A DNA stretch of 64,000 bases from [Ruminococcus] torques ATCC 27756 (lineage in GTDB: Bacteria; Bacillota; Clostridia; Lachnospirales; Lachnospiraceae), in the NCBI RefSeq assembly GCF_000153925.1, contig NZ_DS264345.1, forward strand, positions 372,001-436,000, given 5' to 3'. Below are positions 1 through 64,000 of this stretch, one piece after another. Every line of letters starts with the position of its first letter. Position 1 is the stretch's first letter. The translations under genes were made by a program, and so were the position numbers. The notes under the pieces are model-generated. The model had not been told where the DNA came from. It did no database searches and saw only the letters and a list, made by a program, of their open reading frames with translations.

Positions 1-1
1 T

Positions 2-331
2 TTAGATCGAAATCCGGATGAATATTATTTGTTAAAACTTGCTGACCGGGGAATCTATATTCAATTTGATGGACCGGGAAAGGTAAAATACTATCCTGAC
101 AGTATCAGAGTTGCATTAATTAAGTCATTGATATCTCACGGATATGCTGATCAGCTTCTTATTTCGGGAGATATGGGGAGAGCCTCTTATCTGGAAGGAT
201 ACGGAGGAGGTCCGGGATTTCGATATATCAAGACAAAATTTATTCCAAGACTTCTGGACGAAGGGGTGGATGAGGACGTGATTCATAAAATTTTTGTTGA
301 AAATCCAAAGCGATGGCTGGCAGTTTATTAG
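2..331 (+). CDS. Phosphotriesterase-family hydrolase, C-terminal fragment
   Basis: This is the last 109 codons of a gene whose start lies left of the window; the frame is open from base 2. The segments LDRNPDEYYLLKLADRG, ISGDMGRASYLEGYGGGPG and FIPRLLDEGVDED match the C-terminal part of the phosphotriesterase-like (PTE/Php) amidohydrolase family. The GD in ISGDM is the family position of the last metal-binding aspartate. Family members hydrolyse lactones or phosphoesters in a cytosolic TIM barrel. It sits directly before a KDPG/KHG aldolase and a creatininase-family enzyme, so a sugar-acid or lactone catabolic operon is inferred. The substrate cannot be read from this fragment. Confidence 0.85.
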   Translation, partial: LDRNPDEYYLLKLADRGIYIQFDGPGKVKYYPDSIRVALIKSLISHGYADQLLISGDMGRASYLEGYGGGPGFRYIKTKFIPRLLDEGVDEDVIHKIFVENPKRWLAVY

Positions 332-341
332 GGAGAAAATG

Positions 342-956
342 ATGTTAGAAAGTGCAAGACTTGTCTCGATTATTCGGGAAGTGGAAGAAAAAGAAATTAT
401 TTCGATCATAGAAGGCCTTGTGGAAGAAGGGATCAGATGGTTTGAGATTTCGCTAAGTGACGGAGAAAACGGCATGAAGTGTATCCGAACAAGCAGAAAG
501 TATTTTGAAGGTCGGGATGTTTATATCGGTGCAGGAACAGTTAAGAAAAAAGAGGAAATTGATGTACTTTCAGATATGGGAGTGCCGTATATTCTGACTC
601 CCGGATTTGATGAGCAGATTGTTCGATATGCATTGGAAAAGAAGATAGAAGTTTTACCCGGAGTGCTGACACCGTCTGAAGTTCAGGCAGCGGTAAATTG
701 TGGAATCCATCTTGCAAAATTATTTCCTGCCGATGCGTTTTCCGATCGTTATATTAAAGCGTTAAAAGGTCCTTTCCCGGAGATGGATTATGTGGCGGTT
801 GGCGGGGTAACACCGGAAAATGCAGTGAATTTCTATAGATTAGGATATAAAGGTGTGGCGGCCGGAAGTAATCTTGTTCCGAAACATGCAAAGAGGAGTG
901 ATTTGAAAAAGATCAGAGAAACAGCGCGAAAGTATGTGGAGGTGTCCCAAATATGA
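342..956 (+). CDS. eda: Bifunctional KHG/KDPG aldolase
   Basis: A class I aldolase that cleaves 2-keto-3-deoxy-6-phosphogluconate or 4-hydroxy-2-oxoglutarate to pyruvate plus an aldehyde. The 204-residue length fits the family. The catalytic glutamate (E35 in WFEISL), the GAGTV phosphate/glycine loop near residue 63 and the Schiff-base lysine (K126 in LAKLFPAD) are all present. GGVTPENA near residue 150 is the second phosphate-binding turn. The start at 342 was chosen because GGGAG at 331-335 lies 6 bases upstream; ATG 339 is also possible, and an upstream in-frame start at 294 would overlap the previous gene. It overlaps the next gene by 4 bases (ATGA), indicating one operon. Confidence 0.9.
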   Translation: MLESARLVSIIREVEEKEIISIIEGLVEEGIRWFEISLSDGENGMKCIRTSRKYFEGRDVYIGAGTVKKKEEIDVLSDMGVPYILTPGFDEQIVRYALEKKIEVLPGVLTPSEVQAAVNCGIHLAKLFPADAFSDRYIKALKGPFPEMDYVAVGGVTPENAVNFYRLGYKGVAAGSNLVPKHAKRSDLKKIRETARKYVEVSQI

Positions 957-1696
957 GCAATCAAGTAAAAGATATGACATGGCGGGAAGTGCAGGAGCGG
1001 TTACGTGAGTTTCCGGTAGTAATCGTTCCTATTGGATCAACGGAACAGCATGGGTATCATCTTCCTATTGGAACAGATGTTTATTTGGCGGAAGCATTGG
1101 CTGAAAAGACAGCAGAAAAAACGGGAGCGCTTGTGTATCCAAGTATTCATTTTGGGTATTCTTGGAGTTGGCGTGACAGAATCGGAACTGTAACGATCCG
1201 ACAGGATATTCTTCGGGAAATATTGAAAGATGTTGTTCGTTCTGTAGAAAGATACGGGGTAAAAATTCTTATTTTTATGAACGGACATGAGGCGAACAGG
1301 TCGGTGATAAAATATGCGATACGGGAAATACAAGATGAAACAGATGTGAAAGTGTTGGGGATGTTTTATCCGGGAATGGAAGAAATTTATGATAAATATA
1401 TGGAAACTCCGACATGGGGAGGAATGTTTCATGCCTGCGAGTTTGAAACGTCACTTATGCTGGCAGTAAAGCCGGAGACAGTTCATATGGAGCGGGCAGT
1501 GCAGGAATATCCTGTCAGACCGACTACGTACGGAATGGACAACACATCGATCGGAGAGTTGAGCGTTTCGGGAACATACGGAAATCCGGTACCTGCAACA
1601 GAAGAAAAAGGAGAGATGATGCTAGAACAGTTTACAGAAAATATATCTGCTGTTATAGAGGAATGTGTGAAGAAACTGGTTAGAGAAGAAACATAG
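953..1696 (+). CDS. Creatininase-family amidohydrolase
   Basis: A 247-residue protein of the creatininase superfamily, metal-dependent hydrolases of cyclic amides and related ring compounds. PIGSTEQHGYHLPIGTD near the N terminus carries the family's metal-ligand glutamate, histidine and aspartate. FMNGHEANRSVI supplies the glycine-histidine loop and HACEFETSLML the last metal-binding glutamate. Start ATG 953 overlaps the aldolase stop. The neighbours suggest opening or deamidation of a lactam or lactone ahead of the aldolase step. The specific substrate is unknown; creatinine is only the namesake. Confidence 0.85.
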   Translation: MSNQVKDMTWREVQERLREFPVVIVPIGSTEQHGYHLPIGTDVYLAEALAEKTAEKTGALVYPSIHFGYSWSWRDRIGTVTIRQDILREILKDVVRSVERYGVKILIFMNGHEANRSVIKYAIREIQDETDVKVLGMFYPGMEEIYDKYMETPTWGGMFHACEFETSLMLAVKPETVHMERAVQEYPVRPTTYGMDNTSIGELSVSGTYGNPVPATEEKGEMMLEQFTENISAVIEECVKKLVREET

Positions 1697-1720
1697 AAAA
1701 AAATAATAGAAAGAAATATA

Positions 1721-1789
1721 AAAATATCGGAAATCGAACCGTAAGCTGAAGTTTAATTCGGAGAGCGTCTCGATTTCCGATATTTTTTG
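1721..1789 (+). terminator. Rho-independent terminator of the aldolase operon
   Basis: A long inverted repeat pairs AAATATCGGAAATCGA (1722-1737 region) with TCGATTTCCGATATTT (1769-1784 region), followed by a T run. It starts about 25 bases after the stop of the creatininase-like gene and separates that operon from argC. The loop of about 30 bases is longer than usual. Confidence 0.75.
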
Positions 1790-1823
1790 TAAGTGGATAT
1801 AAGTTAAATACAGATTAATGTAT

Positions 1824-1896
1824 TTGATAACAGAAAAAACTTGCATATTATGCAAGAATGATGTATTATTATGCAAAAAGAATGCATATTCATTTT
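1824..1896 (+). promoter_or_regulatory. argC promoter with probable ArgR boxes
   Basis: TTGATA (1824-1829) and TATTAT (1846-1851) are spaced by 16 bases. Overlapping and following them are AT-rich palindromic elements: TTGCATATTATGCAA (1841-1855), TTATGCAAAAA (1869-1879) and AATGCATATTCATT (1881-1894). These resemble Firmicutes ARG boxes (TGAATA/TATTCA half sites). Repression by ArgR with arginine is the expected control; the assignment rests on motif resemblance and on argC lying downstream. Confidence 0.6.
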
Positions 1897-1967
1897 ATTT
1901 TTTGTGAAGAAATATTGAGACAGGGCAGGTTTGTGAAAAGCAAACAGCAGAGAGGAGCGAATAGATT

Positions 1968-3008
1968 ATGATAAAAGTTGGAATTATCGGTGCAACAGGA
2001 TATGCCGGAGGTGAACTGGTCAGAATATTGACAGGGCATAGAGAGGCGGAAATTAAATGGTACGGTTCGAGAAGTTACATAGATAAAAAATATGCGGACG
2101 TATATCAAAATATGTTTCAGATCATAGATGCGGTCTGCATGGATGATAATATGGAAGAACTGGCATCACAGGTAGATGTGATTTTTACGGCTACGCCGCA
2201 GGGATTATGTGCGTCTCTTGTAAACGAAGAAATTTTGTCAAAGACAAAGATTATAGATTTAAGCGCGGATTTCCGTCTGAAAGACGTAAAAATATACGAG
2301 GAATGGTATAAGCTCGAACATAAATCCCCACAGTTTATTGAAGAAGCGGTGTACGGATTATGTGAAGTTAATCGGGAAGATGTGAAGAAGGCCCGTCTCG
2401 TGGCGAATCCGGGATGCTATACGACTTGTTCCATTTTGACGGCATATCCGTTGGCAAAAGAAGGGCTGATCGATATGGACACCTTGATCATCGATGCAAA
2501 ATCAGGAACGTCAGGAGCGGGAAGAGGAGCAAAACTGCCGAATCTTTACTGCGAAGTGAATGAAAATATTAAAGCATACGGAGTGGCGACACACAGACAT
2601 ACGCCCGAAATCGAAGAACAGCTTGGATACGCATCCGGGAAAAAAGTCGTTCTTAATTTTACGCCGCATTTAGTTCCGATGAACAGAGGAATTTTAGTTA
2701 CAGAGTATGCAAAACTTACGAAAGAAGTAAGCTATGAAGACGTAAAGGCTGTATATGATAAATATTATGGCGGTGAAAAATTTGTGCGTGTGCTTCAAAA
2801 AGACGTATGCCCTGAAACGAAATGGGTGGAAGGAAGTAATTATGTCGATATCGGGTTTAAGATCGATCCACGGACAAATCGGATTATTATGATGGGAGCG
2901 ATCGATAATCTGGTTAAAGGAGCGGCAGGACAGGCGGTTCAGAATATGAATCTGATGTTCGGACTTCCGGAAAGTGAAGGCCTTGAGCTTGTTCCGATGT
3001 TTCCTTAA
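1968..3008 (+). CDS. argC: N-acetyl-gamma-glutamyl-phosphate reductase
   Basis: Third step of arginine biosynthesis: NADPH-dependent reduction of N-acetylglutamyl phosphate to the semialdehyde, in the cytosol. The 346-residue length is standard. The N-terminal nucleotide-binding motif GATGYAGGEL is at 8-17 and the catalytic cysteine is C150 in NPGCYTT. HRHTPEI supplies the substrate-binding histidine region. A GAGAGGAGC ribosome site precedes ATG 1968. The partner genes argJ-argB-argD lie 8 kb downstream beyond the pilus locus. A GNAT acetyltransferase follows within 75 bases and may share the transcript. Confidence 0.97.
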   Translation: MIKVGIIGATGYAGGELVRILTGHREAEIKWYGSRSYIDKKYADVYQNMFQIIDAVCMDDNMEELASQVDVIFTATPQGLCASLVNEEILSKTKIIDLSADFRLKDVKIYEEWYKLEHKSPQFIEEAVYGLCEVNREDVKKARLVANPGCYTTCSILTAYPLAKEGLIDMDTLIIDAKSGTSGAGRGAKLPNLYCEVNENIKAYGVATHRHTPEIEEQLGYASGKKVVLNFTPHLVPMNRGILVTEYAKLTKEVSYEDVKAVYDKYYGGEKFVRVLQKDVCPETKWVEGSNYVDIGFKIDPRTNRIIMMGAIDNLVKGAAGQAVQNMNLMFGLPESEGLELVPMFP

Positions 3009-3081
3009 GATGTATATCGTGCAAAAAGCAGCAGGGCAGAAAGTAAAACCAAACGGGAAAAAACAGAGGAGATGATGCAGT

Positions 3082-3528
3082 ATGGTACGGATCATGACGA
3101 TAGAAGATTATGAGGGGGTATATGCCCTTTGGAAAAAAATAAAAGGATTTGGTATCCGAAGTATCGATGATTCAAAAGAAGGAGTGGCGCGCTTTTTGAA
3201 ACGAAACCCGACGACAAGTGTCGTGGCAGAAAAAGACGGTCGCATTGTCGGAAGTATTTTGTGCGGTCACGACGGAAGACGGGGGTGTTTGTATCATGTC
3301 TGTGTAGATGAAGATTACAGACGTCACGGAATCGGAAAAAGGATGGTTGTTTTTGCGATGAAAGCGCTGAAAGAAGAAAAGATTAATAAAGTATCTTTGA
3401 TCGCATTTACGGAAAATGATATTGGAAATGCATTTTGGAATACAATCGGATGGACGGAGCGTCTGGATCTGAATTATTATGATTTTACGTTAAATGAAGA
3501 AAATATAACTGCATTTAACGGTCAATAG
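3082..3528 (+). CDS. GNAT-family N-acetyltransferase
   Basis: A 148-residue single-domain acetyl-CoA transferase. Motif A is clear at VDEDYRRHGIGKRMV (about residues 73-87), where the RRHGIG loop binds the CoA pyrophosphate. Motif B (ENDIGNAFWNTIGW) lies near 113-126. A GAGGAGATG site precedes ATG 3082. Placement straight after argC raises the possibility of N-acetylglutamate synthase activity, but small GNAT proteins modify very diverse amines and the substrate is not readable here. Confidence 0.85.
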   Translation: MVRIMTIEDYEGVYALWKKIKGFGIRSIDDSKEGVARFLKRNPTTSVVAEKDGRIVGSILCGHDGRRGCLYHVCVDEDYRRHGIGKRMVVFAMKALKEEKINKVSLIAFTENDIGNAFWNTIGWTERLDLNYYDFTLNEENITAFNGQ

Positions 3529-3561
3529 TCTGTTTGAATAAAGTTATCATATGAGAGTTAT

Positions 3562-3604
3562 ACAAAAAACAGAGCTGTACAGATCGGCAGCTCTGTTTTT
3601 TGTA
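3562..3604. terminator. Bidirectional terminator between convergent genes
   Basis: Perfect 16-bp arms ACAAAAAACAGAGCTG (3562-3577) and CAGCTCTGTTTTTTGT (3588-3603) enclose a 10-base loop. The arms give a U run in both directions. The element lies between the GNAT gene (+) and the HTH gene (-) and can end both transcripts. Confidence 0.9.
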
Positions 3605-3613
3605 TAGACATCT

Positions 3614-4111
3614 TTATTCGTGGATTTTGATTCCTTCAAAAAACGCTTCATAAGGGACATTGTAGATTGTTTTTAAGCATACAAGATCTGTAACTTTAAG
3701 ATTTCGTTTTCCGCGTTCAATATTTGCATAAGCAGCCCGGTGAATAAAAGTTCCCATCTCATTCATTGCATCGGTTAACTGTTGTTGTGTATATTCATGG
3801 GATGTTCTTAAGAGTGCGAGATTATCGGTGAAAGTAGGATGTCTAAGTAACATAGTTATCGAAGTTCGTGGAAGTGTGGCAGGAGAAAGACCGACAAAGA
3901 AATCAGAGTAAGGAATACGATAGATATTTTTTAAAATAACTAAGTCAAAAACTTTGATATTGCCGGAACCGGATTCAATGAATTTATAAACTTCACGAGT
4001 AATAGTACTCCCGCGTATTTGCATCTGGATAACTAATTTTTCTTGAGAAAAATGATGCTTATATCGTAAATACTTTAGTGTGGACGCAAAAATTTGTTTT
4101 GGATTTTGCAT
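3614..4111 (-). CDS. Double helix-turn-helix transcriptional regulator
   Basis: A 165-residue protein made of two repeats of about 70 residues, each an XRE-like helix-turn-helix. The repeats can be aligned by eye: REVYKFIESGSGNIKVFDLVILKNIYRIPYSDFF (shown in part) and AAYANIERGKRNLKVTDLV plus NVPYEAFFEG. It is transcribed divergently from the pilus operon, and the shared 420-base intergenic region holds the pilus promoter. A role as pilus regulator is inferred from position only. A tandem XRE protein could bind two operator half sites as a monomer. Confidence 0.7.
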   Translation of the reverse strand: MQNPKQIFASTLKYLRYKHHFSQEKLVIQMQIRGSTITREVYKFIESGSGNIKVFDLVILKNIYRIPYSDFFVGLSPATLPRTSITMLLRHPTFTDNLALLRTSHEYTQQQLTDAMNEMGTFIHRAAYANIERGKRNLKVTDLVCLKTIYNVPYEAFFEGIKIHE

Positions 4112-4184
4112 ATAGCGTCTCCTTTCGAGTGGTAGTTTGCTGAGTTTTTAGCGAAATTTTGGCAATAGATAGTTACATTTTCTC

Positions 4185-4213
4185 TTGAGTCTATAGGTTT
4201 GTTATGCTAATAT
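4185..4213 (+). promoter_or_regulatory. Pilus operon promoter
   Basis: TTGAGT (4185-4190) and TAATAT (4208-4213) are spaced by exactly 17 bases, a good vegetative promoter pointing at the pilus operon. A 7-base direct repeat TAGTTAC flanks it (4170-4176 and 4224-4230) and could be operator sites for the divergent regulator; this last point is weak. Confidence 0.6.
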
Positions 4214-4533
4214 TGGTAATGTCTAGTTACTATATGGGATTGACAGATAAAATATTCCGAAAAGTAACTTTTTCTGAGGGGCAAAAAGGAAGCGGCTTTT
4301 TGTTTTTGCAACGACGACGAGCTAAAGTCCGGATTTGTCCGAGAACTTGGAAGCCGCCTGCAATCCAAGAATGCGTCTTTTGGCACTTTGGGTGAGTGGA
4401 ACAGAGGGAGAGGAAAAGAGGCGATGTGAAGGGAAATTCTCACTAATATCTTCTGCTTTTCACAGCAGTATAGTAGAAAGGAGTTGGGATGCGATGAGCA
4501 GAACAATAGAGAAGATGGGGAGAGGAGTAGATA
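4214..4533 (+). other. Long structured leader of the pilus operon
   Basis: About 320 untranslated bases separate the promoter from the first pilin gene. I see possible pairings GCGGCTT (4292-4298) with AAGCCGC (4351-4357), enclosing a CGGA-TTTG-TCCG hairpin (4330-4341), then a CCAAGA...TCTTTTGG hairpin near 4364-4382. I could not match it to a known riboswitch class; it does not carry the c-di-GMP-I core. A short in-frame reading near 4335-4541 overlaps the pilin start but has no convincing ribosome site. Function, if any, is unknown. Confidence 0.35.
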
Positions 4534-7392
4534 ATGAATAAAATAAAAAGGGGCGTGTCACTGTTATTATGCAGTTTGCTATTTGGTTCTGCCGTAACAT
4601 TGGGGAATGTGGCCGATGTACAGGCAGGCAAACAGATAAAGACAGAGACAAAACAAACAATAAATAATACGAAAACAAAGAAGAAAGTTTCCGACGATCA
4701 GACATCAGGTAAGACAGGGCGGAATGAGGAAAATAAAGCAGGGGAAGGAGCGCAGACTGATATTGCTGAATCAAAAGTAACTTTTTTTGTGTTGCCTGTT
4801 TATACACAAGGAACTACGGCAATCAGTATAGACAGAGATATAGGCATCGGGCAGATTATGGACGTTGGTTTTACAGATCGTAATTTTGCCGTTGCAGTTT
4901 ATGATTCTTTGTTTGAAGCAGGATGGATGGGAACACCGGGGCAAAGCGTGAAAGAAGTTTTAGGGTCTTTTACGGGGATGATAAAAGCAGACGGATATGC
5001 AAGGAAAGTAACATATATAGCATCTGCACAGATGGCTACGTTTATTCCATCGTTTGAAATTAAGGATATATCAAAAGAATTTAATACGCAGGAAGAGGCA
5101 AACAAGTATCTGGAGTCATTAGTGGATGAGCCCGGAGCTGTGCAATATGCAAATAAGAAAGTTGAGAAAAAAACAGAACAGTTAGACACTCAGAAGCCGG
5201 AGAATGAATTGATCAAAAGTATCGAAGGAATCGAGTGGCTTAGAAAAGCCGGAATGATCGACTTAGAGAACAATGCCATTTCGGATTTGTCGCCTTTATC
5301 AATAAATTATTTGGAATCATTAGGTTCTGCGGAAGGATTGACCGATATTGATGAAGGAAAAAAGTGGTTTGGAGAGCAGCTTAGAAATACACATCTTAAT
5401 ATATCTTTAAATCCGGTGCGAAAATATCCGGTAATAGCCGGAGGGCGTTTGATCATAAAGCAAACGCTCGACCAGGCGTTTAAATTAGGAGCAGATCCGG
5501 TAATTTTGATCAAACCGGAAGATAATTCAGATGAAAATATAAAGAATATAAATCTGTCAATTCCTTATATTGAACGCGGTGGACTTCGTATTGAAATATT
5601 AAAAGACCAAGATGCTACGATGATTCAGTCTACCAATATCGATGGCGCTTATTTGGACTATGATAAACTGACAGATGAAATATTTCCGGTGCGTAATGTT
5701 TCGTCAAGTGGATATGTGAGATGCGGTTTGGGAACAGATAATGTGTTGTGGTATTATGGCACGGCGGAAAATGCGGAAACAGATATGTCGACGATCGGAA
5801 GTTCAAGCATGAAATTTTTAATTAATCATATGATCCGTATTTATGTAAAAGTAAAACCGGAACCCGCAGAAACAAAGCTTACTTTGACAAAAACGGTAGC
5901 AGGCACCGACGAAGGAAGATTCAGACCTGTAAAAGATGCAAAATTTAAGCTGTATAAAGCCGTTCGGGACGAGGAAGGCAATTTTGTAAAAGGAGAGCTG
6001 TATCAGCCGGATGAGTATATAACAGATGAAGAGGGAAAGATAAATTTTAGTACGGAGATTCCGAACGGAGACTATTGTTTTGCAGAAACAGAAGCTCCGG
6101 AAGGTTTTGAGTTAAACAGTGATCCTGTCTTTTTCTCGGTTGGGGGCGGTGAAATGGAAATCACAGGCGGAGAACAGACGGTAACGCCTACAGAAGGAGA
6201 ATCCACATCAGCCGGGGAAAACAGTACATATATCGATCGATATTCGCCGGATGTAAATATTAAAGTTACTCCGGGAACAGGGATGGTGTTAGATCAGATC
6301 ATTGTAACGTATTTTGACCGGAAAACGCAGAAGAATACCGGGAAGACCTTTACAAATGAGACGGGAGAAGCGGCAAAAAACGCCGCTGAGTTTATTAACA
6401 AAGGAAAAGGTGATGAAAAAGAGGCCGGGGTGATTGACGGTACGGTAACAGTTCAACCGATTTACAGATTGAAGGCGAATCTTACAGTCGGAAATGACAG
6501 AGAAAAAACGGACTTTGTTTTTAAAAAGGTAAGCGCAGAAGATCAAACTGTGATGGAAGGAGTTCGGTTTAAACTAACATGTAATCATAAACATGATAAA
6601 AAGTGCAAAGGCTTGATTTCACCGGAGTCTTGTACACATGCACATAACGATAAGACGGGATTTGTGGATGAACAAGGATGTACATGGAGCGCGGAAGAGG
6701 TAAGCAAGGCTGATGGAATCGTGAAGTTTTCAGAACTTGTATCCGGCGAATACATATTATCAGAAGAGGCGACATTGGATGGATTCATTTTGCCGGAAGG
6801 AACATGGACAGTAACCGTCGATGCACATAAAGATGAAGTTAAAGTAGAAAAAACAGAAAAAGACGATTCCACAGTTCCGCAGTTCGAAAAAAAAGATGGA
6901 ATTCTTCAAGTGGAAAATGAACCTACAGTCCCGTTTTCCTTCATAAAAGTAGATGAAAAAACAGGAAATGAGCTTGCGGGCGCGGAATTTACCCTTTATC
7001 AGGGTGATGAGAACGATGCCGACAAATGGAGCATTGTAGGAGGTCCGGTTGTATCATCAGAAGAAGGAATTGTTGATTTCGGTCGGTTGAAACAAGGGGA
7101 ATATTTTCTTAAAGAGACAAAAGCTCCGAAAGGATATTTGAAACCGACGGGATATTGGAAGGTGACTATTGCTGTTACAGATGATGCCAGTAAGAAAGTC
7201 ACTTTTGAAGCAAGAGGCGACGTACCGGCAATCAGTGGAAATCATATAGAAGGATTTAAGGTTTCTAACAGAGAGACAAGCCTCCTTCCGAAGATGGGAG
7301 GAAACGGTACGAAGATTTTTGTGTTCAGTGGATTTATGATCATCTGTTGTTCACTTGTATTATATTTTAGATTCAAAAGAAAAGGAGCTTAA
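4534..7392 (+). CDS. Sortase-anchored Cna-B/SpaA-type tip or minor pilin
   Basis: A 952-residue cell-surface protein. It has a signal peptide (residues 1-32, basic start, hydrophobic core, A-x-A-like end), a unique N-terminal region to about 420, then Cna-B/SpaA prealbumin-like domains. Clear ones start near 450 (KLTLTKTVAGTD), 665 (DFVFKKVSAED) and 795 (FSFIKVDEKTG), with E-box motifs such as YCFAETEAPEG and YFLKETKAPKG. The cell-wall sorting signal is LPKMGG at 918, a hydrophobic helix and KRKGA. The middle Cna-B domain holds a His/Cys-rich insertion (residues about 684-715). First gene of the pilus operon; a tip adhesin role is inferred from size and order. Confidence 0.88.
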   Translation: MNKIKRGVSLLLCSLLFGSAVTLGNVADVQAGKQIKTETKQTINNTKTKKKVSDDQTSGKTGRNEENKAGEGAQTDIAESKVTFFVLPVYTQGTTAISIDRDIGIGQIMDVGFTDRNFAVAVYDSLFEAGWMGTPGQSVKEVLGSFTGMIKADGYARKVTYIASAQMATFIPSFEIKDISKEFNTQEEANKYLESLVDEPGAVQYANKKVEKKTEQLDTQKPENELIKSIEGIEWLRKAGMIDLENNAISDLSPLSINYLESLGSAEGLTDIDEGKKWFGEQLRNTHLNISLNPVRKYPVIAGGRLIIKQTLDQAFKLGADPVILIKPEDNSDENIKNINLSIPYIERGGLRIEILKDQDATMIQSTNIDGAYLDYDKLTDEIFPVRNVSSSGYVRCGLGTDNVLWYYGTAENAETDMSTIGSSSMKFLINHMIRIYVKVKPEPAETKLTLTKTVAGTDEGRFRPVKDAKFKLYKAVRDEEGNFVKGELYQPDEYITDEEGKINFSTEIPNGDYCFAETEAPEGFELNSDPVFFSVGGGEMEITGGEQTVTPTEGESTSAGENSTYIDRYSPDVNIKVTPGTGMVLDQIIVTYFDRKTQKNTGKTFTNETGEAAKNAAEFINKGKGDEKEAGVIDGTVTVQPIYRLKANLTVGNDREKTDFVFKKVSAEDQTVMEGVRFKLTCNHKHDKKCKGLISPESCTHAHNDKTGFVDEQGCTWSAEEVSKADGIVKFSELVSGEYILSEEATLDGFILPEGTWTVTVDAHKDEVKVEKTEKDDSTVPQFEKKDGILQVENEPTVPFSFIKVDEKTGNELAGAEFTLYQGDENDADKWSIVGGPVVSSEEGIVDFGRLKQGEYFLKETKAPKGYLKPTGYWKVTIAVTDDASKKVTFEARGDVPAISGNHIEGFKVSNRETSLLPKMGGNGTKIFVFSGFMIICCSLVLYFRFKRKGA

Positions 7393-7396
7393 AATT

Positions 7397-9004
7397 ATGG
7401 GAAAGATTTTGAAATATATGACAACGATAGCTCTGGCAGCAGTAATGTTGTTTGGAACAATGACGACGGCGTTTGCTGTGGAAAATAGCGGACAAGTAGT
7501 GGGTAATGACCAGAAAGGTTCTATTACGATTCATAAATATAAGATGCCTGATGCAGAAAATGCGTTTGAATCAAACACAGAAAACGGCGGTATTGAAATG
7601 GATAGTCTTCCTGAAACGGCAGAACCGCTGGCAAATGTTAAGTTTCAGGTTACAAAAATGGAGCAGGACCAAGCGGGAAAATGGAACGAAACGACAATAT
7701 CTCGTACGGTAGTTACGAATGAGTCCGGAGAAGCAGTTTTGGAAGATCTTCCGTTGGGCAGATACAAAGTAGAAGAGTTAGGTTTGGATTCATCCGATGG
7801 AAGTGATGCGGTTCTTCCGAATGAGAAAGATGATGCGATGGTAGGAAAAGCATTTTATGTTGATGTTCCGATGACGCAGGCAGACGGTCAGACACTTAAT
7901 TATAATGTACATGTATATCCAAAGAATGAAGTGCTGTCTATTGAAAAGGATGTTACATATGCAGGAAATAAGCATGATTCTTTTGATATGCAAGAGAATC
8001 AGACGTGGATTATCCATACGGCGATTCCGGGTAATATTGCATTGACAAATGATAACGGCAGCTATGATACCGCAAAATTATACAAAGTGACAGATAAAAT
8101 CGATTCTCAGCTTACATATAAAGGGAACATTGTTGTTAAAGCGGTAGATAAGGATTATAAAACGGTAATAGATGAGTTAGAAAAAGATACGGATTATTCA
8201 GTGGAAGAGCCGGCAGAAGGAAATGAGAATACATTGATAATAAGTCTGACCGATGCGGGAAAAATAAAATTGAAAAAAGCGATTAATAATCCGGATGCTC
8301 AGGCTGCATTTCTTCAGATCCGTTTTGATACGATGATCAATAAAACGGCAAAAACAGGGGAAGCAATTTATAATGACGCAGATTTGAAATTTACAACTGC
8401 AAAGGGTACGGCTGTTGATGTAAGCGTGCCTGAAAACGAGCGGCCGGAAGTACATACCGGAAAGATTGCCATTAAAAAGGTTGGGGAAAAGGCAGACGGA
8501 ACACCTTTAAAAGATGTTGAATTTATGATTTTCGACAGTACGGAAAAAGCACAGGCAGCAGTAAAACTTCTCCAAAATAATAAGGCGGGAGAAATTACAG
8601 GAGCTTTGAAGGTATATGATCCGAATCAAAAGGAATTTACTACAGTTGTAAAGACGAACGATAAGGGCGTTGCAGAGTTTAGAGGTCTTGCATATTATAC
8701 AAATAAGGCGAATGAAGAAAATAAAGTTCAAGGTGACGACGCAGCTACCGGAGCAAAGAAGTATTATCTTGTAGAGACAAAAACGGTAAAAGGATATCAG
8801 CTTCCGAGTAAATATTTTGAAGTGACAGTGAATCACGATTCATCTACTGCTACGGTTCCAAGCGATACGATCATAAACACAAAACCGAGTAAACTTCCGG
8901 CAGCAGGTGGAAATGGAACGATCATTTTTACGGCAGTCGGTCTGACGGTTATGGCAGCGGCGGGCATTATTATTTTTATGTCCAGAAAGAAAAAAGATCG
9001 CTGA
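7397..9004 (+). CDS. Major pilin with isopeptide domains
   Basis: A 535-residue pilus shaft subunit. The signal peptide ends near AFA-VEN (residue 27). The pilin motif VYPK places the polymerising lysine at K176, the residue joined to the sorting-signal threonine/glycine equivalent of the next subunit by a class C sortase. The E-box is YYLVETKTVKGYQ near 470. The sorting signal is LPAAGG at 500-505, then a membrane helix and RKKKDR. ATG 7397 follows AAAGGAG, 4 bases after the previous stop. Two class C sortases follow. Confidence 0.93.
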   Translation: MGKILKYMTTIALAAVMLFGTMTTAFAVENSGQVVGNDQKGSITIHKYKMPDAENAFESNTENGGIEMDSLPETAEPLANVKFQVTKMEQDQAGKWNETTISRTVVTNESGEAVLEDLPLGRYKVEELGLDSSDGSDAVLPNEKDDAMVGKAFYVDVPMTQADGQTLNYNVHVYPKNEVLSIEKDVTYAGNKHDSFDMQENQTWIIHTAIPGNIALTNDNGSYDTAKLYKVTDKIDSQLTYKGNIVVKAVDKDYKTVIDELEKDTDYSVEEPAEGNENTLIISLTDAGKIKLKKAINNPDAQAAFLQIRFDTMINKTAKTGEAIYNDADLKFTTAKGTAVDVSVPENERPEVHTGKIAIKKVGEKADGTPLKDVEFMIFDSTEKAQAAVKLLQNNKAGEITGALKVYDPNQKEFTTVVKTNDKGVAEFRGLAYYTNKANEENKVQGDDAATGAKKYYLVETKTVKGYQLPSKYFEVTVNHDSSTATVPSDTIINTKPSKLPAAGGNGTIIFTAVGLTVMAAAGIIIFMSRKKKDR

Positions 9005-9039
9005 TCAATAGAAAGCAGATTGAAAGACTAAGAAGGAAG

Positions 9040-9070
9040 AGGGAGGGAGTCTTAGAAGACGAACCTCCCT
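9040..9070 (+). promoter_or_regulatory. Hairpin between pilin and sortase
   Basis: AGGGAGG (9040-9046) pairs with CCTCCCT (9064-9070), and inside it GTCTT (9049-9053) pairs with AAGAC (9056-9060). It sits just after the major pilin and just before the sortase start and contains the only strong Shine-Dalgarno-like sequence there. It could damp sortase output relative to pilin by partial termination or by hiding the ribosome site. Confidence 0.5.
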
Positions 9071-9080
9071 TTAGGTGATT

Positions 9081-9989
9081 ATGAGCAGAAGTAAAAAGCT
9101 AATCGTAACGGCTCTTTTTCTGATCGGAGCATGTATACTGTTGTATCCGGCAGTCAGTAACAAGCTTGCAGAGCGGCACCAGGCAGAGATGATCAGTCGT
9201 TATGAGCAGACGGTTGAAGAACTTCCGAAGACAGATATGAAATCAGAGTGGGAAAAGGCTGTAAAGTATAATGAATCTGTTACGGGAATGTCTGTAGAAG
9301 ATCCGTTTATATTAGGAAGCGGCTCTGTTTTGCCCGGTAATTATAAAGATGTGCTCAATGTAGAAGAAAAAGAAGGAGTGATGGGATATATTGAAATTCC
9401 GGCGATCGACGTTATGCTCCCGATCTATCATGGAGTCAGTGAGAGGGTGTTGAGACGGGGCGTCGGACATATGGAAACAACGGCTCTTCCTATAGGCGGA
9501 AAAGGTACGCATTCGGTTCTTGCATCCCACAGAGGATTGTCTACTGCAAAATTGTTTACAGATTTGGATCGAATGAAGGAAGGGGATTTGTTTTATATCC
9601 ATGTATTGGATCATCTTCTTACTTATGAGGTAGATCAGATTTCAGTGATAGAGCCGGAAGATACAGATGCATTGCGTCCGATAGCGGATAAGGAATACAT
9701 AACGCTCTTAACGTGTACGCCGTACGGGGTAAACAGTCATAGACTGCTTGTCCGGGGAGAAAAAATATGTGATGAAATCGTGAAGGAAAGCGAAGAGAAA
9801 GAGTCGGATACGGCGAAAAAAGAGCGGGATATAACGGAGATGATCGCATATGGCGCAGCGGTATTTGCCCTCGTCAGTTTATTCGTTGCTGCAGTGGCGG
9901 TGTGTGTAAGGAAAATGAAGAAAAAACGAAGGACAAGGGGCAGAAAGAAAAAAGCCGGGAAGAGAAGTCTAAAAAGGAGAAAAAGATGA
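9081..9989 (+). CDS. Class C (pilin-polymerising) sortase
   Basis: A 302-residue membrane transpeptidase that joins pilins. It has an N-terminal membrane helix (7-27), the class C lid DPF (74-76), catalytic H150 (ASHRG), C212 in TLLTCTP-like LLTCTPYG, and R221. A second C-terminal membrane helix (about 247-275) with a very basic tail is typical of class C. The start is uncertain: ATG 9081 has only a weak AGGTGA site, and GTG 9075 is in frame. It overlaps the next sortase by 4 bases (ATGA). Confidence 0.93.
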   Translation: MSRSKKLIVTALFLIGACILLYPAVSNKLAERHQAEMISRYEQTVEELPKTDMKSEWEKAVKYNESVTGMSVEDPFILGSGSVLPGNYKDVLNVEEKEGVMGYIEIPAIDVMLPIYHGVSERVLRRGVGHMETTALPIGGKGTHSVLASHRGLSTAKLFTDLDRMKEGDLFYIHVLDHLLTYEVDQISVIEPEDTDALRPIADKEYITLLTCTPYGVNSHRLLVRGEKICDEIVKESEEKESDTAKKERDITEMIAYGAAVFALVSLFVAAVAVCVRKMKKKRRTRGRKKKAGKRSLKRRKR

Positions 9990-10690
9990 AAAGAGTGAGA
10001 AAACAAAGAAAACTTTTTATTTTCGGTCTGATTCTTCTTTTGATCGGATGCGGGATTCTGCTTTATCCGCATATTCTTCAGAAATTTTATAAGATAAAGA
10101 CAGAGAGTATGTTTCGTCAGTTTGAAGAAACGACGGAGAATGTCCGGGATGCGAATCCTGAAAAATATGCCCGGCTTTATGAAGAAATGAAGAACTATAA
10201 CGAAGAACTTATAAAAAACAATCAGGAAAATCTGGCAGATCCGTATGCATATGCAAACCCGGCAATCCGTTTGGAAGAGTACGGAGTAGAAGATGGAATT
10301 GCAGGATATATTAAAATTCCGGTTATGGATCTTGAGCTTCCGTTATATTTGGGCGCTAACGAAGAAAATATGTCAAAAGGAGCTGCTCAGCTTACGGAAA
10401 CGTCGATGCCGATCGGTGGGAATAATACGAATATGGCGGTTGTCGCACATCGGGGATACAGTTATGCAAAGATGTTTCGTGAGATTGAAAAATTGAAAAT
10501 CGGGGATGAAATATTTATTACAAACTTCTGGGAAACGATGACTTATAAAGTGGAACGGATAGAGGTGATATCTCCGGATGAGATTGATAAGATCAGAATA
10601 CAGGAAGGCAAAGATATGGTGACTCTTGTGACTTGTCATCCATATCCTCACAATTATCAGCGGTATTTAGTTTATTGTGAGAGAGTTTGA
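9986..10690 (+). CDS. Second class C sortase
   Basis: A 234-residue sortase. It has one N-terminal membrane helix (10-30), lid DPY (85-87), H155 (VAHRGYS), C217 (TLVTCHPY) and R226 (YQRYL). It lacks the C-terminal membrane helix of its neighbour. ATG 9986 overlaps the preceding stop and has AAGGAGA at 9974-9980; the longer reading frame upstream is inside the previous gene. A dedicated role in adding the tip subunit or in polymerisation is possible, but cannot be told from sequence. Confidence 0.93.
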   Translation: MKRVRKQRKLFIFGLILLLIGCGILLYPHILQKFYKIKTESMFRQFEETTENVRDANPEKYARLYEEMKNYNEELIKNNQENLADPYAYANPAIRLEEYGVEDGIAGYIKIPVMDLELPLYLGANEENMSKGAAQLTETSMPIGGNNTNMAVVAHRGYSYAKMFREIEKLKIGDEIFITNFWETMTYKVERIEVISPDEIDKIRIQEGKDMVTLVTCHPYPHNYQRYLVYCERV

Positions 10691-10749
10691 ATCCATGTCC
10701 GGTAATTTAAAAATGATTCGTATAGCCCGTAATTCAAAAGATGAAATAG

Positions 10750-10778
10750 TTGACAAAACAGATTTTATTTCATAATAT
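10750..10778 (+). promoter_or_regulatory. argJBD promoter
   Basis: TTGACA (10750-10755), a 17-base spacer and TAATAT (10773-10778) form a near-consensus promoter 240 bases before argJ. The gene-free stretch 10691-11016 holds this promoter, a purine-rich leader and the hairpin described next; no coding sequence is evident. Confidence 0.75.
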
Positions 10779-10933
10779 AATAGCTAATAATATTTGCGTA
10801 TAGAATTTAGACGGTTAGATGATTTAAAACAATCGTCGACACAGAAAAAGGCGGGGGGAGAACAAAAAACAGAAATACAGACGTTTTGATAAAGAAACGG
10901 TTCTTCTTTCATTAAAGTGAAATCGCGGATTGA

Positions 10934-10966
10934 CTTCGCCTCTTTTAAGAGGCGGAGTTTTCTTTT
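10934..10966 (+). terminator. Terminator/attenuator in the argJ leader
   Basis: CTTCGCCTC (10934-10942) pairs with GAGGCGGAG (10949-10957) around a TTTTAA loop, followed by TTTTCTTTT. It lies downstream of the argJ promoter and 50 bases before argJ, where termination would shut off argJBD. Conditional attenuation is inferred. No T-box core (GGGTGG type) is present and no known arginine riboswitch was recognised. Confidence 0.65.
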
Positions 10967-11016
10967 ATAGAAGAAACTTTGACAGAACATATAGGGTACA
11001 AAAAGGAGAGGACAAA

Positions 11017-12240
11017 ATGAAAGTGATCGATGGCGGAGTAACAGCGGCAAAAGGATTTCAGGCAGCGGCAGCGGCAGCGGGCATCAAGTATAAAGACCGT
11101 ACCGATATGGCGCTGATCTACAGTGAAAAGCCGTGTAAGGCGGCGGGAACTTTTACAACAAACCTTGTGAAAGCGGCTCCTGTAAAGTGGGATCGCGCGA
11201 TCGTGGAGTCAAAGCGGAAACCACAGGCAGTGATCGTAAATTCCGGCATTGCAAATGCATGTACCGGAGAAGAGGGAATGAAATATTGTGAAGAAACGGC
11301 AAAAGAGGCGGCTTGTGTTCTTGGCGTAGAGGCGGAAAGCGTGCTTGTCGGTTCCACAGGAGTGATTGGTATGCAGCTTCCGATGGACCGGGTGAAATCG
11401 GGAATCAAAATGCTGGCAGAGGCAAAGAACAGCAGCAAAGAAAAGGGAACAGAGGCAGCAAAAGCGATCATGACAACGGATACAAAGAAGAAAGAAGCGG
11501 CAGTTACCTTTGAGATCGGAGGGAAGACCGTGACGATCGGCGGGATGTCAAAGGGATCGGGAATGATTCATCCAAATATGTGTACAATGTTAGCCTTTCT
11601 GATAACGGATGCCGCAATTACAAAAAAAGCGCTTCAGTGTGCGTTAAGTGAAGATGTGGAAGATACTTACAACATGATTTCCGTAGACGGAGATACATCT
11701 ACAAACGATACGGTTCTTTTGCTGGCTAACGGAATGGCAGATAATAAGAAGATTAAATATGGAACAAAAGAATACGAACAGTTTAAGAAAGCTCTCCATT
11801 ATGTCAATGAAACGCTTGCAAAAGAGATGGCGGGAGACGGAGAAGGCGCGACGGCGCTTTTTGAAGTAAAAGTCGTAGGCGCGAAGACGAAAGAGCAGGC
11901 AAAGGTTTTGTCGAAATCGATCGTCTGCTCAAATTTGACGAAAACGGCAATAGCAGGTCACGATGCGAACTGGGGCAGAATCCTCTGTGCGATGGGATAT
12001 TCGGGAGCACAGTTTGATCCTGAGAAGGTGGATTTGTTTTTTGAAAGTGCGGCAGGAAAGCTTCAGATCATTGAAAACGGTGTTGCGCTAAATTACAGTG
12101 AGGAAAAAGCAACGGAAATTTTATCTGAGCCTAAGGTGACTGCGATCGCCGATCTGAAAGAAGGTGATGCCGCGGCAACGGCATGGGGATGCGATCTGAC
12201 TCATGAATATATCAGCATTAATGCAGATTACAGAAGCTAG
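11017..12240 (+). CDS. argJ: Glutamate N-acetyltransferase / ornithine acetyltransferase
   Basis: A 407-residue bifunctional enzyme that moves the acetyl group from N-acetylornithine to glutamate, closing the acetyl cycle of arginine synthesis. It self-cleaves before the nucleophilic threonine T190 in [13 protein letters not shown]. The usual NMATML is NMCTML here; the Thr is kept. Other family signatures are GSTGVIG (112-118) and [11 protein letters not shown] 11017 was chosen for its AAAAGGAGAGG site; the open frame extends upstream through the terminator hairpin and is not credible there. argB follows after 68 bases. Confidence 0.97.
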
Positions 12241-12308
12241 AACATGTCAGTGAAAAAAGAGTTATTTGCAGGATCAAAGATACGAGACAAAAAGATTGGA
12301 GAGAGAAC

Positions 12309-13211
12309 ATGAATAAAAACATGCAGCAATATCTTGATAAAGCAGAAGTTTTGATTGAAGCTTTGCCGTATATCCAGCGGTTCAACCGAAAGATCATCGT
12401 TGTGAAATACGGCGGAAGCGCTATGATCGACGAAGAATTGAAAAAGCGCGTTATTGAGGATGTGACGCTTTTGAAGCTTGTCGGATTTAAGCCGATCATC
12501 GTACATGGCGGCGGAAAAGAGATTAGCAAATGGGTTGAAAAAGCCGGTATGGAACCGAAGTTTATCAATGGGCTTCGTGTGACAGACAAAGATACGATGG
12601 AATTAGCCGAGATGGTACTTGGAAAAGTAAATAAAAGTCTTGTTCAACTTGTTGAGAGCCTTGGCGTGAGGTCGATCGGTATCAGCGGTAAGGACGGAGC
12701 TTTGTTAAAGGTGGCGAAGAAATACTCTGACGGTCAGGATATCGGATATGTAGGAGAAGTTACAGAGGTAAATGAACAGATTATTTACGATCTCCTGGAA
12801 AAAGATTTCCTTCCCATCATTTGTCCGGTCGGTATGGATGAAAATTACCATACATATAATATTAATGCAGATGATGCGGCGTGTGCGATCGCGCGCGCGG
12901 TGAAAGCGGAAAAATTAGCGTTTTTGACTGATATCGAGGGAGTGTATAAAGATCCGGAAGATCCGTCTACCTTAATCTCGGAACTTTGTGTAAAAGAGGC
13001 GGAAAAACTAATGACAGAAGGTTATATCGGAGGGGGAATGCTTCCGAAACTTCAGAACTGTATCGATGCGATCGAAGCAGGTGTTTCAAGAGTGCATATT
13101 CTTGACGGAAGGATTCCGCATTGTCTTCTTCTTGAGATTTTCACTAATAAAGGGATCGGAACAGCGATTTTAAATAGTACAGAAAGCAGGTATAATCACG
13201 ATGAACAGTAA
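12309..13211 (+). CDS. argB: Acetylglutamate kinase
   Basis: A 300-residue amino-acid kinase that phosphorylates N-acetylglutamate with ATP, usually the arginine-regulated step. The ATP loop VVKYGGSAM is at 31-39, the substrate loop [10 protein letters not shown] near 64-73, and ATP-site residues lie in [13 protein letters not shown] and GGGMLPKL. The N-terminal extension (about 20 residues, [14 protein letters not shown]) is the type linked to arginine feedback in hexameric enzymes. ATG 12309 follows GGAGAGA. It overlaps argD by 11 bases. Confidence 0.97.
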
Positions 13212-14379
13212 GATACAGGCGGCAGAGGAAAACCTTATTCATGTATATAATCGTTTTCCGATCGCACTTGACCATGGAAAGGGAATGTATCTGTATGATA
13301 CAGACGGAAAAGAATATCTTGATTTTGCGGCAGGCTTCGCAGTGACAGGGCTTGGGTATGACAATAAAGAATTAAACGAGGCGCTGAAAAAACAAATTGA
13401 TAAATTATACCATACGTCCAACCTTTATTATCATGAAAGCTGCGGGGAAGCGGCGGAAGCGCTGAATAAAGTCAGCGGAATGGATCGGGTATTTTTTACA
13501 AACAGCGGCGGCGAAGCAAATGAAGGGGCTTTAAAAGCAGCGAGACGATATGCATATACAAAAGGATCGGGACGATATGAATTTATCGCTATGGAAAACT
13601 CGTTTCACGGCAGATCATTTGGAGCGGTATCGGTTACAGGACATGATTCTTACAGAGAACCTTTTGAGCCGCTTGTTCCGGGGGTAAAGTTTGCAAAATT
13701 TAACGATCTTGACAGTGTGAAGTCGCTTGTGAATGAGAAAACGTGTGCGATTATTTTAGAACCGCTTCAGGGAGAGGGCGGCATTCATCTGGCGACACAG
13801 GAATTTATGGAAGGGATCAGAAAGCTCTGTGATGAAAACGATATCCTTATGATCTGTGACGAAGTACAGTGCGGCATGGGCAGAACAGGTACGATGTTTG
13901 CATGGCAGGGGTACGGAGTAAAGCCGGACATCCTTACGATGGCGAAAGCGATCGGAAACGGCATTCCGGTCGGCGCGTTTGCAATGACGGAAGAGGTTGC
14001 CGGATATTCTCTTAAACCGGGAGATCACGGGGCGACATACGGAGGAAATCCGCTTGCGTGCACGGCGGTAAAGACAGTTCTTTCCATTTTTGAGAGAAAA
14101 AATATTGTAGGACATGTCAATGAGATAGCTCCATACTTTACAGAAAAATTAGAAGAACTTAAAGCGGAATTTGACTGTGTGACAGAGCGAAGAGGAAAAG
14201 GTCTGATGCAGGGTCTTGTGATCACAAAGCCGATCAAAGAGATCAATGATCGTGCGATTGAAGAAGGTCTGCTTATCATACAGGCGCAGGGAAACGTAAT
14301 CCGTTTTGTTCCTCCGCTGATCGTAGAAAAAGAGCATATCGATCAGATGGTTGAGAAGATGCGCAGAATACTTGCATAA
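13201..14379 (+). CDS. argD: Acetylornithine aminotransferase
   Basis: A 392-residue class III PLP aminotransferase that converts N-acetylglutamate semialdehyde to N-acetylornithine. The PLP lysine is K249 in MAKAIGNG, and D220 ([14 protein letters not shown]) contacts the pyridine nitrogen. [13 protein letters not shown] (100-112) binds the cofactor phosphate. The start overlaps the argB end by 11 bases, indicating translational coupling. It is the last recognised arg gene in the window; carbamoylation genes are elsewhere. Confidence 0.96.
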
Positions 14380-14519
14380 AAGTGTTTCCGTAAAGATATT
14401 TCTCCAATGTTTTCATAAGAGAAAATGTTACATAAATAGACAGAATAAGAAACCGGTCGAAGGACATACTAAAGGAAGTTAGAAAAATTGTTTGATCTAA
14501 ACAGTTCGGAGGTATGTAT

Positions 14520-14951
14520 ATGATCGGTTTTTTAATTGCTCTTTTGTCCGGAGCGCTTATGAGTATTCAGGGAGTATTTAACACACAGGTTACGAAGACA
14601 ACAGGAATGTGGGTCGGAAACGGCTGGGTACAGTTTACGGCTTTTGCGGTTTGTCTTGCGATGTGGTTTTTTACCGGAAGAGATCAGGTTTCACAGCTTA
14701 TGGAAGTACAGCCGAAATATATGCTGTTAGGCGGTGTGATCGGCGCAGGGATCACATGGACGGTTATAAAAAGTATCGAAGCGTTAGGGCCTGCGCGTTC
14801 AGCTCTTCTCATTGTGATCGCACAGCTTACGGTTGCTTATCTGATCCAGCTTTTCGGATTGTTTGGAATGGATCGGGAGCCGTTCTCATGGAGAAAAGCA
14901 GGTGGTCTCCTTCTTGCGGTTGCCGGCATAGCAGTTTTTCAATGGAAATAA
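14520..14951 (+). CDS. YdcZ/EamA-like small membrane protein
   Basis: A 143-residue integral membrane protein with four or five hydrophobic helices, resembling the YdcZ (DUF606) branch of the drug/metabolite transporter superfamily. SGALMSIQGVFNTQ near the N terminus is typical of that branch. ATG 14520 is preferred over ATG 14514 because GGAGG (14508-14512) is 7 bases away. The gene stands alone between argD and comEA. The transported substrate is unknown. Confidence 0.75.
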   Translation: MIGFLIALLSGALMSIQGVFNTQVTKTTGMWVGNGWVQFTAFAVCLAMWFFTGRDQVSQLMEVQPKYMLLGGVIGAGITWTVIKSIEALGPARSALLIVIAQLTVAYLIQLFGLFGMDREPFSWRKAGGLLLAVAGIAVFQWK

Positions 14952-15046
14952 AAGTAATAAATCTGTAATATATATGTTTTTTTGTAAAGAAAAAGAAAGT
15001 TGTCCTTAATAGGTTGACAGAGATGTAACAAGACGTTAATTGTCTA

Positions 15047-15124
15047 TTGTAATTTTAGTAAAAATTCGTTACAATATTAATGTCCGACATAAAGGGGTAA
15101 TTCTCCCGGCAAAGCTGAGGAGAA
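15047..15124 (+). promoter_or_regulatory. comEA promoter and ribosome-site hairpin
   Basis: TTGTAA (15047-15052), a 17-base spacer and TACAAT (15070-15075) form a promoter. A second candidate is TTGACA at 15014 with a weaker -10. In the leader TTCTCC (15101-15106) can pair with GGAGAA (15119-15124), which covers the ribosome site just before ATG 15129. This could lower basal translation of comEA. Confidence 0.5.
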
Positions 15125-15128
15125 GAAT

Positions 15129-15806
15129 ATGCAAGACAATCAGAAAAAATACAGAAAAAAATACGCTGTCATGACAGTGTTCTTTCTTATTTCGGCAAGT
15201 TTCCTGTTTGGGTGCGGGAACAAAGATTCGGCCGTTCCTGAAACAGAAGAATTTTTATTTTCTGCGGAAGAAGAAAAGTCGGATCATACATCACAAAAGA
15301 GCGAAGAGCCAGCAGAGAAGGCAGAAAGAAAAAAGGCGGAAGCGGACAGCGGTACAGTGGAAGAAAATCCGGAGCGTAAAAAAGTATTCGTATATGTTTG
15401 CGGAGAAGTTCAGGCTTCGGGCGTATATGAACTGGAACAGGATTCCAGAGTGTTTGAAGCGATTGCGAAAGCGGGCGGGCTGACAGAAAACGCTGCGGCG
15501 GAAGCGGTTAATCAGGCGAGGGTTGTCGTTGACGGAGAACAGATTTATGTGCCTTCTTTAGATGAAGTGAAAGGCGCAGGGGTTGTATCGGAAGTGACCG
15601 AACGTACGGACGATGGGAAGATAAATATTAATACAGCCGAAAAAGAGGAACTCATGACGCTTACAGGAGTCGGAGAGGCGAAAGCGCAAAGTATAATCGC
15701 ATATCGGGAAGAACACGGCGGCTTTCAGTCAATCGAAGAATTGATGCAGATTGAGGGAATCAAAGAGGGAGTATTTAATAAAATAAAAGAAGACATAACG
15801 ATCTGA
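15129..15806 (+). CDS. comEA: ComEA-family DNA receptor lipoprotein
   Basis: A 225-residue surface DNA-binding protein of the competence uptake machine. It has an N-terminal hydrophobic segment ending in a lipobox-like FLFGC (C29), a charged linker rich in E/K (40-83), an SLBB domain (84-146) and a ComEA helix-hairpin-helix DNA-binding domain (164-225, KININTAEKEEL and LTGVGEAKAQSII). It captures double-stranded DNA for ComEC. The two-component genes follow 55 bases downstream and the truncated comEC lies 3 kb downstream, probably in the same transcript. Confidence 0.9.
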   Translation: MQDNQKKYRKKYAVMTVFFLISASFLFGCGNKDSAVPETEEFLFSAEEEKSDHTSQKSEEPAEKAERKKAEADSGTVEENPERKKVFVYVCGEVQASGVYELEQDSRVFEAIAKAGGLTENAAAEAVNQARVVVDGEQIYVPSLDEVKGAGVVSEVTERTDDGKININTAEKEELMTLTGVGEAKAQSIIAYREEHGGFQSIEELMQIEGIKEGVFNKIKEDITI

Positions 15807-15861
15807 CATAAGAGAGCGGTTTTGTATACCGCAGTGCATAAGGAGTCGAAAAAAGAGGAGT

Positions 15862-16548
15862 ATGGGTAAGAGAATTTTAGTTGTTGATGATGAGAAGCTG
15901 ATCGTAAAAGGAATCCGCTTCAGCCTCGAGCAGGAAGGCATGGAAGTAGACTGCGCCTATGACGGCGAGGAGGCTTTGGAATACGCAAAGGCATGTGAAT
16001 ATGATCTTGTCCTTTTGGATGTGATGCTGCCGAAACTGGACGGTTTTCAGGTGTGTCAGCAGATTCGGGAATTTTCGGATATGCCGGTTGTGATGCTGAC
16101 GGCAAAGAGCGAGGATATGGACAAGATACTGGGACTGGAATACGGTGCGGATGATTATATAACGAAACCGTTTAACATTTTAGAGGTGAAGGCGAGGATC
16201 AAAGCCATCATGAGGCGGACGTCGAAACGGAAAGAACCGGCAGGCGGACCGGTGCTGATCAAAGGAAGCTTAAAGATTGATTGTGAGAGCAGAAGAGTAT
16301 TTATCGGAGAGAGAGAGATCAATCTTACGGCAAAAGAATTTGATGTTTTAGAGCTTCTGGCAATGAATCCAAACAAAGTATACAGCAGAGAAAATCTGCT
16401 GAATCTGGTGTGGGGATATGATTACCCGGGAGATGCAAGAACAGTAGACGTACATATCCGAAGGCTTCGTGAGAAGATTGAGATGAATCCGAGTGAACCG
16501 AAATATGTACATACAAAGTGGGGAGTGGGTTATTATTTCCAAGATTAA
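15862..16548 (+). CDS. OmpR/PhoB-family response regulator
   Basis: A 228-residue two-domain regulator. The receiver domain (1-120) has acidic D9/D10, phosphoacceptor D53 (LLDVMLP) and switch lysine K102 (ITKPF). The winged-helix DNA-binding domain (about 130-226) includes ELLAMNPNKVYSRE and DVHIRRLREKIE. GAGGAG precedes ATG 15862. The kinase gene overlaps its 3' end by 56 bases. It sits between comEA and comEC, so competence or envelope control is inferred. Confidence 0.95.
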   Translation: MGKRILVVDDEKLIVKGIRFSLEQEGMEVDCAYDGEEALEYAKACEYDLVLLDVMLPKLDGFQVCQQIREFSDMPVVMLTAKSEDMDKILGLEYGADDYITKPFNILEVKARIKAIMRRTSKRKEPAGGPVLIKGSLKIDCESRRVFIGEREINLTAKEFDVLELLAMNPNKVYSRENLLNLVWGYDYPGDARTVDVHIRRLREKIEMNPSEPKYVHTKWGVGYYFQD

Positions 16549-17998
16549 ATATCAATTTGTATCCAACCGTAAAATTATCGGGAACATGCGTTTTTGTGTG
16601 ATTCTTTGTACAATGCTGGCAGGGCTGATACCCTGCCTTGCAACACTTTTCGGAATCGTAGCATTTTACGAGTCGCGTGCGGTCGAACTTCGGACTGCGG
16701 AAATCCAAAATCAATGTACAATATTAAGCAATCAGCTCTCGGCATACGGATATCTTTCCGATCCGACTTCGGAAGTGATCGATTCTAATCTGACGCAGCT
16801 GACGAATATATATAACGGCAGAGTTATGATCATGGATGAAGATCTCTGCGTAATTAAAGATACATATAATCTCGATGAAGGAAAGACGAATGTATCGGAA
16901 AGCGTCGTTCGGTGCATGCGCACAAAGCCGACGAACCACTATGATAAAAAGAATCATTATATCGAAGTGACTTCACCGATCAATATCCCGGGGAAAAAGA
17001 AGATAGACGGTGTGATTTTAGCAAGTGTCTCTACAGACAGTATTGAAGTTACAAAACAGGTATTTTATACGCATGGAGGTGTCGTAGTAGGAATAGCGGC
17101 GATTTTCTTGGCTGTTTTCGGGGTGGCCCTTGCCAATAAACTTGTAAAACCGATTCATAAGATTACAGGGGCGATTGAAAATGTGAGTGAAGGATACAGT
17201 GACGATGTGCTGCACGTAGACACGTTTGCGGAGACAAGTCAGCTAAGTGAAGCGTTCAACAAAATGCTCGGCAGACTAAAGCAGCTGGACGACTCCAGAG
17301 AAGAGTTTGTCTCAAACGTTTCCCATGAACTGAAAACTCCGATGACATCGATGAAAGTGCTGGCAGATTCGCTTCTTGAGCAGGAAAACCTTCCTGTGGA
17401 AATGTACCGTGAATTTATGGAAGATATCGCGAAAGAAATCGACCGGGAAAATCAGATCATAACAGATCTTCTTTCTCTTGTGAAAATGAATCGGACCGGT
17501 CAGACGATGAACATTCAGCAGGTGAATATCAACGACTTGCTTGAACAAATATTAAAGAGGCTGAAACCGATCGCGGAAAAGAAAAATGTTGAGATGGTCA
17601 TGGAAAGTTTCCGTCCGGTGAGCGCAGAGATTGATGAGACGAAATTTACACTTGCCGTTTCAAATCTTGTGGAAAATGCGATTAAATATAATCATGAAAA
17701 CGGATGGGTTCATGTGTCTTTAAATGCCGATCATAAATATTTTTATTTAAAAGTAGAAGATTCCGGTCTTGGAATCCCTCAGGAAGATCAGGCACATATA
17801 TTTGAGCGGTTTTACCGGGTAGACAAGTCTCATTCCAGAGAAATCGGCGGAACGGGACTGGGGCTTGCGATCGCCAGAAACGCAGTGATCGTTCACAGAG
17901 GATCGATCAAAGTGCATAGTAACGAAGGCGAGGGAACGACATTTACAGTTCGGATTCCGCTGATCTATACAACAGTGCCGGAAGGAGTGGGGAGATGA
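16493..17998 (+). CDS. Membrane sensor histidine kinase
   Basis: A kinase of up to 501 residues. Membrane helices lie at about 34-58 and 195-213, enclosing an extracellular sensor domain of about 135 residues. HAMP (214-265), HisKA with H278 (SNVSHELKTP) and HATPase_c (NLVENAIKYN, DSGLGIP, GGTGLGLAIA) follow. The start is uncertain: ATG 16493 overlaps the response regulator by 56 bases, and a start at ATG 16586 would remove 31 residues and leave the membrane helix. It pairs with the response regulator upstream. The signal is unknown. Confidence 0.93.
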   Translation: MNRNMYIQSGEWVIISKIKYQFVSNRKIIGNMRFCVILCTMLAGLIPCLATLFGIVAFYESRAVELRTAEIQNQCTILSNQLSAYGYLSDPTSEVIDSNLTQLTNIYNGRVMIMDEDLCVIKDTYNLDEGKTNVSESVVRCMRTKPTNHYDKKNHYIEVTSPINIPGKKKIDGVILASVSTDSIEVTKQVFYTHGGVVVGIAAIFLAVFGVALANKLVKPIHKITGAIENVSEGYSDDVLHVDTFAETSQLSEAFNKMLGRLKQLDDSREEFVSNVSHELKTPMTSMKVLADSLLEQENLPVEMYREFMEDIAKEIDRENQIITDLLSLVKMNRTGQTMNIQQVNINDLLEQILKRLKPIAEKKNVEMVMESFRPVSAEIDETKFTLAVSNLVENAIKYNHENGWVHVSLNADHKYFYLKVEDSGLGIPQEDQAHIFERFYRVDKSHSREIGGTGLGLAIARNAVIVHRGSIKVHSNEGEGTTFTVRIPLIYTTVPEGVGR

Positions 17999-18963
17999 AA
18001 AGGAACAGGAAACTTGCGGTCGTAATATGCATTTGTCTTATTTTGTCCTTGTGTCTGCCGTTTTTCCTTTCAGGCTGCCGGAAGAAGAAAATAGATTCGG
18101 AGATGTCAGTCTATTATCTTAATGAAGACAGAACAGGACTTGTTAAAGCGCCCTATGAAACCGGGAAAACGGCAAAAGGCAAGAAGATGACGGACAAAGA
18201 AATCTGCGGTATGGCAGAGGATATACTGGAAACGCTTCGGAAACCATCGGATAAAATCGAAAATGTTCCTCCGATTCCGAATGAAGTATCTGTACAAAAA
18301 TGTGAACTGCGGGGGAGTATATTAGATATCGACTTCAATAAAGCGTATTTAAAAGTAAACAGTCTGGAAGAAAAGCTTATGAGGGCATCTATTGTATGTT
18401 CGCTTTCGGAAATTGAAGGGGTCAACGCAGTACTGTTTACGATCGACGGAGAGTCGCTTAAAGACAGTGACGGCAATTCGATCGGACTTATGACAGAAGA
18501 TGATTTCGTAGAAAACACAGGATCGTCACCGAGCGCCTACCAGACGGTAGAATTAACGCTTTATTTTGCAAATGAAAGCGGAGATAAGCTTGTTCCGCAA
18601 AAAGTTTCGGCAAGGTACAGCAGTAATTTGTCGAAAGAGAAAATGATCGTTGAGAAACTGATGCAGGGTCCTGAAAGCGGAGCTTATCCGACGATCAACC
18701 CGAATGCAAATCTGTTGGGAGTGACGATCAAAGATGATATTTGTTATGTGAATTTCGATAGTACGTTTCTGAACGGAGAGTATGATATCCTGCCGAAACT
18801 TACGATTTATTCAATCGTAAATTCGCTTGTTGAGGGAACAGAGGCGACGCAGGTTCAGATTACGATTAACGGAGAGTCAAAAGCTAAGTATATGGGCACT
18901 GTGGATCTTTCACAGCCGCTGAAAGAAAATTTAGAGTTGGTCGCAGCCGATGACAAAAAATGA
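17995..18963 (+). CDS. GerMN-domain lipoprotein
   Basis: A 322-residue exported lipoprotein; the signal peptide ends in lipobox LSGC (C28). Two GerMN repeats follow, about 38-155 (VYYLNEDRTGLV onward) and 187-305 (LTLYFANESGDKLV, then LLGVTIKDDICYVNFD). GerMN domains occur in spore-germination GerM and in lipoproteins that partner membrane kinases. ATG 17995 overlaps the kinase stop by 4 bases (GATGA), so it may act with this sensor. It overlaps comEC by 4 bases. Confidence 0.88.
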   Translation: MKRNRKLAVVICICLILSLCLPFFLSGCRKKKIDSEMSVYYLNEDRTGLVKAPYETGKTAKGKKMTDKEICGMAEDILETLRKPSDKIENVPPIPNEVSVQKCELRGSILDIDFNKAYLKVNSLEEKLMRASIVCSLSEIEGVNAVLFTIDGESLKDSDGNSIGLMTEDDFVENTGSSPSAYQTVELTLYFANESGDKLVPQKVSARYSSNLSKEKMIVEKLMQGPESGAYPTINPNANLLGVTIKDDICYVNFDSTFLNGEYDILPKLTIYSIVNSLVEGTEATQVQITINGESKAKYMGTVDLSQPLKENLELVAADDKK

Positions 18964-19862
18964 AAAGACGACCATTATGTATATTTTGCGTACTGTTTCT
19001 TACAGTACAGGCGATAAGGGTGCTGTTTTTCGGCGCGGGAGATTACACTTCCGCGCTTGGGCAGATCGTAAACCGAAACAATAAAGGAGAAATCAATCTT
19101 ATATTGACGGGAACGGCAGATAGGATTGATGAAAAAGAATCTGTAACGGCAGTCCGTGTAAAGGGGAATGCCGTCTCTTTTTATAGTGGCAGCGATCGAA
19201 AGATCGCAAGGCAGTCTGTATTCGGAAAAAGCGACGGGCATCGTTCTTCCTATGATTTCAGTCAAGAGCTGCCAAGAAAAATATGGGAAGAGAAAGTGCT
19301 TGTTTATCTTGAAAAAGAAGATGCGGCACATATCAAAATCGGAAATAAACTAAAAATAAAAGGAAAGGCGTCTGCATTTGAGACTGCACGTAATCCGGGC
19401 AATTTTGATCAGAGAGCTTATTACAAAAGGCAGAAAATAGGCGCATATGTATGGGCGGATGAAGTCGGTATATTATCCGGGCAGACTGAATGCATCAGAC
19501 AATTCCTGCATGAATTCAGGCAAGGTTGGAAGAAACTCCTTGTAGGGTGTTTGGGCAGTTATTATGGAAACACGATAAGTGCGATCCTTCTCGGAGAAAA
19601 AGGAGACCTTGATCCATATATGAAAAAGTTGTATCAGAAAAACGGGATCGGTCATCTGCTGGCCATATCAGGTGTTAAGACTCTAAAGTTGGGTATCCCC
19701 CTAGTGCCTGCAACCCGCATAAACTGGGCATTTGTGTCACTACATATCGCTATAATTTACATTCTAAAACTGTGCTTAGACGAGGAAATTATTCCCCGTT
19801 GTCGTTTCCCTTGTTCAAGGGGGTATCTCACAAAATGTATAAATTGGCAAAAGAAGCAATAA
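18960..19862 (+). pseudogene. comEC: comEC, 5' part, cut by prophage insertion
   Basis: Codons 1-238 (to about 19673) are the N-terminal part of the ComEC DNA-translocation channel. They hold a membrane-anchored N-terminal OB-like domain (DUF4131 type) and the start of the competence domain, ending in KNGIGHLLAISG. The normal continuation (LHVS... and the multi-helix channel plus metallo-beta-lactamase-like domain) is missing. The frame instead runs 62 residues into prophage DNA (VKTLKLGIPLVPATRI...). A lysogen should therefore be unable to translocate DNA through ComEC unless the prophage excises. Confidence 0.9.
19666..19680. other. Probable attL junction inside comEC
   Basis: ComEC coding sequence is intact to ATATCAGGT (19665-19673) and foreign from GTTAAGACTC (19674 on). 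The exact core is not determinable without attR. The first 249 prophage bases (19674-19922) hold no recognisable gene apart from the comEC read-through frame; they include an imperfect inverted pair of C-runs (TATCCCCCTAG near 19695, CAAGGGGGTAT near 19816). Confidence 0.7.
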
Positions 19863-19922
19863 TTCAGCGTAAGTTTAATCTTATGGCAGAAGTCTAAAAA
19901 ATGGCAAAAGGAGAAGACGAAT

Positions 19923-20117
19923 ATGGCATATAAAAAATATAGAGAAATGAAGGTTTATGAAGCAAGTGGATATCAGTACAGGCGGACACCGAGCATTGTG
20001 TTGAAAGGAAAATGGCTCTCAGAACTAGGATTTGACATTGGGGAGCAGATTGAAGTGAAGTGCGAGGATGGACGCCTGATTATAACTAAAGCAAACGAAA
20101 TATGGCAATGCGAATAG
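19923..20117 (+). CDS. SymE-like toxin
   Basis: A 64-residue protein with an AbrB-type swapped-hairpin fold as in SymE. The diagnostic stretch RRTPSIVLKGKWLSELGF, then DIGEQIEVKCEDGRLIIT, matches the SymE toxin family. SymE toxins are usually SOS-controlled, restrained by an antisense RNA (SymR), and associated with restriction-modification loci. AAGGAGAAGACG precedes ATG 19923. It is the first prophage gene after attL and lies directly before the restriction-modification set. No antisense RNA promoter was confidently seen. Confidence 0.75.
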   Translation: MAYKKYREMKVYEASGYQYRRTPSIVLKGKWLSELGFDIGEQIEVKCEDGRLIITKANEIWQCE

Positions 20118-20154
20118 GAGCGTTTTATATATTCAAAGCAGAAAGAAAAAGTGC

Positions 20155-20183
20155 TTGAAACTGTTCGCAATCTCGAATATAAT
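20155..20183 (+). promoter_or_regulatory. Promoter of the restriction-modification set
   Basis: TTGAAA (20155-20160), a 17-base spacer and TATAAT (20178-20183). The spacer contains the inverted pair TTCG-CAATCT-CGAA (20164-20177), a possible operator for the helix-turn-helix protein encoded 45 bases downstream. Confidence 0.65.
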
Positions 20184-20227
20184 AAGAGTGTTGAATTGTA
20201 ATTTTTCCTGTCCACGGAGGGCTAAAA

Positions 20228-20422
20228 ATGGATTACTTAACATCAGCAGAAGTAGCAGAAAAATGGAATATATCACAGCGAAGAGTCGCTATATACTGTA
20301 AAGAGGGAAGAATTGATGGTGCAGTCTTAAAGGGACGAATGTGGATGATTCCTTCGGATGCAACAAAACCAGAGGATCCTAGGCGCATTCATAAAATAGA
20401 ACACCAAAAGGGCATGAGATAA
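20228..20422 (+). CDS. Helix-turn-helix (excisionase/MerR-like) protein
   Basis: A 64-residue DNA-binding protein. It contains a winged helix of the MerR/excisionase type: YLTSAEVAEKWNISQRRVAIYCKEGRI, then GAVLKGRMWMIP, with the usual basic wing and the IP-DA-KPEDPR tail. ACGGAGGGC precedes ATG 20228. Position before the methylase suggests a controller of the restriction-modification genes; an excisionase is less likely so far from an integrase. Confidence 0.7.
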   Translation: MDYLTSAEVAEKWNISQRRVAIYCKEGRIDGAVLKGRMWMIPSDATKPEDPRRIHKIEHQKGMR

Positions 20423-20519
20423 TATGCGAATAGGAACTCTACGGGTAGATATGCACATTGATATTTAAACGATTTATGCTGAGAGTTACATAAAATATGA
20501 CAAAGGAGCATAATCGAAG

Positions 20520-22628
20520 ATGGGAAACAAAAATACAAACTTGCAAATGGCCAAGAATGCCAAGGACGATGAGTTTTACACAACATATGAGACTGTCGAA
20601 AAGGAGATGGCACATTATGTGCAACATTTTGAAAGAAAAACGGTCTTGTGTAATTGTGATGATCCATTTGAATCAAATTTTTGCAAGTTCTTTTTGAAAA
20701 ATTTTAATGTCCTAAAACTGAAAAGGTTGATATGTACTTCCTTTAGTTCATCAAAAGTTATGGGTACTCAGGTCGCTCTTATGGATGATGATAGCGAAGT
20801 GCTGACTAAAGGAAATGGATATGTTCTGGATATTACCGGAATATGCGAGGGACAGGGTGAGTTGTCGGATGAGTATGTTACTCAATTTTTGCTGCAGTCT
20901 AAAGTTATAAAAAAATTAAAAGGAAATGGAGATTTTAGAAGTGACGAATGTCTCCAGTATTTGGCAGAATGCGATATAGTAGTTACGAATCCCCCTTTCT
21001 CGCTGTTTAAAGAAATTGTTGCAGAGATTGTTAAATACAAGAAGAATTTCCTAATTATAGGAAATCAGAATGCATTAACATACAAAGAAATATTTCCGTT
21101 GATTCAAAATAATGAAGTATGGACTGGATATCAATTTGGAGAGATGAAATTTAGAGTTCCGGATTCTTCTGAACCACGGTCAACCAGATATTGGGTCGAT
21201 GAGACGGGGCAAAAGTGGAGAAGCCTAGGCAATGCAATGTGGCTTACCAATCTTGATAATGATAGAAGGCATGAAAGACTGAATTTAACGAAAAAATATA
21301 CACCAGAAGAATATCCAAAATATGATGATTATGATGCAATCAATGTCAGAAGGATAACGGATATCCCATATGATTATCCCGGAATTATGGGAGTGCCAAT
21401 AACAATAATTAATAGGTATAATAGTGAGCAGTTTGAAATTGTAGGGGAAGCGAATCACGGCTCGGATAATGAGTATGATTTGTTTAAGCCTACGATTAAG
21501 GGAAAATTACTGTTTAAAAGAATACTGATAAAAAATAAGCAACCAATGAAAGAGGAAACTCCAATGTTTAGAATACTAGATTTGTTTAGCGGAGCAGGTG
21601 GAATGTCATATGGAATGGAAAAAAATGAGCATTTCACAACTGAAGTTGCATTGGATTTTAATGAAAAGGCACTTCAGACATTTAAGCACAATATGCCAGA
21701 TACAGAAACTGTATGCGGGGATATTACAGATGAAAAAATAAAAGCCAAGGTCATAGAATTGTGTAAAGCAAAAAAAGTGAATATGATTATTGGTGGTCCG
21801 CCATGCCAAGGATTTTCATTAAAGGGTAAAAAATTAGGACTGGATGATCCAAGGAATTTTCTTTTCAATGAATATTTACGTTTTGTAGAAATATTAAAGC
21901 CAGAGGTGTTTGTGATAGAAAATGTGAAAGCATTATTATCTACATCAGCCGGGTGGTTTAAAGATCAGATAATTAAAAAAGTAACGGAAATGGGATACCA
22001 TGTCGAATATGGAGTATTAACAGCATCAGATTTTGGTGTGCCACAGGCGAGACAAAGGGCAATTTTCATTTGTTCAAAAAATAAAAGTATTCCACTTCCG
22101 GCAGCCACATGTGAAACTCCTGTTACAGTTAGAGATGCGATATACGACTTGGCTTATTTAAATTCAGGCGAGGGAGAATTTGAACAGGATTATATCACAG
22201 AACCAAGTAGCGAGTATCAAAAACAGATGCGAAGAGGAAGTAAGAAATTATATAATCACAAGGCATCAAATCATGCGGCGATTGCAATAAAAAAACTTGA
22301 GATGATTCCGCCAGAGTGCGGGAAAGAACATCTTCCATCGGATATGGTTGGTAATCAGCAGTTTTCAGGAACATGGGGAAGATTAAAGTGGGATGCAGTG
22401 TCACCGACTATAGATACTAGATTTGATGCATCTTCAAATGGAACGAATAATCATCCGTTTCTGCATCGAGCAATTACGCCAAGAGAAGCTGCAAGAATAC
22501 AATCATTTGATGATAAATTCGTATTTATCGGACAAAAGCTATATATTAGGCAGCAGATTGGAAATGCAGTGCCACCTTTAATGGCAAAAGCAATTGCAGA
22601 TCAAATAGACAATATTTTGCAAAAATAG
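20520..22628 (+). CDS. Fused adenine (EcoRI-type) and C5-cytosine DNA methyltransferase
   Basis: A 702-residue two-enzyme fusion. Residues 1-340 resemble the EcoRI-family N6-adenine methylase: the N-terminal NTNLQMAKNAKDDEFYTTYE region, motif IV NPPF at 157-160 (VVTNPPFSLF), and a downstream YPKYDDYDAINV segment. Residues 349-702 are a complete C5-cytosine methylase: DLFSGAGGMS, GGPPCQGFS with catalytic C429, VFVIENV, RQRAIF, TPREAARIQSF and QIGNAVPP. The second domain has its own in-frame ATG (21564) with GAGGA 7 bases upstream, so a separate C5 enzyme may also be made. Two different methylases suit protection of the two strands of an asymmetric site. Confidence 0.9.
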   Translation: MGNKNTNLQMAKNAKDDEFYTTYETVEKEMAHYVQHFERKTVLCNCDDPFESNFCKFFLKNFNVLKLKRLICTSFSSSKVMGTQVALMDDDSEVLTKGNGYVLDITGICEGQGELSDEYVTQFLLQSKVIKKLKGNGDFRSDECLQYLAECDIVVTNPPFSLFKEIVAEIVKYKKNFLIIGNQNALTYKEIFPLIQNNEVWTGYQFGEMKFRVPDSSEPRSTRYWVDETGQKWRSLGNAMWLTNLDNDRRHERLNLTKKYTPEEYPKYDDYDAINVRRITDIPYDYPGIMGVPITIINRYNSEQFEIVGEANHGSDNEYDLFKPTIKGKLLFKRILIKNKQPMKEETPMFRILDLFSGAGGMSYGMEKNEHFTTEVALDFNEKALQTFKHNMPDTETVCGDITDEKIKAKVIELCKAKKVNMIIGGPPCQGFSLKGKKLGLDDPRNFLFNEYLRFVEILKPEVFVIENVKALLSTSAGWFKDQIIKKVTEMGYHVEYGVLTASDFGVPQARQRAIFICSKNKSIPLPAATCETPVTVRDAIYDLAYLNSGEGEFEQDYITEPSSEYQKQMRRGSKKLYNHKASNHAAIAIKKLEMIPPECGKEHLPSDMVGNQQFSGTWGRLKWDAVSPTIDTRFDASSNGTNNHPFLHRAITPREAARIQSFDDKFVFIGQKLYIRQQIGNAVPPLMAKAIADQIDNILQK

Positions 22629-22661
22629 TACATGAATGCATTGGGATGAAAGGAGACTTTT

Positions 22662-23534
22662 ATGAATATTGAAATGGCTTATATGCTTGGAATGATTCTT
22701 GGAAATGGTGAGATACAGCAGAATGCTACCGAAACAACAGTGACCATAGATATTCCATATAAAAATTTGTATACTGATGATTTAAAAGATGTAGCTGTTT
22801 ATGTTAAGGCAAGTATAGTAGATATTAGATCTATTGTAGAACCCTTAATAGGACATGCGTTAAACATTACTGAAGCACCGCATTCTACCAAAATGTCATT
22901 TACAAAGCCGAATGAAGAATATGTAGTAAGAGAAATGCTGAGACTTATTGGCGGTGGACGTCACCATTCTACTATGAAAATGAATGCCGAACTTTTTTCT
23001 ATTACTACAGATCAAAAGAAGGCTTTATTGCGTGGTATCGCAGATGTAACAGGATATATAAGAAAAAGTAATATTGCTTTTGGTCAGGATGGAGCACATA
23101 GAGTCTATATAGAGATTCCGGGAAATTGGTATATGGTAATTGATATTGCCAATATGCTAAAAGATGTTGATGTTCCAGTCCAGACAATTGATTTCGGCCA
23201 TCCGAATTTTAGAGATGGAAATTTGGTTAAGTATAACGCCGGAAAGCCAAATTTCTGGAAGAAAGAACATCAGGTAAAGATATTTGCAAATGAGTTTTTA
23301 CCTGTGGGATTTAACATTAAGCATAAGCAGGATGCTTTGGAGAAGTATGCGGATGAGTTGCTGGAATTCATTGATCCTGTTAAAACACATAAATTTTATT
23401 GGGAAAAAAGAGTACGCAGGGCGAACAAACCTATCCATCCCGGCGAAAATGATCCGTCATTGCCAGAAGAAATCAGAGGAAAGCATTTTGACTCGTGGAC
23501 TGATTTAGCGGGGTTCTTAGGATATGGCGAATAA
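22662..23534 (+). CDS. LAGLIDADG-fold protein with degenerate active sites
   Basis: A 290-residue protein with two LAGLIDADG-like helices: AYMLGMILGNGEI (residues 6-18) and LLRGIADVTGYI (122-133). In active homing enzymes each helix ends in a catalytic aspartate before the glycine. Here these are N15 and T130, so both acids appear lost. The remaining body (IEIPGNW, VKIFANEFLPVGFNIKHKQDALEKYA) is also typical of the fold. AAAGGAG precedes ATG 22662. It overlaps the next nuclease gene by 11 bases. I infer a DNA-recognition subunit for the restriction enzyme; cleavage by itself is unlikely. Confidence 0.7.
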   Translation: MNIEMAYMLGMILGNGEIQQNATETTVTIDIPYKNLYTDDLKDVAVYVKASIVDIRSIVEPLIGHALNITEAPHSTKMSFTKPNEEYVVREMLRLIGGGRHHSTMKMNAELFSITTDQKKALLRGIADVTGYIRKSNIAFGQDGAHRVYIEIPGNWYMVIDIANMLKDVDVPVQTIDFGHPNFRDGNLVKYNAGKPNFWKKEHQVKIFANEFLPVGFNIKHKQDALEKYADELLEFIDPVKTHKFYWEKRVRRANKPIHPGENDPSLPEEIRGKHFDSWTDLAGFLGYGE

Positions 23535-24021
23535 TGTAAAAAAAGAATTTGAATTATATGAGCCTATGAGATTATGGCTTCAGCAGTATTTGGAAGACAA
23601 ATATAAAAACGCAACGGTAATTACAGTAGATTCTCATGCAAGAACTTTAGATTTATTTCTTGAACAATACGATGTGATAGATTATTATCCACAGACAATA
23701 GGACTCGATATACAGATAGATGTGCTTGGAATTGTAAAGAAAAATGGAAAACCACAAATATTTTTTATCGAGGCTAAAAAGACGCAGTTGAATTTGCATG
23801 ATTTAGGACAGTTATGGGCTTACTGTAAATTGTGTGATCCAATGGAAGCATTTCTGTTATCCTCTGCAGGGCTTGGTAGCCTAAATAAAATAATGAATAA
23901 TTTGCACAGGACAGATTTACTAGAGTTTGGAGATGGAAAGAAAATCAAAAAGATGCAAATTGGTAAATGGGATGTGGGGAAAAATTCAATTGATTATCAC
24001 AGTCTTGTTCCGAAAATGTAG
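23524..24021 (+). CDS. PD-(D/E)XK nuclease, probable restriction subunit
   Basis: A 165-residue protein with a readable PD-(D/E)XK core: LDIQIDVLG (D62/D66), FFIEAKK (E83, K85), then LHDLGQLWAYCK with the motif glutamine (Q96). No separate DNA-recognition domain is visible. The start codon lies inside the end of the LAGLIDADG-fold gene, so the two are translationally coupled and probably form one complex. With the fused methylase upstream this looks like the cleavage half of a restriction-modification system. The family name is not recognised. Confidence 0.72.
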   Translation: MANNVKKEFELYEPMRLWLQQYLEDKYKNATVITVDSHARTLDLFLEQYDVIDYYPQTIGLDIQIDVLGIVKKNGKPQIFFIEAKKTQLNLHDLGQLWAYCKLCDPMEAFLLSSAGLGSLNKIMNNLHRTDLLEFGDGKKIKKMQIGKWDVGKNSIDYHSLVPKM

Positions 24022-24051
24022 GTATTTATAATATATATCAAGAGGTAGAAG

Positions 24052-24411
24052 ATGATAGAAAAAATTTTAGATAAAAATAATATAGCATATAAGGTTATTG
24101 ATGGCGAGGGCAATACAACTATTATAAAAATAAATGGGAAATTACATATGCTTTATATACATAATAAAGGAAATCAATTTCAAGTGGAAAGGGATTTCTT
24201 TGAGTATATAGACGGAAATTCTATTCCATATGTTATTTTGTGTGAAGATGACAATACCCATGTATTATATTATTTGAAATTGAATAAAAAGGCTAACTGG
24301 GTCAAATCATGTTTTGATACATGCGATAAGGACGTTATATATTTAGGAAAGCAGGTTTTAAATTCTAAAGTTACAGAGACCGATTTGATTAAAGAACTGA
24401 AGAAATACTAG
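24052..24411 (+). CDS. Small protein of unknown function in the restriction locus
   Basis: A 119-residue soluble protein, not recognised. It is predicted alternating beta and alpha (TTIIKINGKLHMLYIHNKG, PYVILCEDDNTHVLYYL, WVKSCFDTCDKDVIYLGKQVL). The layout strand-strand-DDN-strand-WV-S could be a degenerate nuclease-like fold, but no catalytic set can be named. AGAGGTAGAAG precedes ATG 24052, 30 bases after the PD-(D/E)XK gene, so it belongs to the same operon and may assist restriction. Confidence 0.6.
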   Translation: MIEKILDKNNIAYKVIDGEGNTTIIKINGKLHMLYIHNKGNQFQVERDFFEYIDGNSIPYVILCEDDNTHVLYYLKLNKKANWVKSCFDTCDKDVIYLGKQVLNSKVTETDLIKELKKY

Positions 24412-24478
24412 ACAAAAGCATTTTGACATCGGTGATTCATCTCCTGTTACAGAACGAAAATTACGGAGGCATTAAGAT

Positions 24479-25366
24479 ATGGCATATGGTAAATCAATAG
24501 AATTATTTCTAGTTAATGGCACTGCTGATAGCTTAATAACGGCAGAATTGTCAAATTGGAATGGTAAAGCTATTAAAATTCCACGAATTGAAGTGCCTAC
24601 ATGCAGTAGGGAAGATATTAAGCAAGCGGGTGTTTATTTTTTGTTCTGTAAAGAAGATAACGGGAAAGATTCTGTGTATATAGGAGAGGCAGAGAATGTA
24701 AAAGAGCGGTTGATTCAGCACCTAAGAGATGCACAGGCTGAGAAGGAAAAATATTACTGGAATACTGCAGTTATATTTATAGGAAGAGACCTTAATAAAG
24801 CGTTGATTAGATATCTCGAAAACCGTTTTGTAGAAATTGCACGACAGTGTAATAGATATGAGGTTCTTACAAAAAATACATATAAAAATACTGTGCTAAA
24901 GGAATCCCAAGTTGCAAGTATGGAAGAATTTGTTGATAATGTAAGGATACTGATTAATGCACTTGGTTATAAGGTTTTGGATGCATACACTAATGCTATT
25001 CCAAAAGAAAATCCAGTTGGAGATACGGAGAAAAAAGAAGATATAAAGTTGTATTTGGAGCGTGTCATAAAAAATGTAGGAAAAATAGAGGCACAGGGTA
25101 CAATCACATCTGAAGGATTTATTGTATTAAAAGGAAGCCAGATATCTCCAGTGGATGACAATACTGTTCCTGACACAATAAAAGAACAAAGGTGTATCAG
25201 TAATATCATAGATGGTATATTACAAGAAGATATGCTTTTTTCAAGTCCGTCAGGTGCGGCAATGTTTGTCGTCGGTAAAAGTGATAATGGTTTGACACGA
25301 TGGAAGGATGAAAATGGTCGCACTTTAAAAGAAATTGAAAATCATGAAATGATGAATGAAAATTAA
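24479..25366 (+). CDS. GIY-YIG nuclease with DUF4357 domain
   Basis: A 295-residue protein. The GIY-YIG domain spans about 46-150: GVYFLF (51-56), VYIGEAENVKERL (66-78, with Y67 and R77) and catalytic E114 in RYLENRF. A DUF4357 domain (about 205-285: GFIVLKGSQIS, LFSSPSGAAMFVVGKSDNG) closes the protein. DUF4357 is common in restriction-associated nucleases. ACGGAGGC precedes ATG 24479. An additional or alternative restriction nuclease of the locus is plausible; specificity is unknown. Confidence 0.85.
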   Translation: MAYGKSIELFLVNGTADSLITAELSNWNGKAIKIPRIEVPTCSREDIKQAGVYFLFCKEDNGKDSVYIGEAENVKERLIQHLRDAQAEKEKYYWNTAVIFIGRDLNKALIRYLENRFVEIARQCNRYEVLTKNTYKNTVLKESQVASMEEFVDNVRILINALGYKVLDAYTNAIPKENPVGDTEKKEDIKLYLERVIKNVGKIEAQGTITSEGFIVLKGSQISPVDDNTVPDTIKEQRCISNIIDGILQEDMLFSSPSGAAMFVVGKSDNGLTRWKDENGRTLKEIENHEMMNEN

Positions 25367-25394
25367 TGTTTTGTAAGTGGAGCGTAATGACATT

Positions 25395-25979
25395 ATGGTT
25401 ATTTGTCCAAAATGCAAGTCAGACAGGACTGCACCAATATTATATGGTTATCCGTCACATGAGGCATTTGAAGCTGCAGAACGAGGAGAAATTCTTCTCG
25501 GAGGATGCGAGCTGATAGACAGCATGCCACACGAGGATTATGGTTGCCTCGAATGCGGATACTGCTGGTCAAAAGAACTGCTTCCTGCAACGAAAATTAC
25601 AAAGATAAGATATAAAGTTGCTGAAAATGGCCCGTGTACATTAGACAGCCGGAATGTGCGAATATACGAAGTCTATCTTGATGGAAAGTGCGTAGAATAT
25701 TTATATCAGGGGCAATGTCGGAGATATCAATTTAAAACAGAAGAGAAAATATCCAATCAAAGGGTTTATAAATTAGCATGCCGTCTTCAGAAAATTATTG
25801 GTGCTCCATTGTGGGAGAAGGATATTGTAGAAGGTCAAGTATGCGATGGATGCAGTTATGAACTCCAAATAACTTATGCGGATAAGCGGAAAGAGGTTAT
25901 CAAAGGGGATGTGGCTGGCGGAACTTTCGATTCTATGTTAGAAGAATTTATACATAGTGTATTTAACGATGAGAGATAA
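25395..25979 (+). CDS. Zinc-ribbon protein
   Basis: A 194-residue protein. The N-terminal zinc ribbon has CPKC (4-7) and a second knuckle CLECGYCW (about 51-58), separated by GGCELIDSMPHEDYG. The C-terminal half (about 80-190) is a soluble domain of unknown function with two further cysteines (VCDGCSYEL). ATG 25395 is chosen so that the protein starts just before the ribbon; GTG 25377 has no better ribosome site. It follows the GIY-YIG gene by 28 bases. Confidence 0.65.
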   Translation: MVICPKCKSDRTAPILYGYPSHEAFEAAERGEILLGGCELIDSMPHEDYGCLECGYCWSKELLPATKITKIRYKVAENGPCTLDSRNVRIYEVYLDGKCVEYLYQGQCRRYQFKTEEKISNQRVYKLACRLQKIIGAPLWEKDIVEGQVCDGCSYELQITYADKRKEVIKGDVAGGTFDSMLEEFIHSVFNDER

Positions 25980-26011
25980 TAGTCGGCAGTTAGAAAAGAG
26001 GTGTGACGCAT

Positions 26012-26524
26012 ATGGATTGGAATCTGTTTTGGTCGGCATTCGGTGCAATTGGCGGTACTCTTGGTGCTGTTGCTACAACAGCAGCAGTTGTGGTTGCATT
26101 ATGGCAAACCAAATATAGTCAAAAGAAAATTATAAAACTTGCTTTTTCGGATAATTTTCAATTGTATAATCCTAATACGGGAGAGTCGGTCAAATTTATC
26201 GGGTTAAGTGTTACTAATATAGGTAACAGAAAGGTTATCATCCGTACATGGGGAGTGCATCTTAAGGAGGGGAGTGCCATTGTAATGCCACCTATGGATG
26301 CGAATGGAATAGAAAAAATGGCATATACAAAGTTGCCACAAACACTGGATTTGGAAGAATCCATAGATCTGCAGTGGCAGAAAGATAAATTTCAATTATT
26401 TTTGGAAGCTAATGAGGATAATATAGAGAAGAATAAGCCGTTGGTCTTTTATGTGAATGATAGTACAGGAAAACAATATACGGTAAAAACAAAAAAGAAT
26501 GCTTCGTACTATTTCAAACAATAG
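26012..26524 (+). CDS. Membrane-anchored protein of unknown function
   Basis: A 170-residue protein with one N-terminal membrane helix (about 5-32, FGAIGGTLGAVATTAAVVVALW). A cytosolic or exported beta-rich domain follows (SDNFQLYNPNTGESVKFIGLSVTNIGNRKVIIRTW, shown in part). Proteins of this build are frequent in mobile islands and are generally unnamed. ATG 26012 follows AGAGG by 10 bases; GTG 26003 is too close to the ribosome site. It is the last gene of the AT-rich cargo. Confidence 0.65.
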   Translation: MDWNLFWSAFGAIGGTLGAVATTAAVVVALWQTKYSQKKIIKLAFSDNFQLYNPNTGESVKFIGLSVTNIGNRKVIIRTWGVHLKEGSAIVMPPMDANGIEKMAYTKLPQTLDLEESIDLQWQKDKFQLFLEANEDNIEKNKPLVFYVNDSTGKQYTVKTKKNASYYFKQ

Positions 26525-26529
26525 GACTA

Positions 26530-26558
26530 TTGACAAATCGAACAAACGTTCTTATAAT
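26530..26558 (+). promoter_or_regulatory. Strong promoter with embedded LexA (SOS) box
   Basis: A perfect TTGACA (26530-26535) and TATAAT (26553-26558) are spaced by 17 bases. The spacer contains CGAACAAACGTTCT (26539-26552), which fits the Firmicutes LexA/DinR operator CGAAC-N4-GTTYG at 9 of 10 positions, with the last base T instead of G. LexA binding here would block polymerase directly. The transcript reads into the small gene at 26656 after a leader of about 90 bases. Confidence 0.85.
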
Positions 26559-26655
26559 TAAAGCATCGCTACGTTAGGATACATATCGCAGAGTAACACT
26601 ATCAGGTTGGTTCACTTTCCCTTGACTGACCACAGTATTAGGAGGCGATGGTTAC

Positions 26656-26889
26656 ATGACATTTGAAATCGGGTCGACAGCTTATATTGTCGAGAGCAAC
26701 CGGATCATCCGTGAAGTGACTATAGTTAAGCGGAACGGAGATTTTTATATAATCCGGTTTGGCACAAGAGGCGGCATCCAAGTGAGAAGCAACAGGCTTT
26801 TTGCAAGCTATGAAGATGCGGATTCTTTCATACATAAAAAGACAGAAAAAATGACGGGATATCGTTCTCCATATGACTACATACACTAA
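26656..26889 (+). CDS. SOS-controlled small SH3-like protein
   Basis: A 77-residue protein, predicted all-beta barrel (FEIGSTAYIVESNRIIREVTIV, shown in part, then RNGDFYIIRFGTRGGIQVRSNRLF) with a short C-terminal helix. Similar small proteins are widespread in Firmicutes mobile elements without assigned function. GGAGG at 26640-26644 precedes ATG 26656. The LexA-box promoter upstream implies expression on DNA damage, when the prophage would induce. Confidence 0.7.
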   Translation: MTFEIGSTAYIVESNRIIREVTIVKRNGDFYIIRFGTRGGIQVRSNRLFASYEDADSFIHKKTEKMTGYRSPYDYIH

Positions 26890-26924
26890 AGTGAATAGAA
26901 GGGGATAATTTTGAAAAAATTTGA

Positions 26925-26976
26925 TTGACAACCCCCTTCAAATTTTATATACTCTAGTTAGCAAGTTAGCGAACAA
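26925..26976 (+). promoter_or_regulatory. Lysogeny promoter and operator copy 1
   Basis: TTGACA (26925-26930), 17 bases and TATACT (26948-26953) form the promoter of the repressor gene. The 20-base GTTAGCAAGTTAGCGAACAA (26957-26976) lies at the expected transcription start. An exact second copy lies at 28319-28338. Its inner GTTAGCGAAC is nearly palindromic, as expected for an XRE operator. Confidence 0.75.
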
Positions 26977-27091
26977 GCAAGCACGCTAATAAATGAACAC
27001 CGATATAAAAAGTGAAAATGCGAAAAAGTTAAAAAGCGAAAAACAAAGCGAAAACGAAAAGAAAAGTGAAAACAGAGAAAAGGTGAAAATT

Positions 27092-27460
27092 ATGATGTAT
27101 GCGAATTTTGGAGAATTTATAAGCAAGAAGAGAGTTGAAAAGAAAATCACACTGAGGAAAATGGCTGATATGTTAGGCGTATCCGCACCGTTTTTAACTG
27201 ATGTAGAAAAAGACAGACGCAACCCCTTCGATATGGAAAAACTTACACAACTCGCACAGATACTGAATTTGTCAAAAGAAGAAAACGCACAGATGCTTGA
27301 CCTTGCTGGAAAGAAGAGAAATGCCGTAGCACCAGACCTTCCAGAGTATATTATGGAACGGGACTATGTCAGTGCAGCTTTGAGGACGGCAAGGGACTTG
27401 GATGCAGGAGAAGAAGAATGGAACCAGTTTGTCGAGGAACTGAGAAAGCGAAAGGGGTAA
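27092..27460 (+). CDS. XRE-family phage repressor
   Basis: A 122-residue repressor. The helix-turn-helix spans about 4-62 (FGEFISKKRVEKKITLRKMADMLGVSAPFLTDVEKDRRNP, in part), followed by a short acidic C-terminal region. ATG 27092 has AGGTG 6 bases upstream. The open frame extends up to ATG 26993 through a low-complexity Lys/Glu/Ser stretch encoded by AAAAGYGAAAA repeats; that part is more likely untranslated leader. It is paired with the ImmA/IrrE gene 10 bases downstream, the usual arrangement of a protease-sensitive repressor. Confidence 0.88.
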   Translation: MMYANFGEFISKKRVEKKITLRKMADMLGVSAPFLTDVEKDRRNPFDMEKLTQLAQILNLSKEENAQMLDLAGKKRNAVAPDLPEYIMERDYVSAALRTARDLDAGEEEWNQFVEELRKRKG

Positions 27461-27470
27461 GAACCTATAT

Positions 27471-28262
27471 ATGTATAGACCTGAAATTAAAAGAAAGAGA
27501 TCTGGGGCACCAGTGTTAAGCAGAAAAGAGATTGATGTTATCGGACAGAATATTGTCGGGGATTTTATGCCGGAAGCATTAAAATCTCCACAGGAAATAG
27601 ATATCGATTTGTTGGCACAGGATTATCTGGGAATGGATCAGGACTTTCAGTACCTGTCGCACTGCGGTGTTTATCTTGGTATGACGGTATTCAATGACAC
27701 GGACAAAGTACCCGTGTATGATCCGCAGAATAACTGTGCGGACTATATCAGTGCAAAAGCACATACCGTGATAATCGATAAGACGCTCTTGGAAGAAAAT
27801 CAGGAACACAGATATCGTTTTACGATGGGACACGAGGCAGGACATGAGTTTTTACATAAAGAATATTTTGCCTATGATCCTGACCAGATAACACTGTTTG
27901 ACCTGATGGGAGAAACTCCGGCACCAATGGTTCAGTGCCGTGTGGACACAAAGAAGATGGACTGCCGGACATCGAAAAGCTGGACAGACAGGGACTGGAT
28001 GGAATGGCAGGCAAATGCGTTATCATCTGCAGTTCTGATGCCTGTTTCAATGGTACGGATGGTAGCTGAAAATTTTAAACGGCCCGGACTGCAGCAGATT
28101 TTTTGCCATTATGCATTGGCTGAAGAAGTGGCTTCCATATTTAATGTTTCATTTGAAGCAGCAGGATACCGATTGAAACAGCTTGGATATATTCCACAGG
28201 AGACACAACTGAGTACAGATATCCTTAACATGATTTCTTTTGATTTGGCTTGTAATTACTAG
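27471..28262 (+). CDS. ImmA/IrrE-family metallopeptidase
   Basis: A 263-residue zinc peptidase. The active-site helix TMGHEAGHEFLH carries HEXXH (about 121-125), and the downstream glutamate lies in WMEWQANALSSAVLMP. In ICEBs1 and related elements ImmA cleaves the XRE repressor to trigger induction; the same role is inferred here. ATG 27471 follows AAAGGGG. It forms an operon with the XRE gene and is closed by a terminator. Confidence 0.9.
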   Translation: MYRPEIKRKRSGAPVLSRKEIDVIGQNIVGDFMPEALKSPQEIDIDLLAQDYLGMDQDFQYLSHCGVYLGMTVFNDTDKVPVYDPQNNCADYISAKAHTVIIDKTLLEENQEHRYRFTMGHEAGHEFLHKEYFAYDPDQITLFDLMGETPAPMVQCRVDTKKMDCRTSKSWTDRDWMEWQANALSSAVLMPVSMVRMVAENFKRPGLQQIFCHYALAEEVASIFNVSFEAAGYRLKQLGYIPQETQLSTDILNMISFDLACNY

Positions 28263-28275
28263 CAGAAGGTTGAAG

Positions 28276-28309
28276 TATGCGGATTACAGAATGATCCGCA
28301 TATTTTTTT
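28276..28309 (+). terminator. Terminator after the ImmA gene
   Basis: TATGCGGAT (28276-28284) pairs with ATCCGCATA (28294-28302), followed by seven Ts. Confidence 0.9.
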
Positions 28310-28318
28310 ATCCTAAGT

Positions 28319-28338
28319 GTTAGCAAGTTAGCGAACAA
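28319..28338. repeat. Operator copy 2 (exact 20-bp repeat)
   Basis: GTTAGCAAGTTAGCGAACAA is identical to 26957-26976. Both copies are followed by AATGAACAC, directly here and after 15 bases in copy 1. The pair brackets the XRE/ImmA operon, as repressor operators controlling both lysogenic and lytic transcription would. Confidence 0.75.
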
Positions 28339-28446
28339 ATGAACACAAAAGAAAATATGAATATTATGTTGATTCATGGAATATATTACAGGGTTAATCA
28401 GTATAACAATAATATAGGTTTCAGAATAAGATATGAAGAAACTTAA
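28339..28446 (+). CDS. Possible 35-residue peptide after operator 2
   Basis: An open frame starts at the ATG that overlaps the end of operator copy 2 and reads MNTKENMNIMLIHGIYYR and onward to TAA 28446. It has no ribosome site and no recognisable family. It mirrors the ATG 26993 frame after operator 1 (MNTDIK). It may be only a by-product of the duplicated sequence. Confidence 0.25.
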   Translation: MNTKENMNIMLIHGIYYRVNQYNNNIGFRIRYEET

Positions 28447-28535
28447 AAAATATGAATACTTTTTGTTATAACTTTTCGACACGGCGCATATGATAAAAAG
28501 AAAAATGTCAGATTATGGAAAGAAGGTGAGAACAC

Positions 28536-28712
28536 ATGGCAAATGGAGTGATACATAGATGCACCAAGGAGTGCCCATACAACAAAAAATGCTTTGTATG
28601 CAAAACAGAGACGGAAGTATCAGGGAATGTTGTGGTGCTTCATAAATGCACGGTTACGAAAGAGGATATTCCAGTTCAGATTGGAAAAGAAGAAAATGCC
28701 TGTGTTTTATGA
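28536..28712 (+). CDS. Small Cys-rich protein
   Basis: A 58-residue protein with four close cysteines (HRCTKECPYNKKCFVCKTE) and two later ones (LHKC, NACVL). The spacing C-x3-C-x5-C-x2-C suggests a zinc-binding knuckle or a disulphide cluster. AGAAGGTGAG precedes ATG 28536. It is the first gene after the lysogeny control region and may be an early lytic product. No family recognised. Confidence 0.6.
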   Translation: MANGVIHRCTKECPYNKKCFVCKTETEVSGNVVVLHKCTVTKEDIPVQIGKEENACVL

Positions 28713-28756
28713 TGGGCAGAACAGTAAACTTAATAATCGGACTAGCTTGTAAAGAC

Positions 28757-28842
28757 AGCCACTAGGATGTGCTGATATTACAGTAGCCTACGAAACAGGG
28801 ATGTTAGTAGAATGCTGTAAAAAATCAGGGGTTCTAGTGGCT
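28757..28842 (+). ncRNA. Nested-hairpin RNA element
   Basis: Three nested stems are visible: outer AGCCACTAG (28757-28765) with CTAGTGGCT (28834-28842), middle TTACAG (28778-28783 region) with CTGTAA (28814-28820 region), and inner CTAC with GTAG around a 15-base loop. A strong terminator follows 20 bases later. The region has no credible ORF. A small structured phage RNA is inferred; I could not match it to a named class. Confidence 0.55.
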
Positions 28843-28863
28843 TTCTTAAAGTCAGCCATTTTT

Positions 28864-28904
28864 AGCCAACAGCCTGTTTGTGTGACAGACTGTTGGCTTT
28901 TTTT
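28864..28904 (+). terminator. Terminator of the structured RNA
   Basis: AGCCAACAG (28864-28872) pairs with CTGTTGGCT (28890-28898), followed by seven Ts. The remaining bases to 29018 contain only an AATTAC-ACAG-GTAATT inverted repeat (28939-28954). Confidence 0.9.
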
Positions 28905-29018
28905 GTTTCAAAAAAATGGAAAGCTGACGGATTAGGTTAATTACACAGGTAATTTTCTCCATTGCAGTGAACAAAGAATTAAAGATTTTCAGGAACAAAA
29001 GGGAGAACAAGTATATAG

Positions 29019-29105
29019 ATGCCTGATTACGATACGCATTTGGATAATATTGATGTTCTTCTGATCGATGACATTCAGTTCAGCATTGGATGTAAAAATA
29101 CCTAA
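29019..29105 (+). pseudogene. DnaA-type Walker B fragment
   Basis: A 28-codon frame reads MPDYDTHLDNIDVLLIDD, then IQFSIGCKNT and a stop. DVLLIDDIQF is the DnaA/Cdc6 AAA+ Walker B signature. Nothing else of DnaA (Walker A, sensor II, helix-turn-helix) is present. It looks like the remnant of a phage dnaA/dnaC-like loader, lost by deletion. There is no convincing ribosome site. Confidence 0.6.
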
Positions 29106-29309
29106 CCTTATATATTCTCTGCACACCTGATTTTATTTTACGAAAAATCTCAAATCACGAGGAGAATAAGTCATTAGGCATAAAAAGATGAAGTTTTGAT
29201 GTATCTGAAAAAATTTTTGAAATTTATTTTTAATCGTGCAAAAAGTCTGCACCTTAAAAAATTATTCTTTAGTCACAAAGCAAGGGAACAGAAAGGAGGT
29301 GAGCGAGAG

Positions 29310-29642
29310 ATGGCAAAGAAAAGCATGACACCAAGTGAGCGCAGGGAAGCAATCTTAAAAGTTCTGTGTCAGAGAAGACAGGACAAGATTGATAATCTGG
29401 CATTTGAGTTTGGCGTTTCAGTCCGGACTATAAAAAACGATATCGAAGAGCTGTCTCTTGCTTACCCGATTGAAACAGTTCGTGGCAGATACGGTGGAGG
29501 TGTAAAAGTGGCAGATGGATATTATGTCGGCCGCAATTACCTGAAACCGAAACAGCAGGAACTGCTCAAAAAGCTGCAAAGCACCCTTCAGGGTGACGAT
29601 CTTGAGGTGATGAACAGTATCCTTCGTGATTTTGCTTTGTAA
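29310..29642 (+). CDS. Phage helix-turn-helix (DeoR/HTH_11-like) regulator
   Basis: A 110-residue protein with a winged helix at about 8-60: RREAILKVLCQRRQDKI, then NLAFEFGVSVRTIKNDIEEL, then YPIETVRGRYGGGVKV as wing. ATG 29310 follows a perfect AAGGAGGTGA with 7 bases spacing; the frame extending upstream to 29196 is therefore rejected. It is first in the replication operon. An early regulator role is inferred. Confidence 0.8.
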   Translation: MAKKSMTPSERREAILKVLCQRRQDKIDNLAFEFGVSVRTIKNDIEELSLAYPIETVRGRYGGGVKVADGYYVGRNYLKPKQQELLKKLQSTLQGDDLEVMNSILRDFAL

Positions 29643-29701
29643 GAACTATATTTACGAGAACCCCACGGCCATGAGAGCCGAATGAGAAAGGATGAATTAT
29701 T

Positions 29702-30100
29702 ATGATGAAAATCTTTATCTGCAGCCCGTATCAGGGCAACATCGAGGAAAACAAAAAGAAGGCAGCATATTACGCAAAGATCGTTGCCAAATCTGGGAAT
29801 GTCCCAGTTGCACCACATATCTATTTTCCAACCTTCCTTGATGAGAAGAATCCCAACGAGAGAATGACAGGAATTGAAATGGGACTGGAACTCATGGATA
29901 CATGCGATATGGTCTATGTTTTCGGTTTTGAGATTACGGAAGGCATGAGATTCGAACTGGAACATGCCAAGGAAATGAAGAAGCCTGTAAGACTTTATGA
30001 CAGAAATTTTGAACAGATTTGTGTCAAAACGCTTCCGATTGATGACCGTGCCAGTGATGAGTACCGTTCCCTGATCAAGGGGCAGAAGCTCATGAGATAG
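29702..30100 (+). CDS. DUF4406/nucleoside 2-deoxyribosyltransferase-like protein
   Basis: A 132-residue Rossmann-like protein. MKIFICSPYQGNIEENKKKA, VPVAPHIYFPTFLD, CDMVYVFGFEITEGM and FELEHAKEMKKPV are in the order seen in nucleoside 2-deoxyribosyltransferase-like proteins common in phages (DUF4406/DUF7768 type). The glutamate in TEGM is at the nucleophile-like position. A role in nucleotide salvage or in NAD/nucleotide-based counter-defence is possible but unproven. Starts 29702 and 29705 are both usable. Confidence 0.75.
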   Translation: MMKIFICSPYQGNIEENKKKAAYYAKIVAKSGNVPVAPHIYFPTFLDEKNPNERMTGIEMGLELMDTCDMVYVFGFEITEGMRFELEHAKEMKKPVRLYDRNFEQICVKTLPIDDRASDEYRSLIKGQKLMR

Positions 30101-30110
30101 GAGATCCGCC

Positions 30111-30305
30111 ATGTCAGGAAGAGTAAATGTCCGTTATGGACTGAATCAGGGTGCCCGAATTATGGTCACTCGTGGAAAAGAGAAGAAAAAAGCAGCCGTT
30201 GTAAAGGAGTACCCGTTCCATATTCTGATGGATTGGGGAAAGTACAAGTCCAGTGTAAACAAAGTTGATGTGTATACAGGCGATGTGAAATTGGCACGCA
30301 TTTGA
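30111..30305 (+). CDS. Small phage protein, unknown
   Basis: A 64-residue basic protein, probably a beta barrel (ARIMVTRGKEKKKAAVVKEY, then FHILMDWGKYKSSVNKVDVY). ATG 30111 follows GGAGATCCGCC. It lies between the transferase-like gene and the next phage gene with short spacing, so it is part of the early operon. No family recognised. Confidence 0.65.
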   Translation: MSGRVNVRYGLNQGARIMVTRGKEKKKAAVVKEYPFHILMDWGKYKSSVNKVDVYTGDVKLARI

Positions 30306-30319
30306 AAGGAGAGAATGCC

Positions 30320-30661
30320 ATGAGCGAAGCATTATTATTGGTAGCCGAGGGCTACGAACAGATTGCTGCCGGAATCAGAAAGATGGTCGCAGCACAGAAA
30401 GATACATCTAAAAAGGAAGAGAAGCCTGTGAAGAAGGCAGAAAAGAAGGAAACTCCTGTGGCAGATACACCGAAAGATGAAGCTGCTCAGAAGGGGACAG
30501 CCGTTGACAGAAAGACGGTCCGTGCTTTCCTTGCGGACAAGTCCAGATCAGGAAAGACCTCCGAGGTAAAGAACCTGATCGAGCAGTTCGGTTTCCAGAA
30601 ATTGTCGGATGTTCCTGATGAAAAACTGTCGGAACTGTATGAGAAAGCACAGGTGCTTTAA
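30320..30661 (+). CDS. Phage protein with Lys/Glu/Ala linker
   Basis: A 113-residue protein: an N-terminal helix (ALLLVAEGYEQIAAGIRKMV), a charged low-complexity linker (about 27-62) and a C-terminal helical domain (DRKTVRAFLADKSRSGKTSEV onward). Similar proteins accompany DUF2800/DUF2815 genes in clostridial phages. ATG 30320 has AAAGGAGAG upstream. It overlaps the DUF2800 gene by one base. Function unknown; a recombination accessory is a guess from neighbours. Confidence 0.65.
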   Translation: MSEALLLVAEGYEQIAAGIRKMVAAQKDTSKKEEKPVKKAEKKETPVADTPKDEAAQKGTAVDRKTVRAFLADKSRSGKTSEVKNLIEQFGFQKLSDVPDEKLSELYEKAQVL

Positions 30662-31788
30662 TGGGCGGCCACGCAAGGTACTCGCCTTCGTCAGGCAAGA
30701 GACGTCTGGAATGCCCTCCATCGTTACTGTTGGAGGAGCAGTTCCCGGATGAAGAGTCACCCTTTGCAGCAGAGGGTACTGCCGGACATGCGATGGCAGA
30801 GTATCTCATCAATAAATATCTGAAGAAAAGAACCAAAAGACCTGTATCTGATTATTATTCGGATGAGCTGCTTGAAGCAGTGGATGATTATGTGGAATAT
30901 AACATCTGCCAGATCGAACAGGCAAGAAAGGATTGTGATGACCCATTCATCGGAGTGGAACTGAAGGTCAGCCTTGCACACAGAATCAGGGACTGCTTTG
31001 GTACTGCAGATATGGTGGTGGTTGATTCCCATAAGATCCACATTATCGATCTGAAGCTCGGCAAGGGCGTGGTGGTCGATGCGGAACAGAATGTCCAGCT
31101 TATGATCTATGGACTTGGAGTTCTGGACATGCTTGGTTTCTTATATGAGATCGACACGGTGGAACTTACCATCGTCCAGCCGAGGATCGAACATTTTTCC
31201 ACTTGGGAGATATCAGCCGAGGAGCTGCTTGTATGGGGAAAGGATGTTCTTGAACCGGGAGCAGCAAAGGCTCTTGCCGGAGAGGGAGAGTTTAAAACCG
31301 GAGACCACTGCCGATTCTGCAAGGCAAGATTTACATGCCGTGCAAGGGCAGAGGAATACCTGAAACTTGCCCAGATGGAATTTGCCGAGCCGGCCCTTAT
31401 GTCGGATGAGGAAATTGCAGAGGTTCTTTCCAAGGCAGATGCCCTGAAGAAATGGGCAGAAGAAGTTTACACCTACGCACAGAATGAAGCAGTGGTCAAC
31501 CATAAGGAATGGCCCGGATACAAACTTGTTCTGGGAAGAAGCAACCGTAAATATACGGACGAAGATGAAGTGGCAGAGGCAGCACAGAAAGCCGGATACA
31601 CGGATATCTATAAAAAGAACCTGATCGGCATTACCGAGATGGAAAGGCTGATGGGCAAAAAGAAATTTAATGAAATCCTTGGTTCACTGGTGTACAAGCC
31701 TGACGGCAAGGTCACACTGGTGCCGGATTCAGATAAAAGAGAAGCAGTTAAAACAGCAACCGCAGAAGCGGATTTTAAGGAGGAATAA
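30661..31788 (+). CDS. DUF2800 PD-(D/E)XK exonuclease-like protein
   Basis: A 375-residue RecB/Cas4-like nuclease. Visible are ARYSPSSGKRRLECPPS with N-terminal cysteine, GTAGHAMAEYL, the core ADMVVVDSHKIHIIDLKLG (D...DLK), and a distal CRFCKARFTCRARAEEY cluster whose cysteines suit an iron-sulphur site. Phages use such proteins for DNA recombination together with the DUF2815 protein that follows 4 bases later. Confidence 0.88.
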   Translation: MGGHARYSPSSGKRRLECPPSLLLEEQFPDEESPFAAEGTAGHAMAEYLINKYLKKRTKRPVSDYYSDELLEAVDDYVEYNICQIEQARKDCDDPFIGVELKVSLAHRIRDCFGTADMVVVDSHKIHIIDLKLGKGVVVDAEQNVQLMIYGLGVLDMLGFLYEIDTVELTIVQPRIEHFSTWEISAEELLVWGKDVLEPGAAKALAGEGEFKTGDHCRFCKARFTCRARAEEYLKLAQMEFAEPALMSDEEIAEVLSKADALKKWAEEVYTYAQNEAVVNHKEWPGYKLVLGRSNRKYTDEDEVAEAAQKAGYTDIYKKNLIGITEMERLMGKKKFNEILGSLVYKPDGKVTLVPDSDKREAVKTATAEADFKEE

Positions 31789-31791
31789 TCT

Positions 31792-32334
31792 ATGACAACA
31801 GCTAATTTAACCAAAGTGATCGTACCTTGCAGACTCAGCTATGCACACCTGTGGGAGCCGGACTCCATCAACGGAAGCGAACCGAAGTATTCCGTATCCT
31901 GCATCATCGACAAGAATGATAAGGAAACCATCGCCAAGATCAAGAAGGCAATCGAAACCGCTAAGGATGAGGGAAAAGGCAAGTGGGGCGGTAAGATCCC
32001 GGCGAACCTGAAGACTCCGCTCAGAGACGGTGACATCGACAGACCTGAAGACGAGGCGTATGCGGACAGCATGTTCCTGAACGCTAACAGCAAACAGGCC
32101 CCTCAGATCGTGGACAGACAGGTACAGCCAATCCTTGACCAGAGTGAGGTATATTCCGGCTGCTACGGAAGGGTATCCATTACATTTTACGCCTACAATT
32201 CAAACGGCAACAAGGGCATTGCTGCCGGACTTGGAAATGTGCAGAAGTTAAGGGATGGAGCGCCTCTCGGTTCCAGAGCAAATGCCAAGGATGAGTTCGA
32301 GGCAGTGGATGCAGAGGATGATTTCCTCGCATAG
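31792..32334 (+). CDS. DUF2815 single-stranded-DNA-binding-like protein
   Basis: A 180-residue protein of the DUF2815 family, thought to act as a phage ssDNA-binding protein with an OB-like fold. Typical stretches are RLSYAHLWEPDSINGSEPKY, SCIIDKNDKETI and CYGRVSITFYAYNSNGNKGI, with the acidic C-terminal tail DAEDDFLA as in SSB-type proteins. AAGGAGGAA precedes ATG 31792. It pairs with the DUF2800 nuclease and the DNA polymerase. Confidence 0.88.
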   Translation: MTTANLTKVIVPCRLSYAHLWEPDSINGSEPKYSVSCIIDKNDKETIAKIKKAIETAKDEGKGKWGGKIPANLKTPLRDGDIDRPEDEAYADSMFLNANSKQAPQIVDRQVQPILDQSEVYSGCYGRVSITFYAYNSNGNKGIAAGLGNVQKLRDGAPLGSRANAKDEFEAVDAEDDFLA

Positions 32335-32357
32335 GAGCATAACGGCAGTATTAAACC

Positions 32358-32387
32358 GGGCGGTGGTTTCCACCGTCCGTGTACATA
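32358..32387 (+). repeat. Hairpin plus CGTGTACATA element, copy 1
   Basis: GGCGGTGG (32359-32366) pairs with CCACCGTC (32370-32377 region), followed by CGTGTACATA and then a ribosome site. The same arrangement occurs at 40617-40657. There is no U tract. Confidence 0.6.
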
Positions 32388-32403
32388 AAGGAGATGTTAT
32401 TTC

Positions 32404-32574
32404 ATGGAAGAACTGATGAAGGAACTTAACAGCATAAAAAAATATATCCCGTATAACACATACCGCACCATTAAGGGGCAGATGAAGTCCGGCAATATGG
32501 CAGCAGCAAGAACGGGAATCAACAGAATAAAGAAAAGAGTGGAGGGACAGGCTTATGGACACGCTTGCAATTGA
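32404..32574 (+). CDS. Small phage protein ahead of DNA polymerase
   Basis: A 56-residue helical protein (MEELMKELNSIKKYIPYNTY, then RTIKGQMKSGNMAAARTGIN and RIKKRV). AAAGGAGATG precedes ATG 32404. Its end overlaps the polymerase start by 20 bases, indicating coupling. No function is known; it is basic and could bind nucleic acid. Confidence 0.65.
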   Translation: MEELMKELNSIKKYIPYNTYRTIKGQMKSGNMAAARTGINRIKKRVEGQAYGHACN

Positions 32575-34489
32575 TATTGAAACTTACTCAGATGTATCGC
32601 TCCCAGACTGCGGGGTACATAGATATGCAGCATCGGAGCAGTTCGAGATTCTTTTATTTGCATACAGTCTGAATGACGAACCGACAAAGATCATTGACAT
32701 TGCATCCGGGCAGACGATGCCGGAGGAGATCATGGAATGCCTTATGGATGATTCCGTGGTAAAAACAGCATTCAATGCTGCCTTTGAGCGTAACTGTATC
32801 AACCGATTCTTCGGACTTTCTTTAAAGCCGGAAGGATGGAGATGCACGGCAGTTCAGGCATCCATGCTGTCGCTTCCGCTGTCACTGGAAGGCGTGGGCG
32901 AAGCACTGAACCTTGATAAGAAAAAGATGTCAGAGGGAAAAGACCTCATCCGATATTTCTGTATGCCGTGCAAGCCTACCAAGGCAAACGGGGGCAGAAC
33001 AAGAAACCTTCCGTCCGATGCTCCTGAGAAGTGGGAGCTGTTCAAGACATACTGCATCCGTGACGTGGATGTGGAAAAGCAGATCAGAAACAAGCTGGCA
33101 AAATTCCCGATACCAGACAGGGAACAGGAACTTTATTGCATGGACCAGAGGATCAATGACCGTGGGATCATGGTTGACCGTGAACTGATCAGCAATGCAG
33201 TAGCGTGTGACCTTTTATATAAGGAAGCAGCATCCAAGAGGGCATATGAGATATCAGGACTGGAAAACCCGAACAGTGTATCACAGCTTAAGGACTGGCT
33301 GAATGAAAAAGGCATCGAGGTGGATTCCCTTGCCAAGGCTGCAGTAGAAGAACTGGTGGAGAAAACGGAAGGGGAAGTATCCGAGATGATGAAGCTCAGG
33401 CTTTCCATGTCAAAGACCTCGGTAAAGAAATATGAGGCGATGGAACGCTCCGTCTGCCCAGATGGAAGGGTGCATGGATTATTACAATTTTACGGGGCCA
33501 ACCGTACAGGAAGATGGGCCGGCAGACTCGTACAGATCCACAACCTCCCGCAGAACCATATGGAAGATCTGGAACTGGCACGCTCCATCGTAAAGGAAGG
33601 CAGATATGACCTTGTGGAGCTTTTATATGATTCCACCCCGGAGGTGCTGTCGGAACTGATCCGTACCGCATTCGTGGCAAAGCCGGGATGCAGATTCATT
33701 GTCAGTGACTTTTCCGCAATCGAGGCGAGGGTCATGGGATACCTTGCCGGAGAGGGATGGGTTATGGAGGAGTTCCGTGGTGCAGGAAAGATCTATGAGC
33801 AGACGGCATCCAAGATGTTCCATATCCCGATCGAAGAAATCACAAAAGGAAGCCCGTACCGTGCAAGGGGAAAAGTGGCATCACTCGCCTGTCAGTATGG
33901 CGGTGCGGAAGGTGCGCTTGTCAGCATGGGAGCATTAAATTTTGTGGAAGAAGAGGAACTGAAGGGGCTGGTACAGTCGTGGCGGACAGCAAATCCGCAC
34001 ATCGTGAATTACTGGTATGAAATTGACGGTGCGGTAAAGGCAGCCGTGAAGGAGCGGAAGATGACCACGGTCGGAAGGGTGACGGTATATTACCAGTCCG
34101 GGATGTTAAAGATTGCACTGCCGTCAGGAAGGGTGCTGTCCTATGTAAGACCGAGGATGACCGTGAACCGATTCGGTTCGGAGAGTGTCAGCTATGAAGG
34201 CGTCGGCACGAACCGCAAATGGACGAGGATCGAATCTTACGGGGCAAAATTCTGTGAGAATATCGTTCAGGCAACCGCAAGGGATGTACTGGCAGAAGCA
34301 ATGCTCCGTCTGGAAAAGAAGGGATTTGATATCGTGTGCCACATTCATGATGAAGTGGTGCTTGAAGTACCGGAGGGGACATCTTCGGTGGAAGAAGTAA
34401 ATGAGATCATGGCGGTATGCCCTGACTGGTGTGAAGGGCTTCCGCTTAAGGCTGCCGGATTTGAAAGTCCGTTTTACAAGAAAGATTAG
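32555..34489 (+). CDS. Phage family A DNA polymerase
   Basis: A 644-residue replicative polymerase. The 3'-5' exonuclease domain opens with LAIDIETYSD (4-13). The polymerase domain shows TGRWAGRLVQIHNLPQ, motif A SDFSAIEARVMGYLAGE (catalytic D in SDFS), motif B RGKVASLACQYGG and motif C HDEVVLEV. Length is typical of clostridial siphoviruses. It is followed 11 bases later by the primase-helicase. Confidence 0.95.
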   Translation: MDTLAIDIETYSDVSLPDCGVHRYAASEQFEILLFAYSLNDEPTKIIDIASGQTMPEEIMECLMDDSVVKTAFNAAFERNCINRFFGLSLKPEGWRCTAVQASMLSLPLSLEGVGEALNLDKKKMSEGKDLIRYFCMPCKPTKANGGRTRNLPSDAPEKWELFKTYCIRDVDVEKQIRNKLAKFPIPDREQELYCMDQRINDRGIMVDRELISNAVACDLLYKEAASKRAYEISGLENPNSVSQLKDWLNEKGIEVDSLAKAAVEELVEKTEGEVSEMMKLRLSMSKTSVKKYEAMERSVCPDGRVHGLLQFYGANRTGRWAGRLVQIHNLPQNHMEDLELARSIVKEGRYDLVELLYDSTPEVLSELIRTAFVAKPGCRFIVSDFSAIEARVMGYLAGEGWVMEEFRGAGKIYEQTASKMFHIPIEEITKGSPYRARGKVASLACQYGGAEGALVSMGALNFVEEEELKGLVQSWRTANPHIVNYWYEIDGAVKAAVKERKMTTVGRVTVYYQSGMLKIALPSGRVLSYVRPRMTVNRFGSESVSYEGVGTNRKWTRIESYGAKFCENIVQATARDVLAEAMLRLEKKGFDIVCHIHDEVVLEVPEGTSSVEEVNEIMAVCPDWCEGLPLKAAGFESPFYKKD

Positions 34490-34500
34490 GAGGAAGAAAC

Positions 34501-36885
34501 ATGTTTGTATCAATCGGAAACTCAAGAATGGATAAAAAGTTTAACTGCACGGATATGACATACGAAGATTTTGTCAGCCGTCTGTCCAAGACAAAATATA
34601 CTGCGGAGACAATGGAGCAGTATAGGAAGATGCCGAAAGGGCAGCAGGACAATATCAAGGATGTCGGAGGTTTCGTGCTTGGAAAGCTGAAGGGCGGACG
34701 CAGGAAGAAAGACTGCGTAATTTCCAGATCTGCCATCACGCTTGATATGGATTACGGAACGCAGGGCATCATTGATGAACTGGAAATGTTCTTTGACATG
34801 AAGATGGTGGTGTATTCCACACATAAGCATACGCCGGAGAAACCGAGGCTTCGTATCATCATATTTCTGACAAGGGATGTGACACCTGATGAGTACGGGG
34901 CAGTCAGCCGTATGCTTGCATCGGATATCGGCATCGAGCTTTTTGATGATTCGACCTATGAACCATCAAGACTCATGTACTGGCCGAGCACTTCCAGTGA
35001 CGGTGAGTATGTGTTTCAGGAAATCGAAGGGAACGAAGTTAATCCCGATGAAGTGCTGTCACGTTATAAGGACTGGCATGATGTATCAGCATGGCCGGTG
35101 AGCAACCGTCAGGCATCCGTTGTGCAGAGGGATATCAAGAAACAGGCTGACCCGCTTTCCAAGGACGGGCTGATCGGGGCATTCAACCGCACATACACGG
35201 TAACACAGGCAATCGACAAATTCATCCCGGATGTGTACAGGCATTCAAGGGCAATCCCCGGAAGATACGATTATATCCCGGCGGACTCTGCTGCCGGAGT
35301 CGTGGTCTATGATGACCTGTTTGTATACAGCCACCATGCAACAGACCCATGCTGCGGAAAGCTGATGAATGCATTTGATGTGGTAAGGCTTCATAAATTC
35401 GGTGACAAGGATGCAAGGGCAGCCGAAGGGACAGAGCCGGGAAAACTCCCATCTTTTAAAGCCATGCAGGATTTTGTTTCTGCAGATGAAGAAGTGAAGA
35501 ACACGCTTGCCAAGGAAAGACAGGAGCTGGCGGTGCAGGAATTTTCCACAGAGCCGGATGAGGACTGGCAGAACAAGCTGGCACTTGACCGCAGGGGAAA
35601 TATCAAGGATACACTGCAGAACATCGCACTGATCATCCGCAATGATGAGAATTTCAAGCACATCGTGTACAACGAGTTCAAGGATACCATTGATGTCATC
35701 GGTCCTCTTCCGTGGAAACAGGTAAAGCCCGGATGGAACGATTCTGACCTTGCGAATGCAAAGGTGTATTTCGAGAGGGTGTACGGGATCTGGTCACCGA
35801 CCAAGTTTAAGGATGCACTGCTTGCCGTGGTGTCATCCGACAGGCTCTACCATCCGATCAAGGACTATTTTGCAACACTTCACTGGGACGGACAGGAGCG
35901 TATCGATACACTGCTCATCGACTATTTCGGTGCGAAAGACTCACCATACACAAGGGCGGTCATCCGCAAGACACTGGTGGCTGCGGTAGCACGTATCTAT
36001 AAGCCTGGAGTAAAGTTCGACTCCATCCTCGTGCTGAACGGTCCGCAGGGAATGGGAAAATCCACCTTTTTTGCCATCCTTGGAAAGCAGTGGTTCTCGG
36101 ATTCTTTATCCATTTCGGATATGAGGGATAAGACTGCTGCCGAGAAGCTGCTCGGAAACTGGATACTTGAGATCAGTGAGATGAACGGTATCCGCAAGAC
36201 GGAAGTCGAGGTAGTAAAGTCCTTTGTCACCCGTCAGGATGATAAGTTCCGTCAGGCATACGGAGTCAATGTAGAGTCGCATCCGAGAAAATGCATCATC
36301 GTGGGAAGCACCAACTCCGAGGGCGGATTCCTGCGTGACGTGACAGGAAACAGAAGATTCTGGCCAGTGCATGTGCCGGGGACAGGAAAACACCATCCGT
36401 GGGAGCTTGACTGTGTCGACCAGATCTGGGCCGAGGCAATCCATCTGTATAACGAAGGTGAGGAGCTGTTCTTAAAAGGTGCGGAGGCAGAGGAAGCATA
36501 TAAGATGCAGCAGGAGGCAATGGAGTCGGATGACCGTGAGGGCATCGTGCAGGACTATCTTGACAGACTGCTGCCGGACAACTGGTCATCAATGGATATC
36601 TACCAGAGAAGGGCATTCCTTGGCGGAGGAGAGTTCGAGACGGTAGGTGTCAAAGGGACGGTCATGCGTGAGCGTGTGTGTATCATGGAGATCTGGGTGG
36701 AGTGCTTCGGCAAGGAGCGCCAGAACTTAAAGAAGGCGGATTCCTATGAGATCGAAGGCATTTTGAACAAGATCGGGGGATGGAAGAAGTATGATTCCAA
36801 TACCACTGGTAAGACCAAAGTCCCCCTTTACGGAGTGCAGAAGACTTTTGTGCGGATGGATGAGAAACCAGAGGAAACCCGTTAG
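34501..36885 (+). CDS. VapE-type primase-helicase
   Basis: A 794-residue replication protein. The N-terminal 380 residues resemble a primase-like module (SAITLDMDYG, TPEKPRLRIIIFLTRDVTPDEYG in parts, YWPSTSSDG). The C-terminal virulence-associated-E helicase domain has Walker A GPQGMGKS (about 513-520), WILEISEMNGIRK as Walker B region and IIVGSTNSEGGFLRDVTGNRRFW as sensor. GGAGGAAG precedes ATG 34501. With the family A polymerase it forms the core phage replisome. Confidence 0.93.
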   Translation: MFVSIGNSRMDKKFNCTDMTYEDFVSRLSKTKYTAETMEQYRKMPKGQQDNIKDVGGFVLGKLKGGRRKKDCVISRSAITLDMDYGTQGIIDELEMFFDMKMVVYSTHKHTPEKPRLRIIIFLTRDVTPDEYGAVSRMLASDIGIELFDDSTYEPSRLMYWPSTSSDGEYVFQEIEGNEVNPDEVLSRYKDWHDVSAWPVSNRQASVVQRDIKKQADPLSKDGLIGAFNRTYTVTQAIDKFIPDVYRHSRAIPGRYDYIPADSAAGVVVYDDLFVYSHHATDPCCGKLMNAFDVVRLHKFGDKDARAAEGTEPGKLPSFKAMQDFVSADEEVKNTLAKERQELAVQEFSTEPDEDWQNKLALDRRGNIKDTLQNIALIIRNDENFKHIVYNEFKDTIDVIGPLPWKQVKPGWNDSDLANAKVYFERVYGIWSPTKFKDALLAVVSSDRLYHPIKDYFATLHWDGQERIDTLLIDYFGAKDSPYTRAVIRKTLVAAVARIYKPGVKFDSILVLNGPQGMGKSTFFAILGKQWFSDSLSISDMRDKTAAEKLLGNWILEISEMNGIRKTEVEVVKSFVTRQDDKFRQAYGVNVESHPRKCIIVGSTNSEGGFLRDVTGNRRFWPVHVPGTGKHHPWELDCVDQIWAEAIHLYNEGEELFLKGAEAEEAYKMQQEAMESDDREGIVQDYLDRLLPDNWSSMDIYQRRAFLGGGEFETVGVKGTVMRERVCIMEIWVECFGKERQNLKKADSYEIEGILNKIGGWKKYDSNTTGKTKVPLYGVQKTFVRMDEKPEETR

Positions 36886-36990
36886 GCGGTTTCCGAGGTT
36901 TCCCAGATGCAGATGGGCAACGGTAGTCGGAAACCGTGCTGACACCTTGGAAAATAAGGGGTTGCGGTTCTTAGTTTCCCAGTTTCCCAT
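36886..36990. other. Structured, GTTTCCCA-rich region, possible phage origin
   Basis: Right after the primase-helicase stop, CGGTTTCCGA (36887-36896) pairs with TCGGAAACCG (36927-36936), with CCCA/TGGG inside. GTTTCCCA occurs three times (36898-36905, 36974-36981, 36982-36989). Such a hairpin plus short iterons beside replication genes could be the origin. The rest of the gap to 37102 is AT-rich with no clear gene. Confidence 0.4.
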
Positions 36991-37102
36991 TAAATCCAGT
37001 TGAGAATTAAAAATAAAGATAAAAAGAGCAATTCATGTATATATGCGCGTATAGGAGTTAAAGGCATATGGCAACCGCAATCGGCAAAGGAGGTATCTGG
37101 TT

Positions 37103-37384
37103 TTGCTAGAAAGTACAGTAGAGAGACATTTGAGGGAAGAAGCTAAAAAGCGGAAAGGCATGGCGCTGAAGTTCGTATCACACAGTATGAATGGAGTGCC
37201 TGACCGCATCGTCCTGATGCCGGACGGGAAAATGGCATTTGTGGAGCTGAAAGCACCGGGGAAGAAGCCGAGACCGCTTCAGCTAAAGAGAAAGAGGATG
37301 CTTGAGAGGCTAGGCTTTCCCGTTTATGTAGTTGATAATATCGAACAGATCGGAGGTATCCTTGATGAAATACAAAGCACATGA
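37103..37384 (+). CDS. VRR-NUC nuclease
   Basis: A 93-residue Holliday-junction-resolvase-like PD-(D/E)XK nuclease of the VRR-NUC family. Visible are ESTVERHL, GVPDRIVLMPDG (catalytic D), AFVELKAPGKKPRPLQLK (E-x-K and Q) and RLGFPVYVVD. Start TTG 37103 was chosen for AAAGGAGGT 8 bases upstream. It overlaps the helicase gene by 20 bases. VRR-NUC/SNF2 pairs are standard in such phages. Confidence 0.93.
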   Translation: MLESTVERHLREEAKKRKGMALKFVSHSMNGVPDRIVLMPDGKMAFVELKAPGKKPRPLQLKRKRMLERLGFPVYVVDNIEQIGGILDEIQST

Positions 37385-38738
37385 TTATCAGCAGTATGCA
37401 ACAGATTTTATAATCAGACATCCCGTGAGCTGCCTGATCCTTGACATGGGACTTGGAAAAACGGTCATCACGCTTACGGCACTGTGGCTTCTGCTGTTTG
37501 ACTATTTTGAAGTAAGACGGATCTTGGTGATAGCACCGAAGCGTGTGGCAGAGACCACATGGCCGGTAGAGATAAAAAAGTGGGAGCATCTTTACGGCAT
37601 GACATTTGCAGTGGCAATGGGAACTGCAGAGCAGAGAAAGGAAGCACTCCTGTCAGGAGCCGATGTGACGATCATCGGAAGGGACAATGTTTCTTGGATG
37701 ACAAAAAATATATTTTTTGATTTTGATATGGTCATTATTGATGAGCTGTCGAGCTTCAAGTCCCCGAAGGCACAGAGGTTTAAAGACCTGAAAAAAGTAA
37801 GGCCGATGGCAAAACGTGTGGTCGGGCTTACGGGAACACCGGGAAACCTTATGGACTTATGGGCAGAGATCGGAATCCTTGATATGGGGCAGAGGCTTGG
37901 AAGATATATCGGCGGCTACCGTGACAGGTTCTTTCTGCCGGATAAGCGGAATCAAGAGATCATCTTTTCGTATAAGCCGAGGGAAGGGGCAGAAGAAAAA
38001 ATATATGAACTGATCTCCGATATCAGCATTTCCATGAAAGCCGTGGATTATCTTGATATGCCGGAATGCGTAAGCAACCGGGTGTCCGTTTCCATGTCGG
38101 AATCCGAACAGGGGCTTTATGACAGGATGGCAGATGAAATGATCCTTGAATACGGGGAAGGACAGGACATCGATGCGGTAAATGCAGCAGCCTTAAGCAA
38201 CAAGCTCCAGCAGATGGCAAATGGTGCAGTCTATGATGAATCCGGCAATGTCCGCAATATCCATGACAGAAAACTGGATGCTCTGGAAGACCTGGTCGAA
38301 TCGGCAAACGGGAAACCGCTTCTGGTTGCATACTGGTTCAAGCATGACAGGGAGCGGATATTAAAACGGTTTCCGGCAAGGGATATCAATACCAAGAAGG
38401 ATATCGAGGACTGGAATGAAGGAAAAATCCCGGTGGCACTGATCCATCCGGCATCGGCAGGACACGGACTGAATCTTCAGGAAGGCGGTTCAACCATTGT
38501 ATGGTTTTCACTTACATGGTCCCTTGAACTGTATCAGCAGTTGAATGCCAGACTTTACAGACAGGGGCAGAAACACACGGTCATCATAGAGCATCTGGTG
38601 ACAGAGGGAACGGTCGATGAAGATATCCTCCGGGCAATCGAAAAAAAGGATAATACACAGAATGCAATGATAGAAGCAGTAAAGGCAAGGATTGGAGGTA
38701 TGACGGATGACAGCAGAAGTAATGATGAAGGAATATAA
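37365..38738 (+). CDS. Phage SNF2-family helicase
   Basis: A 457-residue superfamily 2 ATPase. Walker A is LDMGLGKT (about 26-33), motif II is IIDELSSFK (DELS), motif III GLTGTPGN, and motifs V-VI are HPASAGHGLNLQEGG and QLNARLYRQGQ. ATG 37365 has GGAGG 8 bases upstream; the longer frame overlaps the nuclease too far. It probably remodels DNA during phage replication or recombination with the VRR-NUC protein. Confidence 0.93.
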   Translation: MKYKAHDYQQYATDFIIRHPVSCLILDMGLGKTVITLTALWLLLFDYFEVRRILVIAPKRVAETTWPVEIKKWEHLYGMTFAVAMGTAEQRKEALLSGADVTIIGRDNVSWMTKNIFFDFDMVIIDELSSFKSPKAQRFKDLKKVRPMAKRVVGLTGTPGNLMDLWAEIGILDMGQRLGRYIGGYRDRFFLPDKRNQEIIFSYKPREGAEEKIYELISDISISMKAVDYLDMPECVSNRVSVSMSESEQGLYDRMADEMILEYGEGQDIDAVNAAALSNKLQQMANGAVYDESGNVRNIHDRKLDALEDLVESANGKPLLVAYWFKHDRERILKRFPARDINTKKDIEDWNEGKIPVALIHPASAGHGLNLQEGGSTIVWFSLTWSLELYQQLNARLYRQGQKHTVIIEHLVTEGTVDEDILRAIEKKDNTQNAMIEAVKARIGGMTDDSRSNDEGI

Positions 38739-39192
38739 GAACATGAAAAAGGAACTGACCGTGACTGAGTTCCAACTCCGTCAGTTTCAGGGAGTGAGCG
38801 AACAGGACATGATCGATTCCATTCTTTATTCCCATCAGGAAGGGGAAAGGGTGCAGACGAGCACTCTTTCCGATAAAACGGCAAACATAGCGATCAAGTA
38901 TAAGGCAGCAATGGAACGGGAGAATGACGAGTGGTACGATTTCCTTTTCCACAGATATATGTTCCTGAAAGAAGAACTGGATTTTTTCGAGCATGCAGTG
39001 AACGGACTGGATGAAAGACATAGAAGCATTATCACGGATCTTCTGGATGAGGATATGACATGGGACATCATGATGGAAAGATATCATGTGAGCCATACGA
39101 TGATTGGGAAATACAGAAAAGCAGCATTGAAGGAACTCGATAAACAGTATGAACTGAGGGACAGACAGGTGGAAGCCTTTGTCCTCGGATAG
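38707..39192 (+). CDS. ArpU/sigma-like late transcription regulator
   Basis: A 161-residue helical protein with a sigma-70 region 4-like helix-turn-helix near the C terminus (LDERHRSIITDLLDEDMTWD, then MMERYHVSHTMIGKYRKAALKEL). Proteins of this build (ArpU/RinA type) switch on late genes in Firmicutes phages. ATG 38707 has GGAGG 8 bases upstream. It is the last gene of the replication operon apart from mazF, and a candidate late promoter lies 1.3 kb downstream. Confidence 0.75.
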   Translation: MTAEVMMKEYKNMKKELTVTEFQLRQFQGVSEQDMIDSILYSHQEGERVQTSTLSDKTANIAIKYKAAMERENDEWYDFLFHRYMFLKEELDFFEHAVNGLDERHRSIITDLLDEDMTWDIMMERYHVSHTMIGKYRKAALKELDKQYELRDRQVEAFVLG

Positions 39193-39201
39193 GAGGTTTT
39201 T

Positions 39202-39564
39202 ATGTGTAAGCGTGGCGATATTTATTATGTGGATTTTGGAGAGAAGGCCGGAAGCGAACAGGGCGGTGTCCGTCCGGCACTGGTGGTAAGCAATAATAAG
39301 GCAAATAAGCATTCCCCTGTGGTTACGGTCATTCCGCTTTCTGCAAGGGTTTGGAAAAAGAAGTATCTTCCGACCCATGTGCAGATCCCGCTGAAGAAAA
39401 GCAGCGGTCTGAATAAACCGAGCATGGCACTGGCGGAACAGGTGGAGACCCTTGATAAAACAAGGCTCGGAGAAAGAATCGGGGAAGTGCTGGATGACAT
39501 GGTCATGGAGCAGATCACCGTAGCACTCCAGATACAGATAGGTGCATATGCAGAGTACAATTAA
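39202..39564 (+). CDS. PemK/MazF-family toxin
   Basis: A 120-residue endoribonuclease of the MazF fold: RGDIYYVDFGEKAGSEQGGVRPALVVSNN, in part, with the family's GSEQGG-RP motif, VTVIPLSA and the TLDKTRLGE segment. No antitoxin (MazE/AbrB-like) gene is adjacent. AGGAGG precedes ATG 39202. Stand-alone MazF-like genes at this position are frequent in clostridial phages and may process RNA at the early-late switch rather than cause addiction. Confidence 0.9.
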   Translation: MCKRGDIYYVDFGEKAGSEQGGVRPALVVSNNKANKHSPVVTVIPLSARVWKKKYLPTHVQIPLKKSSGLNKPSMALAEQVETLDKTRLGERIGEVLDDMVMEQITVALQIQIGAYAEYN

Positions 39565-39588
39565 GGCAGTCAGACGGCTGTCTTTTTT
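39564..39588 (+). terminator. Terminator after the mazF-like gene
   Basis: AGGCAG (39564-39569) pairs with CTGTCT (39578-39583, one G-U pair), followed by a T run. It closes the replication operon. Confidence 0.7.
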
Positions 39589-39598
39589 GTTCGCACTA

Positions 39599-39607
39599 TG
39601 GTAGAAT
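39599..39607 (+). promoter_or_regulatory. Extended -10 promoter of the two-gene moron
   Basis: TGGTAGAAT fits the extended -10 form TG-N-TATAAT with one mismatch and sits 19 bases before ATG 39626 and after the terminator. The -35 region is only a T run. Confidence 0.45.
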
Positions 39608-39625
39608 TGATTTTGACGGGGGTGC

Positions 39626-40015
39626 ATGATGAAGATAAAAATAGATTTTTTTAACAAAAATATTATAGGTGCAATCGGTGCTGGAATATATCAGGTATCG
39701 ATAATGAATAATGGAAAAGAAGAAGTTTTATATATTGGAGAATCCGTGTTTGTGCTTGTGCGCTGCGGGTCGCATTTATTTGAACTTAAGAAGACTCCAG
39801 AATATTTCGGTTTTAATGATGAAACTATAAATAATGAGAATATTATCTTGAAATTTGAACTGTTGGAAGCTATTAGTAATATGGCGGATAGAAAACATAA
39901 GGAAAAAGAATTGATACAGAAAAAGAAGCCTATTTTACAAAGCGGAATCAGTGACAGAATGAAATCAGTAGAAGAAAAAGTACAGGCACTTACGGCTTTT
40001 CTGGAAGGAGAATGA
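39626..40015 (+). CDS. GIY-YIG-like domain protein
   Basis: A 129-residue protein whose first half has the GIY-YIG layout: AGIYQVSI (GIY, near 18), VLYIGES (YIG, near 38) and a following arginine (VRCGSH). A glutamate for catalysis could be in LKFELLEAI. The C-terminal part is a basic helical tail. ATG 39626 follows GACGGGGGTG. It is AT-rich relative to neighbours, with its own promoter, so it appears to be a late addition to the phage. Confidence 0.7.
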   Translation: MMKIKIDFFNKNIIGAIGAGIYQVSIMNNGKEEVLYIGESVFVLVRCGSHLFELKKTPEYFGFNDETINNENIILKFELLEAISNMADRKHKEKELIQKKKPILQSGISDRMKSVEEKVQALTAFLEGE

Positions 40016-40018
40016 TAA

Positions 40019-40489
40019 ATGGCAGAGAAAAGAACAGCAAATACTAATGTGACAAGATATGATAAAGCACATAAAAAATTTATGGATAAGCTGAATGTTT
40101 TAAAGGACAATGTAAATCATGGTTATGATTCTTTGAAAGTAGTACATAAACAGACGGTAGATTCATCTGTCAGTTTTAAGGAGACCGTAGATAAAGGTCA
40201 GGAACAAGAAAGAAAAGATCTTTATGATATTATAAAGACCTCGGAAGATGAGAAAAAAATCCAATGGGCGAAAGAGCGTATTCAGGAACTTGATCGTATC
40301 AAGGAAAAAGAAATAGACGGACATAACGAATTTTTGAAAGAAGAAGGAGATACGACAAAAAGAAATATCGTAGGTGGTATGATGCTGATTGCTGTTTCTG
40401 CAAAACTTATTTCCAGTAAACAAGTAAGGCAGATGGGTGGGAAAGCTATCAGTTCTGTTGGCAAGAGTCTGCTTCGATTAAAGAAATAA
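40019..40489 (+). CDS. Coiled-coil protein with C-terminal membrane segment
   Basis: A 156-residue protein of unknown family. Residues 10-115 are strongly charged and helical, probably coiled coil (KDLYDIIKTSEDEKKIQWAK, then ERIQELDRIKEKEIDGHNEF). NIVGGMMLIAVSAKLI (about 118-133) is the only hydrophobic segment. ATG 40019 is 3 bases after the GIY-YIG stop, so the pair is co-translated. Superinfection exclusion or defence is an inference from its moron position. Confidence 0.6.
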   Translation: MAEKRTANTNVTRYDKAHKKFMDKLNVLKDNVNHGYDSLKVVHKQTVDSSVSFKETVDKGQEQERKDLYDIIKTSEDEKKIQWAKERIQELDRIKEKEIDGHNEFLKEEGDTTKRNIVGGMMLIAVSAKLISSKQVRQMGGKAISSVGKSLLRLKK

Positions 40490-40498
40490 AAAGGTGGT

Positions 40499-40542
40499 GT
40501 ACTAGAGGTTTACTAAAGGTGCACTAATGGTTTACTGACTTT
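40499..40542 (+). repeat. Four tandem 11-bp repeats
   Basis: GTACTAGAGGT, TTACTAAAGGT, GCACTAATGGT and TTACTGACTTT follow each other without gaps. The 11-base period places them on one face of the helix. They end 13 bases before an extended -10 element and look like activator sites. Confidence 0.7.
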
Positions 40543-40555
40543 TTAATTTACATCT

Positions 40556-40563
40556 GCTATGAT
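40556..40563 (+). promoter_or_regulatory. Candidate late promoter (extended -10)
   Basis: TGCTATGAT (from about 40555) fits TG-N-TATAAT with one mismatch. No -35 consensus is present; the four 11-bp repeats occupy that place. It is the only clear promoter-like element before the HNH, terminase and structural genes. Confidence 0.5.
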
Positions 40564-40583
40564 TAAGATGGCAAAAAAGAAAG

Positions 40584-40605
40584 GGAGCGGAAACGCTCCT
40601 TTTTA
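40584..40605 (+). terminator. Terminator right after the candidate late promoter
   Basis: GGAGCG (40584-40589), GAAA loop, CGCTCC (40594-40599), then TTTTT. It would stop transcripts after about 30 bases unless overridden, or end the moron transcript. Confidence 0.8.
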
Positions 40606-40616
40606 TGTTGCCGTAA

Positions 40617-40657
40617 GGCGGTGTCTTTCCAATCCTTTCACACCGCCCGTGTACATA
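40617..40657 (+). repeat. Hairpin plus CGTGTACATA element, copy 2
   Basis: GGCGGTG (40617-40623) pairs with CACCGCC (40641-40647), followed by CGTGTACATA and GGGAGG. The stem and the tail match copy 1 at 32358-32387; the loop differs in length. Confidence 0.6.
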
Positions 40658-40674
40658 GAAGGGAGGAATGGCGG

Positions 40675-41028
40675 ATGCCGATGAAACCAAAGAAGCCGTG
40701 CAGACACCCCGGATGTCCGAAGCTGACAGACGGACTGTACTGCGAGGAGCATGAAGCACTGCACCGTGGTGACAGGGCGAGCAGCAGCAAACGTGGTTAC
40801 AATAGGCAGTGGCAGAAGGCAAGGGCAAGATACCTGAAGGCACATCCTTTGTGTGTTCAGTGCTTAAAGGAAGGTCATGCAGTGACAGCAACCGTGGTCG
40901 ATCATATCAGACCGCACCGTGGCGATCCCGTCCTGTTCTGGGACGAGAAGAACTGGCAGAGCCTTTGCAAGCCCTGTCATGATAAAAAGACATGGAACGA
41001 AGATAACAATCCGGAGTATCGGTTCTGA
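40675..41028 (+). CDS. Phage HNH endonuclease
   Basis: A 117-residue HNH nuclease. It has paired zinc cysteines (CRHPGCPK, YCEEHE), the basic GYNRQWQKARARYL helix typical of terminase-linked HNH proteins, then HPLCVQC, VVDHIRPHRGDP (catalytic DH) and NWQSLCKPCHDKKT. ATG 40675 has GGGAGG 8 bases upstream. In HK97-like phages this HNH works with the terminase in cutting cos DNA; here the terminase lies 6 kb away because methylases and a cassette intervene. Confidence 0.92.
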   Translation: MPMKPKKPCRHPGCPKLTDGLYCEEHEALHRGDRASSSKRGYNRQWQKARARYLKAHPLCVQCLKEGHAVTATVVDHIRPHRGDPVLFWDEKNWQSLCKPCHDKKTWNEDNNPEYRF

Positions 41029-41221
41029 CGGCAGACCGTGGGGTATCTGAATCTCTACAGGCTGAGCTGCTGAAGACCGATGGCCCCCTTTGCGTGAATT
41101 TTCGCAGAATTAAACAGGGGGGATATAAAAAGGGTATGGTAATTTTCGCAGAATGTACTTAAAACACGGCAAAAAGGGGTATTTTCTTTTGCCGGAAAAT
41201 CAGGAAAAAAGCATTATTTAA
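41029..41221. other. Repeat-containing gap after HNH, possible packaging region
   Basis: AATTTTCGCAGAAT occurs twice (41097-41110 and 41141-41154). The first copy sits inside a nested fold: CCCCCT near 41084-41090 with AGGGGG near 41116-41122, and TGCG/CGCA around TGAATTTT. No gene is seen. Such sequences next to an HNH gene may mark cos; this is a suggestion only. Confidence 0.35.
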
Positions 41222-41265
41222 GGCTGGAAAACAGTGTAAAAACATTGTTTTTCCGGTCTTTTTTT
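41222..41265 (+). terminator. Terminator before the zinc-finger gene
   Basis: GGCTGGAAAACAGTGT pairs with ACATTGTTTTTCCGGTC around a short A loop, followed by seven Ts. Confidence 0.75.
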
Positions 41266-41290
41266 GTGTGCCGGAAGGAGAGTGGAAAGG

Positions 41291-41746
41291 ATGACGGACG
41301 CACAGGCAAAGCAGATCAATGAGATGCGGATGAAGGGGATGGGCTATAAAGCCATCGGGATGGCAATCGGACTGTCCCGTGACATCGTAAGGAATTACTG
41401 CAAGAGACATAACCTTGCCGGATACGCCACGGTGGTTTCAAAAAATATGAAACTCATGGTGGACGGTAAAGAGGTGTGCCACTTCTGCGGTAATCCGATC
41501 ACGCAGCCGAAGACCGGCAGACCGAGAAGATTCTGCTGTGAAAAATGCAGAAGGGAATGGTGGAAGGCACACCCGGAAGCAGTGAAGAAAAGCGAGAAGG
41601 CTTCCTACACGCTTGTATGTGAGCAGTGTGGGAAGCCTTTCATTTCCTATGGAAACAAGAACAGAAAATACTGTGGCCGTGAATGTTATTTCCGGCACAG
41701 ATTTTTAGCAGAGGAGGATATGGAAGATGCAGTTTCAGAGTTATAA
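41291..41746 (+). CDS. HTH and zinc-finger phage protein
   Basis: A 151-residue protein. The N-terminal helix-turn-helix (KQINEMRMKGMGYKAIGMAI, then GLSRDIVRNYCKRHNL) resembles sigma region 4 or resolvase HTHs. Two zinc-finger modules follow: CHFCGNP...FCCEKCRREWW and CEQCGKPF...YCGRECYFRH. Such proteins are common in clostridial phages before methylase or terminase genes. ATG 41291 follows GGAGAGTGGAAAGG. It overlaps the methylase gene by 20 bases. A DNA-binding regulator is inferred. Confidence 0.75.
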   Translation: MTDAQAKQINEMRMKGMGYKAIGMAIGLSRDIVRNYCKRHNLAGYATVVSKNMKLMVDGKEVCHFCGNPITQPKTGRPRRFCCEKCRREWWKAHPEAVKKSEKASYTLVCEQCGKPFISYGNKNRKYCGRECYFRHRFLAEEDMEDAVSEL

Positions 41747-42983
41747 AATAGCAGACCTTATCCCGGCTTCCTATAATCCGAGGAAGAAGTTAAAACCGGG
41801 TGATAAGGAATATGAAAAAATCAAGAACTCCATTAAGGAGTTTGGTTATGTCGAGCCGATCATCATCAACTCAGACATGACCATTATCGGAGGACACCAG
41901 AGAGCCACGGTCCTTGCAGATCTCGGATACACGGAAGTGGAATGTATCGTGGTCGATATCGACAAGACCAAGGAGAAGGCACTCAATGTAGCACTCAATA
42001 AAATTACGGGCGAATGGAACAAGGAACTCCTAGCTGACCTTATCAAAGACCTTGAGGATTCGGATTTCGATGTCGGCATCACGGGTTTCGAACCGCCGGA
42101 GATCGAACAACTTTTTAATTCCGTACATGATAAGAAGATCACGGAAGATGATTTTGATGTGGAAGCGGAGCTTGCAAAACCGACCGTGGCAAAGACAGGT
42201 GATGTATGGCTGCTTGGAAAGCACCGTGTCATCTGCGGTGATTCCATTCTGCCGGAAACTTACGATAAGCTGATGGATGGACAAAAAGCAAATCTTGTCC
42301 TGACGGATCCGCCATACAATGTAAATGTCGAGGAGACGGCCGGCAAGATTAAAAACGACAACATGCCGGATGAGGATTTCTATAAGTTCCTGTTTGCAGC
42401 ATTTGTAAATATGGAGCAGTCGATGGAACAGGATGCTTCCATTTATGTATTTCATGCGGATACGGAAGGGCTGAATTTCAGAAAGGCATTCAAGGATGCA
42501 GGTTTTTATCTCTCCGGGTGCTGCATCTGGAAGAAGAACGCACTGGTTCTTGGAAGAAGCCCGTACCAGTGGCAGCATGAGCCGTGTCTGTTCGGATGGA
42601 AGAAAGGCGGGAAGCATCAGTGGTATTCCGACAGGAAACAGACCACCATATGGGAATATGACCGTCCGAAGGCAAGCAAGGACCATCCGACCATGAAGCC
42701 TGTGGCGCTTATGGCTTATCCAATCCAGAACTCCTGCATGAGCAACTGCATCGTGCTTGATCCGTTCCTTGGTTCCGGCTCTACGCTGATCGCCTGTGAG
42801 CAGACACACCGTATCTGCTACGGTATTGAACTGGATGAGAAGTTTGTGGATGTGATTGTAAACCGCTACATTGGACAGTGCGGTTCGGATGCGGATGTAT
42901 TTGTCATCCGTGACGATATGAAAATTTCATATCAGCAATTATGCAGGGGAGGGCAGTATAATGAAACAGATGACCTTCCTTGA
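41727..42983 (+). CDS. ParB-like domain plus DNA methylase
   Basis: A 418-residue fusion. Residues 1-90 are a ParB/Srx-type domain (IADLIPASYNPRKK, then IGGHQRATVLADLGY). From about 155 an N6-adenine or N4-cytosine methylase of beta-type order follows: motif IV DPPYNV (about 192-197), then HPTMKPVALM, and motif I DPFLGSGSTLIACE near 348. Phages carry such enzymes to protect DNA from restriction. It overlaps the C5 methylase by 23 bases. Confidence 0.92.
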   Translation: MQFQSYKIADLIPASYNPRKKLKPGDKEYEKIKNSIKEFGYVEPIIINSDMTIIGGHQRATVLADLGYTEVECIVVDIDKTKEKALNVALNKITGEWNKELLADLIKDLEDSDFDVGITGFEPPEIEQLFNSVHDKKITEDDFDVEAELAKPTVAKTGDVWLLGKHRVICGDSILPETYDKLMDGQKANLVLTDPPYNVNVEETAGKIKNDNMPDEDFYKFLFAAFVNMEQSMEQDASIYVFHADTEGLNFRKAFKDAGFYLSGCCIWKKNALVLGRSPYQWQHEPCLFGWKKGGKHQWYSDRKQTTIWEYDRPKASKDHPTMKPVALMAYPIQNSCMSNCIVLDPFLGSGSTLIACEQTHRICYGIELDEKFVDVIVNRYIGQCGSDADVFVIRDDMKISYQQLCRGGQYNETDDLP

Positions 42984-44229
42984 TCTATGTTCCGGCATCG
43001 GCGGCTTCAGGCTCGGTCTTGAAACTGCCGGCCATAAATGCATCGGGTACTGTGAATATGATAAATTTGCAAGAGCCTCATATGAGGCAATGTATGATAC
43101 GGAAGGAGAGTGGAAAGCTCATGATGTCACAAAACTCAAACCCGGAGATGTCCCCTATGCAGACATCTGGTGCTTCGGATTCCCATGCCAGGACATCTCC
43201 GTTGCCGGAAAACAGCGGGGACTGGTCGGAAAAAGAAGTGGAATATATTACAACATTATTGACCTCCTCAAAGGCAAAGAGGAAAGTTCTAAACCCTCAT
43301 ACCTACTTGTTGAGAACGTTAAGAACCTGTTATCGATCAATGCAGGATTCGACTTTGCCTCAGTTCTGTCTGAAATGGACGAAGCAGGGTATGACTGTCG
43401 GTGGCAGGTGCTTAACTCCAAAAACTTCGGAGTCCCGCAGAACCGTGAGCGTGTGTTCATTATCGCAAATCTTAGAAGCAGAGGTAGACGAGAAATATTA
43501 CCTCTCACCGGAGAAAACGCAGCAGCTCTTAACCAGCTTATAGGAGGTATGCAGGGCTACCGTGTTTATGGGACGGACGGCATTTCCGCAACCCTTGTGG
43601 GGAATGCGGGCGGTGTCGGGGCCAAGACGGGTCTTTACTTCATCGACCAGAGCAACCATGATCCGAAGATCACGGATACGGCAAGATGCCTGACAGCGAG
43701 GTACACAGCCGGGATGACCAACCATACCGCCATGAACTCAGCCGTGCTGGAAGTCCACCCGGTGCTTACACCGGAGCGGATGGAGAAACGGCAGAACGGA
43801 AGACGGATGAAAGAGGACGGAGAGCCGATGTTCACCCTGACCTCTCAGGACAGGCACGGTGTGTATGTCTGTGAAAAGGTGGATTCCGTCAAAGTAAAAA
43901 ATGCCACGAAGGCAGGATATGAAGTGGCACGGGAAGGGGACGGTATCAACCTTGCCTACCCAGACAGTGAGACAAGAAGGGGACGGGTCGGAAAAGGATG
44001 CTCCCAGACACTGGACTGTTCCGGGCAGATGGGAACGCTCATGAGGGGCGGCCGCATCAGACGGCTGACTCCGAGGGAGTGCTTCCGCTTACAGGGATTT
44101 TCTGATGAGCTTTTTGACCGTGCCTCTGCCGTCAACTCCGATGCACAGCTTTATAAACAGGCCGGGAATGCAGTCACCGCAACAGTCGCTTATGCGGTTG
44201 CGATGTCACTTCCGGAGTCCAGAAGCTGA
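42961..44229 (+). CDS. Phage C5-cytosine DNA methyltransferase
   Basis: A 422-residue Dcm-type enzyme. Motif I is DLCSGIGGFRLGL, motif IV FGFPCQD with catalytic C76, motif VI LLVENVKNL, motif VIII NRERVF, and motifs IX-X are RRLTPRECFRLQGF and QAGNAVTATV. The target-recognition region (about 180-360) is long. It acts on phage DNA after replication, probably as anti-restriction. It forms a pair with the ParB-methylase upstream. Confidence 0.95.
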   Translation: MKQMTFLDLCSGIGGFRLGLETAGHKCIGYCEYDKFARASYEAMYDTEGEWKAHDVTKLKPGDVPYADIWCFGFPCQDISVAGKQRGLVGKRSGIYYNIIDLLKGKEESSKPSYLLVENVKNLLSINAGFDFASVLSEMDEAGYDCRWQVLNSKNFGVPQNRERVFIIANLRSRGRREILPLTGENAAALNQLIGGMQGYRVYGTDGISATLVGNAGGVGAKTGLYFIDQSNHDPKITDTARCLTARYTAGMTNHTAMNSAVLEVHPVLTPERMEKRQNGRRMKEDGEPMFTLTSQDRHGVYVCEKVDSVKVKNATKAGYEVAREGDGINLAYPDSETRRGRVGKGCSQTLDCSGQMGTLMRGGRIRRLTPRECFRLQGFSDELFDRASAVNSDAQLYKQAGNAVTATVAYAVAMSLPESRS

Positions 44230-44240
44230 CATTACATTTT

Positions 44241-44308
44241 CTTTTGGAAAGTACCATTATCTGCTTGACTATACGGGCATTCAGAGTGATATATGGTACT
44301 ACCAAAAG
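44241..44308 (+). promoter_or_regulatory. Long hairpin before the amidoligase cassette
   Basis: CTTTTGG (44241-44247) and GTACCAT (44251-44257) pair with ATGGTAC (44293-44299) and CCAAAAG (44302-44308). The loop contains TTGACT (44265-44270), a possible -35 element. It ends just before the ribosome site of the next gene. Confidence 0.5.
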
Positions 44309-44325
44309 GAAAGGAGACCAGCAGA

Positions 44326-45108
44326 ATGGAAATTATTACAAACGCTGAGAACAGGAAAGAATTAGTAAAAGCCTTATCCGGACATTTCGGACAGAGGTCA
44401 GAATACCTTGGACCGCCATCCTTTGCATACCGCATCGGAAGCATCACGGTGGACAGGGACGCAAAGGTCATACTTGAAGATGACAGCATGGAAGACGAGG
44501 TGAGAAGGGTGCTTTTCCAGAATGACGTGGCAGAAGAGCCACAGGAAACACAGACGGAAGAACCGGAAGCAGAGATCAAAATACCGATCGGCAGAATGAC
44601 ACCACAGGGCATCATCAACCTGATAAACATGATGCATTCCAAACAGTACCTTATCAACAGGGCAGTCGGAAGGGAGTGCATTTCCATAGCAGACAGCCTT
44701 GTAAATGCCCTTGCCGAAAGTACCTTCGAAGATACGGAGACGGCAGCAGGGTTCATTACGGAACAGGGCGGATGCAGCGGTGTTACCTTTGCAGACGGGA
44801 ACATTGAGTTCACGGGATTTCCGCATACCGATGACATGATGGAATACTGCAGACTTGCATCGGCAATGGTAAAGAAAGCATCGGAACAGAAACGTGTGAA
44901 TCCGAAACAGACCATTGAAGAGAATGAAAAATATTACATGAGGGCATGGCTGGTATCCATCGGATTTGGCGGGAGCGAAGGAAAGGAAACAAGGTCCTTC
45001 TTCCTTAAGGGACTGAAAGGTCATACGGCATTCCGGACCCCAGAAGATGCGGAAAAGTGGAAAGCCAACCGCAGGGCAGAAAGGGGGTCAACGGTATGTT
45101 CGGAGTAA
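44326..45108 (+). CDS. Amidoligase-cassette protein with shared C-terminal module
   Basis: A 260-residue protein of unknown function. N-terminal mixed region (NRKELVKALSGHFGQRSEYL, then PPSFAYRIGSITVDRDAKVI), an acidic linker (about 72-86, EEPQETQTEEPEAE), then a second domain (MTPQGIINLINMMHSKQYLI). Residues 202-237 (KYYMRAWLVSIGFGG onward) align without gaps to residues 275-310 of the amidoligase two genes downstream, 19 of 36 identical. ATG 44326 has AAGGAG upstream. A partner or substrate of the amidoligase is inferred from that shared end. Confidence 0.7.
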   Translation: MEIITNAENRKELVKALSGHFGQRSEYLGPPSFAYRIGSITVDRDAKVILEDDSMEDEVRRVLFQNDVAEEPQETQTEEPEAEIKIPIGRMTPQGIINLINMMHSKQYLINRAVGRECISIADSLVNALAESTFEDTETAAGFITEQGGCSGVTFADGNIEFTGFPHTDDMMEYCRLASAMVKKASEQKRVNPKQTIEENEKYYMRAWLVSIGFGGSEGKETRSFFLKGLKGHTAFRTPEDAEKWKANRRAERGSTVCSE

Positions 45109-45317
45109 ACAGACAGACACTTGAGAGACTGAGGAAGGAATATCCTGCGGGAACCAGGGTGGAGCTTATCCGCCTTGATGATCCCTACCGGAAGATTCCG
45201 TCAGGAACAACAGGAACCGTGGAATATGTGGATGACGCAGGACAGCTCCACACGGTATGGGACGGACACGGATCGCTGGCGATGATCTACGGAGTGGATG
45301 AATGGCGTAAAATATAG
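45096..45317 (+). CDS. DUF4314 protein
   Basis: A 73-residue protein, mainly an SH3-like barrel: YPAGTRVELIRLDDPYRKIP, then GTTGTVEYVDDAGQLHTVWDG. This is the DUF4314 type, frequent beside phage amidoligases. ATG 45096 follows AAGGGGG with 8 bases spacing and overlaps the preceding gene by 13 bases. Molecular role unknown. Confidence 0.8.
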   Translation: MFGVNRQTLERLRKEYPAGTRVELIRLDDPYRKIPSGTTGTVEYVDDAGQLHTVWDGHGSLAMIYGVDEWRKI

Positions 45318-45365
45318 TCATAATATACACAGTTTTCCCTTGAAATCTTTGTGTAGTTTATGGCT

Positions 45366-45387
45366 CACATATAACTGGATATATGTG
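45366..45387 (+). other. Hairpin before the amidoligase gene
   Basis: CACATAT (45366-45372) pairs with ATATGTG (45381-45387). It lies in the 128-base leader of the amidoligase gene, after an AT-rich stretch that could hold a promoter (TTGAAA near 45342). Confidence 0.4.
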
Positions 45388-45445
45388 TGTTTTAGAGCGA
45401 ATATGTACCTACCGAAAGGGAAGAAAACAAACGGAGGTACAAGCC

Positions 45446-46393
45446 ATGAACGAAAGGATTACAAAGCAGATCGAGGAAATGAAGAAACAGACCATCGGGG
45501 TCGAGGTTGAGATGAATAACATCCGAAGGGATAAGGCTGCAGAACTTGCAGCGGCATTCTTCGGAACAGGAAGATTTGAAAACACGGCTTCCAGAAACGG
45601 ATATTATACATGGTCCGCATGGGATGCAAGCGGAAGGGAATGGAAATTCCAGAAGGATGTCAGCATTGCGGGACCGGATGATAAAAAATGCGAGCTGGTC
45701 ACACCGATCCTTCACTACGAAGACATCGAACTTCTTCAGGAACTGATAAGAAAGCTCAGACATGCGGGAGCCAAGAGTGATGCAACAAGGGGATGCGGAG
45801 TCCACATCCACATCGGAGCAAATGGACACACACCGCAGACTTTACGAAATCTTGCAAACATCATGGCGGGACACGAGAACCTTTTAGCGGATGCCTTAAA
45901 CCTCGACAGCTGGCGGATGAACCGCTACTGCAAAACGGTAGACCCAAGATTCCTTAAGGAACTCAATAAAAAGAAACCAAAAACGATGGCAGCCCTTGCA
46001 GACATCTGGTACACGGCAAACGGGGCAAGCTACGGAAGAGACCACCATTACAATGACAGCCGATACCATATGTTAAACTACCATGCAACATTCACAAAGG
46101 GAACGGTCGAGTTCAGACTTTTCCAATTTGATGCTCCGGCTGACGGAAAGCTGAACGGACTGCATGCGGGACAGCTGAAAAGCTACATCCAGCTCTGCCT
46201 TGCCTTAAGCCAGATGGCAAAGGAAGTAAGGACGGCAAGCCCGAAACCGCAGCAGACAGAAAATCCGAAATATGCAATGAGGACATGGCTTTTACGCCTC
46301 GGATTCATCGGGGATGAATTCAAGACCGCAAGGGACATCCTTACAAAGAGACTTGCAGGAGACACCGCTTTCAGAAACGGAAGGGCTGCTTGA
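45446..46393 (+). CDS. Amidoligase (COOH-NH2 ligase) family enzyme
   Basis: A 315-residue member of the amidoligase_2 group, related to glutamine synthetase and gamma-glutamylcysteine ligase. The N-terminal metal/ATP strand is KQTIGVEVEMNN, DVSIAGPDDKKCELVTPIL gives the second acidic strand, RGCGVHIHIGA the histidine strand and GTVEFRLFQF the last acidic strand. ATG 45446 has ACGGAGGT upstream. The next gene encodes a gamma-glutamylcyclotransferase-like protein, the known companion of such ligases. It probably forms amide bonds on a peptide, protein or cell-wall target. Confidence 0.9.
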   Translation: MNERITKQIEEMKKQTIGVEVEMNNIRRDKAAELAAAFFGTGRFENTASRNGYYTWSAWDASGREWKFQKDVSIAGPDDKKCELVTPILHYEDIELLQELIRKLRHAGAKSDATRGCGVHIHIGANGHTPQTLRNLANIMAGHENLLADALNLDSWRMNRYCKTVDPRFLKELNKKKPKTMAALADIWYTANGASYGRDHHYNDSRYHMLNYHATFTKGTVEFRLFQFDAPADGKLNGLHAGQLKSYIQLCLALSQMAKEVRTASPKPQQTENPKYAMRTWLLRLGFIGDEFKTARDILTKRLAGDTAFRNGRAA

Positions 46394-46396
46394 AGA

Positions 46397-46463
46397 GAAC
46401 AGCCTTCTGCCACCTTGGAGCACTGACCGCCATGAGCGGTCTTAAGGTGGTAGAAGGGTGTTC
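46397..46463 (+). ncRNA. Large near-perfect hairpin between amidoligase and GGCT
   Basis: Two 20-base arms (46397-46416 and 46444-46463) match as inverted repeats at 18 of 20 positions. The loop contains a second perfect hairpin GACCGC/GCGGTC (46425-46430 and 46436-46441). It starts right after the amidoligase stop and ends before the ribosome site of the next gene. No U tract follows. A structured RNA or processing site is inferred. Confidence 0.6.
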
Positions 46464-46486
46464 CCTTCAGAAAGGATGGAAACAAT

Positions 46487-46957
46487 ATGAAAAGATATTA
46501 CATTGCTTATGGCAGCAACCTGAACATCAGACAGATGCGGATACGATGCCCTCACGCAAGAGTGATTGGTACTGCAGTTATACACGATTATGAGCTTCTC
46601 TTTAAAGGAAGCCGTACGGGAGCCTATCTTACCATTGAGCCGAAGGAAGGCAGCGAGGTTCCCGTGGCGGTATGGGAAGTCACGGAGTCGGATGAGGCGG
46701 CACTTGACCGCTACGAAGGATATCCGGCGTTTTATTACAAAAAAGAAATGGAACTCGATATCAGAGGCATCCGTACGGGGAAGATACGCAGAAGGAAGTG
46801 CTTTGTGTACATCATGCATGAAGAACGGAAGATAGGAGTACCTTCCCTTTCGTATGTCAGCACATGCCTTCAGGGGTACATCAGCTTTGGCTTTGACGAG
46901 CAATACCTTTCCGAGGCACAGATCAAAGCAGTGGAGGTGGCAGGACATGAAGAGTGA
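46487..46957 (+). CDS. Gamma-glutamylcyclotransferase-like protein (GGCT/AIG2)
   Basis: A 156-residue protein of the GGCT fold. The substrate loop YIAYGSNLN (5-13) binds the gamma-glutamyl group and the catalytic glutamate lies in DRYEGYP (about 79). Such enzymes release 5-oxoproline from gamma-glutamyl amines. Following the amidoligase, it could remove or edit the bond the ligase makes. AGAAAGGATGG precedes ATG 46487. It overlaps the next gene by 11 bases. Confidence 0.92.
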   Translation: MKRYYIAYGSNLNIRQMRIRCPHARVIGTAVIHDYELLFKGSRTGAYLTIEPKEGSEVPVAVWEVTESDEAALDRYEGYPAFYYKKEMELDIRGIRTGKIRRRKCFVYIMHEERKIGVPSLSYVSTCLQGYISFGFDEQYLSEAQIKAVEVAGHEE

Positions 46958-47144
46958 AACACTGCACATACGGATATGCCCCCGCTGTGGGGCAAGATAC
47001 GCAAGGACACCCGCCCTTTCAAGGGCAGACGGCAGAACGCTTATCTGCCCGGACTGCGGAACCCGTGAGGCACTTGCAAGCATGGGCGTGAGCAGAGAAG
47101 AACAGGAAGAAATTATAGAGACCATACACAGGTCAAACAGATAG
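46947..47144 (+). CDS. Small zinc-ribbon protein
   Basis: A 65-residue protein with CPRCGARYAR and CPDCGTREAL, a four-cysteine zinc ribbon, and a helical C-terminal tail. ATG 46947 follows GTGGAGGTGG inside the GGCT gene. It is the last gene of the cassette and is followed by a terminator. It might recruit cassette enzymes to RNA or protein; the function is unknown. Confidence 0.7.
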   Translation: MKSETLHIRICPRCGARYARTPALSRADGRTLICPDCGTREALASMGVSREEQEEIIETIHRSNR

Positions 47145-47155
47145 TGGTTATGTAA

Positions 47156-47180
47156 AAAGGCTTCTTCGGGAGTCTTTTTT
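47156..47180 (+). terminator. Terminator after the amidoligase cassette
   Basis: AAAGGCTTC (47156-47164), TTCG loop, GGAGTCTTT (47169-47177) and a T run. It separates the cassette from the terminase genes. Confidence 0.85.
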
Positions 47181-47209
47181 GTTGCCATTTTTACAGGGAG
47201 GTGAGGACA

Positions 47210-47689
47210 GTGGCACAAAGAGGAAGAAAACCAAAACCAACGGCAGTCAAGGTGCTTGAGGGAAATCCGGGCAAGAGAAGCCTTAATACAGGCGAACCAA
47301 AGCCGGAGAAAAAGGCCCCGCGCTGTCCGGCATGGCTCGAGGATGAGGCAAAGAAAGAATGGAGAAGGATGGCGAAACAGTTGGAGCATCTCGGCATCCT
47401 GACAGAAATAGATATGGCAGCATTCGCAGGATACTGTCAGGCATATGCGAGATGGAAAGAGGCAGAGGAGTTCATTACACAGCACGGGACCATCGTAAAG
47501 ACCCCGAGCGGATACTGGCAGCAGGTACCGCAGGTATCCATCGCACAGACATATTTGAAGATCATGAATAAGTTCTGTGAGCAGTTTGGACTGACCCCGT
47601 CTGCAAGAAGCCGTATCTCCACGGACAGCATGGAAGATAAGCAGAATGATGAAATGGAGCTTCTGCTTGTGAAAGGCGGTGCAGGATAA
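47210..47689 (+). CDS. terS: Terminase small subunit, P27 family
   Basis: A 159-residue DNA-recognition subunit of the packaging motor. It shows the P27 family pattern: RGRKPKPTAVKVLEGNPGKR at the N terminus, then PAWLEDEAKKEWRRMAKQLE and YLKIMNKFCEQFGLTPSARS. GTG 47210 is chosen because AGGGAGGTGA ends 5-6 bases upstream; GTG 47201 lies inside that site. It overlaps the large subunit by one base. Confidence 0.93.
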   Translation: MAQRGRKPKPTAVKVLEGNPGKRSLNTGEPKPEKKAPRCPAWLEDEAKKEWRRMAKQLEHLGILTEIDMAAFAGYCQAYARWKEAEEFITQHGTIVKTPSGYWQQVPQVSIAQTYLKIMNKFCEQFGLTPSARSRISTDSMEDKQNDEMELLLVKGGAG

Positions 47690-49236
47690 TGTTTGATGAG
47701 GCAAAAGCAGACCATGCAGTCAATTTTATAAACTGCCTGAAACACACCAAAGGAAGGTGGAGGGGAGTTCCGTTTGAACTTCTCCCCTGGCAGGATGAGA
47801 TCATCCGTACCCTTTATGGGACAGTAAAGGAAAACGGATACAGGCAGTACAATACCTGTTACTGTGAGATACCGAAGAAAAATGGAAAATCGGAGCTGGC
47901 GGCTGCCATTGCACTGTATATGACATGCGGTGACGGTGAATGGGGAGCAGAGGTTTACGGCTGTGCTTCCGACAGGCAGCAGGCTTCCATCGTATTTGAT
48001 GTTGCGGTGGATATGGTAGACCAGTGTCCGGCACTGAAGAAAAGGATCAAGCCTGTCATGTCCGTAAAAAGGCTTGTATATAAACCGACCAACAGCTTCT
48101 ATCAGGTGCTGTCGGCAGAGGCATACACCAAGCACGGTCTGAATGTCCATGCGGTCATATTTGATGAGCTGCATGCACAGCCGAACCGGGAACTGTTCGA
48201 TGTCATGACCAAAGGTTCTGGTGATGCCAGAACACAGCCATTGTTCTTCCTGATCACAACAGCTGGGACAGACAGGAATTCCGTGTGTTTTGAACAGCAT
48301 CAGAAGGCTCTGGATATTATTGAAGGAAGAAAGATCGACCCGACTTTTTATCCGGTAATTTATGGGGCTTCTGATGAGGATGACTGGTCGAGTGAGGATG
48401 TGTGGTATAAGGCAAATCCGTCACTTGGATACACGATTGATATTGAGAAAGTGCAGAATGCATATATCAGTGCAAAAGAGAATGCGGCAGAGGAGAATGT
48501 GTTCCGGCAGCTCCGTCTGAATCAGTGGGTGAAACAGAGCACCCGGTGGATGCAGATGGATAAGTGGGATGCCTGTTCCTTTGCAGTGAATGAAGAGGAG
48601 CTTCTCGGAAGGGAATGCTATGGCGGACTCGACCTTTCAAGTTCTACGGATATCACGGCATTCGTGCTTGTGTTCCCGCCAAGGAATGATACCGAGAAGT
48701 ATGTGATCCTTCCGTATTTCTGGATACCGGAGGATAACATGAAACTGCGTGTACGAAGGGATCATGTTCCGTATGATGTCTGGGCAGCCGAAGGGTGTTT
48801 AAAGACTACGGAAGGAAATGTCATCCATTATGGATTCATTGAACAGTTTATTGATGAACTTGGTACGAAATTCCATATTAAGGAAATCGCCTTTGACCGA
48901 TGGGGAGCAGTACAGATGGTGCAGAACCTTGAGGGCATGGGATTTACCGTTGTTCCATTTGGACAGGGATATAAGGATATGAGTCCACCGACCAAGGAGC
49001 TGATGAAGCTGACGCTGGAAGGGCGGATCGCACATGGCGGTCATAAGGTGCTGCGGTGGATGATGGATAATGTGTTTGTCCGTCAGGATCCCGCAGGAAA
49101 CATCAAAATGGATAAAGAAAAATCTACGGAGAAGATCGATGGGGCTGTTGCAACCGTTATGGCACTTGACCGTGCAATCAGAAACGAAGGCAGTGACGGA
49201 AGTGTATATGATGACAGAGGAATTATAATATTTTAA
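47689..49236 (+). CDS. terL: Terminase large subunit
   Basis: A 515-residue packaging ATPase-nuclease. The N-terminal ATPase has the adenine-binding LLPWQDEIIR, Walker A-like IPKKNGKSELAAA (about 61-73) and Walker B AVIFDELHAQ. The C-terminal nuclease begins near GGLDLSSSTDITAF (catalytic aspartates) and ends with DGAVATVMALDRA. This is the HK97-like subgroup that works with P27 small subunits and an HNH protein, usually cos packaging. Confidence 0.95.
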   Translation: MFDEAKADHAVNFINCLKHTKGRWRGVPFELLPWQDEIIRTLYGTVKENGYRQYNTCYCEIPKKNGKSELAAAIALYMTCGDGEWGAEVYGCASDRQQASIVFDVAVDMVDQCPALKKRIKPVMSVKRLVYKPTNSFYQVLSAEAYTKHGLNVHAVIFDELHAQPNRELFDVMTKGSGDARTQPLFFLITTAGTDRNSVCFEQHQKALDIIEGRKIDPTFYPVIYGASDEDDWSSEDVWYKANPSLGYTIDIEKVQNAYISAKENAAEENVFRQLRLNQWVKQSTRWMQMDKWDACSFAVNEEELLGRECYGGLDLSSSTDITAFVLVFPPRNDTEKYVILPYFWIPEDNMKLRVRRDHVPYDVWAAEGCLKTTEGNVIHYGFIEQFIDELGTKFHIKEIAFDRWGAVQMVQNLEGMGFTVVPFGQGYKDMSPPTKELMKLTLEGRIAHGGHKVLRWMMDNVFVRQDPAGNIKMDKEKSTEKIDGAVATVMALDRAIRNEGSDGSVYDDRGIIIF

Positions 49237-49251
49237 CAGCGGAGGTATCGT

Positions 49252-50550
49252 ATGGGAATTAAGAGTTTATTTGGATTTGGACAGGCGAGGGATAAACCTG
49301 TGGACAAGGCAGCAGATGCGGGATATTCGTTTCTGTTCGGAAGGACAACAAGCGGAAAGCCTGTAAACGAAAGAACTGCAATGCAGACCACGGCAGTATA
49401 TGCCTGTGTCAGAATCCTTGCAGAAGCAGTGGCGTCTTTACCGCTTCATGTATATGAGTATCAGGATGACGGTGGCAAGAAGCTGGTGCATGACCATCCT
49501 TTATATTATCTGCTCCATGACGAGCCGAACCCGGAGATGACTTCATTTGTGTTCAGGGAAACACTGATGAGTCATCTTTTAATATGGGGAAATGCGTATG
49601 CCCAGATCATAAGGGACGGTGCTGGAAGGGTGCTTGGGCTTTATCCGCTCCTTCCAGATAAGATGGATGTGCAGAGGGATGACCGTGGAAACATCTATTA
49701 TGTGTATTCCAGAAACAGTGATGAAAACCCCATGTTCAAGGAATATGGAGATATCAGGCTGAAAGCCGAGGATGTGCTTCATATACCCGGACTGGGATTT
49801 GACGGGCTGATTGGATATTCTCCGATTGCGATGGCAAAGAACGCTGTCGGCATGACGCTTGCCTGTGAGGAATACGGGGCGAGTTTCTTTGCGAACGGGG
49901 CAAATCCGGGCGGTGTTTTGGAGCATCCGGGAGTTCTGAAAGATCCATCAAAGGTGAGGGAATCCTGGAACTCCGTATACCGTGGCGTGAATAACGCACA
50001 CAAGATAGCAGTGCTTGAAGAAGGCATGAAGTATCAGCAGATAGGCATCCCGCCGGAAGAAGCACAGTTTCTTGAGACAAGGAAATTCCAGATCAATGAG
50101 ATCGCAAGGCTTTACAGGATACCGCCGCATATGGTCGGTGATCTTGATAAGTCGAGCTTTTCCAATATCGAGCAGCAGTCCTTGGAGTTTGTAAAATACA
50201 CACTTGACCCGTGGGTGATCCGGTGGGAGCAGTCTTTACAGAGATCACTCCTTCTGCCGGGAGAAAAAGGAAAGTATTTTATCAAACTGAATGTGGATGG
50301 TCTGCTGAGAGGGGACTACCAGTCAAGGATGAACGGCTATGCGGTCGGAAGGCAGAACGGGTGGTTTTCTGCCAATGATATCCGTGAGATGGAGAACATG
50401 AACCCAATCCCGGATGAGCAGGGAGGAAACCTGTATCTGATAAACGGAGCAATGACCAAACTTGAGGATGCAGGGGCTTTTGCAAAGACAGATACAGGAC
50501 AGCAGAACACTCCGGCACAGGAAAACAGCGGAAAGAGAGGTAAACGATGA
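49252..50550 (+). CDS. Portal protein, HK97 family
   Basis: A 432-residue protein forming the dodecameric DNA gate at the head vertex. Family signs are AVYACVRILAEAVASLPLHV, HPLYYLLHDEPNPEM, RLYRIPPHMVGDLDKSSFSNIE in parts and NGWFSANDIREMENM. AGCGGAGGT precedes ATG 49252. It overlaps the protease gene by 4 bases. Head assembly order terL-portal-protease-capsid is conserved. Confidence 0.95.
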   Translation: MGIKSLFGFGQARDKPVDKAADAGYSFLFGRTTSGKPVNERTAMQTTAVYACVRILAEAVASLPLHVYEYQDDGGKKLVHDHPLYYLLHDEPNPEMTSFVFRETLMSHLLIWGNAYAQIIRDGAGRVLGLYPLLPDKMDVQRDDRGNIYYVYSRNSDENPMFKEYGDIRLKAEDVLHIPGLGFDGLIGYSPIAMAKNAVGMTLACEEYGASFFANGANPGGVLEHPGVLKDPSKVRESWNSVYRGVNNAHKIAVLEEGMKYQQIGIPPEEAQFLETRKFQINEIARLYRIPPHMVGDLDKSSFSNIEQQSLEFVKYTLDPWVIRWEQSLQRSLLLPGEKGKYFIKLNVDGLLRGDYQSRMNGYAVGRQNGWFSANDIREMENMNPIPDEQGGNLYLINGAMTKLEDAGAFAKTDTGQQNTPAQENSGKRGKR

Positions 50551-51353
50551 AGCGGAAGTTTTGGAACTGGATAAGGAATGAAGATGAGAGCGTGCCTGAC
50601 ATGGAAAGGACGCTCTTTTTAAATGGCATGATTTCGGATGAAACATGGTACGGGGATGAAGTCACCCCGCAGCTTTTCAAAGATGAGCTGAATGCCGGAA
50701 ATGGAAATATCACGGTGTGGATCAATTCACCGGGCGGTGATGTGTTTGCAGCAGCCCAGATCTATAACATGCTCCGTGATTATAAGGGAAGTGTGACGGT
50801 CAAGATTGATGGTATTGCAGCTTCAGCAGCATCCGTGATCGCTATGGCAGGAGATACGGTCTGTGTATCCCCGGTGGCTATGATGATGATCCATAATCCT
50901 GCAACGATGGCAATGGGTGAGGCGAAGGATATGCAGAAAGCAATCGCCATGCTGAATGAGGTCAAGGAATCTATCCTGAATGCCTATGAATTCAAGACGG
51001 GGCTTACCCGTGCAAGGCTCTCACACATGATGGATGACGAGACCTGGTTCAATGCAAAGAAGGCGGTGGAGCTTGGCTTTGCGGATAAGATCCTTTTTGA
51101 TTCCGATGAGGATGAGAAAAAGAAAAAGCCGGATGAGCCGGAAGAAAAGCCGGAGAAAGGAAGCAATGGAGAGAAAGGGGACGGAGAGGGCGATAAGGAC
51201 AAAAACGGGAAAAAGAAGCTCCCGTTCCAGCAGGATTCCATGATGTTTTCCACCAAGGCGATGAATGAGTCGTTCCTTTCCAAGGTGTCCGATAAGGATG
51301 CCATGATACCGGTCAACCAGTTGGAGAAGAGACTGAGTCTCTTAGCACATTAA
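50547..51353 (+). CDS. ClpP-like head maturation protease
   Basis: A 268-residue serine protease that trims the capsid precursor. The ClpP fold is shown by INSPGGDVFAAAQIYNML, the nucleophile S93 in DGIAASAAS and H116 in MIHNPATMAMG. A Lys/Glu/Gly-rich linker (about 190-225) precedes a C-terminal tail that may contact the scaffold. ATG 50547 overlaps the portal stop. Confidence 0.93.
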   Translation: MKRKFWNWIRNEDESVPDMERTLFLNGMISDETWYGDEVTPQLFKDELNAGNGNITVWINSPGGDVFAAAQIYNMLRDYKGSVTVKIDGIAASAASVIAMAGDTVCVSPVAMMMIHNPATMAMGEAKDMQKAIAMLNEVKESILNAYEFKTGLTRARLSHMMDDETWFNAKKAVELGFADKILFDSDEDEKKKKPDEPEEKPEKGSNGEKGDGEGDKDKNGKKKLPFQQDSMMFSTKAMNESFLSKVSDKDAMIPVNQLEKRLSLLAH

Positions 51354-51367
51354 GGAGGATATGAACT

Positions 51368-52573
51368 ATGAGTAAGATTTTAGAATTAAGAGAAAAGAGA
51401 GCGAAGGCATGGGAAGCTGCAAAGGCATTCCTCGATGCCAAGAGAACACAGGAAGGTTTTGTATCTGCAGAAGATGCAGCCACCTATGACAAGATGGAAG
51501 CGGATGTCGTAAATCTTGGAAAAGAGATCGAGAGACTGGAAAGACAGGCTGCCATTGATGCAGAGCTTGCAAAGGCAACAAGCACCCCGATCACAAACCA
51601 GCCGCATGCCGGAACTGGCGGGGAGGTAAAAACAGGAAGGGCAACCGATGAATACAGAAGAGCGTTCTGGAATGGTATGAGAAACAAAATGTCATACGAA
51701 GTACAGAACGCTCTTTCTATTGGTACGGATTCCGAGGGTGGATATCTTGTGCCGGATGAGTATGAAAGAACACTGGTGGAAGCCCTGAATGATGAAGTAT
51801 TCTTCCGTAATCTGGCTACTGTTATCAAGACATCGAGCGGTGACCGTAAGATTCCAATCGTCACATCAAAGGGTGAGGCAGCATGGATCGATGAAGGAGG
51901 TCAGTTTACAGAATCCAATGACAGTTTTGGGCAGACAACCATTGGTGCTCATAAGCTGGCAACCATGATCAAAGTTTCAGATGAGCTTTTAAATGACAGC
52001 GTGTTTAATATCGAACAGTATATTTCCAGGGAGTTTGGAAGAAGAATCGGTGCAAAGGAAGAAGAAGCATTTTTCATCGGTGACGGAGCAGGAAAACCTA
52101 CAGGTATTTTCAACGCAACAGGCGGTGCTGAAACAGGAGTGACAGCTGCAAATACCACCATTACGTTTGATGATGTCATGGATCTTTACTATTCCCTTCG
52201 TGCTCCATACCGTAACAAAGCGGTATGGCTTCTGAATGATTCGACCGTTAAGGCGATCAGAAAACTGAAGGATGGAAATGGAAATTATATCTGGCAGCCC
52301 TCTGTAAGGGAAGGAGAGCCGGACAGAATCTTGAACCGTCCTTACCGTACATCCATTTATGTGCCGGAGCTTGCAGCAGGAAAACGTGTGATGGCATTCG
52401 GTGATTACAGTTATTACTGGATCGCAGAACGCCAGGGCAGAAGTTTCAAGAGACTGAATGAGCTTTATGCTACAACGGGACAGGTTGGATTTCTCGCTTC
52501 CGAACGTGTTGACGGCAAGCTGATCCTGTCTGAAGCAGTGAAAACACTCGATGTGAAAGCTGCCGGAAAGTAG
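51368..52573 (+). CDS. Major capsid protein, HK97 fold
   Basis: A 401-residue capsid subunit. Residues 1-95 form a charged coiled-coil delta/scaffold domain expected to be cleaved off. The HK97 body begins near LSIGTDSEGGYLVPDEYE and contains IPIVTSKGEAAWIDEGGQFT in parts, ISREFGRRIGAKEEEAFFIGDG and KPTGIFN. AAGGAGG precedes ATG 51368. It follows the protease by 14 bases. Confidence 0.95.
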   Translation: MSKILELREKRAKAWEAAKAFLDAKRTQEGFVSAEDAATYDKMEADVVNLGKEIERLERQAAIDAELAKATSTPITNQPHAGTGGEVKTGRATDEYRRAFWNGMRNKMSYEVQNALSIGTDSEGGYLVPDEYERTLVEALNDEVFFRNLATVIKTSSGDRKIPIVTSKGEAAWIDEGGQFTESNDSFGQTTIGAHKLATMIKVSDELLNDSVFNIEQYISREFGRRIGAKEEEAFFIGDGAGKPTGIFNATGGAETGVTAANTTITFDDVMDLYYSLRAPYRNKAVWLLNDSTVKAIRKLKDGNGNYIWQPSVREGEPDRILNRPYRTSIYVPELAAGKRVMAFGDYSYYWIAERQGRSFKRLNELYATTGQVGFLASERVDGKLILSEAVKTLDVKAAGK

Positions 52574-52582
52574 GTGGACTGA

Positions 52583-52858
52583 ATGTTTGTAACGCTTGAG
52601 GAAGCCAAAGGGTATCTGAGGGTGGATTCGTCAGACGAGGATAGTTTTATCCTCGGTCTGATGGAAACTGCAAATGCCCTGATTAAAAATGTAACAAGAC
52701 GGACTCCGGCAGTACTTAAGAAGCATGAAGCAGTTGTGCGGACAGCGGAGCTGTATGTGATCGCTTATCTTTATGAGCACAGAGAGGAAGCTGACCATAA
52801 GGCCATGACGGAGACCGTGAAATATCTGCTCTTTGGCATACGGAAGGAGAAATTTTAA
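52583..52858 (+). CDS. Head-tail connector, gp6-like
   Basis: A 91-residue helical adaptor (FVTLEEAKGYLRVDSSDED, then FILGLMETANALIKNVTRR) of the phage gp6-like/QLRG connector type that docks under the portal. Short spacing to the capsid gene and a one-base overlap with the next gene. Confidence 0.88.
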   Translation: MFVTLEEAKGYLRVDSSDEDSFILGLMETANALIKNVTRRTPAVLKKHEAVVRTAELYVIAYLYEHREEADHKAMTETVKYLLFGIRKEKF

Positions 52859-53187
52859 TGATCGAACTGATGCGTGACCGGATCACGATCCAGAAAAGTT
52901 CCGTGAAAACAGATAAGATCGGAAACCATGCGGCAGTCTGGGAAGATGTGTATTCCTGTGCTGCTTATGCCAATAACCTGTCAGGAAAAGAATACTGGGC
53001 AGCAAAGCAGTTGAATGCCCAGTCTGAACTGGACTTTATTATCCGGTACTGCAGTGAGGTGGCAGCCCTGGACAGCGAGCATTACCGCATCAGGTTTCGT
53101 GGGGATCTTTATAATATTACGTTTATTGATAACGTGCAGTATAAAAACAAATCCGTCAGGATCCGTACGGAACGGGTCAAACGGTGA
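52858..53187 (+). CDS. Head closure protein, SPP1 gp16 type
   Basis: A 109-residue beta-barrel protein. MRDRITIQKSSVKTDKIGNH, then GKEYWAAKQLNAQSELDFII and YNITFIDNVQYKNKSVRI match the head-tail joining stopper family. It overlaps the preceding stop by one base. Confidence 0.88.
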   Translation: MIELMRDRITIQKSSVKTDKIGNHAAVWEDVYSCAAYANNLSGKEYWAAKQLNAQSELDFIIRYCSEVAALDSEHYRIRFRGDLYNITFIDNVQYKNKSVRIRTERVKR

Positions 53188-53199
53188 GGTGAATTGAAG

Positions 53200-53583
53200 A
53201 TGGCAAAGAAAATCAAAGCAGATGCCCTTGCATCGGAAGTCATGAAGGAGCTGGACGATTATTCCAGTCTGACTACGGAAGTGATGAAGAAGGCGGTCAG
53301 GAATGCCGGAAAAACAGTCCGGGAGGAGATCGCAGACACAGCACCGAAAAAGACCGGAACTTATGGAAAAAGCTGGGCGGTCAAAAAGACCGGGGAAGAC
53401 AGTAAGTCCCTGCAGGTAACGGTACATTCCAAAAACCGATACCAGATCGCTCATCTCCTGGAGCATGGACATGCAAAAAGGGGAGGCGGCCGGGTAGCAG
53501 CAAGACCGCATATTGCACCTGCAGAGGAGAATGGAATCCGGCAGCTTGAGGAAGAAATCGAGAGGGGGATCCGGAATGGATGA
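53200..53583 (+). CDS. HK97 gp10-family neck protein
   Basis: A 127-residue protein. NAGKTVREEIADTAPKKTGTY, then YQIAHLLEHGHAKRGGGRV and PHIAPAEE are the classic gp10 features (TGTY and LEHGH). ATG 53200 is 7 bases after GAGGTGA; the earlier TTG 53194 is less likely. It overlaps the next gene by 8 bases. Confidence 0.9.
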   Translation: MAKKIKADALASEVMKELDDYSSLTTEVMKKAVRNAGKTVREEIADTAPKKTGTYGKSWAVKKTGEDSKSLQVTVHSKNRYQIAHLLEHGHAKRGGGRVAARPHIAPAEENGIRQLEEEIERGIRNG

Positions 53584-53893
53584 TCTGGTTAAGATGATGG
53601 AAGAAACAGGACTGCCATTTGCCTACGACCACTTTGAAGAGGGGGAAGCAGCAGAGCCACCGTTTGTATGCTATCTTCTTCCGCAGAGTAATCATTTTTC
53701 TGCGGACGGGAAGGTGTATCTGAAGATTACGGAAGTCCATATCGAACTGTATACCGACTGTAAGGACTTGTCGGCAGAACAGAAAGTAGAAGCCGTGCTG
53801 GATAAGCAGGGTATTTTTTATGAGAAATCCGAGGTATGGATTGAAAGCGAGAAATTGTATGAAGTCCTGTATTCATTTGAGATGGAGGTTTAG
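53576..53893 (+). CDS. Tail terminator-like protein
   Basis: A 105-residue protein in the conserved slot between gp10 and the major tail protein, where the tail completion (gp17/DUF806-like) protein is encoded. PPFVCYLLPQSNHFSADGKV and the AEQKVEAVLDKQGIFYEKSE segment agree with that group. ATG 53576 overlaps the previous gene; the longer frame upstream is unsupported. Confidence 0.8.
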   Translation: MDDLVKMMEETGLPFAYDHFEEGEAAEPPFVCYLLPQSNHFSADGKVYLKITEVHIELYTDCKDLSAEQKVEAVLDKQGIFYEKSEVWIESEKLYEVLYSFEMEV

Positions 53894-53895
53894 AC

Positions 53896-54492
53896 ATGGG
53901 AAATAAAGTAAAATATAATCTGAAAAATGTCCATGCAGCAAAGCTGAAGGAAACAGTGAGCAGCAGCGGTGAGACAACATTTTCTTATGAAAATCCAAAG
54001 GCAATCCCCGGAGCAGTCAGTATCAGCTTGGATGCGGAAGGGGAATCCACACCGTTTTATGCAGACGGTATCGTATATTTCCGTTCCGTGACCAATAACG
54101 GATACAGTGGTGATCTGGAAATTGCACTGATCCCGGAGTGGTTCCGGACGGAGATCTTACAGGAGAAGCTGGATGGAAAAGGCGTGCTTGTGGAAAGTAC
54201 AAACATCGGGGAAAGTGTAAAATTTGCCCTGTTATTTGAATTTGACGGGGATGTGAATAGTATTCGCCATGTGATGTATAACTGTACGGCATCCCGCCCG
54301 TCCATCGAATCCGAAACAAAAGAGGATACGATCGAACCTGGAACGGAGAAGCTGTCACTGACGGCTGATCCGAGAAGTGACGGACTGGTAAAGAGCCGTA
54401 CCGGAGATACCACGGATGCAGCGACATATGCGAACTGGTATAAGTCCGTATATATTCCATCAGAAACAGAAGAAAGCAGTGCGAAAGGATAA
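53896..54492 (+). CDS. Major tail protein
   Basis: A 198-residue tube subunit of the phi13/TP901-like family. Visible: KYNLKNVHAAKLKETVSSSG, AIPGAVSISLDAEGESTPFY, NNGYSGDLEIALIPEWF and ADPRSDGLVKSRTGD. GAGATGGAGG precedes ATG 53896. It lies directly before the tail assembly chaperone gene. Confidence 0.92.
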   Translation: MGNKVKYNLKNVHAAKLKETVSSSGETTFSYENPKAIPGAVSISLDAEGESTPFYADGIVYFRSVTNNGYSGDLEIALIPEWFRTEILQEKLDGKGVLVESTNIGESVKFALLFEFDGDVNSIRHVMYNCTASRPSIESETKEDTIEPGTEKLSLTADPRSDGLVKSRTGDTTDAATYANWYKSVYIPSETEESSAKG

Positions 54493-54503
54493 GGTGAAAG
54501 GAT

Positions 54504-54878
54504 ATGTTAAAAAGAGAAATTGAAATCTGTGGGAAAAAGATCCCGTTCCGGTCATCTGCGACCGTTCCGAGATTATACCGTGCAAAGTTCAAGAGGGATA
54601 TTTTTAAGGATCTGTCGAAATTGGAAAAATCCTATAAGTGTAAGACCGAGGATGGGGATGAGTTCCAGATTGATGACCTGGAGATCTTTGAGAATGTTGC
54701 ATATATCATGGCCTACCATGCGGATAACAGCATCCCGGCATCCATTGATGACTGGCTGGATCAGTTTGATATGTTTTCCATCTATGAGGTACTGCCTCAG
54801 ATCCTGGAACTGTGGGGCGATAATCTTGCAACAGAGGTGGCAGCAAAAAAAGGCCTGGCAGAAGTGAACGGGAAATGA
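54504..54878 (+). CDS. Tail assembly chaperone, upstream (G) product
   Basis: A 124-residue helical chaperone that holds the tape-measure protein during tail assembly. It carries a slippery A-AAA-AAA heptamer at 54845-54851 in the correct codon phase (GCA AAA AAA GGC), 9 codons before its stop. A -1 shift there joins it to the downstream frame (see next entry). AAGGTGAAAGG precedes the start. Confidence 0.88.
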   Translation: MLKREIEICGKKIPFRSSATVPRLYRAKFKRDIFKDLSKLEKSYKCKTEDGDEFQIDDLEIFENVAYIMAYHADNSIPASIDDWLDQFDMFSIYEVLPQILELWGDNLATEVAAKKGLAEVNGK

Positions 54879-55039
54879 CAACACCGCTGTTCCTTCTGCG
54901 CAGCGTAGAGATTGGAATATCTATATCGGATCTGGATCTTCTGACGGTGGGGCTGGTGATCGACATGTGGACGGAAAAAGCAAATGATAGCGTGAAATAT
55001 AATAAGATCGCCACGCAGGATGATTTTGATAAATTCTGA
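54851..55039 (+). CDS. Tail assembly chaperone, frameshift (T) extension
   Basis: This is the -1 frame entered at the A7 slippery site. It reads 62 codons without a stop from 54851 to TGA 55039, passing an in-frame ATG at 54875 that overlaps the G stop. The peptide (MTTPLFLLRSVEIGISISDL, then DLLTVGLVIDMWTEK) is typical of the T domain before tape-measure genes. The G-T fusion would be about 178 residues. Frameshifting is strongly implied by the family and the site. Confidence 0.82.
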   Translation, partial: RPGRSEREMTTPLFLLRSVEIGISISDLDLLTVGLVIDMWTEKANDSVKYNKIATQDDFDKF

Positions 55040-55076
55040 TAGCAGCATCAGAAAAATCATGTTATTATGATATTGT

Positions 55077-55108
55077 ATAATTTCTGTTTGAAAGAATACA
55101 GAAATTAT
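55077..55108. other. Perfect 11-bp inverted repeat in the tail-gene gap
   Basis: ATAATTTCTGT (55077-55087) and ACAGAAATTAT (55098-55108) surround a 10-base loop. There is no U run. The left arm overlaps a TATAAT (55076-55081), so it could regulate a promoter for the two small genes. The rest of 55040-55244 is AT-rich without a gene. Confidence 0.45.
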
Positions 55109-55244
55109 TCTCCACTCCTGAGAAAATAATTATGCAGGGATAATCCTTGGAAAATATTCTATGGATTCAGCTTAGAAGGTGACAAAAAGTGTCCGCTATC
55201 TTCTGCAGGTTGTTTAATGGGATCAGGAAGAAAGGAGGATAACT

Positions 55245-55445
55245 ATGGCTAAGAGAAAAGTAGTATCTGGTAAAACTCATACGAAACAGCAGCTTAATGA
55301 TTATGCCAATCAGAATAATCCGAATAATAAGGCATACCGGGCGAGAAGAACAAACGAAGAAAAAGCCCGAAAAACAAGGAATCACTTTGACCAGGATATG
55401 ATCTATTATGAGCCGGATCTTGGTTTTGGCTGGTGTGATGACTAG
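55245..55445 (+). CDS. Small basic protein, inserted gene 1
   Basis: A 66-residue protein, not recognised. The first 50 residues are polar and basic (KQQLNDYANQNNPNNKAYRA, then RRTNEEKARKTRNH); the end is acidic/aromatic (MIYYEPDLGFGWCDD). AGAAAGGAGG precedes ATG 55245. It lies between the tail chaperone and the tape-measure gene, where phages normally have no gene. Confidence 0.7.
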   Translation: MAKRKVVSGKTHTKQQLNDYANQNNPNNKAYRARRTNEEKARKTRNHFDQDMIYYEPDLGFGWCDD

Positions 55446-55469
55446 GATTTGAGAAAGGCAGGTATTTGT

Positions 55470-55658
55470 ATGGGAAACTTTTTTTATAACCTGTTTAATG
55501 GAAAGACGGGCTATACAATATCGGATAGCATGGCAGTGGATGAAGATGGTGATCTTTTAATGAGGTTATCTGATCATACGGTTATGGATATGGATACAGG
55601 GGAAATTGATATTTTATCATCGGCAGGAAATCTGTTTGATGAGGAAGATGAATGGTAA
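55470..55658 (+). CDS. Small acidic protein, inserted gene 2
   Basis: A 62-residue acidic protein: NFFYNLFNGKTGYTISDSMA, then VDEDGDLLMRLSDHTVMDMD and TGEIDIL. The pattern of short strands suggests a small beta fold. The start could be TTG 55449, but ATG 55470 has AAAGGCAGG upstream. It pairs with the basic protein before it (possible complex of basic and acidic partners) and is closed by two terminators. Confidence 0.65.
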   Translation: MGNFFYNLFNGKTGYTISDSMAVDEDGDLLMRLSDHTVMDMDTGEIDILSSAGNLFDEEDEW

Positions 55659-55679
55659 TGTAAACCTGATATGACGAAT

Positions 55680-55712
55680 GGAAAAGCATCGCATTTTGCG
55701 GTGCTTTTCCTA
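55680..55712 (+). terminator. Terminator 1 after the inserted pair
   Basis: GGAAAAGCATCGC (55680-55692) pairs with GCGGTGCTTTTCC (55698-55710). Only a weak T run follows. Confidence 0.65.
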
Positions 55713-55743
55713 TACTTAGAAAATTATGTTTTTATGAAAATGG

Positions 55744-55779
55744 AGCATCGATCATTTAGTTGTGATCGGTGCTTTTTTT
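55744..55779 (+). terminator. Terminator 2 before the tape-measure gene
   Basis: AGCATCGATCA (55744-55754) pairs with TGATCGGTGCT (55763-55773), followed by seven Ts. It stands directly upstream of the tape-measure ribosome site. Confidence 0.85.
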
Positions 55780-55806
55780 CTGCCATGACGAGGGAGGTGT
55801 GTGCAG

Positions 55807-58800
55807 GTGGCAAGCAGGATTAAAGGAATCACGGTCGAGATCGGAGGGGATACCACTGGTCTTGACAAAGCCCTGAAAAATGTAAATGCAACGATCAGGA
55901 CGACGCAGTCCTCGTTGAAGGATGTCAATAAGCTGCTGAAACTGGATCCGGCAAATACAGAGCTGCTTGCACAGAAGCAGAAACTTTTAAAGGATGCCAT
56001 CGGTTCTACCAAAGAAAAACTGGATGCTTTAAAAACAGCACAGGAACAGGCAAAGCAGCAGATGGAGAACGGGGATCTGGGACAGGACAAATATGATGCC
56101 CTTCAGAGGGAGATCATCGAAACGGAACAGGAACTCCAAAAGCTGGCACAGGAAGCGGTAAATTCCAATGCTGCCCTTGCGAAAATCGAAGAGGTCGGTG
56201 GGAAACTGGAGTCAGTCGGAAATAAGATATCCGGTGTCGGAACAAAAATGCTTCCCGTTACAGCGGCAGTTGCAGGTCTTGGTACGGCAGCAGTGAAGAC
56301 TACGGCAGATTTTGATTCTTCCATGAGCCAGGTACAGGCCACGATGGGAATTACGGCTGATTCCATGTCAAAGGTGGATGGACAGTCCGTAAATACGATG
56401 GATACCCTGCGTACCCTGGCGAAGCAGATGGGAGAGAAAACATCCTTTTCTGCAAGTGAGTGTGCACAGGCACTTAATTACCTTGCTTTGGCGGGTTATG
56501 ATACACAGCAGATGTGTGATACGCTTCCAACGGTACTGAATCTGGCAGCCGCAGGAGATATCGATCTTGCATCTGCATCGGATATGGTAACGGATGCCAT
56601 GTCAGCCCTTGGCATGCAGACGGATGAAGCCAATACAATGGTCGATCAGATGGCAAAAACAGCATCGACCACGAACACATCCGTGGCGCAGCTAGGGGAA
56701 GGAATCCTTACCATTGGTGCAACTGCTAAATCCGTAAAAGGCGGTACGGCAGAATTAAATACAGCCCTTGGTATTCTGGCCAATAATGGTATCAAGGGAG
56801 CAGAGGGCGGAACACATCTTAGAAACGTGATCCTTGCATTACAGAGTCCGACCGATAAGGCAGCTGCCTGTATGGAGAGTCTCGGTCTTCAGGTTTATGA
56901 TTCGCAGGGAAACATGAGGAGTCTGAACGATATCCTTTCTGACCTTAATAAGTCTATGGATGGCATGACCTCTGCCGAGAAGAATAATATCATCAGTACG
57001 ATCTTTAATAAAACGGATCTGTCATCCGTAAATTCCCTGCTTGCAAATACCGGGGATACCTGGGACAGCCTTCAGAAGTCCATTATGGAATCCGGTGGTG
57101 CTGCACAGCAGATGGCAGATACACAGCTTGATAACCTGTCCGGTCAGATCACCATCTTAAAATCAGCGGTGGAAGGTCTGGCCATTTCTTTTGGAGAGGC
57201 GCTTATGCCTGTGATCCGGAGTCTTGTCTCAAAGATACAGGGATTTGTAGATAAGCTGAACAGCATGGATGAATCCCAGAGAAACCTGATCATCCGTGTT
57301 GCAGCGGTGGTTGCAGCCATCGGACCGTTCCTGATCATTCTTGGAAAAACAATCTCAACCGTAGGGACAGCGATGAAAGGCTTTTCTTCCCTTGCCAAAG
57401 GGATCGCAAGTCTTGGAGTAAAGATCGCAGGAAGCAGCGGTTCGGTAACCGGGCTGGCAAGCGCACTTGGGGCGGTAGCAGGACCTGTGCTGGCGGTTAT
57501 TGCCGTGGTGGCCGTTTTAGTGGCTGCATTTAAACATCTGTGGGATACCAACGAGGAATTCAGAAATGCCATGACAGCGATCTGGGAAGGTATTGTCAAG
57601 AAGATACAGGCATTTGTTGAAGGAATCAAGGAAAGGCTGGCAGCCCTTAATATTGATTTTACTGCAGTGGCAAATACACTGAAAAAAATCTGGAATGGTT
57701 TCTGTGAACTTCTGGCACCTGTGTTTGAAGCAGCATTCAGTATCATTTCAACAGTTCTTGGTACAGTATTTGATGTACTGACGGGACTGCTTGATGTGTT
57801 TATCGGACTTTTCACGGGAAACTGGGAGCAGATGTGGTCAGGGATCAAGGAGATATTCTCCGGCATCTGGAATGGGATCACTGGAATCTTTACGGCAGCA
57901 TTGAATCTTATCCGTGGAATTGCGGATACAGTCCTTGGATGGTTTGGTACAAGCTGGAATGCAGTATGGACTTCCGTATCTACGTTCTTTACGAATATCT
58001 GGAACGGGATCACGTCATTCTTTACCGGAGTATGGGAGACCATCAAGAATGTGGTACAGGTAGGAATCCTGTTTATTGGTTCGCTTTTGGAAGCAGCATT
58101 TAATATCATTACACTGCCGTTCCGCTTTGTATGGGAGAACTGTAAGGAGACCATTATTTCCGTATGGAATACGATAAAAAGCACGGTTTCGACTGTGATC
58201 AATGCCGTGGCATCGGTGATCTCTACAGTCATGAATACCATAAAGACTGTGATCAGCACAGTCTGGGATGCAGTCAGTACAAAGATATCTACCGTGCTGA
58301 ATGCCATTAAGTCAGTGGTAACCACGGTATTCAATGCAGTAAAAACGGTAGCGGTTACGGTGTGGAATGGAATCAAAACCGCAATCAGCACGGTCGTTGA
58401 CGGCATTAAAAGCAAGGTGTCTTCCGTATTTGAGGCTTTGAAGAATACACTTTCTTCTGTTTTTAATGGAATCAAATCGACAGCGGTATCTGTTTGGAAC
58501 GGGATCAAGAGTGCAATCGTTACACCGATTGAGGCAGCACGGGATACTATTAAAGGAATCGTGGACAAGATCACGGGTTTCTTTAATAACATGCATTTGT
58601 CGCTTCCGCATATCAAGTTACCGCATTTCAGTATCAGTGGGAAATTGTCACTTGCTCCGCCAAGTGTACCGCATCTGAATATCGATTGGTACAAGGAAGG
58701 CGGTATCATGACAGGGCCGACCATCTTTGGCATGAACGGGTCGAGTCTTATGGCAGGAGGGGAAGCCGGAAAAGAAGCGGTTCTTCCACTGAAAGGCTTT

Positions 58801-58992
58801 TATGAACAGCTGGAAAATATCCTGACAAACAGGCTGAATACTTCGACAATGGAGCAGTATCTGGCTGTGATAGCAGAAAACAGCGGAAAGGGCATCTATC
58901 TGGATGACGGAACGCTGATAGGAAAACTGGCACCTGGGATCAATCAGAAACTGGGCATGCAGAAATTTAAAGCAGAAAGGGGCATGGTCTGA
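55807..58992 (+). CDS. Tape-measure protein
   Basis: A 1061-residue protein that sets tail length and helps DNA entry. It has an N-terminal coiled coil (about 20-125), a TP901-type core (ATMGITADSMSKVDGQSVNT, then QMGEKTSFSASECAQALNYL), hydrophobic membrane-like segments near 490-580, and a C-terminal array of short repeats (VWNTIKSTVSTVINAV-like, about 775-905). GTG 55807 is preferred over GTG 55801 because GGGAGGT lies 8 bases upstream. It overlaps the next start by one base. Confidence 0.95.
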   Translation: MASRIKGITVEIGGDTTGLDKALKNVNATIRTTQSSLKDVNKLLKLDPANTELLAQKQKLLKDAIGSTKEKLDALKTAQEQAKQQMENGDLGQDKYDALQREIIETEQELQKLAQEAVNSNAALAKIEEVGGKLESVGNKISGVGTKMLPVTAAVAGLGTAAVKTTADFDSSMSQVQATMGITADSMSKVDGQSVNTMDTLRTLAKQMGEKTSFSASECAQALNYLALAGYDTQQMCDTLPTVLNLAAAGDIDLASASDMVTDAMSALGMQTDEANTMVDQMAKTASTTNTSVAQLGEGILTIGATAKSVKGGTAELNTALGILANNGIKGAEGGTHLRNVILALQSPTDKAAACMESLGLQVYDSQGNMRSLNDILSDLNKSMDGMTSAEKNNIISTIFNKTDLSSVNSLLANTGDTWDSLQKSIMESGGAAQQMADTQLDNLSGQITILKSAVEGLAISFGEALMPVIRSLVSKIQGFVDKLNSMDESQRNLIIRVAAVVAAIGPFLIILGKTISTVGTAMKGFSSLAKGIASLGVKIAGSSGSVTGLASALGAVAGPVLAVIAVVAVLVAAFKHLWDTNEEFRNAMTAIWEGIVKKIQAFVEGIKERLAALNIDFTAVANTLKKIWNGFCELLAPVFEAAFSIISTVLGTVFDVLTGLLDVFIGLFTGNWEQMWSGIKEIFSGIWNGITGIFTAALNLIRGIADTVLGWFGTSWNAVWTSVSTFFTNIWNGITSFFTGVWETIKNVVQVGILFIGSLLEAAFNIITLPFRFVWENCKETIISVWNTIKSTVSTVINAVASVISTVMNTIKTVISTVWDAVSTKISTVLNAIKSVVTTVFNAVKTVAVTVWNGIKTAISTVVDGIKSKVSSVFEALKNTLSSVFNGIKSTAVSVWNGIKSAIVTPIEAARDTIKGIVDKITGFFNNMHLSLPHIKLPHFSISGKLSLAPPSVPHLNIDWYKEGGIMTGPTIFGMNGSSLMAGGEAGKEAVLPLKGFYEQLENILTNRLNTSTMEQYLAVIAENSGKGIYLDDGTLIGKLAPGINQKLGMQKFKAERGMV

Positions 58993-59726
58993 TGAGCGAA
59001 TATACAACCGCAGGATTTGGGGCAACGATCAATGGAAAGCACACATGGAAAGATTATGGTCTTGTGATCGGCAATACGGATATCGTAAGTGAGCCATCCC
59101 CGAAAACTAATTATATTGAAGTGCCTGGAAGCAGTATCAGAATTGACCTTACGGAAACGCTGACAGGACAGGTGGAATATGAGTCCAGACAGCTTAAGTT
59201 TTCTTTAGGGAAAATGGAAAGGGAAGATTTGTGGCCGGTGTTTTACCGGACATTTCTGAAGGCATATCAGGGCAAAGAAGTACGGGTTGTTCTGGATCAG
59301 GAGCCGGATGTGTATTATCACGGACGTGCAGAAGTTTCGGGGTTTTCCAGAAATGGAAGGCTCGGTACATTTACCCTGACGATAGATGCGGATGCGTATA
59401 AATACGAAATTAATGTGTCAAGCGAGGATTGGCTGTGGGACGTATTGAATTTTGAAACAGGGATCATCCGTGATTACCGTGGGATCAATGTCTCTGGAAG
59501 CAGCAGTAAACTTCTGGAAGGAAGCGGTATTCCAGTTGTTCCTGCATTTCTTGTCAGCAACCTTGATGAAAGCGTTTCGAACTATATTACTTTTAATGGG
59601 ACGAGGTACACTCTGCAGGAAGGCCGGAATCGCTTTGCAGATCTAATCATTTCGGCAGGAGGTGGAAGACTCTATTTTTACGGAAAGTATACAGTAAATA
59701 TTGAGTTCCGGGGAGGGAGTCTGTAA
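58992..59726 (+). CDS. Distal tail protein (Dit)
   Basis: A 244-residue hub protein at the tail tip. The N-terminal Dit domain is shown by GKHTWKDYGLVIGNTDIVSE, then PKTNYIEVPGSSIRIDLTE and REDLWPVFYRTFLKAYQGKE; a galectin-like C-terminal half follows. It stands between the tape-measure and tail-lysin genes, the conserved order. Confidence 0.93.
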   Translation: MSEYTTAGFGATINGKHTWKDYGLVIGNTDIVSEPSPKTNYIEVPGSSIRIDLTETLTGQVEYESRQLKFSLGKMEREDLWPVFYRTFLKAYQGKEVRVVLDQEPDVYYHGRAEVSGFSRNGRLGTFTLTIDADAYKYEINVSSEDWLWDVLNFETGIIRDYRGINVSGSSSKLLEGSGIPVVPAFLVSNLDESVSNYITFNGTRYTLQEGRNRFADLIISAGGGRLYFYGKYTVNIEFRGGSL

Positions 59727-62042
59727 ATGTATAAAGTATTTTGTGACGATCAGCTTTTGTATCTTCCGGGAGATCAGGAACTGGTCATTTTTAATACCAA
59801 GCTGGAACTGGCAGATAACAAATCCGGTTCATTTGAGTTTGATATCCCGGCAGTAAACCCGATATATGACAGGATGAAAAAGCTGACTTCCGTCATCCGG
59901 GTGGAAAAAGATGGGGACAGTATTTTCTACGGACGCATCCTTAGTATGGAGAAGAACTTTTATAATACCCGGACAGTGGTGTGTGAAGGGGAGCTTGCAT
60001 ATCTTCTGGATTCGATACAGGAACCGAAGGCATACCACAGCTATACTGTGCGTAGTTTCTTGAACGCATTGCTTGCTGTCCATAATATGCAGACAACAAT
60101 GGAAAAACGGCTTGCTGTCACATTTAATTCCAAATGTGCAGGAGAAAGCGGTTCTTTTGATAACCTTTCCCTATTCTATAAGTCTGGAAGTACGGTATAT
60201 GCCGTTTTTGCAAAGAAAAGGGCTAATGATGTGGCAGGGAAAACATTTATTGTACCTGCAGGAGATTTTTATGTGTACTGGCATACGGATGCATCGGTTA
60301 ATAACTATTATGGATTTTCCATAGACAGTGTGGAGTTTACAAGTGGAATTCCAGGTACGGCAACGGTATCATCACTTCCATCTTATACGGCAGTGGAAAC
60401 GAAGAAAGTTTCTGATATGCAGAGTGCCCATAATCCATATGCTAACAGTTCCAATCTTCTGTGGCATTACACCCATACATTCGACAGGAAAGACCTGTAT
60501 CCGAAGATGTTTGTTACTGGGATGGTGACGGTGGAAGATAGCAATGACAGCATCTACCGCTACACAAACTGGGAAAATACGCTGGATGATATTCAGGATA
60601 AGCTGGTAGACAGACTTGGAGGGCATTTACGGATCCGGCATTCCGGCACGACCCGTTACCTGGATTATATCGCAGATTATGATAATACCAATACACAGGT
60701 CATTGAGTTTGGCAGCAATTTGCTTGATTATACGGAAAATGCGGATGCATCTGAGATTGCAACCAGGGTGATCCCGCTTGGGAAAAGGTTAGAGGAAAGT
60801 TCGATTGAAGGACTGGAAGAGTATACCACGATTAAAAGTGTGAATAATAGTGTCCCGTATATAGAATCCACGGATGCCGTAAAAGTGTACGGTGTGGTGA
60901 CAAGGACTGTGAGTTTTGAGGATGTCGGAGAGCCGGCCAATTTGAAGAAGAAAGCAGAGAAATATCTGTCAGATATTCAGTTTGAGAACCTGTCTTTGAC
61001 CTGCAATGCCGTGGACCTGAACATGGTGGATGTGGATATCGAACGGATCAAACTGGGGGATTCCATCCGGGTCGTGTCAAAACCACACGGAATGGACCGG
61101 TATTTTCCGGTTACTGCACTTACCATTGACCTGCAGAATCCACAGAATAATACGGTAACGCTTGGAACAAGTGTAAAGGCAGGAATTTCAGAACGTACAA
61201 CAAATCAGAACGACTCGCTTGTACAGAAGATCCAGTCACTGCCGCCACAGTCTGATACCCTGCGGATGGCGATAGAAAATGCAACAGCCCTGATCACGGC
61301 AGCAACCACGGGGCATGTGGTGACAAGACCGGAAGAGATCCTGATCATGGATACTGCAGATAAGGATACCGCAAAAAAGGTGTGGCGATGGAATTTAAAT
61401 GGTCTGGGATATTCCAGTACGGGATATAACGGGACGTTTGGAACAGCCATTACGATGGATGGAAAGATCGTAGGGAAATATATTGCTGCCAGAAGCATTT
61501 ATGCAGATTCCTTTATTGCAGGAGAACTACAGACTGCGTGGAATGGAATCACGGATTATATCCAGCTAAAGAACGGGGAACTGCAGGTATTTAATACTTC
61601 TGATCAGCTGGTGTCAAAGTTCAATTATAATGGGGAGCATTTTTACAGGGACGGCACTTATGTAGGTAAGATTGGAACTAACAAGTGGTCAAGCAATGCA
61701 GCACACAAAGGGCTGGTGTTTGATCTGGAATATACCGGAAAGTATATGGCATGGTGTTATCAGAAAACAAGCGGAGCTTCATCCTATACCACGATGCTGT
61801 GTTTTTCACAGGGAAACAGTATCTATACGGAACAGGGGCTGCATCTGGGCTGTGATTTTTATGGGGAGTGGAATACGCTCTACAACATTAAACTTTCGGG
61901 TGTTTCTTCTGGCGGATACAGTGCATTTACTGGAACGATCCCAATCATCATGAATATTACGGATAAAGGAAATGGGGCAATCAGCTGGACTTACAGTAAG
62001 CTTCAGGTAAAAAACGGCATCATAGTCGGATACTGGAATTAA
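59727..62042 (+). CDS. Tail-associated (Tal) baseplate/spike protein
   Basis: A 771-residue protein. The N-terminal 380 residues are the prophage endopeptidase-tail/gp27-like hub (ELADNKSGSFEFDIPAVNPI, then IFYGRILSMEKNFYNTRTVV and HLRIRHSGTTRYLDY). After about 500 an IMDTADKDTAKKVWRWNLNG segment leads to a receptor or spike region with glycine/aromatic repeats. No peptidase motif was identified, so host recognition rather than lysis is likelier. Confidence 0.9.
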   Translation: MYKVFCDDQLLYLPGDQELVIFNTKLELADNKSGSFEFDIPAVNPIYDRMKKLTSVIRVEKDGDSIFYGRILSMEKNFYNTRTVVCEGELAYLLDSIQEPKAYHSYTVRSFLNALLAVHNMQTTMEKRLAVTFNSKCAGESGSFDNLSLFYKSGSTVYAVFAKKRANDVAGKTFIVPAGDFYVYWHTDASVNNYYGFSIDSVEFTSGIPGTATVSSLPSYTAVETKKVSDMQSAHNPYANSSNLLWHYTHTFDRKDLYPKMFVTGMVTVEDSNDSIYRYTNWENTLDDIQDKLVDRLGGHLRIRHSGTTRYLDYIADYDNTNTQVIEFGSNLLDYTENADASEIATRVIPLGKRLEESSIEGLEEYTTIKSVNNSVPYIESTDAVKVYGVVTRTVSFEDVGEPANLKKKAEKYLSDIQFENLSLTCNAVDLNMVDVDIERIKLGDSIRVVSKPHGMDRYFPVTALTIDLQNPQNNTVTLGTSVKAGISERTTNQNDSLVQKIQSLPPQSDTLRMAIENATALITAATTGHVVTRPEEILIMDTADKDTAKKVWRWNLNGLGYSSTGYNGTFGTAITMDGKIVGKYIAARSIYADSFIAGELQTAWNGITDYIQLKNGELQVFNTSDQLVSKFNYNGEHFYRDGTYVGKIGTNKWSSNAAHKGLVFDLEYTGKYMAWCYQKTSGASSYTTMLCFSQGNSIYTEQGLHLGCDFYGEWNTLYNIKLSGVSSGGYSAFTGTIPIIMNITDKGNGAISWTYSKLQVKNGIIVGYWN

Positions 62043-62053
62043 GGAGGTATAAA

Positions 62054-62272
62054 GTGGAAAAAGAAATCGAACTGGAACTTCCCCGTGGGGAAAAGCCAAA
62101 GGAAGGAAAAACAGAAATGGCAGAAAAAACAGTGGAACTGATGTCTGGCTCACCGCTTGAAATGAAGCTGGAAGAAGTTTTAGGTAAGGTTACTGCTATG
62201 GAATCAGCTATGACAAAAATGACAGCATTGTTTGAGGGAGGTGCATTTAGTGGAAAAGCAGGAAAAGAATAA
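62054..62272 (+). CDS. Small phage protein, acidic and helical
   Basis: A 72-residue protein (EKEIELELPRGEKPKEGKTE, then SPLEMKLEEVLGKVTAMESA). GTG 62054 follows AAGGAGGT. It is part of the baseplate-lysis operon and may be a small chaperone or coiled-coil accessory. No family recognised. Confidence 0.65.
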   Translation: MEKEIELELPRGEKPKEGKTEMAEKTVELMSGSPLEMKLEEVLGKVTAMESAMTKMTALFEGGAFSGKAGKE

Positions 62273-62495
62273 AACAGAACAGAATCCCATGCCTCTTGGC
62301 ATGATTCTGGATCATGCAAGGGAGGACATGACAAAATCAGTGGTTGCACTGCAGCAGAAATACGGGCTTCCGGCAAGTCTTCTTGATGTGATCCTGACAG
62401 GCGTGCTGTCAGAAGTACGGGAAATGAAGTGTATGGAGTACAGGCAGCTGAAGGAGGGAGAAAAAGATGGCAAATGTCACAACGTATCTGAATAA
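62250..62495 (+). CDS. Small phage protein, helical
   Basis: An 81-residue protein (GMILDHAREDMTKSVVALQQ, then KYGLPASLLDVILTGVLSEV). GTG 62250 has GAGGGAGG about 10 bases upstream and overlaps the previous gene; its end overlaps the next gene by 29 bases. Similar small proteins lie before tail-fibre genes in related phages. Function unknown. Confidence 0.65.
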   Translation: MEKQEKNKTEQNPMPLGMILDHAREDMTKSVVALQQKYGLPASLLDVILTGVLSEVREMKCMEYRQLKEGEKDGKCHNVSE

Positions 62496-63252
62496 GATCC
62501 TGTCTGCGGTATATGGAAAAGATGTCAGGCAGAGTATTTATGATTCCATCAATGCAATCAATACACAGGTGGAAGGGTATGTATCTGCTGAGAAAAGCCG
62601 TGTGACAGCGGAAGCTAATAGAAATAGTGCTGAAAAAATCAGGGTATCAAACGAGAACGATAGGGAAGCCGCTGAAGAGGAACGTTTAACAAATGAAGCA
62701 GAAAGGCTGGAGATATATGATGATCTGTGCTCTCAGGTAGCTGATATGCTGGATGAATTGAAGAATGTGGCAGAGGGGAAAATTACATTTTCTGCGATTT
62801 ATCCTGTGGGTAGCATTTATATGTCCGTGAATAATACCAGTCCGGCATCCTTGTTTGGCGGCACATGGCAGTCATGGGGAAGCGGACGTGTTCCGATTGG
62901 CGTAAACACATCGGATTCAGAATTCTCTACAGTGGAAAAAACAGGTGGAAGTAAGTATCTGCAGAGTCATACCCATACTTTTACCGGAACAGCGGTCACG
63001 GTGACAGGTGGGTCACATTCCCATACGCTTCCATATCCTGTTCCTTCAGAACCGGGTTATGATTACGAAGGAGAATCTTATAATGCTCCTTTTGGTACTT
63101 ATAGTCCGCAGAGTGAACTGATAGAGGAGACAGATTCAGAAACCCACAGCCATACTTTTACGGCAAAAGGTACACTTAGTTCAACCGGAACAGGAAACGG
63201 TCAGAACCTCCCGCCTTATATCACCTGCTATATGTGGAAGCGTATTGCATAA
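62467..63252 (+). CDS. Tail fibre / baseplate receptor-binding protein
   Basis: A 261-residue protein. A short N-terminal attachment domain (TTYLNKILSAVYGKDVRQSI) is followed by a coiled coil (about 40-85, EKSRVTAEANRNSAEKIRVS and on). The collar-like head begins with AIYPVGSIYMSVNNTSPASL, FGGTWQSWGSGRVPIGVNTS, has repeated SHTHTF/SHSHTL/THSHTF histidine motifs likely binding metal on the trimer axis, and ends NLPPYITCYMWKRIA. It probably contacts the host surface. Confidence 0.88.
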   Translation: MANVTTYLNKILSAVYGKDVRQSIYDSINAINTQVEGYVSAEKSRVTAEANRNSAEKIRVSNENDREAAEEERLTNEAERLEIYDDLCSQVADMLDELKNVAEGKITFSAIYPVGSIYMSVNNTSPASLFGGTWQSWGSGRVPIGVNTSDSEFSTVEKTGGSKYLQSHTHTFTGTAVTVTGGSHSHTLPYPVPSEPGYDYEGESYNAPFGTYSPQSELIEETDSETHSHTFTAKGTLSSTGTGNGQNLPPYITCYMWKRIA

Positions 63253-63318
63253 TTTTAGTAACTGGTATCTCTTAGGAGGTGCTTTTTTTATACCCAAAAA
63301 TCAAAGGAGGAACTCATT

Positions 63319-63729
63319 ATGAAGGAATTTTGGAACACGGTACAGTTTGTTTTTACAGCAGTAGGAGGATGGCTTGGATATTTCCTTGGCGGATGCGATG
63401 GTCTGATCTATGCACTGCTTGCATTCGTTGTGATCGATTATCTCACGGGAGTGATGTGTGCGGTCAGCGATAGGAAGTTATCCAGTGCAGTAGGCTTCCG
63501 TGGAATCTGCAGAAAGGTCCTGATCTTTCTGCTTGTCGGAATTGCAAACATCCTGGATGTGCAGGTGATCGGTACGGGCAGTGTGTTACGGACAGCGGTG
63601 GTCTTCTTCTATCTTTCCAATGAAGGCGTGAGCCTGTTGGAAAATGCATCGCATCTGGGACTTCCTGTGCCGGAAAAAATCAAGGAGGTTTTGGAGCAGC
63701 TCCATGACCGTTCAGAGAAAGGAGAATAA
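63319..63729 (+). CDS. Phage holin (toxin-secretion/phage lysis family)
   Basis: A 136-residue membrane protein of the phage_holin_4_1 family with three hydrophobic helices: VFTAVGGWLGYFLGGCDGLI, YALLAFVVIDYLTGVMCAVS and the ILVGIANILDV region. KLSSAVGFRGICRK and NEGVSLLENASHLGLPVPEK are family signatures. AAAGGAGGA precedes ATG 63319. It makes the membrane lesion that frees the lysin encoded next. Confidence 0.93.
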   Translation: MKEFWNTVQFVFTAVGGWLGYFLGGCDGLIYALLAFVVIDYLTGVMCAVSDRKLSSAVGFRGICRKVLIFLLVGIANILDVQVIGTGSVLRTAVVFFYLSNEGVSLLENASHLGLPVPEKIKEVLEQLHDRSEKGE

Positions 63730-63734
63730 CCGCT

Positions 63735-64000
63735 ATGAACAAGAAAGAATTTATCACAGCGGTTGCAGGATATGTGGACAAGTATGCTTCAGCGTATGGC
63801 ATTCTTGTCCATTCTTCTGTTATTGCACAGGCAATTTTGGAATCCGGCTGGGGGAAAAGCACCCTGGCTGCGAAATATCATAACTATTTTGGATTGAAAT
63901 GCGGAACAAAGTGGAATGGTGGTTTAGTCAATCTTTCAACTAAAGAAGAATACACACCCGGAACACTGACGTCAATCCGTGACAACTTCCGTACCTATTC
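63735..64000 (+). CDS. Endolysin, N-terminal part (glucosaminidase-type)
   Basis: The first 88 residues of a lysin that runs off the window. SSVIAQAILESGWGKSTLA contains the catalytic glutamate of the glucosaminidase/FlgJ-like fold, followed by YHNYFGLKCGTKW. It hydrolyses peptidoglycan glycan strands. AAAGGAG precedes ATG 63735, 5 bases after the holin stop. C-terminal wall-binding domains cannot be seen. Confidence 0.88.
   Translation, partial: MNKKEFITAVAGYVDKYASAYGILVHSSVIAQAILESGWGKSTLAAKYHNYFGLKCGTKWNGGLVNLSTKEEYTPGTLTSIRDNFRTY

Follow-up and report, generated by a model that had tools for sequence, protein, structure and literature searches.

The classic homing nucleases are LAGLIDADG proteins, which also provide a basis for the meganucleases of genome editing. 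In the engineered fusions PvuII-I-SceI and MegaTev an inactive LAGLIDADG protein guides another nuclease domain, and WhiA is a LAGLIDADG-fold transcription factor for which we know of no linkage to methyltransferases or to a nuclease. Among restriction enzymes, the closest described systems are those of Type IIT such as BtsI, BsrDI and BspD6I, in which a large subunit both recognises and nicks DNA, a small subunit is a second nuclease, and two methyltransferases go with them (PMC4081073, PMC2909958). Enzymes of this type act at asymmetric sites and generally have two methyltransferases, separate or joined, according to the main text of a 2014 review of Type II enzymes, in which LAGLIDADG is absent (PMC4081073). 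The large subunit has its own catalytic site and nicks alone, with P57/D58/E72 as the PD-EXK motif of BtsIB, and the small subunit BtsIA is about 18.6 kDa when reckoned from the published concentrations (PMC2909958).

We found no LAGLIDADG-based restriction system in the open full-text literature searched, beyond which lie most subscription papers, bioRxiv and REBASE, and none in passages of PMC11997821, PMC551604, PMC1564403 and PMC4619093. Within that open literature the fold was not found described for the recognition subunit of a restriction enzyme, which agrees with an earlier reading of this DNA made from its letters alone (the sequence-only reading) that knew of no restriction system of such build. 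A LAGLIDADG claim had previously been made for GmrS of the Type IV system GmrSD and was later rejected, GmrS having no such motif and a ParB/Srx fold instead (PMC4619093).

Here we describe a methyltransferase-linked gene pair on the forward strand of a 64,000-nucleotide stretch of [Ruminococcus] torques ATCC 27756 (contig NZ_DS264345.1, positions 372,001 to 436,000), which we call the window. The pair encodes S, a 290-aa protein with a two-half LAGLIDADG fold that we propose as a specificity subunit, and N, a 165-aa single-domain PD-(D/E)XK nuclease that we propose as a cleavage subunit. The gene set is real, found widely and conserved, and in all likelihood it acts like a two-subunit Type II restriction system. 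The reading that we favour, at a probability of roughly 70%, is Type II-like restriction-modification in which N, docked on target-bound S, does the cutting and methylation protects against it. If true, S and N would form a natural counterpart of the engineered inactive-meganuclease fusions, with separate subunits where those are man-made fusions, and would bring a new recognition fold to restriction enzymes. Furthermore, the pair would be a candidate two-component cutting tool, provided that LAGLIDADG-style recognition gives long or tunable sites.

The cassette opens with a fused methyltransferase of 702 aa (20520-22628), in which an EcoRI-type N6-adenine methyltransferase domain with an NPPF motif (residues 7-340, 20538..21539; Pfam PF13651, E = 9.4e-122) is followed by a C5-cytosine methyltransferase domain with PCQ and ENV motifs (residues 350-696, 21567..22607; PF00145, E = 1.5e-72). 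These matches bear out the fused double methylase that the sequence-only reading had placed just upstream of S. S follows at 22662..23534 and N at 23524..24021; the start of N within S, noticed in the same reading, amounts to an overlap of 11 bases (23524..23534), which suggests translational coupling of the two frames. In the relatives listed, too, the S and N frames overlap or nearly abut. The linkage of methyltransferase and nuclease genes that characterises Type II restriction-modification is present, and no helicase or translocase subunit of the Type I or Type III kind was found among the 10 window proteins scanned. Rfam and tRNA scans gave no match.

Neither the window's S nor its N has a significant match in Pfam, NCBIfam, PADLOC or PHROG, none of the 73 S rows and 75 N rows of our alignments matches Pfam better than E = 0.001, and searches of PDB sequences with phmmer and hmmsearch returned nothing significant for either protein. 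Because no family model matches significantly, the LAGLIDADG assignment of S rests on fold and profile comparison, and this evidence mattered because the claim for GmrS had later been rejected; unlike for GmrS, fold and profile agree for S. The AlphaFold2 model of S, based on the 73-row alignment, has a pLDDT of 90.2 and a pTM of 0.90. Its helices 3-15 (22668..22706) and 116-130 (23007..23051) each start one alpha-beta-beta-alpha-beta-beta-alpha half, so that S has the two halves with LAGLIDADG helices that define the superfamily, and both this layout and the GxxxGxG helix motif are those of the homing endonucleases I-AniI, I-DmoI and PI-SceI. In the PDB, all 50 Foldseek matches listed are LAGLIDADG-type at a probability of 1.00 (E values down to 2.6e-6). 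The best are I-AniI, bI3 maturase, I-DmoI, PI-SceI, E-DreI and WhiA structures (8dy9 and 3hyj are among the matches), and I-SceI, further inteins and others are also listed; their TM-scores scaled to the query are moderate, at 0.34-0.50. In the viral library the matches are homing endonucleases, probable intein-bearing proteins and unnamed proteins. The sequence-only reading had named a predicted structure lacking the LAGLIDADG fold as a result that would refute it, and both the confidence of the model and the Foldseek matches favour the fold.

Profile comparison with hhalign points the same way. Against a profile of 30 LAGLIDADG_3 segments, the S profile gave a pairwise E of 2e-5 and a probability of 77% in domain 2, and the same comparison gave at most 0.3% for five other cassette profiles (N and four methyltransferase profiles). 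Compared separately, domain 2 scored 36.4 and domain 1 scored 20.7, column-shuffled controls (50 each) reaching a maximum of 18.9; domain 1 by itself matches this profile weakly, at just 3% probability.

The acidic metal-binding residue that ends each LAGLIDADG helix, a hallmark of the active endonucleases, is missing from S. In the profile-profile alignment, whose domain 1 match is weak, N15 and T130 align with the catalytic D columns of LAGLIDADG_3, T130 standing where Asp or Glu would be catalytic; the open reading frame and the modelled helices agree with the sequence-only reading, which had picked out two LAGLIDADG-type helices carrying precisely these residues in a 290-residue protein. 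Across 73 rows, position 15 is N in 71, R in one and G in one, and position 130 is T in 71, A in one and I in one. All 73 rows lack both acids, so the loss characterises the whole family and is no defect of a single copy. This loss, together with an operon that holds methyltransferases and a separate nuclease, distinguishes S from the LAGLIDADG homing endonucleases, and the fold without a nuclease role is what S would share with WhiA / DUF199. It is plausible that the ancestor of S was a homing endonuclease and not some other DNA-binding protein of LAGLIDADG type.

Many polar residues of S, among them D128, E151, H180, N182, K222, H259 and H275, are invariant in all 73 rows. H259 and H275 lie, with an invariant P260, in a C-terminal extension (residues 237-290, 23370..23531) that has no LAGLIDADG profile match; from its conservation, this extension could possibly serve N docking or a second function.

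In the AlphaFold2 model of N (pLDDT 94.7, pTM 0.90), D66 immediately precedes strand 67-73, strand 76-85 ends with E83-x-K85, and helix 91-104 and strand 108-113 come next. N therefore has the D...ExK residues on neighbouring core strands and the core alpha/beta topology of PD-(D/E)XK nucleases. The active site (D66 ... E83-A-K85, 23719..23778) is kept throughout the family, with E8, D66, E83, K85 and Q96 invariant in 75 of 75 rows. Restriction enzymes come first among the Foldseek matches of N (EcoT38I, MspJI and BamHI), and these matches are weak (E = 0.02-0.04, none at or below 0.001). The description of N from sequence as a D...ExK core with no recognition domain is upheld by the order of D66, E83 and K85 and by a model that leaves no room for such a domain.

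Next we compared the cassette with 85 relatives besides the window. The genome collection holds 142 relatives of S, of which the best 80 were fetched, so that counts out of 80 describe the closer part. The fetched relatives are assigned to Bacillota, Bacteroidota, Spirochaetota, Synergistota, Thermodesulfobacteriota, Melainabacteria and Pseudomonadota bins; many are metagenome bins and single assignments may be wrong. The S proteins of loci L013 and L014, from a Desulfobulbaceae bin and a Clostridiales bin, are identical, through recent transfer or mis-binning. Elsewhere, relatives of S were found on two Lactiplantibacillus plantarum plasmids (6.5 and 8.8 kb), in two phage records and on four IMG/VR contigs. 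Among 398 genomes of the window's phylum S is rare, being present in 4.

We found that S is unbroken in 79 of the 80 loci and that N-like sequence directly follows it in 79, N being unbroken in 77, two of which (L055 and L067) reach the contig end. The exceptions are L056, in which S and N are both frameshifted, L037, in which N is frameshifted, and L062, in which N is absent and the methyltransferase and S are unbroken. Searches based on N returned the same two plasmids and the same four IMG/VR contigs as those based on S, and N is present in 2 of the 398 genomes, both of which also have S; none of these searches found a locus with N and without S. The converse, S and a methyltransferase without N, occurs at two loci, L062 and the distant form G116. 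Upstream of S, an adenine and a cytosine methyltransferase are present in 76 of the 80 loci, and in the other four (L054, L058, L076 and L082) S lies within 2 kb of a contig end. The S-N linkage is near-obligate, and the co-occurrence of the gene pair beside methylases, which the sequence-only reading had suggested as a check, is confirmed by these counts. Since N follows S in 79 of 80 loci, we rejected N as an accidental neighbour.

For the conservation and structure alignments, rows at least 98.5% identical to a kept row and repeat fetches of the same record were dropped, as were L056, L037, L062 and L082 (S truncated at a contig end), the S of L037 and L062 being unbroken even so; L007 and L010 were also left out before structure prediction.

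Three distant forms show other compositions. G210 (L003/L012) has a single C5 methyltransferase, a 464-aa S and an N frame, the long frame of L003 being this S variant followed by a separate N frame. G116 (L002/L011) has a beta-class methyltransferase and S without N, and G458 has a C5 methyltransferase and the start of an S-like protein that meets the contig end. In G362 (L138:5231-5971), a beta-class methyltransferase frame passes directly into the terminal part of an S-like protein; this looks like the remnant of a cassette that has decayed and suffered an internal deletion. No N was found in G116 or G362 at E values up to 1. Among 97 sequences, no open reading frame was matched by both profiles as a fused S-N protein would be.

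Both genes are under purifying selection, dN/dS between L022 and L024 being about 0.04 for S and 0.09 for N. Between the window and L010, pS is 0.75 for S and 0.77 for N, and pN is 0.10 and 0.18, respectively. The cassette is more than a chance arrangement because 85 relatives were compared and both S and N show purifying selection. The evolutionary distances of S and N are correlated (Pearson correlation 0.76), and so are those of the C5 and adenine methyltransferases (0.77). Since the methyltransferase pair correlates no less, the S-N correlation indicates co-inheritance, not contact, and co-evolution as a sign of direct S-N contact was rejected as non-specific.

Under the favoured reading, the fused methylase would mark one adenine and one cytosine; in the simplest case the site is asymmetric and each of its strands receives one of the two marks. 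S, monomeric and with both metal-binding acids lost, would straddle the site through its beta-sheet saddle as the specificity subunit and would recruit N, perhaps through the conserved C-terminal extension. N, a PD-(D/E)XK domain without a recognition part, would cut unmethylated DNA, and the second strand may be cut by two N subunits or by sequential nicks. A nuclease-dead LAGLIDADG specificity subunit acting with a separate nuclease, the core of the sequence-only proposal, gains support from the fold and from the co-occurrence of the genes; on this reading S and N would form a complex, S would read the target, N would cleave it and methylation would protect it.

The cassette resembles Type IIT systems in its genes for two different subunits and in its adenine and cytosine methyltransferases, separate or joined (one methyltransferase in G210 and G116), and its site is presumably asymmetric. 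An alternative is that S has kept nuclease activity at a relocated active site and cuts one strand while N cuts the other, as in BtsI and BspD6I. The conserved C-terminal extension and the invariant polar residues of S leave room for such a site, and S stands beside a methyltransferase without N in G116 and L062. However, the large Type IIT subunit carries a second catalytic site, of PD-EXK type in BtsIB (PMC2909958), whereas S has a LAGLIDADG fold in which that fold's acids are lost. The nuclease models of Pfam, NCBIfam, PADLOC and PHROGs do not match the window's S, nor do those of Pfam match any of the 73 S rows. The similar sizes of the subunits also raised the identity of S and N with BtsIB and BtsIA, which we set aside because BtsIB carries a PD-EXK motif, at residues 57-72 (same source). 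On balance we regard a relocated active site in S, another result that the sequence-only reading had named as refuting it, as unlikely.

The absence of a recognition domain in N bears on another alternative, in which N recognises the site itself and S is a regulator, such as a transcriptional controller of restriction-modification genes. The WhiA structures among the fold matches speak for it, as does the ability of a LAGLIDADG fold to act solely in DNA binding; nevertheless a 165-aa N whose model has no space for a further domain, the position of S directly ahead of N and the failure to find N without S make this role for S highly improbable. We give still slightly less credence to a cassette that serves mobility or gene regulation rather than restriction, in which case a homing element would have been domesticated together with methylases. 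Homing is a frequent role of LAGLIDADG proteins and the cassette is present on phages and plasmids, but the acids needed for LAGLIDADG cleavage are gone from every S row, all close loci other than the four cut ones have both methyltransferases (two distant forms have one), and the window and the three relatives checked have defence-like neighbours. Type II-like restriction-modification, with S as the binding and N as the cutting subunit, is the reading that we retain.

Next, we examined the methyltransferase sets. Of the motifs concerned, NPPF and NPPY belong to adenine N6 methyltransferases, SPPY usually to cytosine N4 and PCQ to cytosine C5 methyltransferases. Among the 80 loci, an EcoRI-type enzyme is combined with a C5 enzyme in 56 (27 fused, 29 separate including the fragments of L056), a gamma-class (Eco57I/TaqI-type) with a beta-class enzyme in 17 and a C5 with a gamma-class enzyme in 3; within these 76, L056 has only methyltransferase fragments, and L024 and L042 have a shortened EcoRI-type part. 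Cultured strains with the EcoRI-type plus C5 set include Lactiplantibacillus plantarum P9 and CYLB101 and Ruminococcus albus 8, and Anaerotignum neopropionicum DSM 3847 has the gamma-class plus beta-class set. The motifs are kept nearly throughout: NPPF in 60 of 61 EcoRI-type hits, NPPY in 22 of 22, SPPY in 21 of 21, and in C5 hits PCQG[FY]S in 65 of 66 and ENV in 66 of 66, counts that exclude hits below 60 bits, C5 frames shorter than 300 aa, beta hits longer than 320 aa and two unrelated long C5 proteins. By their motifs and the known chemistry of the families, all 76 pairs therefore comprise one adenine and one cytosine methyltransferase, and such a pair would be expected for a site whose strands are differently marked. 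Contrary to a rule of one methyltransferase per strand, G210 (C5) and G116 (beta-class) have a single methyltransferase despite available upstream sequence.

Furthermore, we found that each methyltransferase set largely follows clade. A tree of 81 S rows, which leaves out two distant and three cut loci, requires 3 changes between the sets, compared with a minimum of 2 and with 20.8 after shuffling. The EcoRI-type plus C5 set occurs in two separate clades, and well-supported branches force one change for this set and two for the gamma-class plus beta-class set. Across the sets, the C5 target-recognition segments of 18 sampled loci share 66-79% identity with that of the window, much the same level as the whole C5 domain (67-78%). 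In S, the second-half strands b5-b8 are among the most conserved parts, with a mean entropy of 0.26-0.58 bits vs 0.82-2.15 for the first-half strands (71 rows); as a signal of the target this is to be read with the proviso that conserved catalytic or structural residues would look alike. A methyltransferase chemistry that varies by clade beside a nearly constant second DNA-binding face of S suggests a shared target. On the simplest reading of these sequences, the target of S would be at least partly conserved and its adenine and cytosine marks would come from different enzymes according to lineage. The wider idea, that the LAGLIDADG saddle is a dedicated specificity subunit for one conserved asymmetric target on which the marks have been exchanged (EcoRI-type or Eco57I/TaqI-type for adenine, C5 or N4 SPPY for cytosine), is one that we advance tentatively, at somewhat short of even odds. 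It makes testable the question of whether a restriction system can keep its target while swapping its protective methylation chemistry.

A prophage with phage NatCom_40364 as a relative carries the cassette at its margin, the S proteins of the two being 99.7% identical; of 11.6 kb compared, the two are 97% identical over 6.0 kb and 94% over 2.2 kb. The prophage interrupts a gene that we take, by eye, to be comEC, the first part of which ends at about 19650 in the window and the rest of which starts at about L139:11762 (G000:C39 about 447762). The prophage is about 56 kb long, and the comEC-like break falls between GIGHLLAISG and GLHMSFIG. At the prophage ends the compared flanks share no repeat longer than 13 bases, and the comEC break itself has one of 9, lengths compatible with chance. 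Two frames at the far end (L139 1011-3978 and 6936-8801) are presumably serine-recombinase-like, again judged by eye. An HTH_3 repressor and a Peptidase_M78 (ImmA/IrrE-like) protein are paired at 26993-28262 of the window, possibly as a prophage switch.

In the relatives, the Gabija genes GajA and GajB (L004, an IMG/VR contig, 5768-8525) follow the cassette and a small accessory gene, and an Orf5/HEC-06-type protein and a Ppl-like protein are found near the cassettes of L010 and L006, respectively. The neighbours of the cassette fit a defence island. Just 3′ of the cassette in the window, at 24479-25366, lies a gene for a GIY-YIG and DUF4357 protein that matches the PADLOC candidate PDC-S14 (E = 6e-96). 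A 119-aa protein without known family is encoded between N and this gene (24052-24411), and in NatCom_40364, but not in NatCom_34063, the gene after N is equally long.

Small proteins of one family (about 112-164 aa) occur within or close to the cassette at 32 of 86 loci, in one or two copies (for example L065:6497-6985, L068:3749-4564, L004:5199-5648 and L020:2487-2825). Five members scanned have no significant match in Pfam or PADLOC, and the family may be a third component of the cassette. In L069, L075, L078, L079 and L096 the small protein is fused to a C-terminal domain that matches NOV_C (PF13020 in L069).
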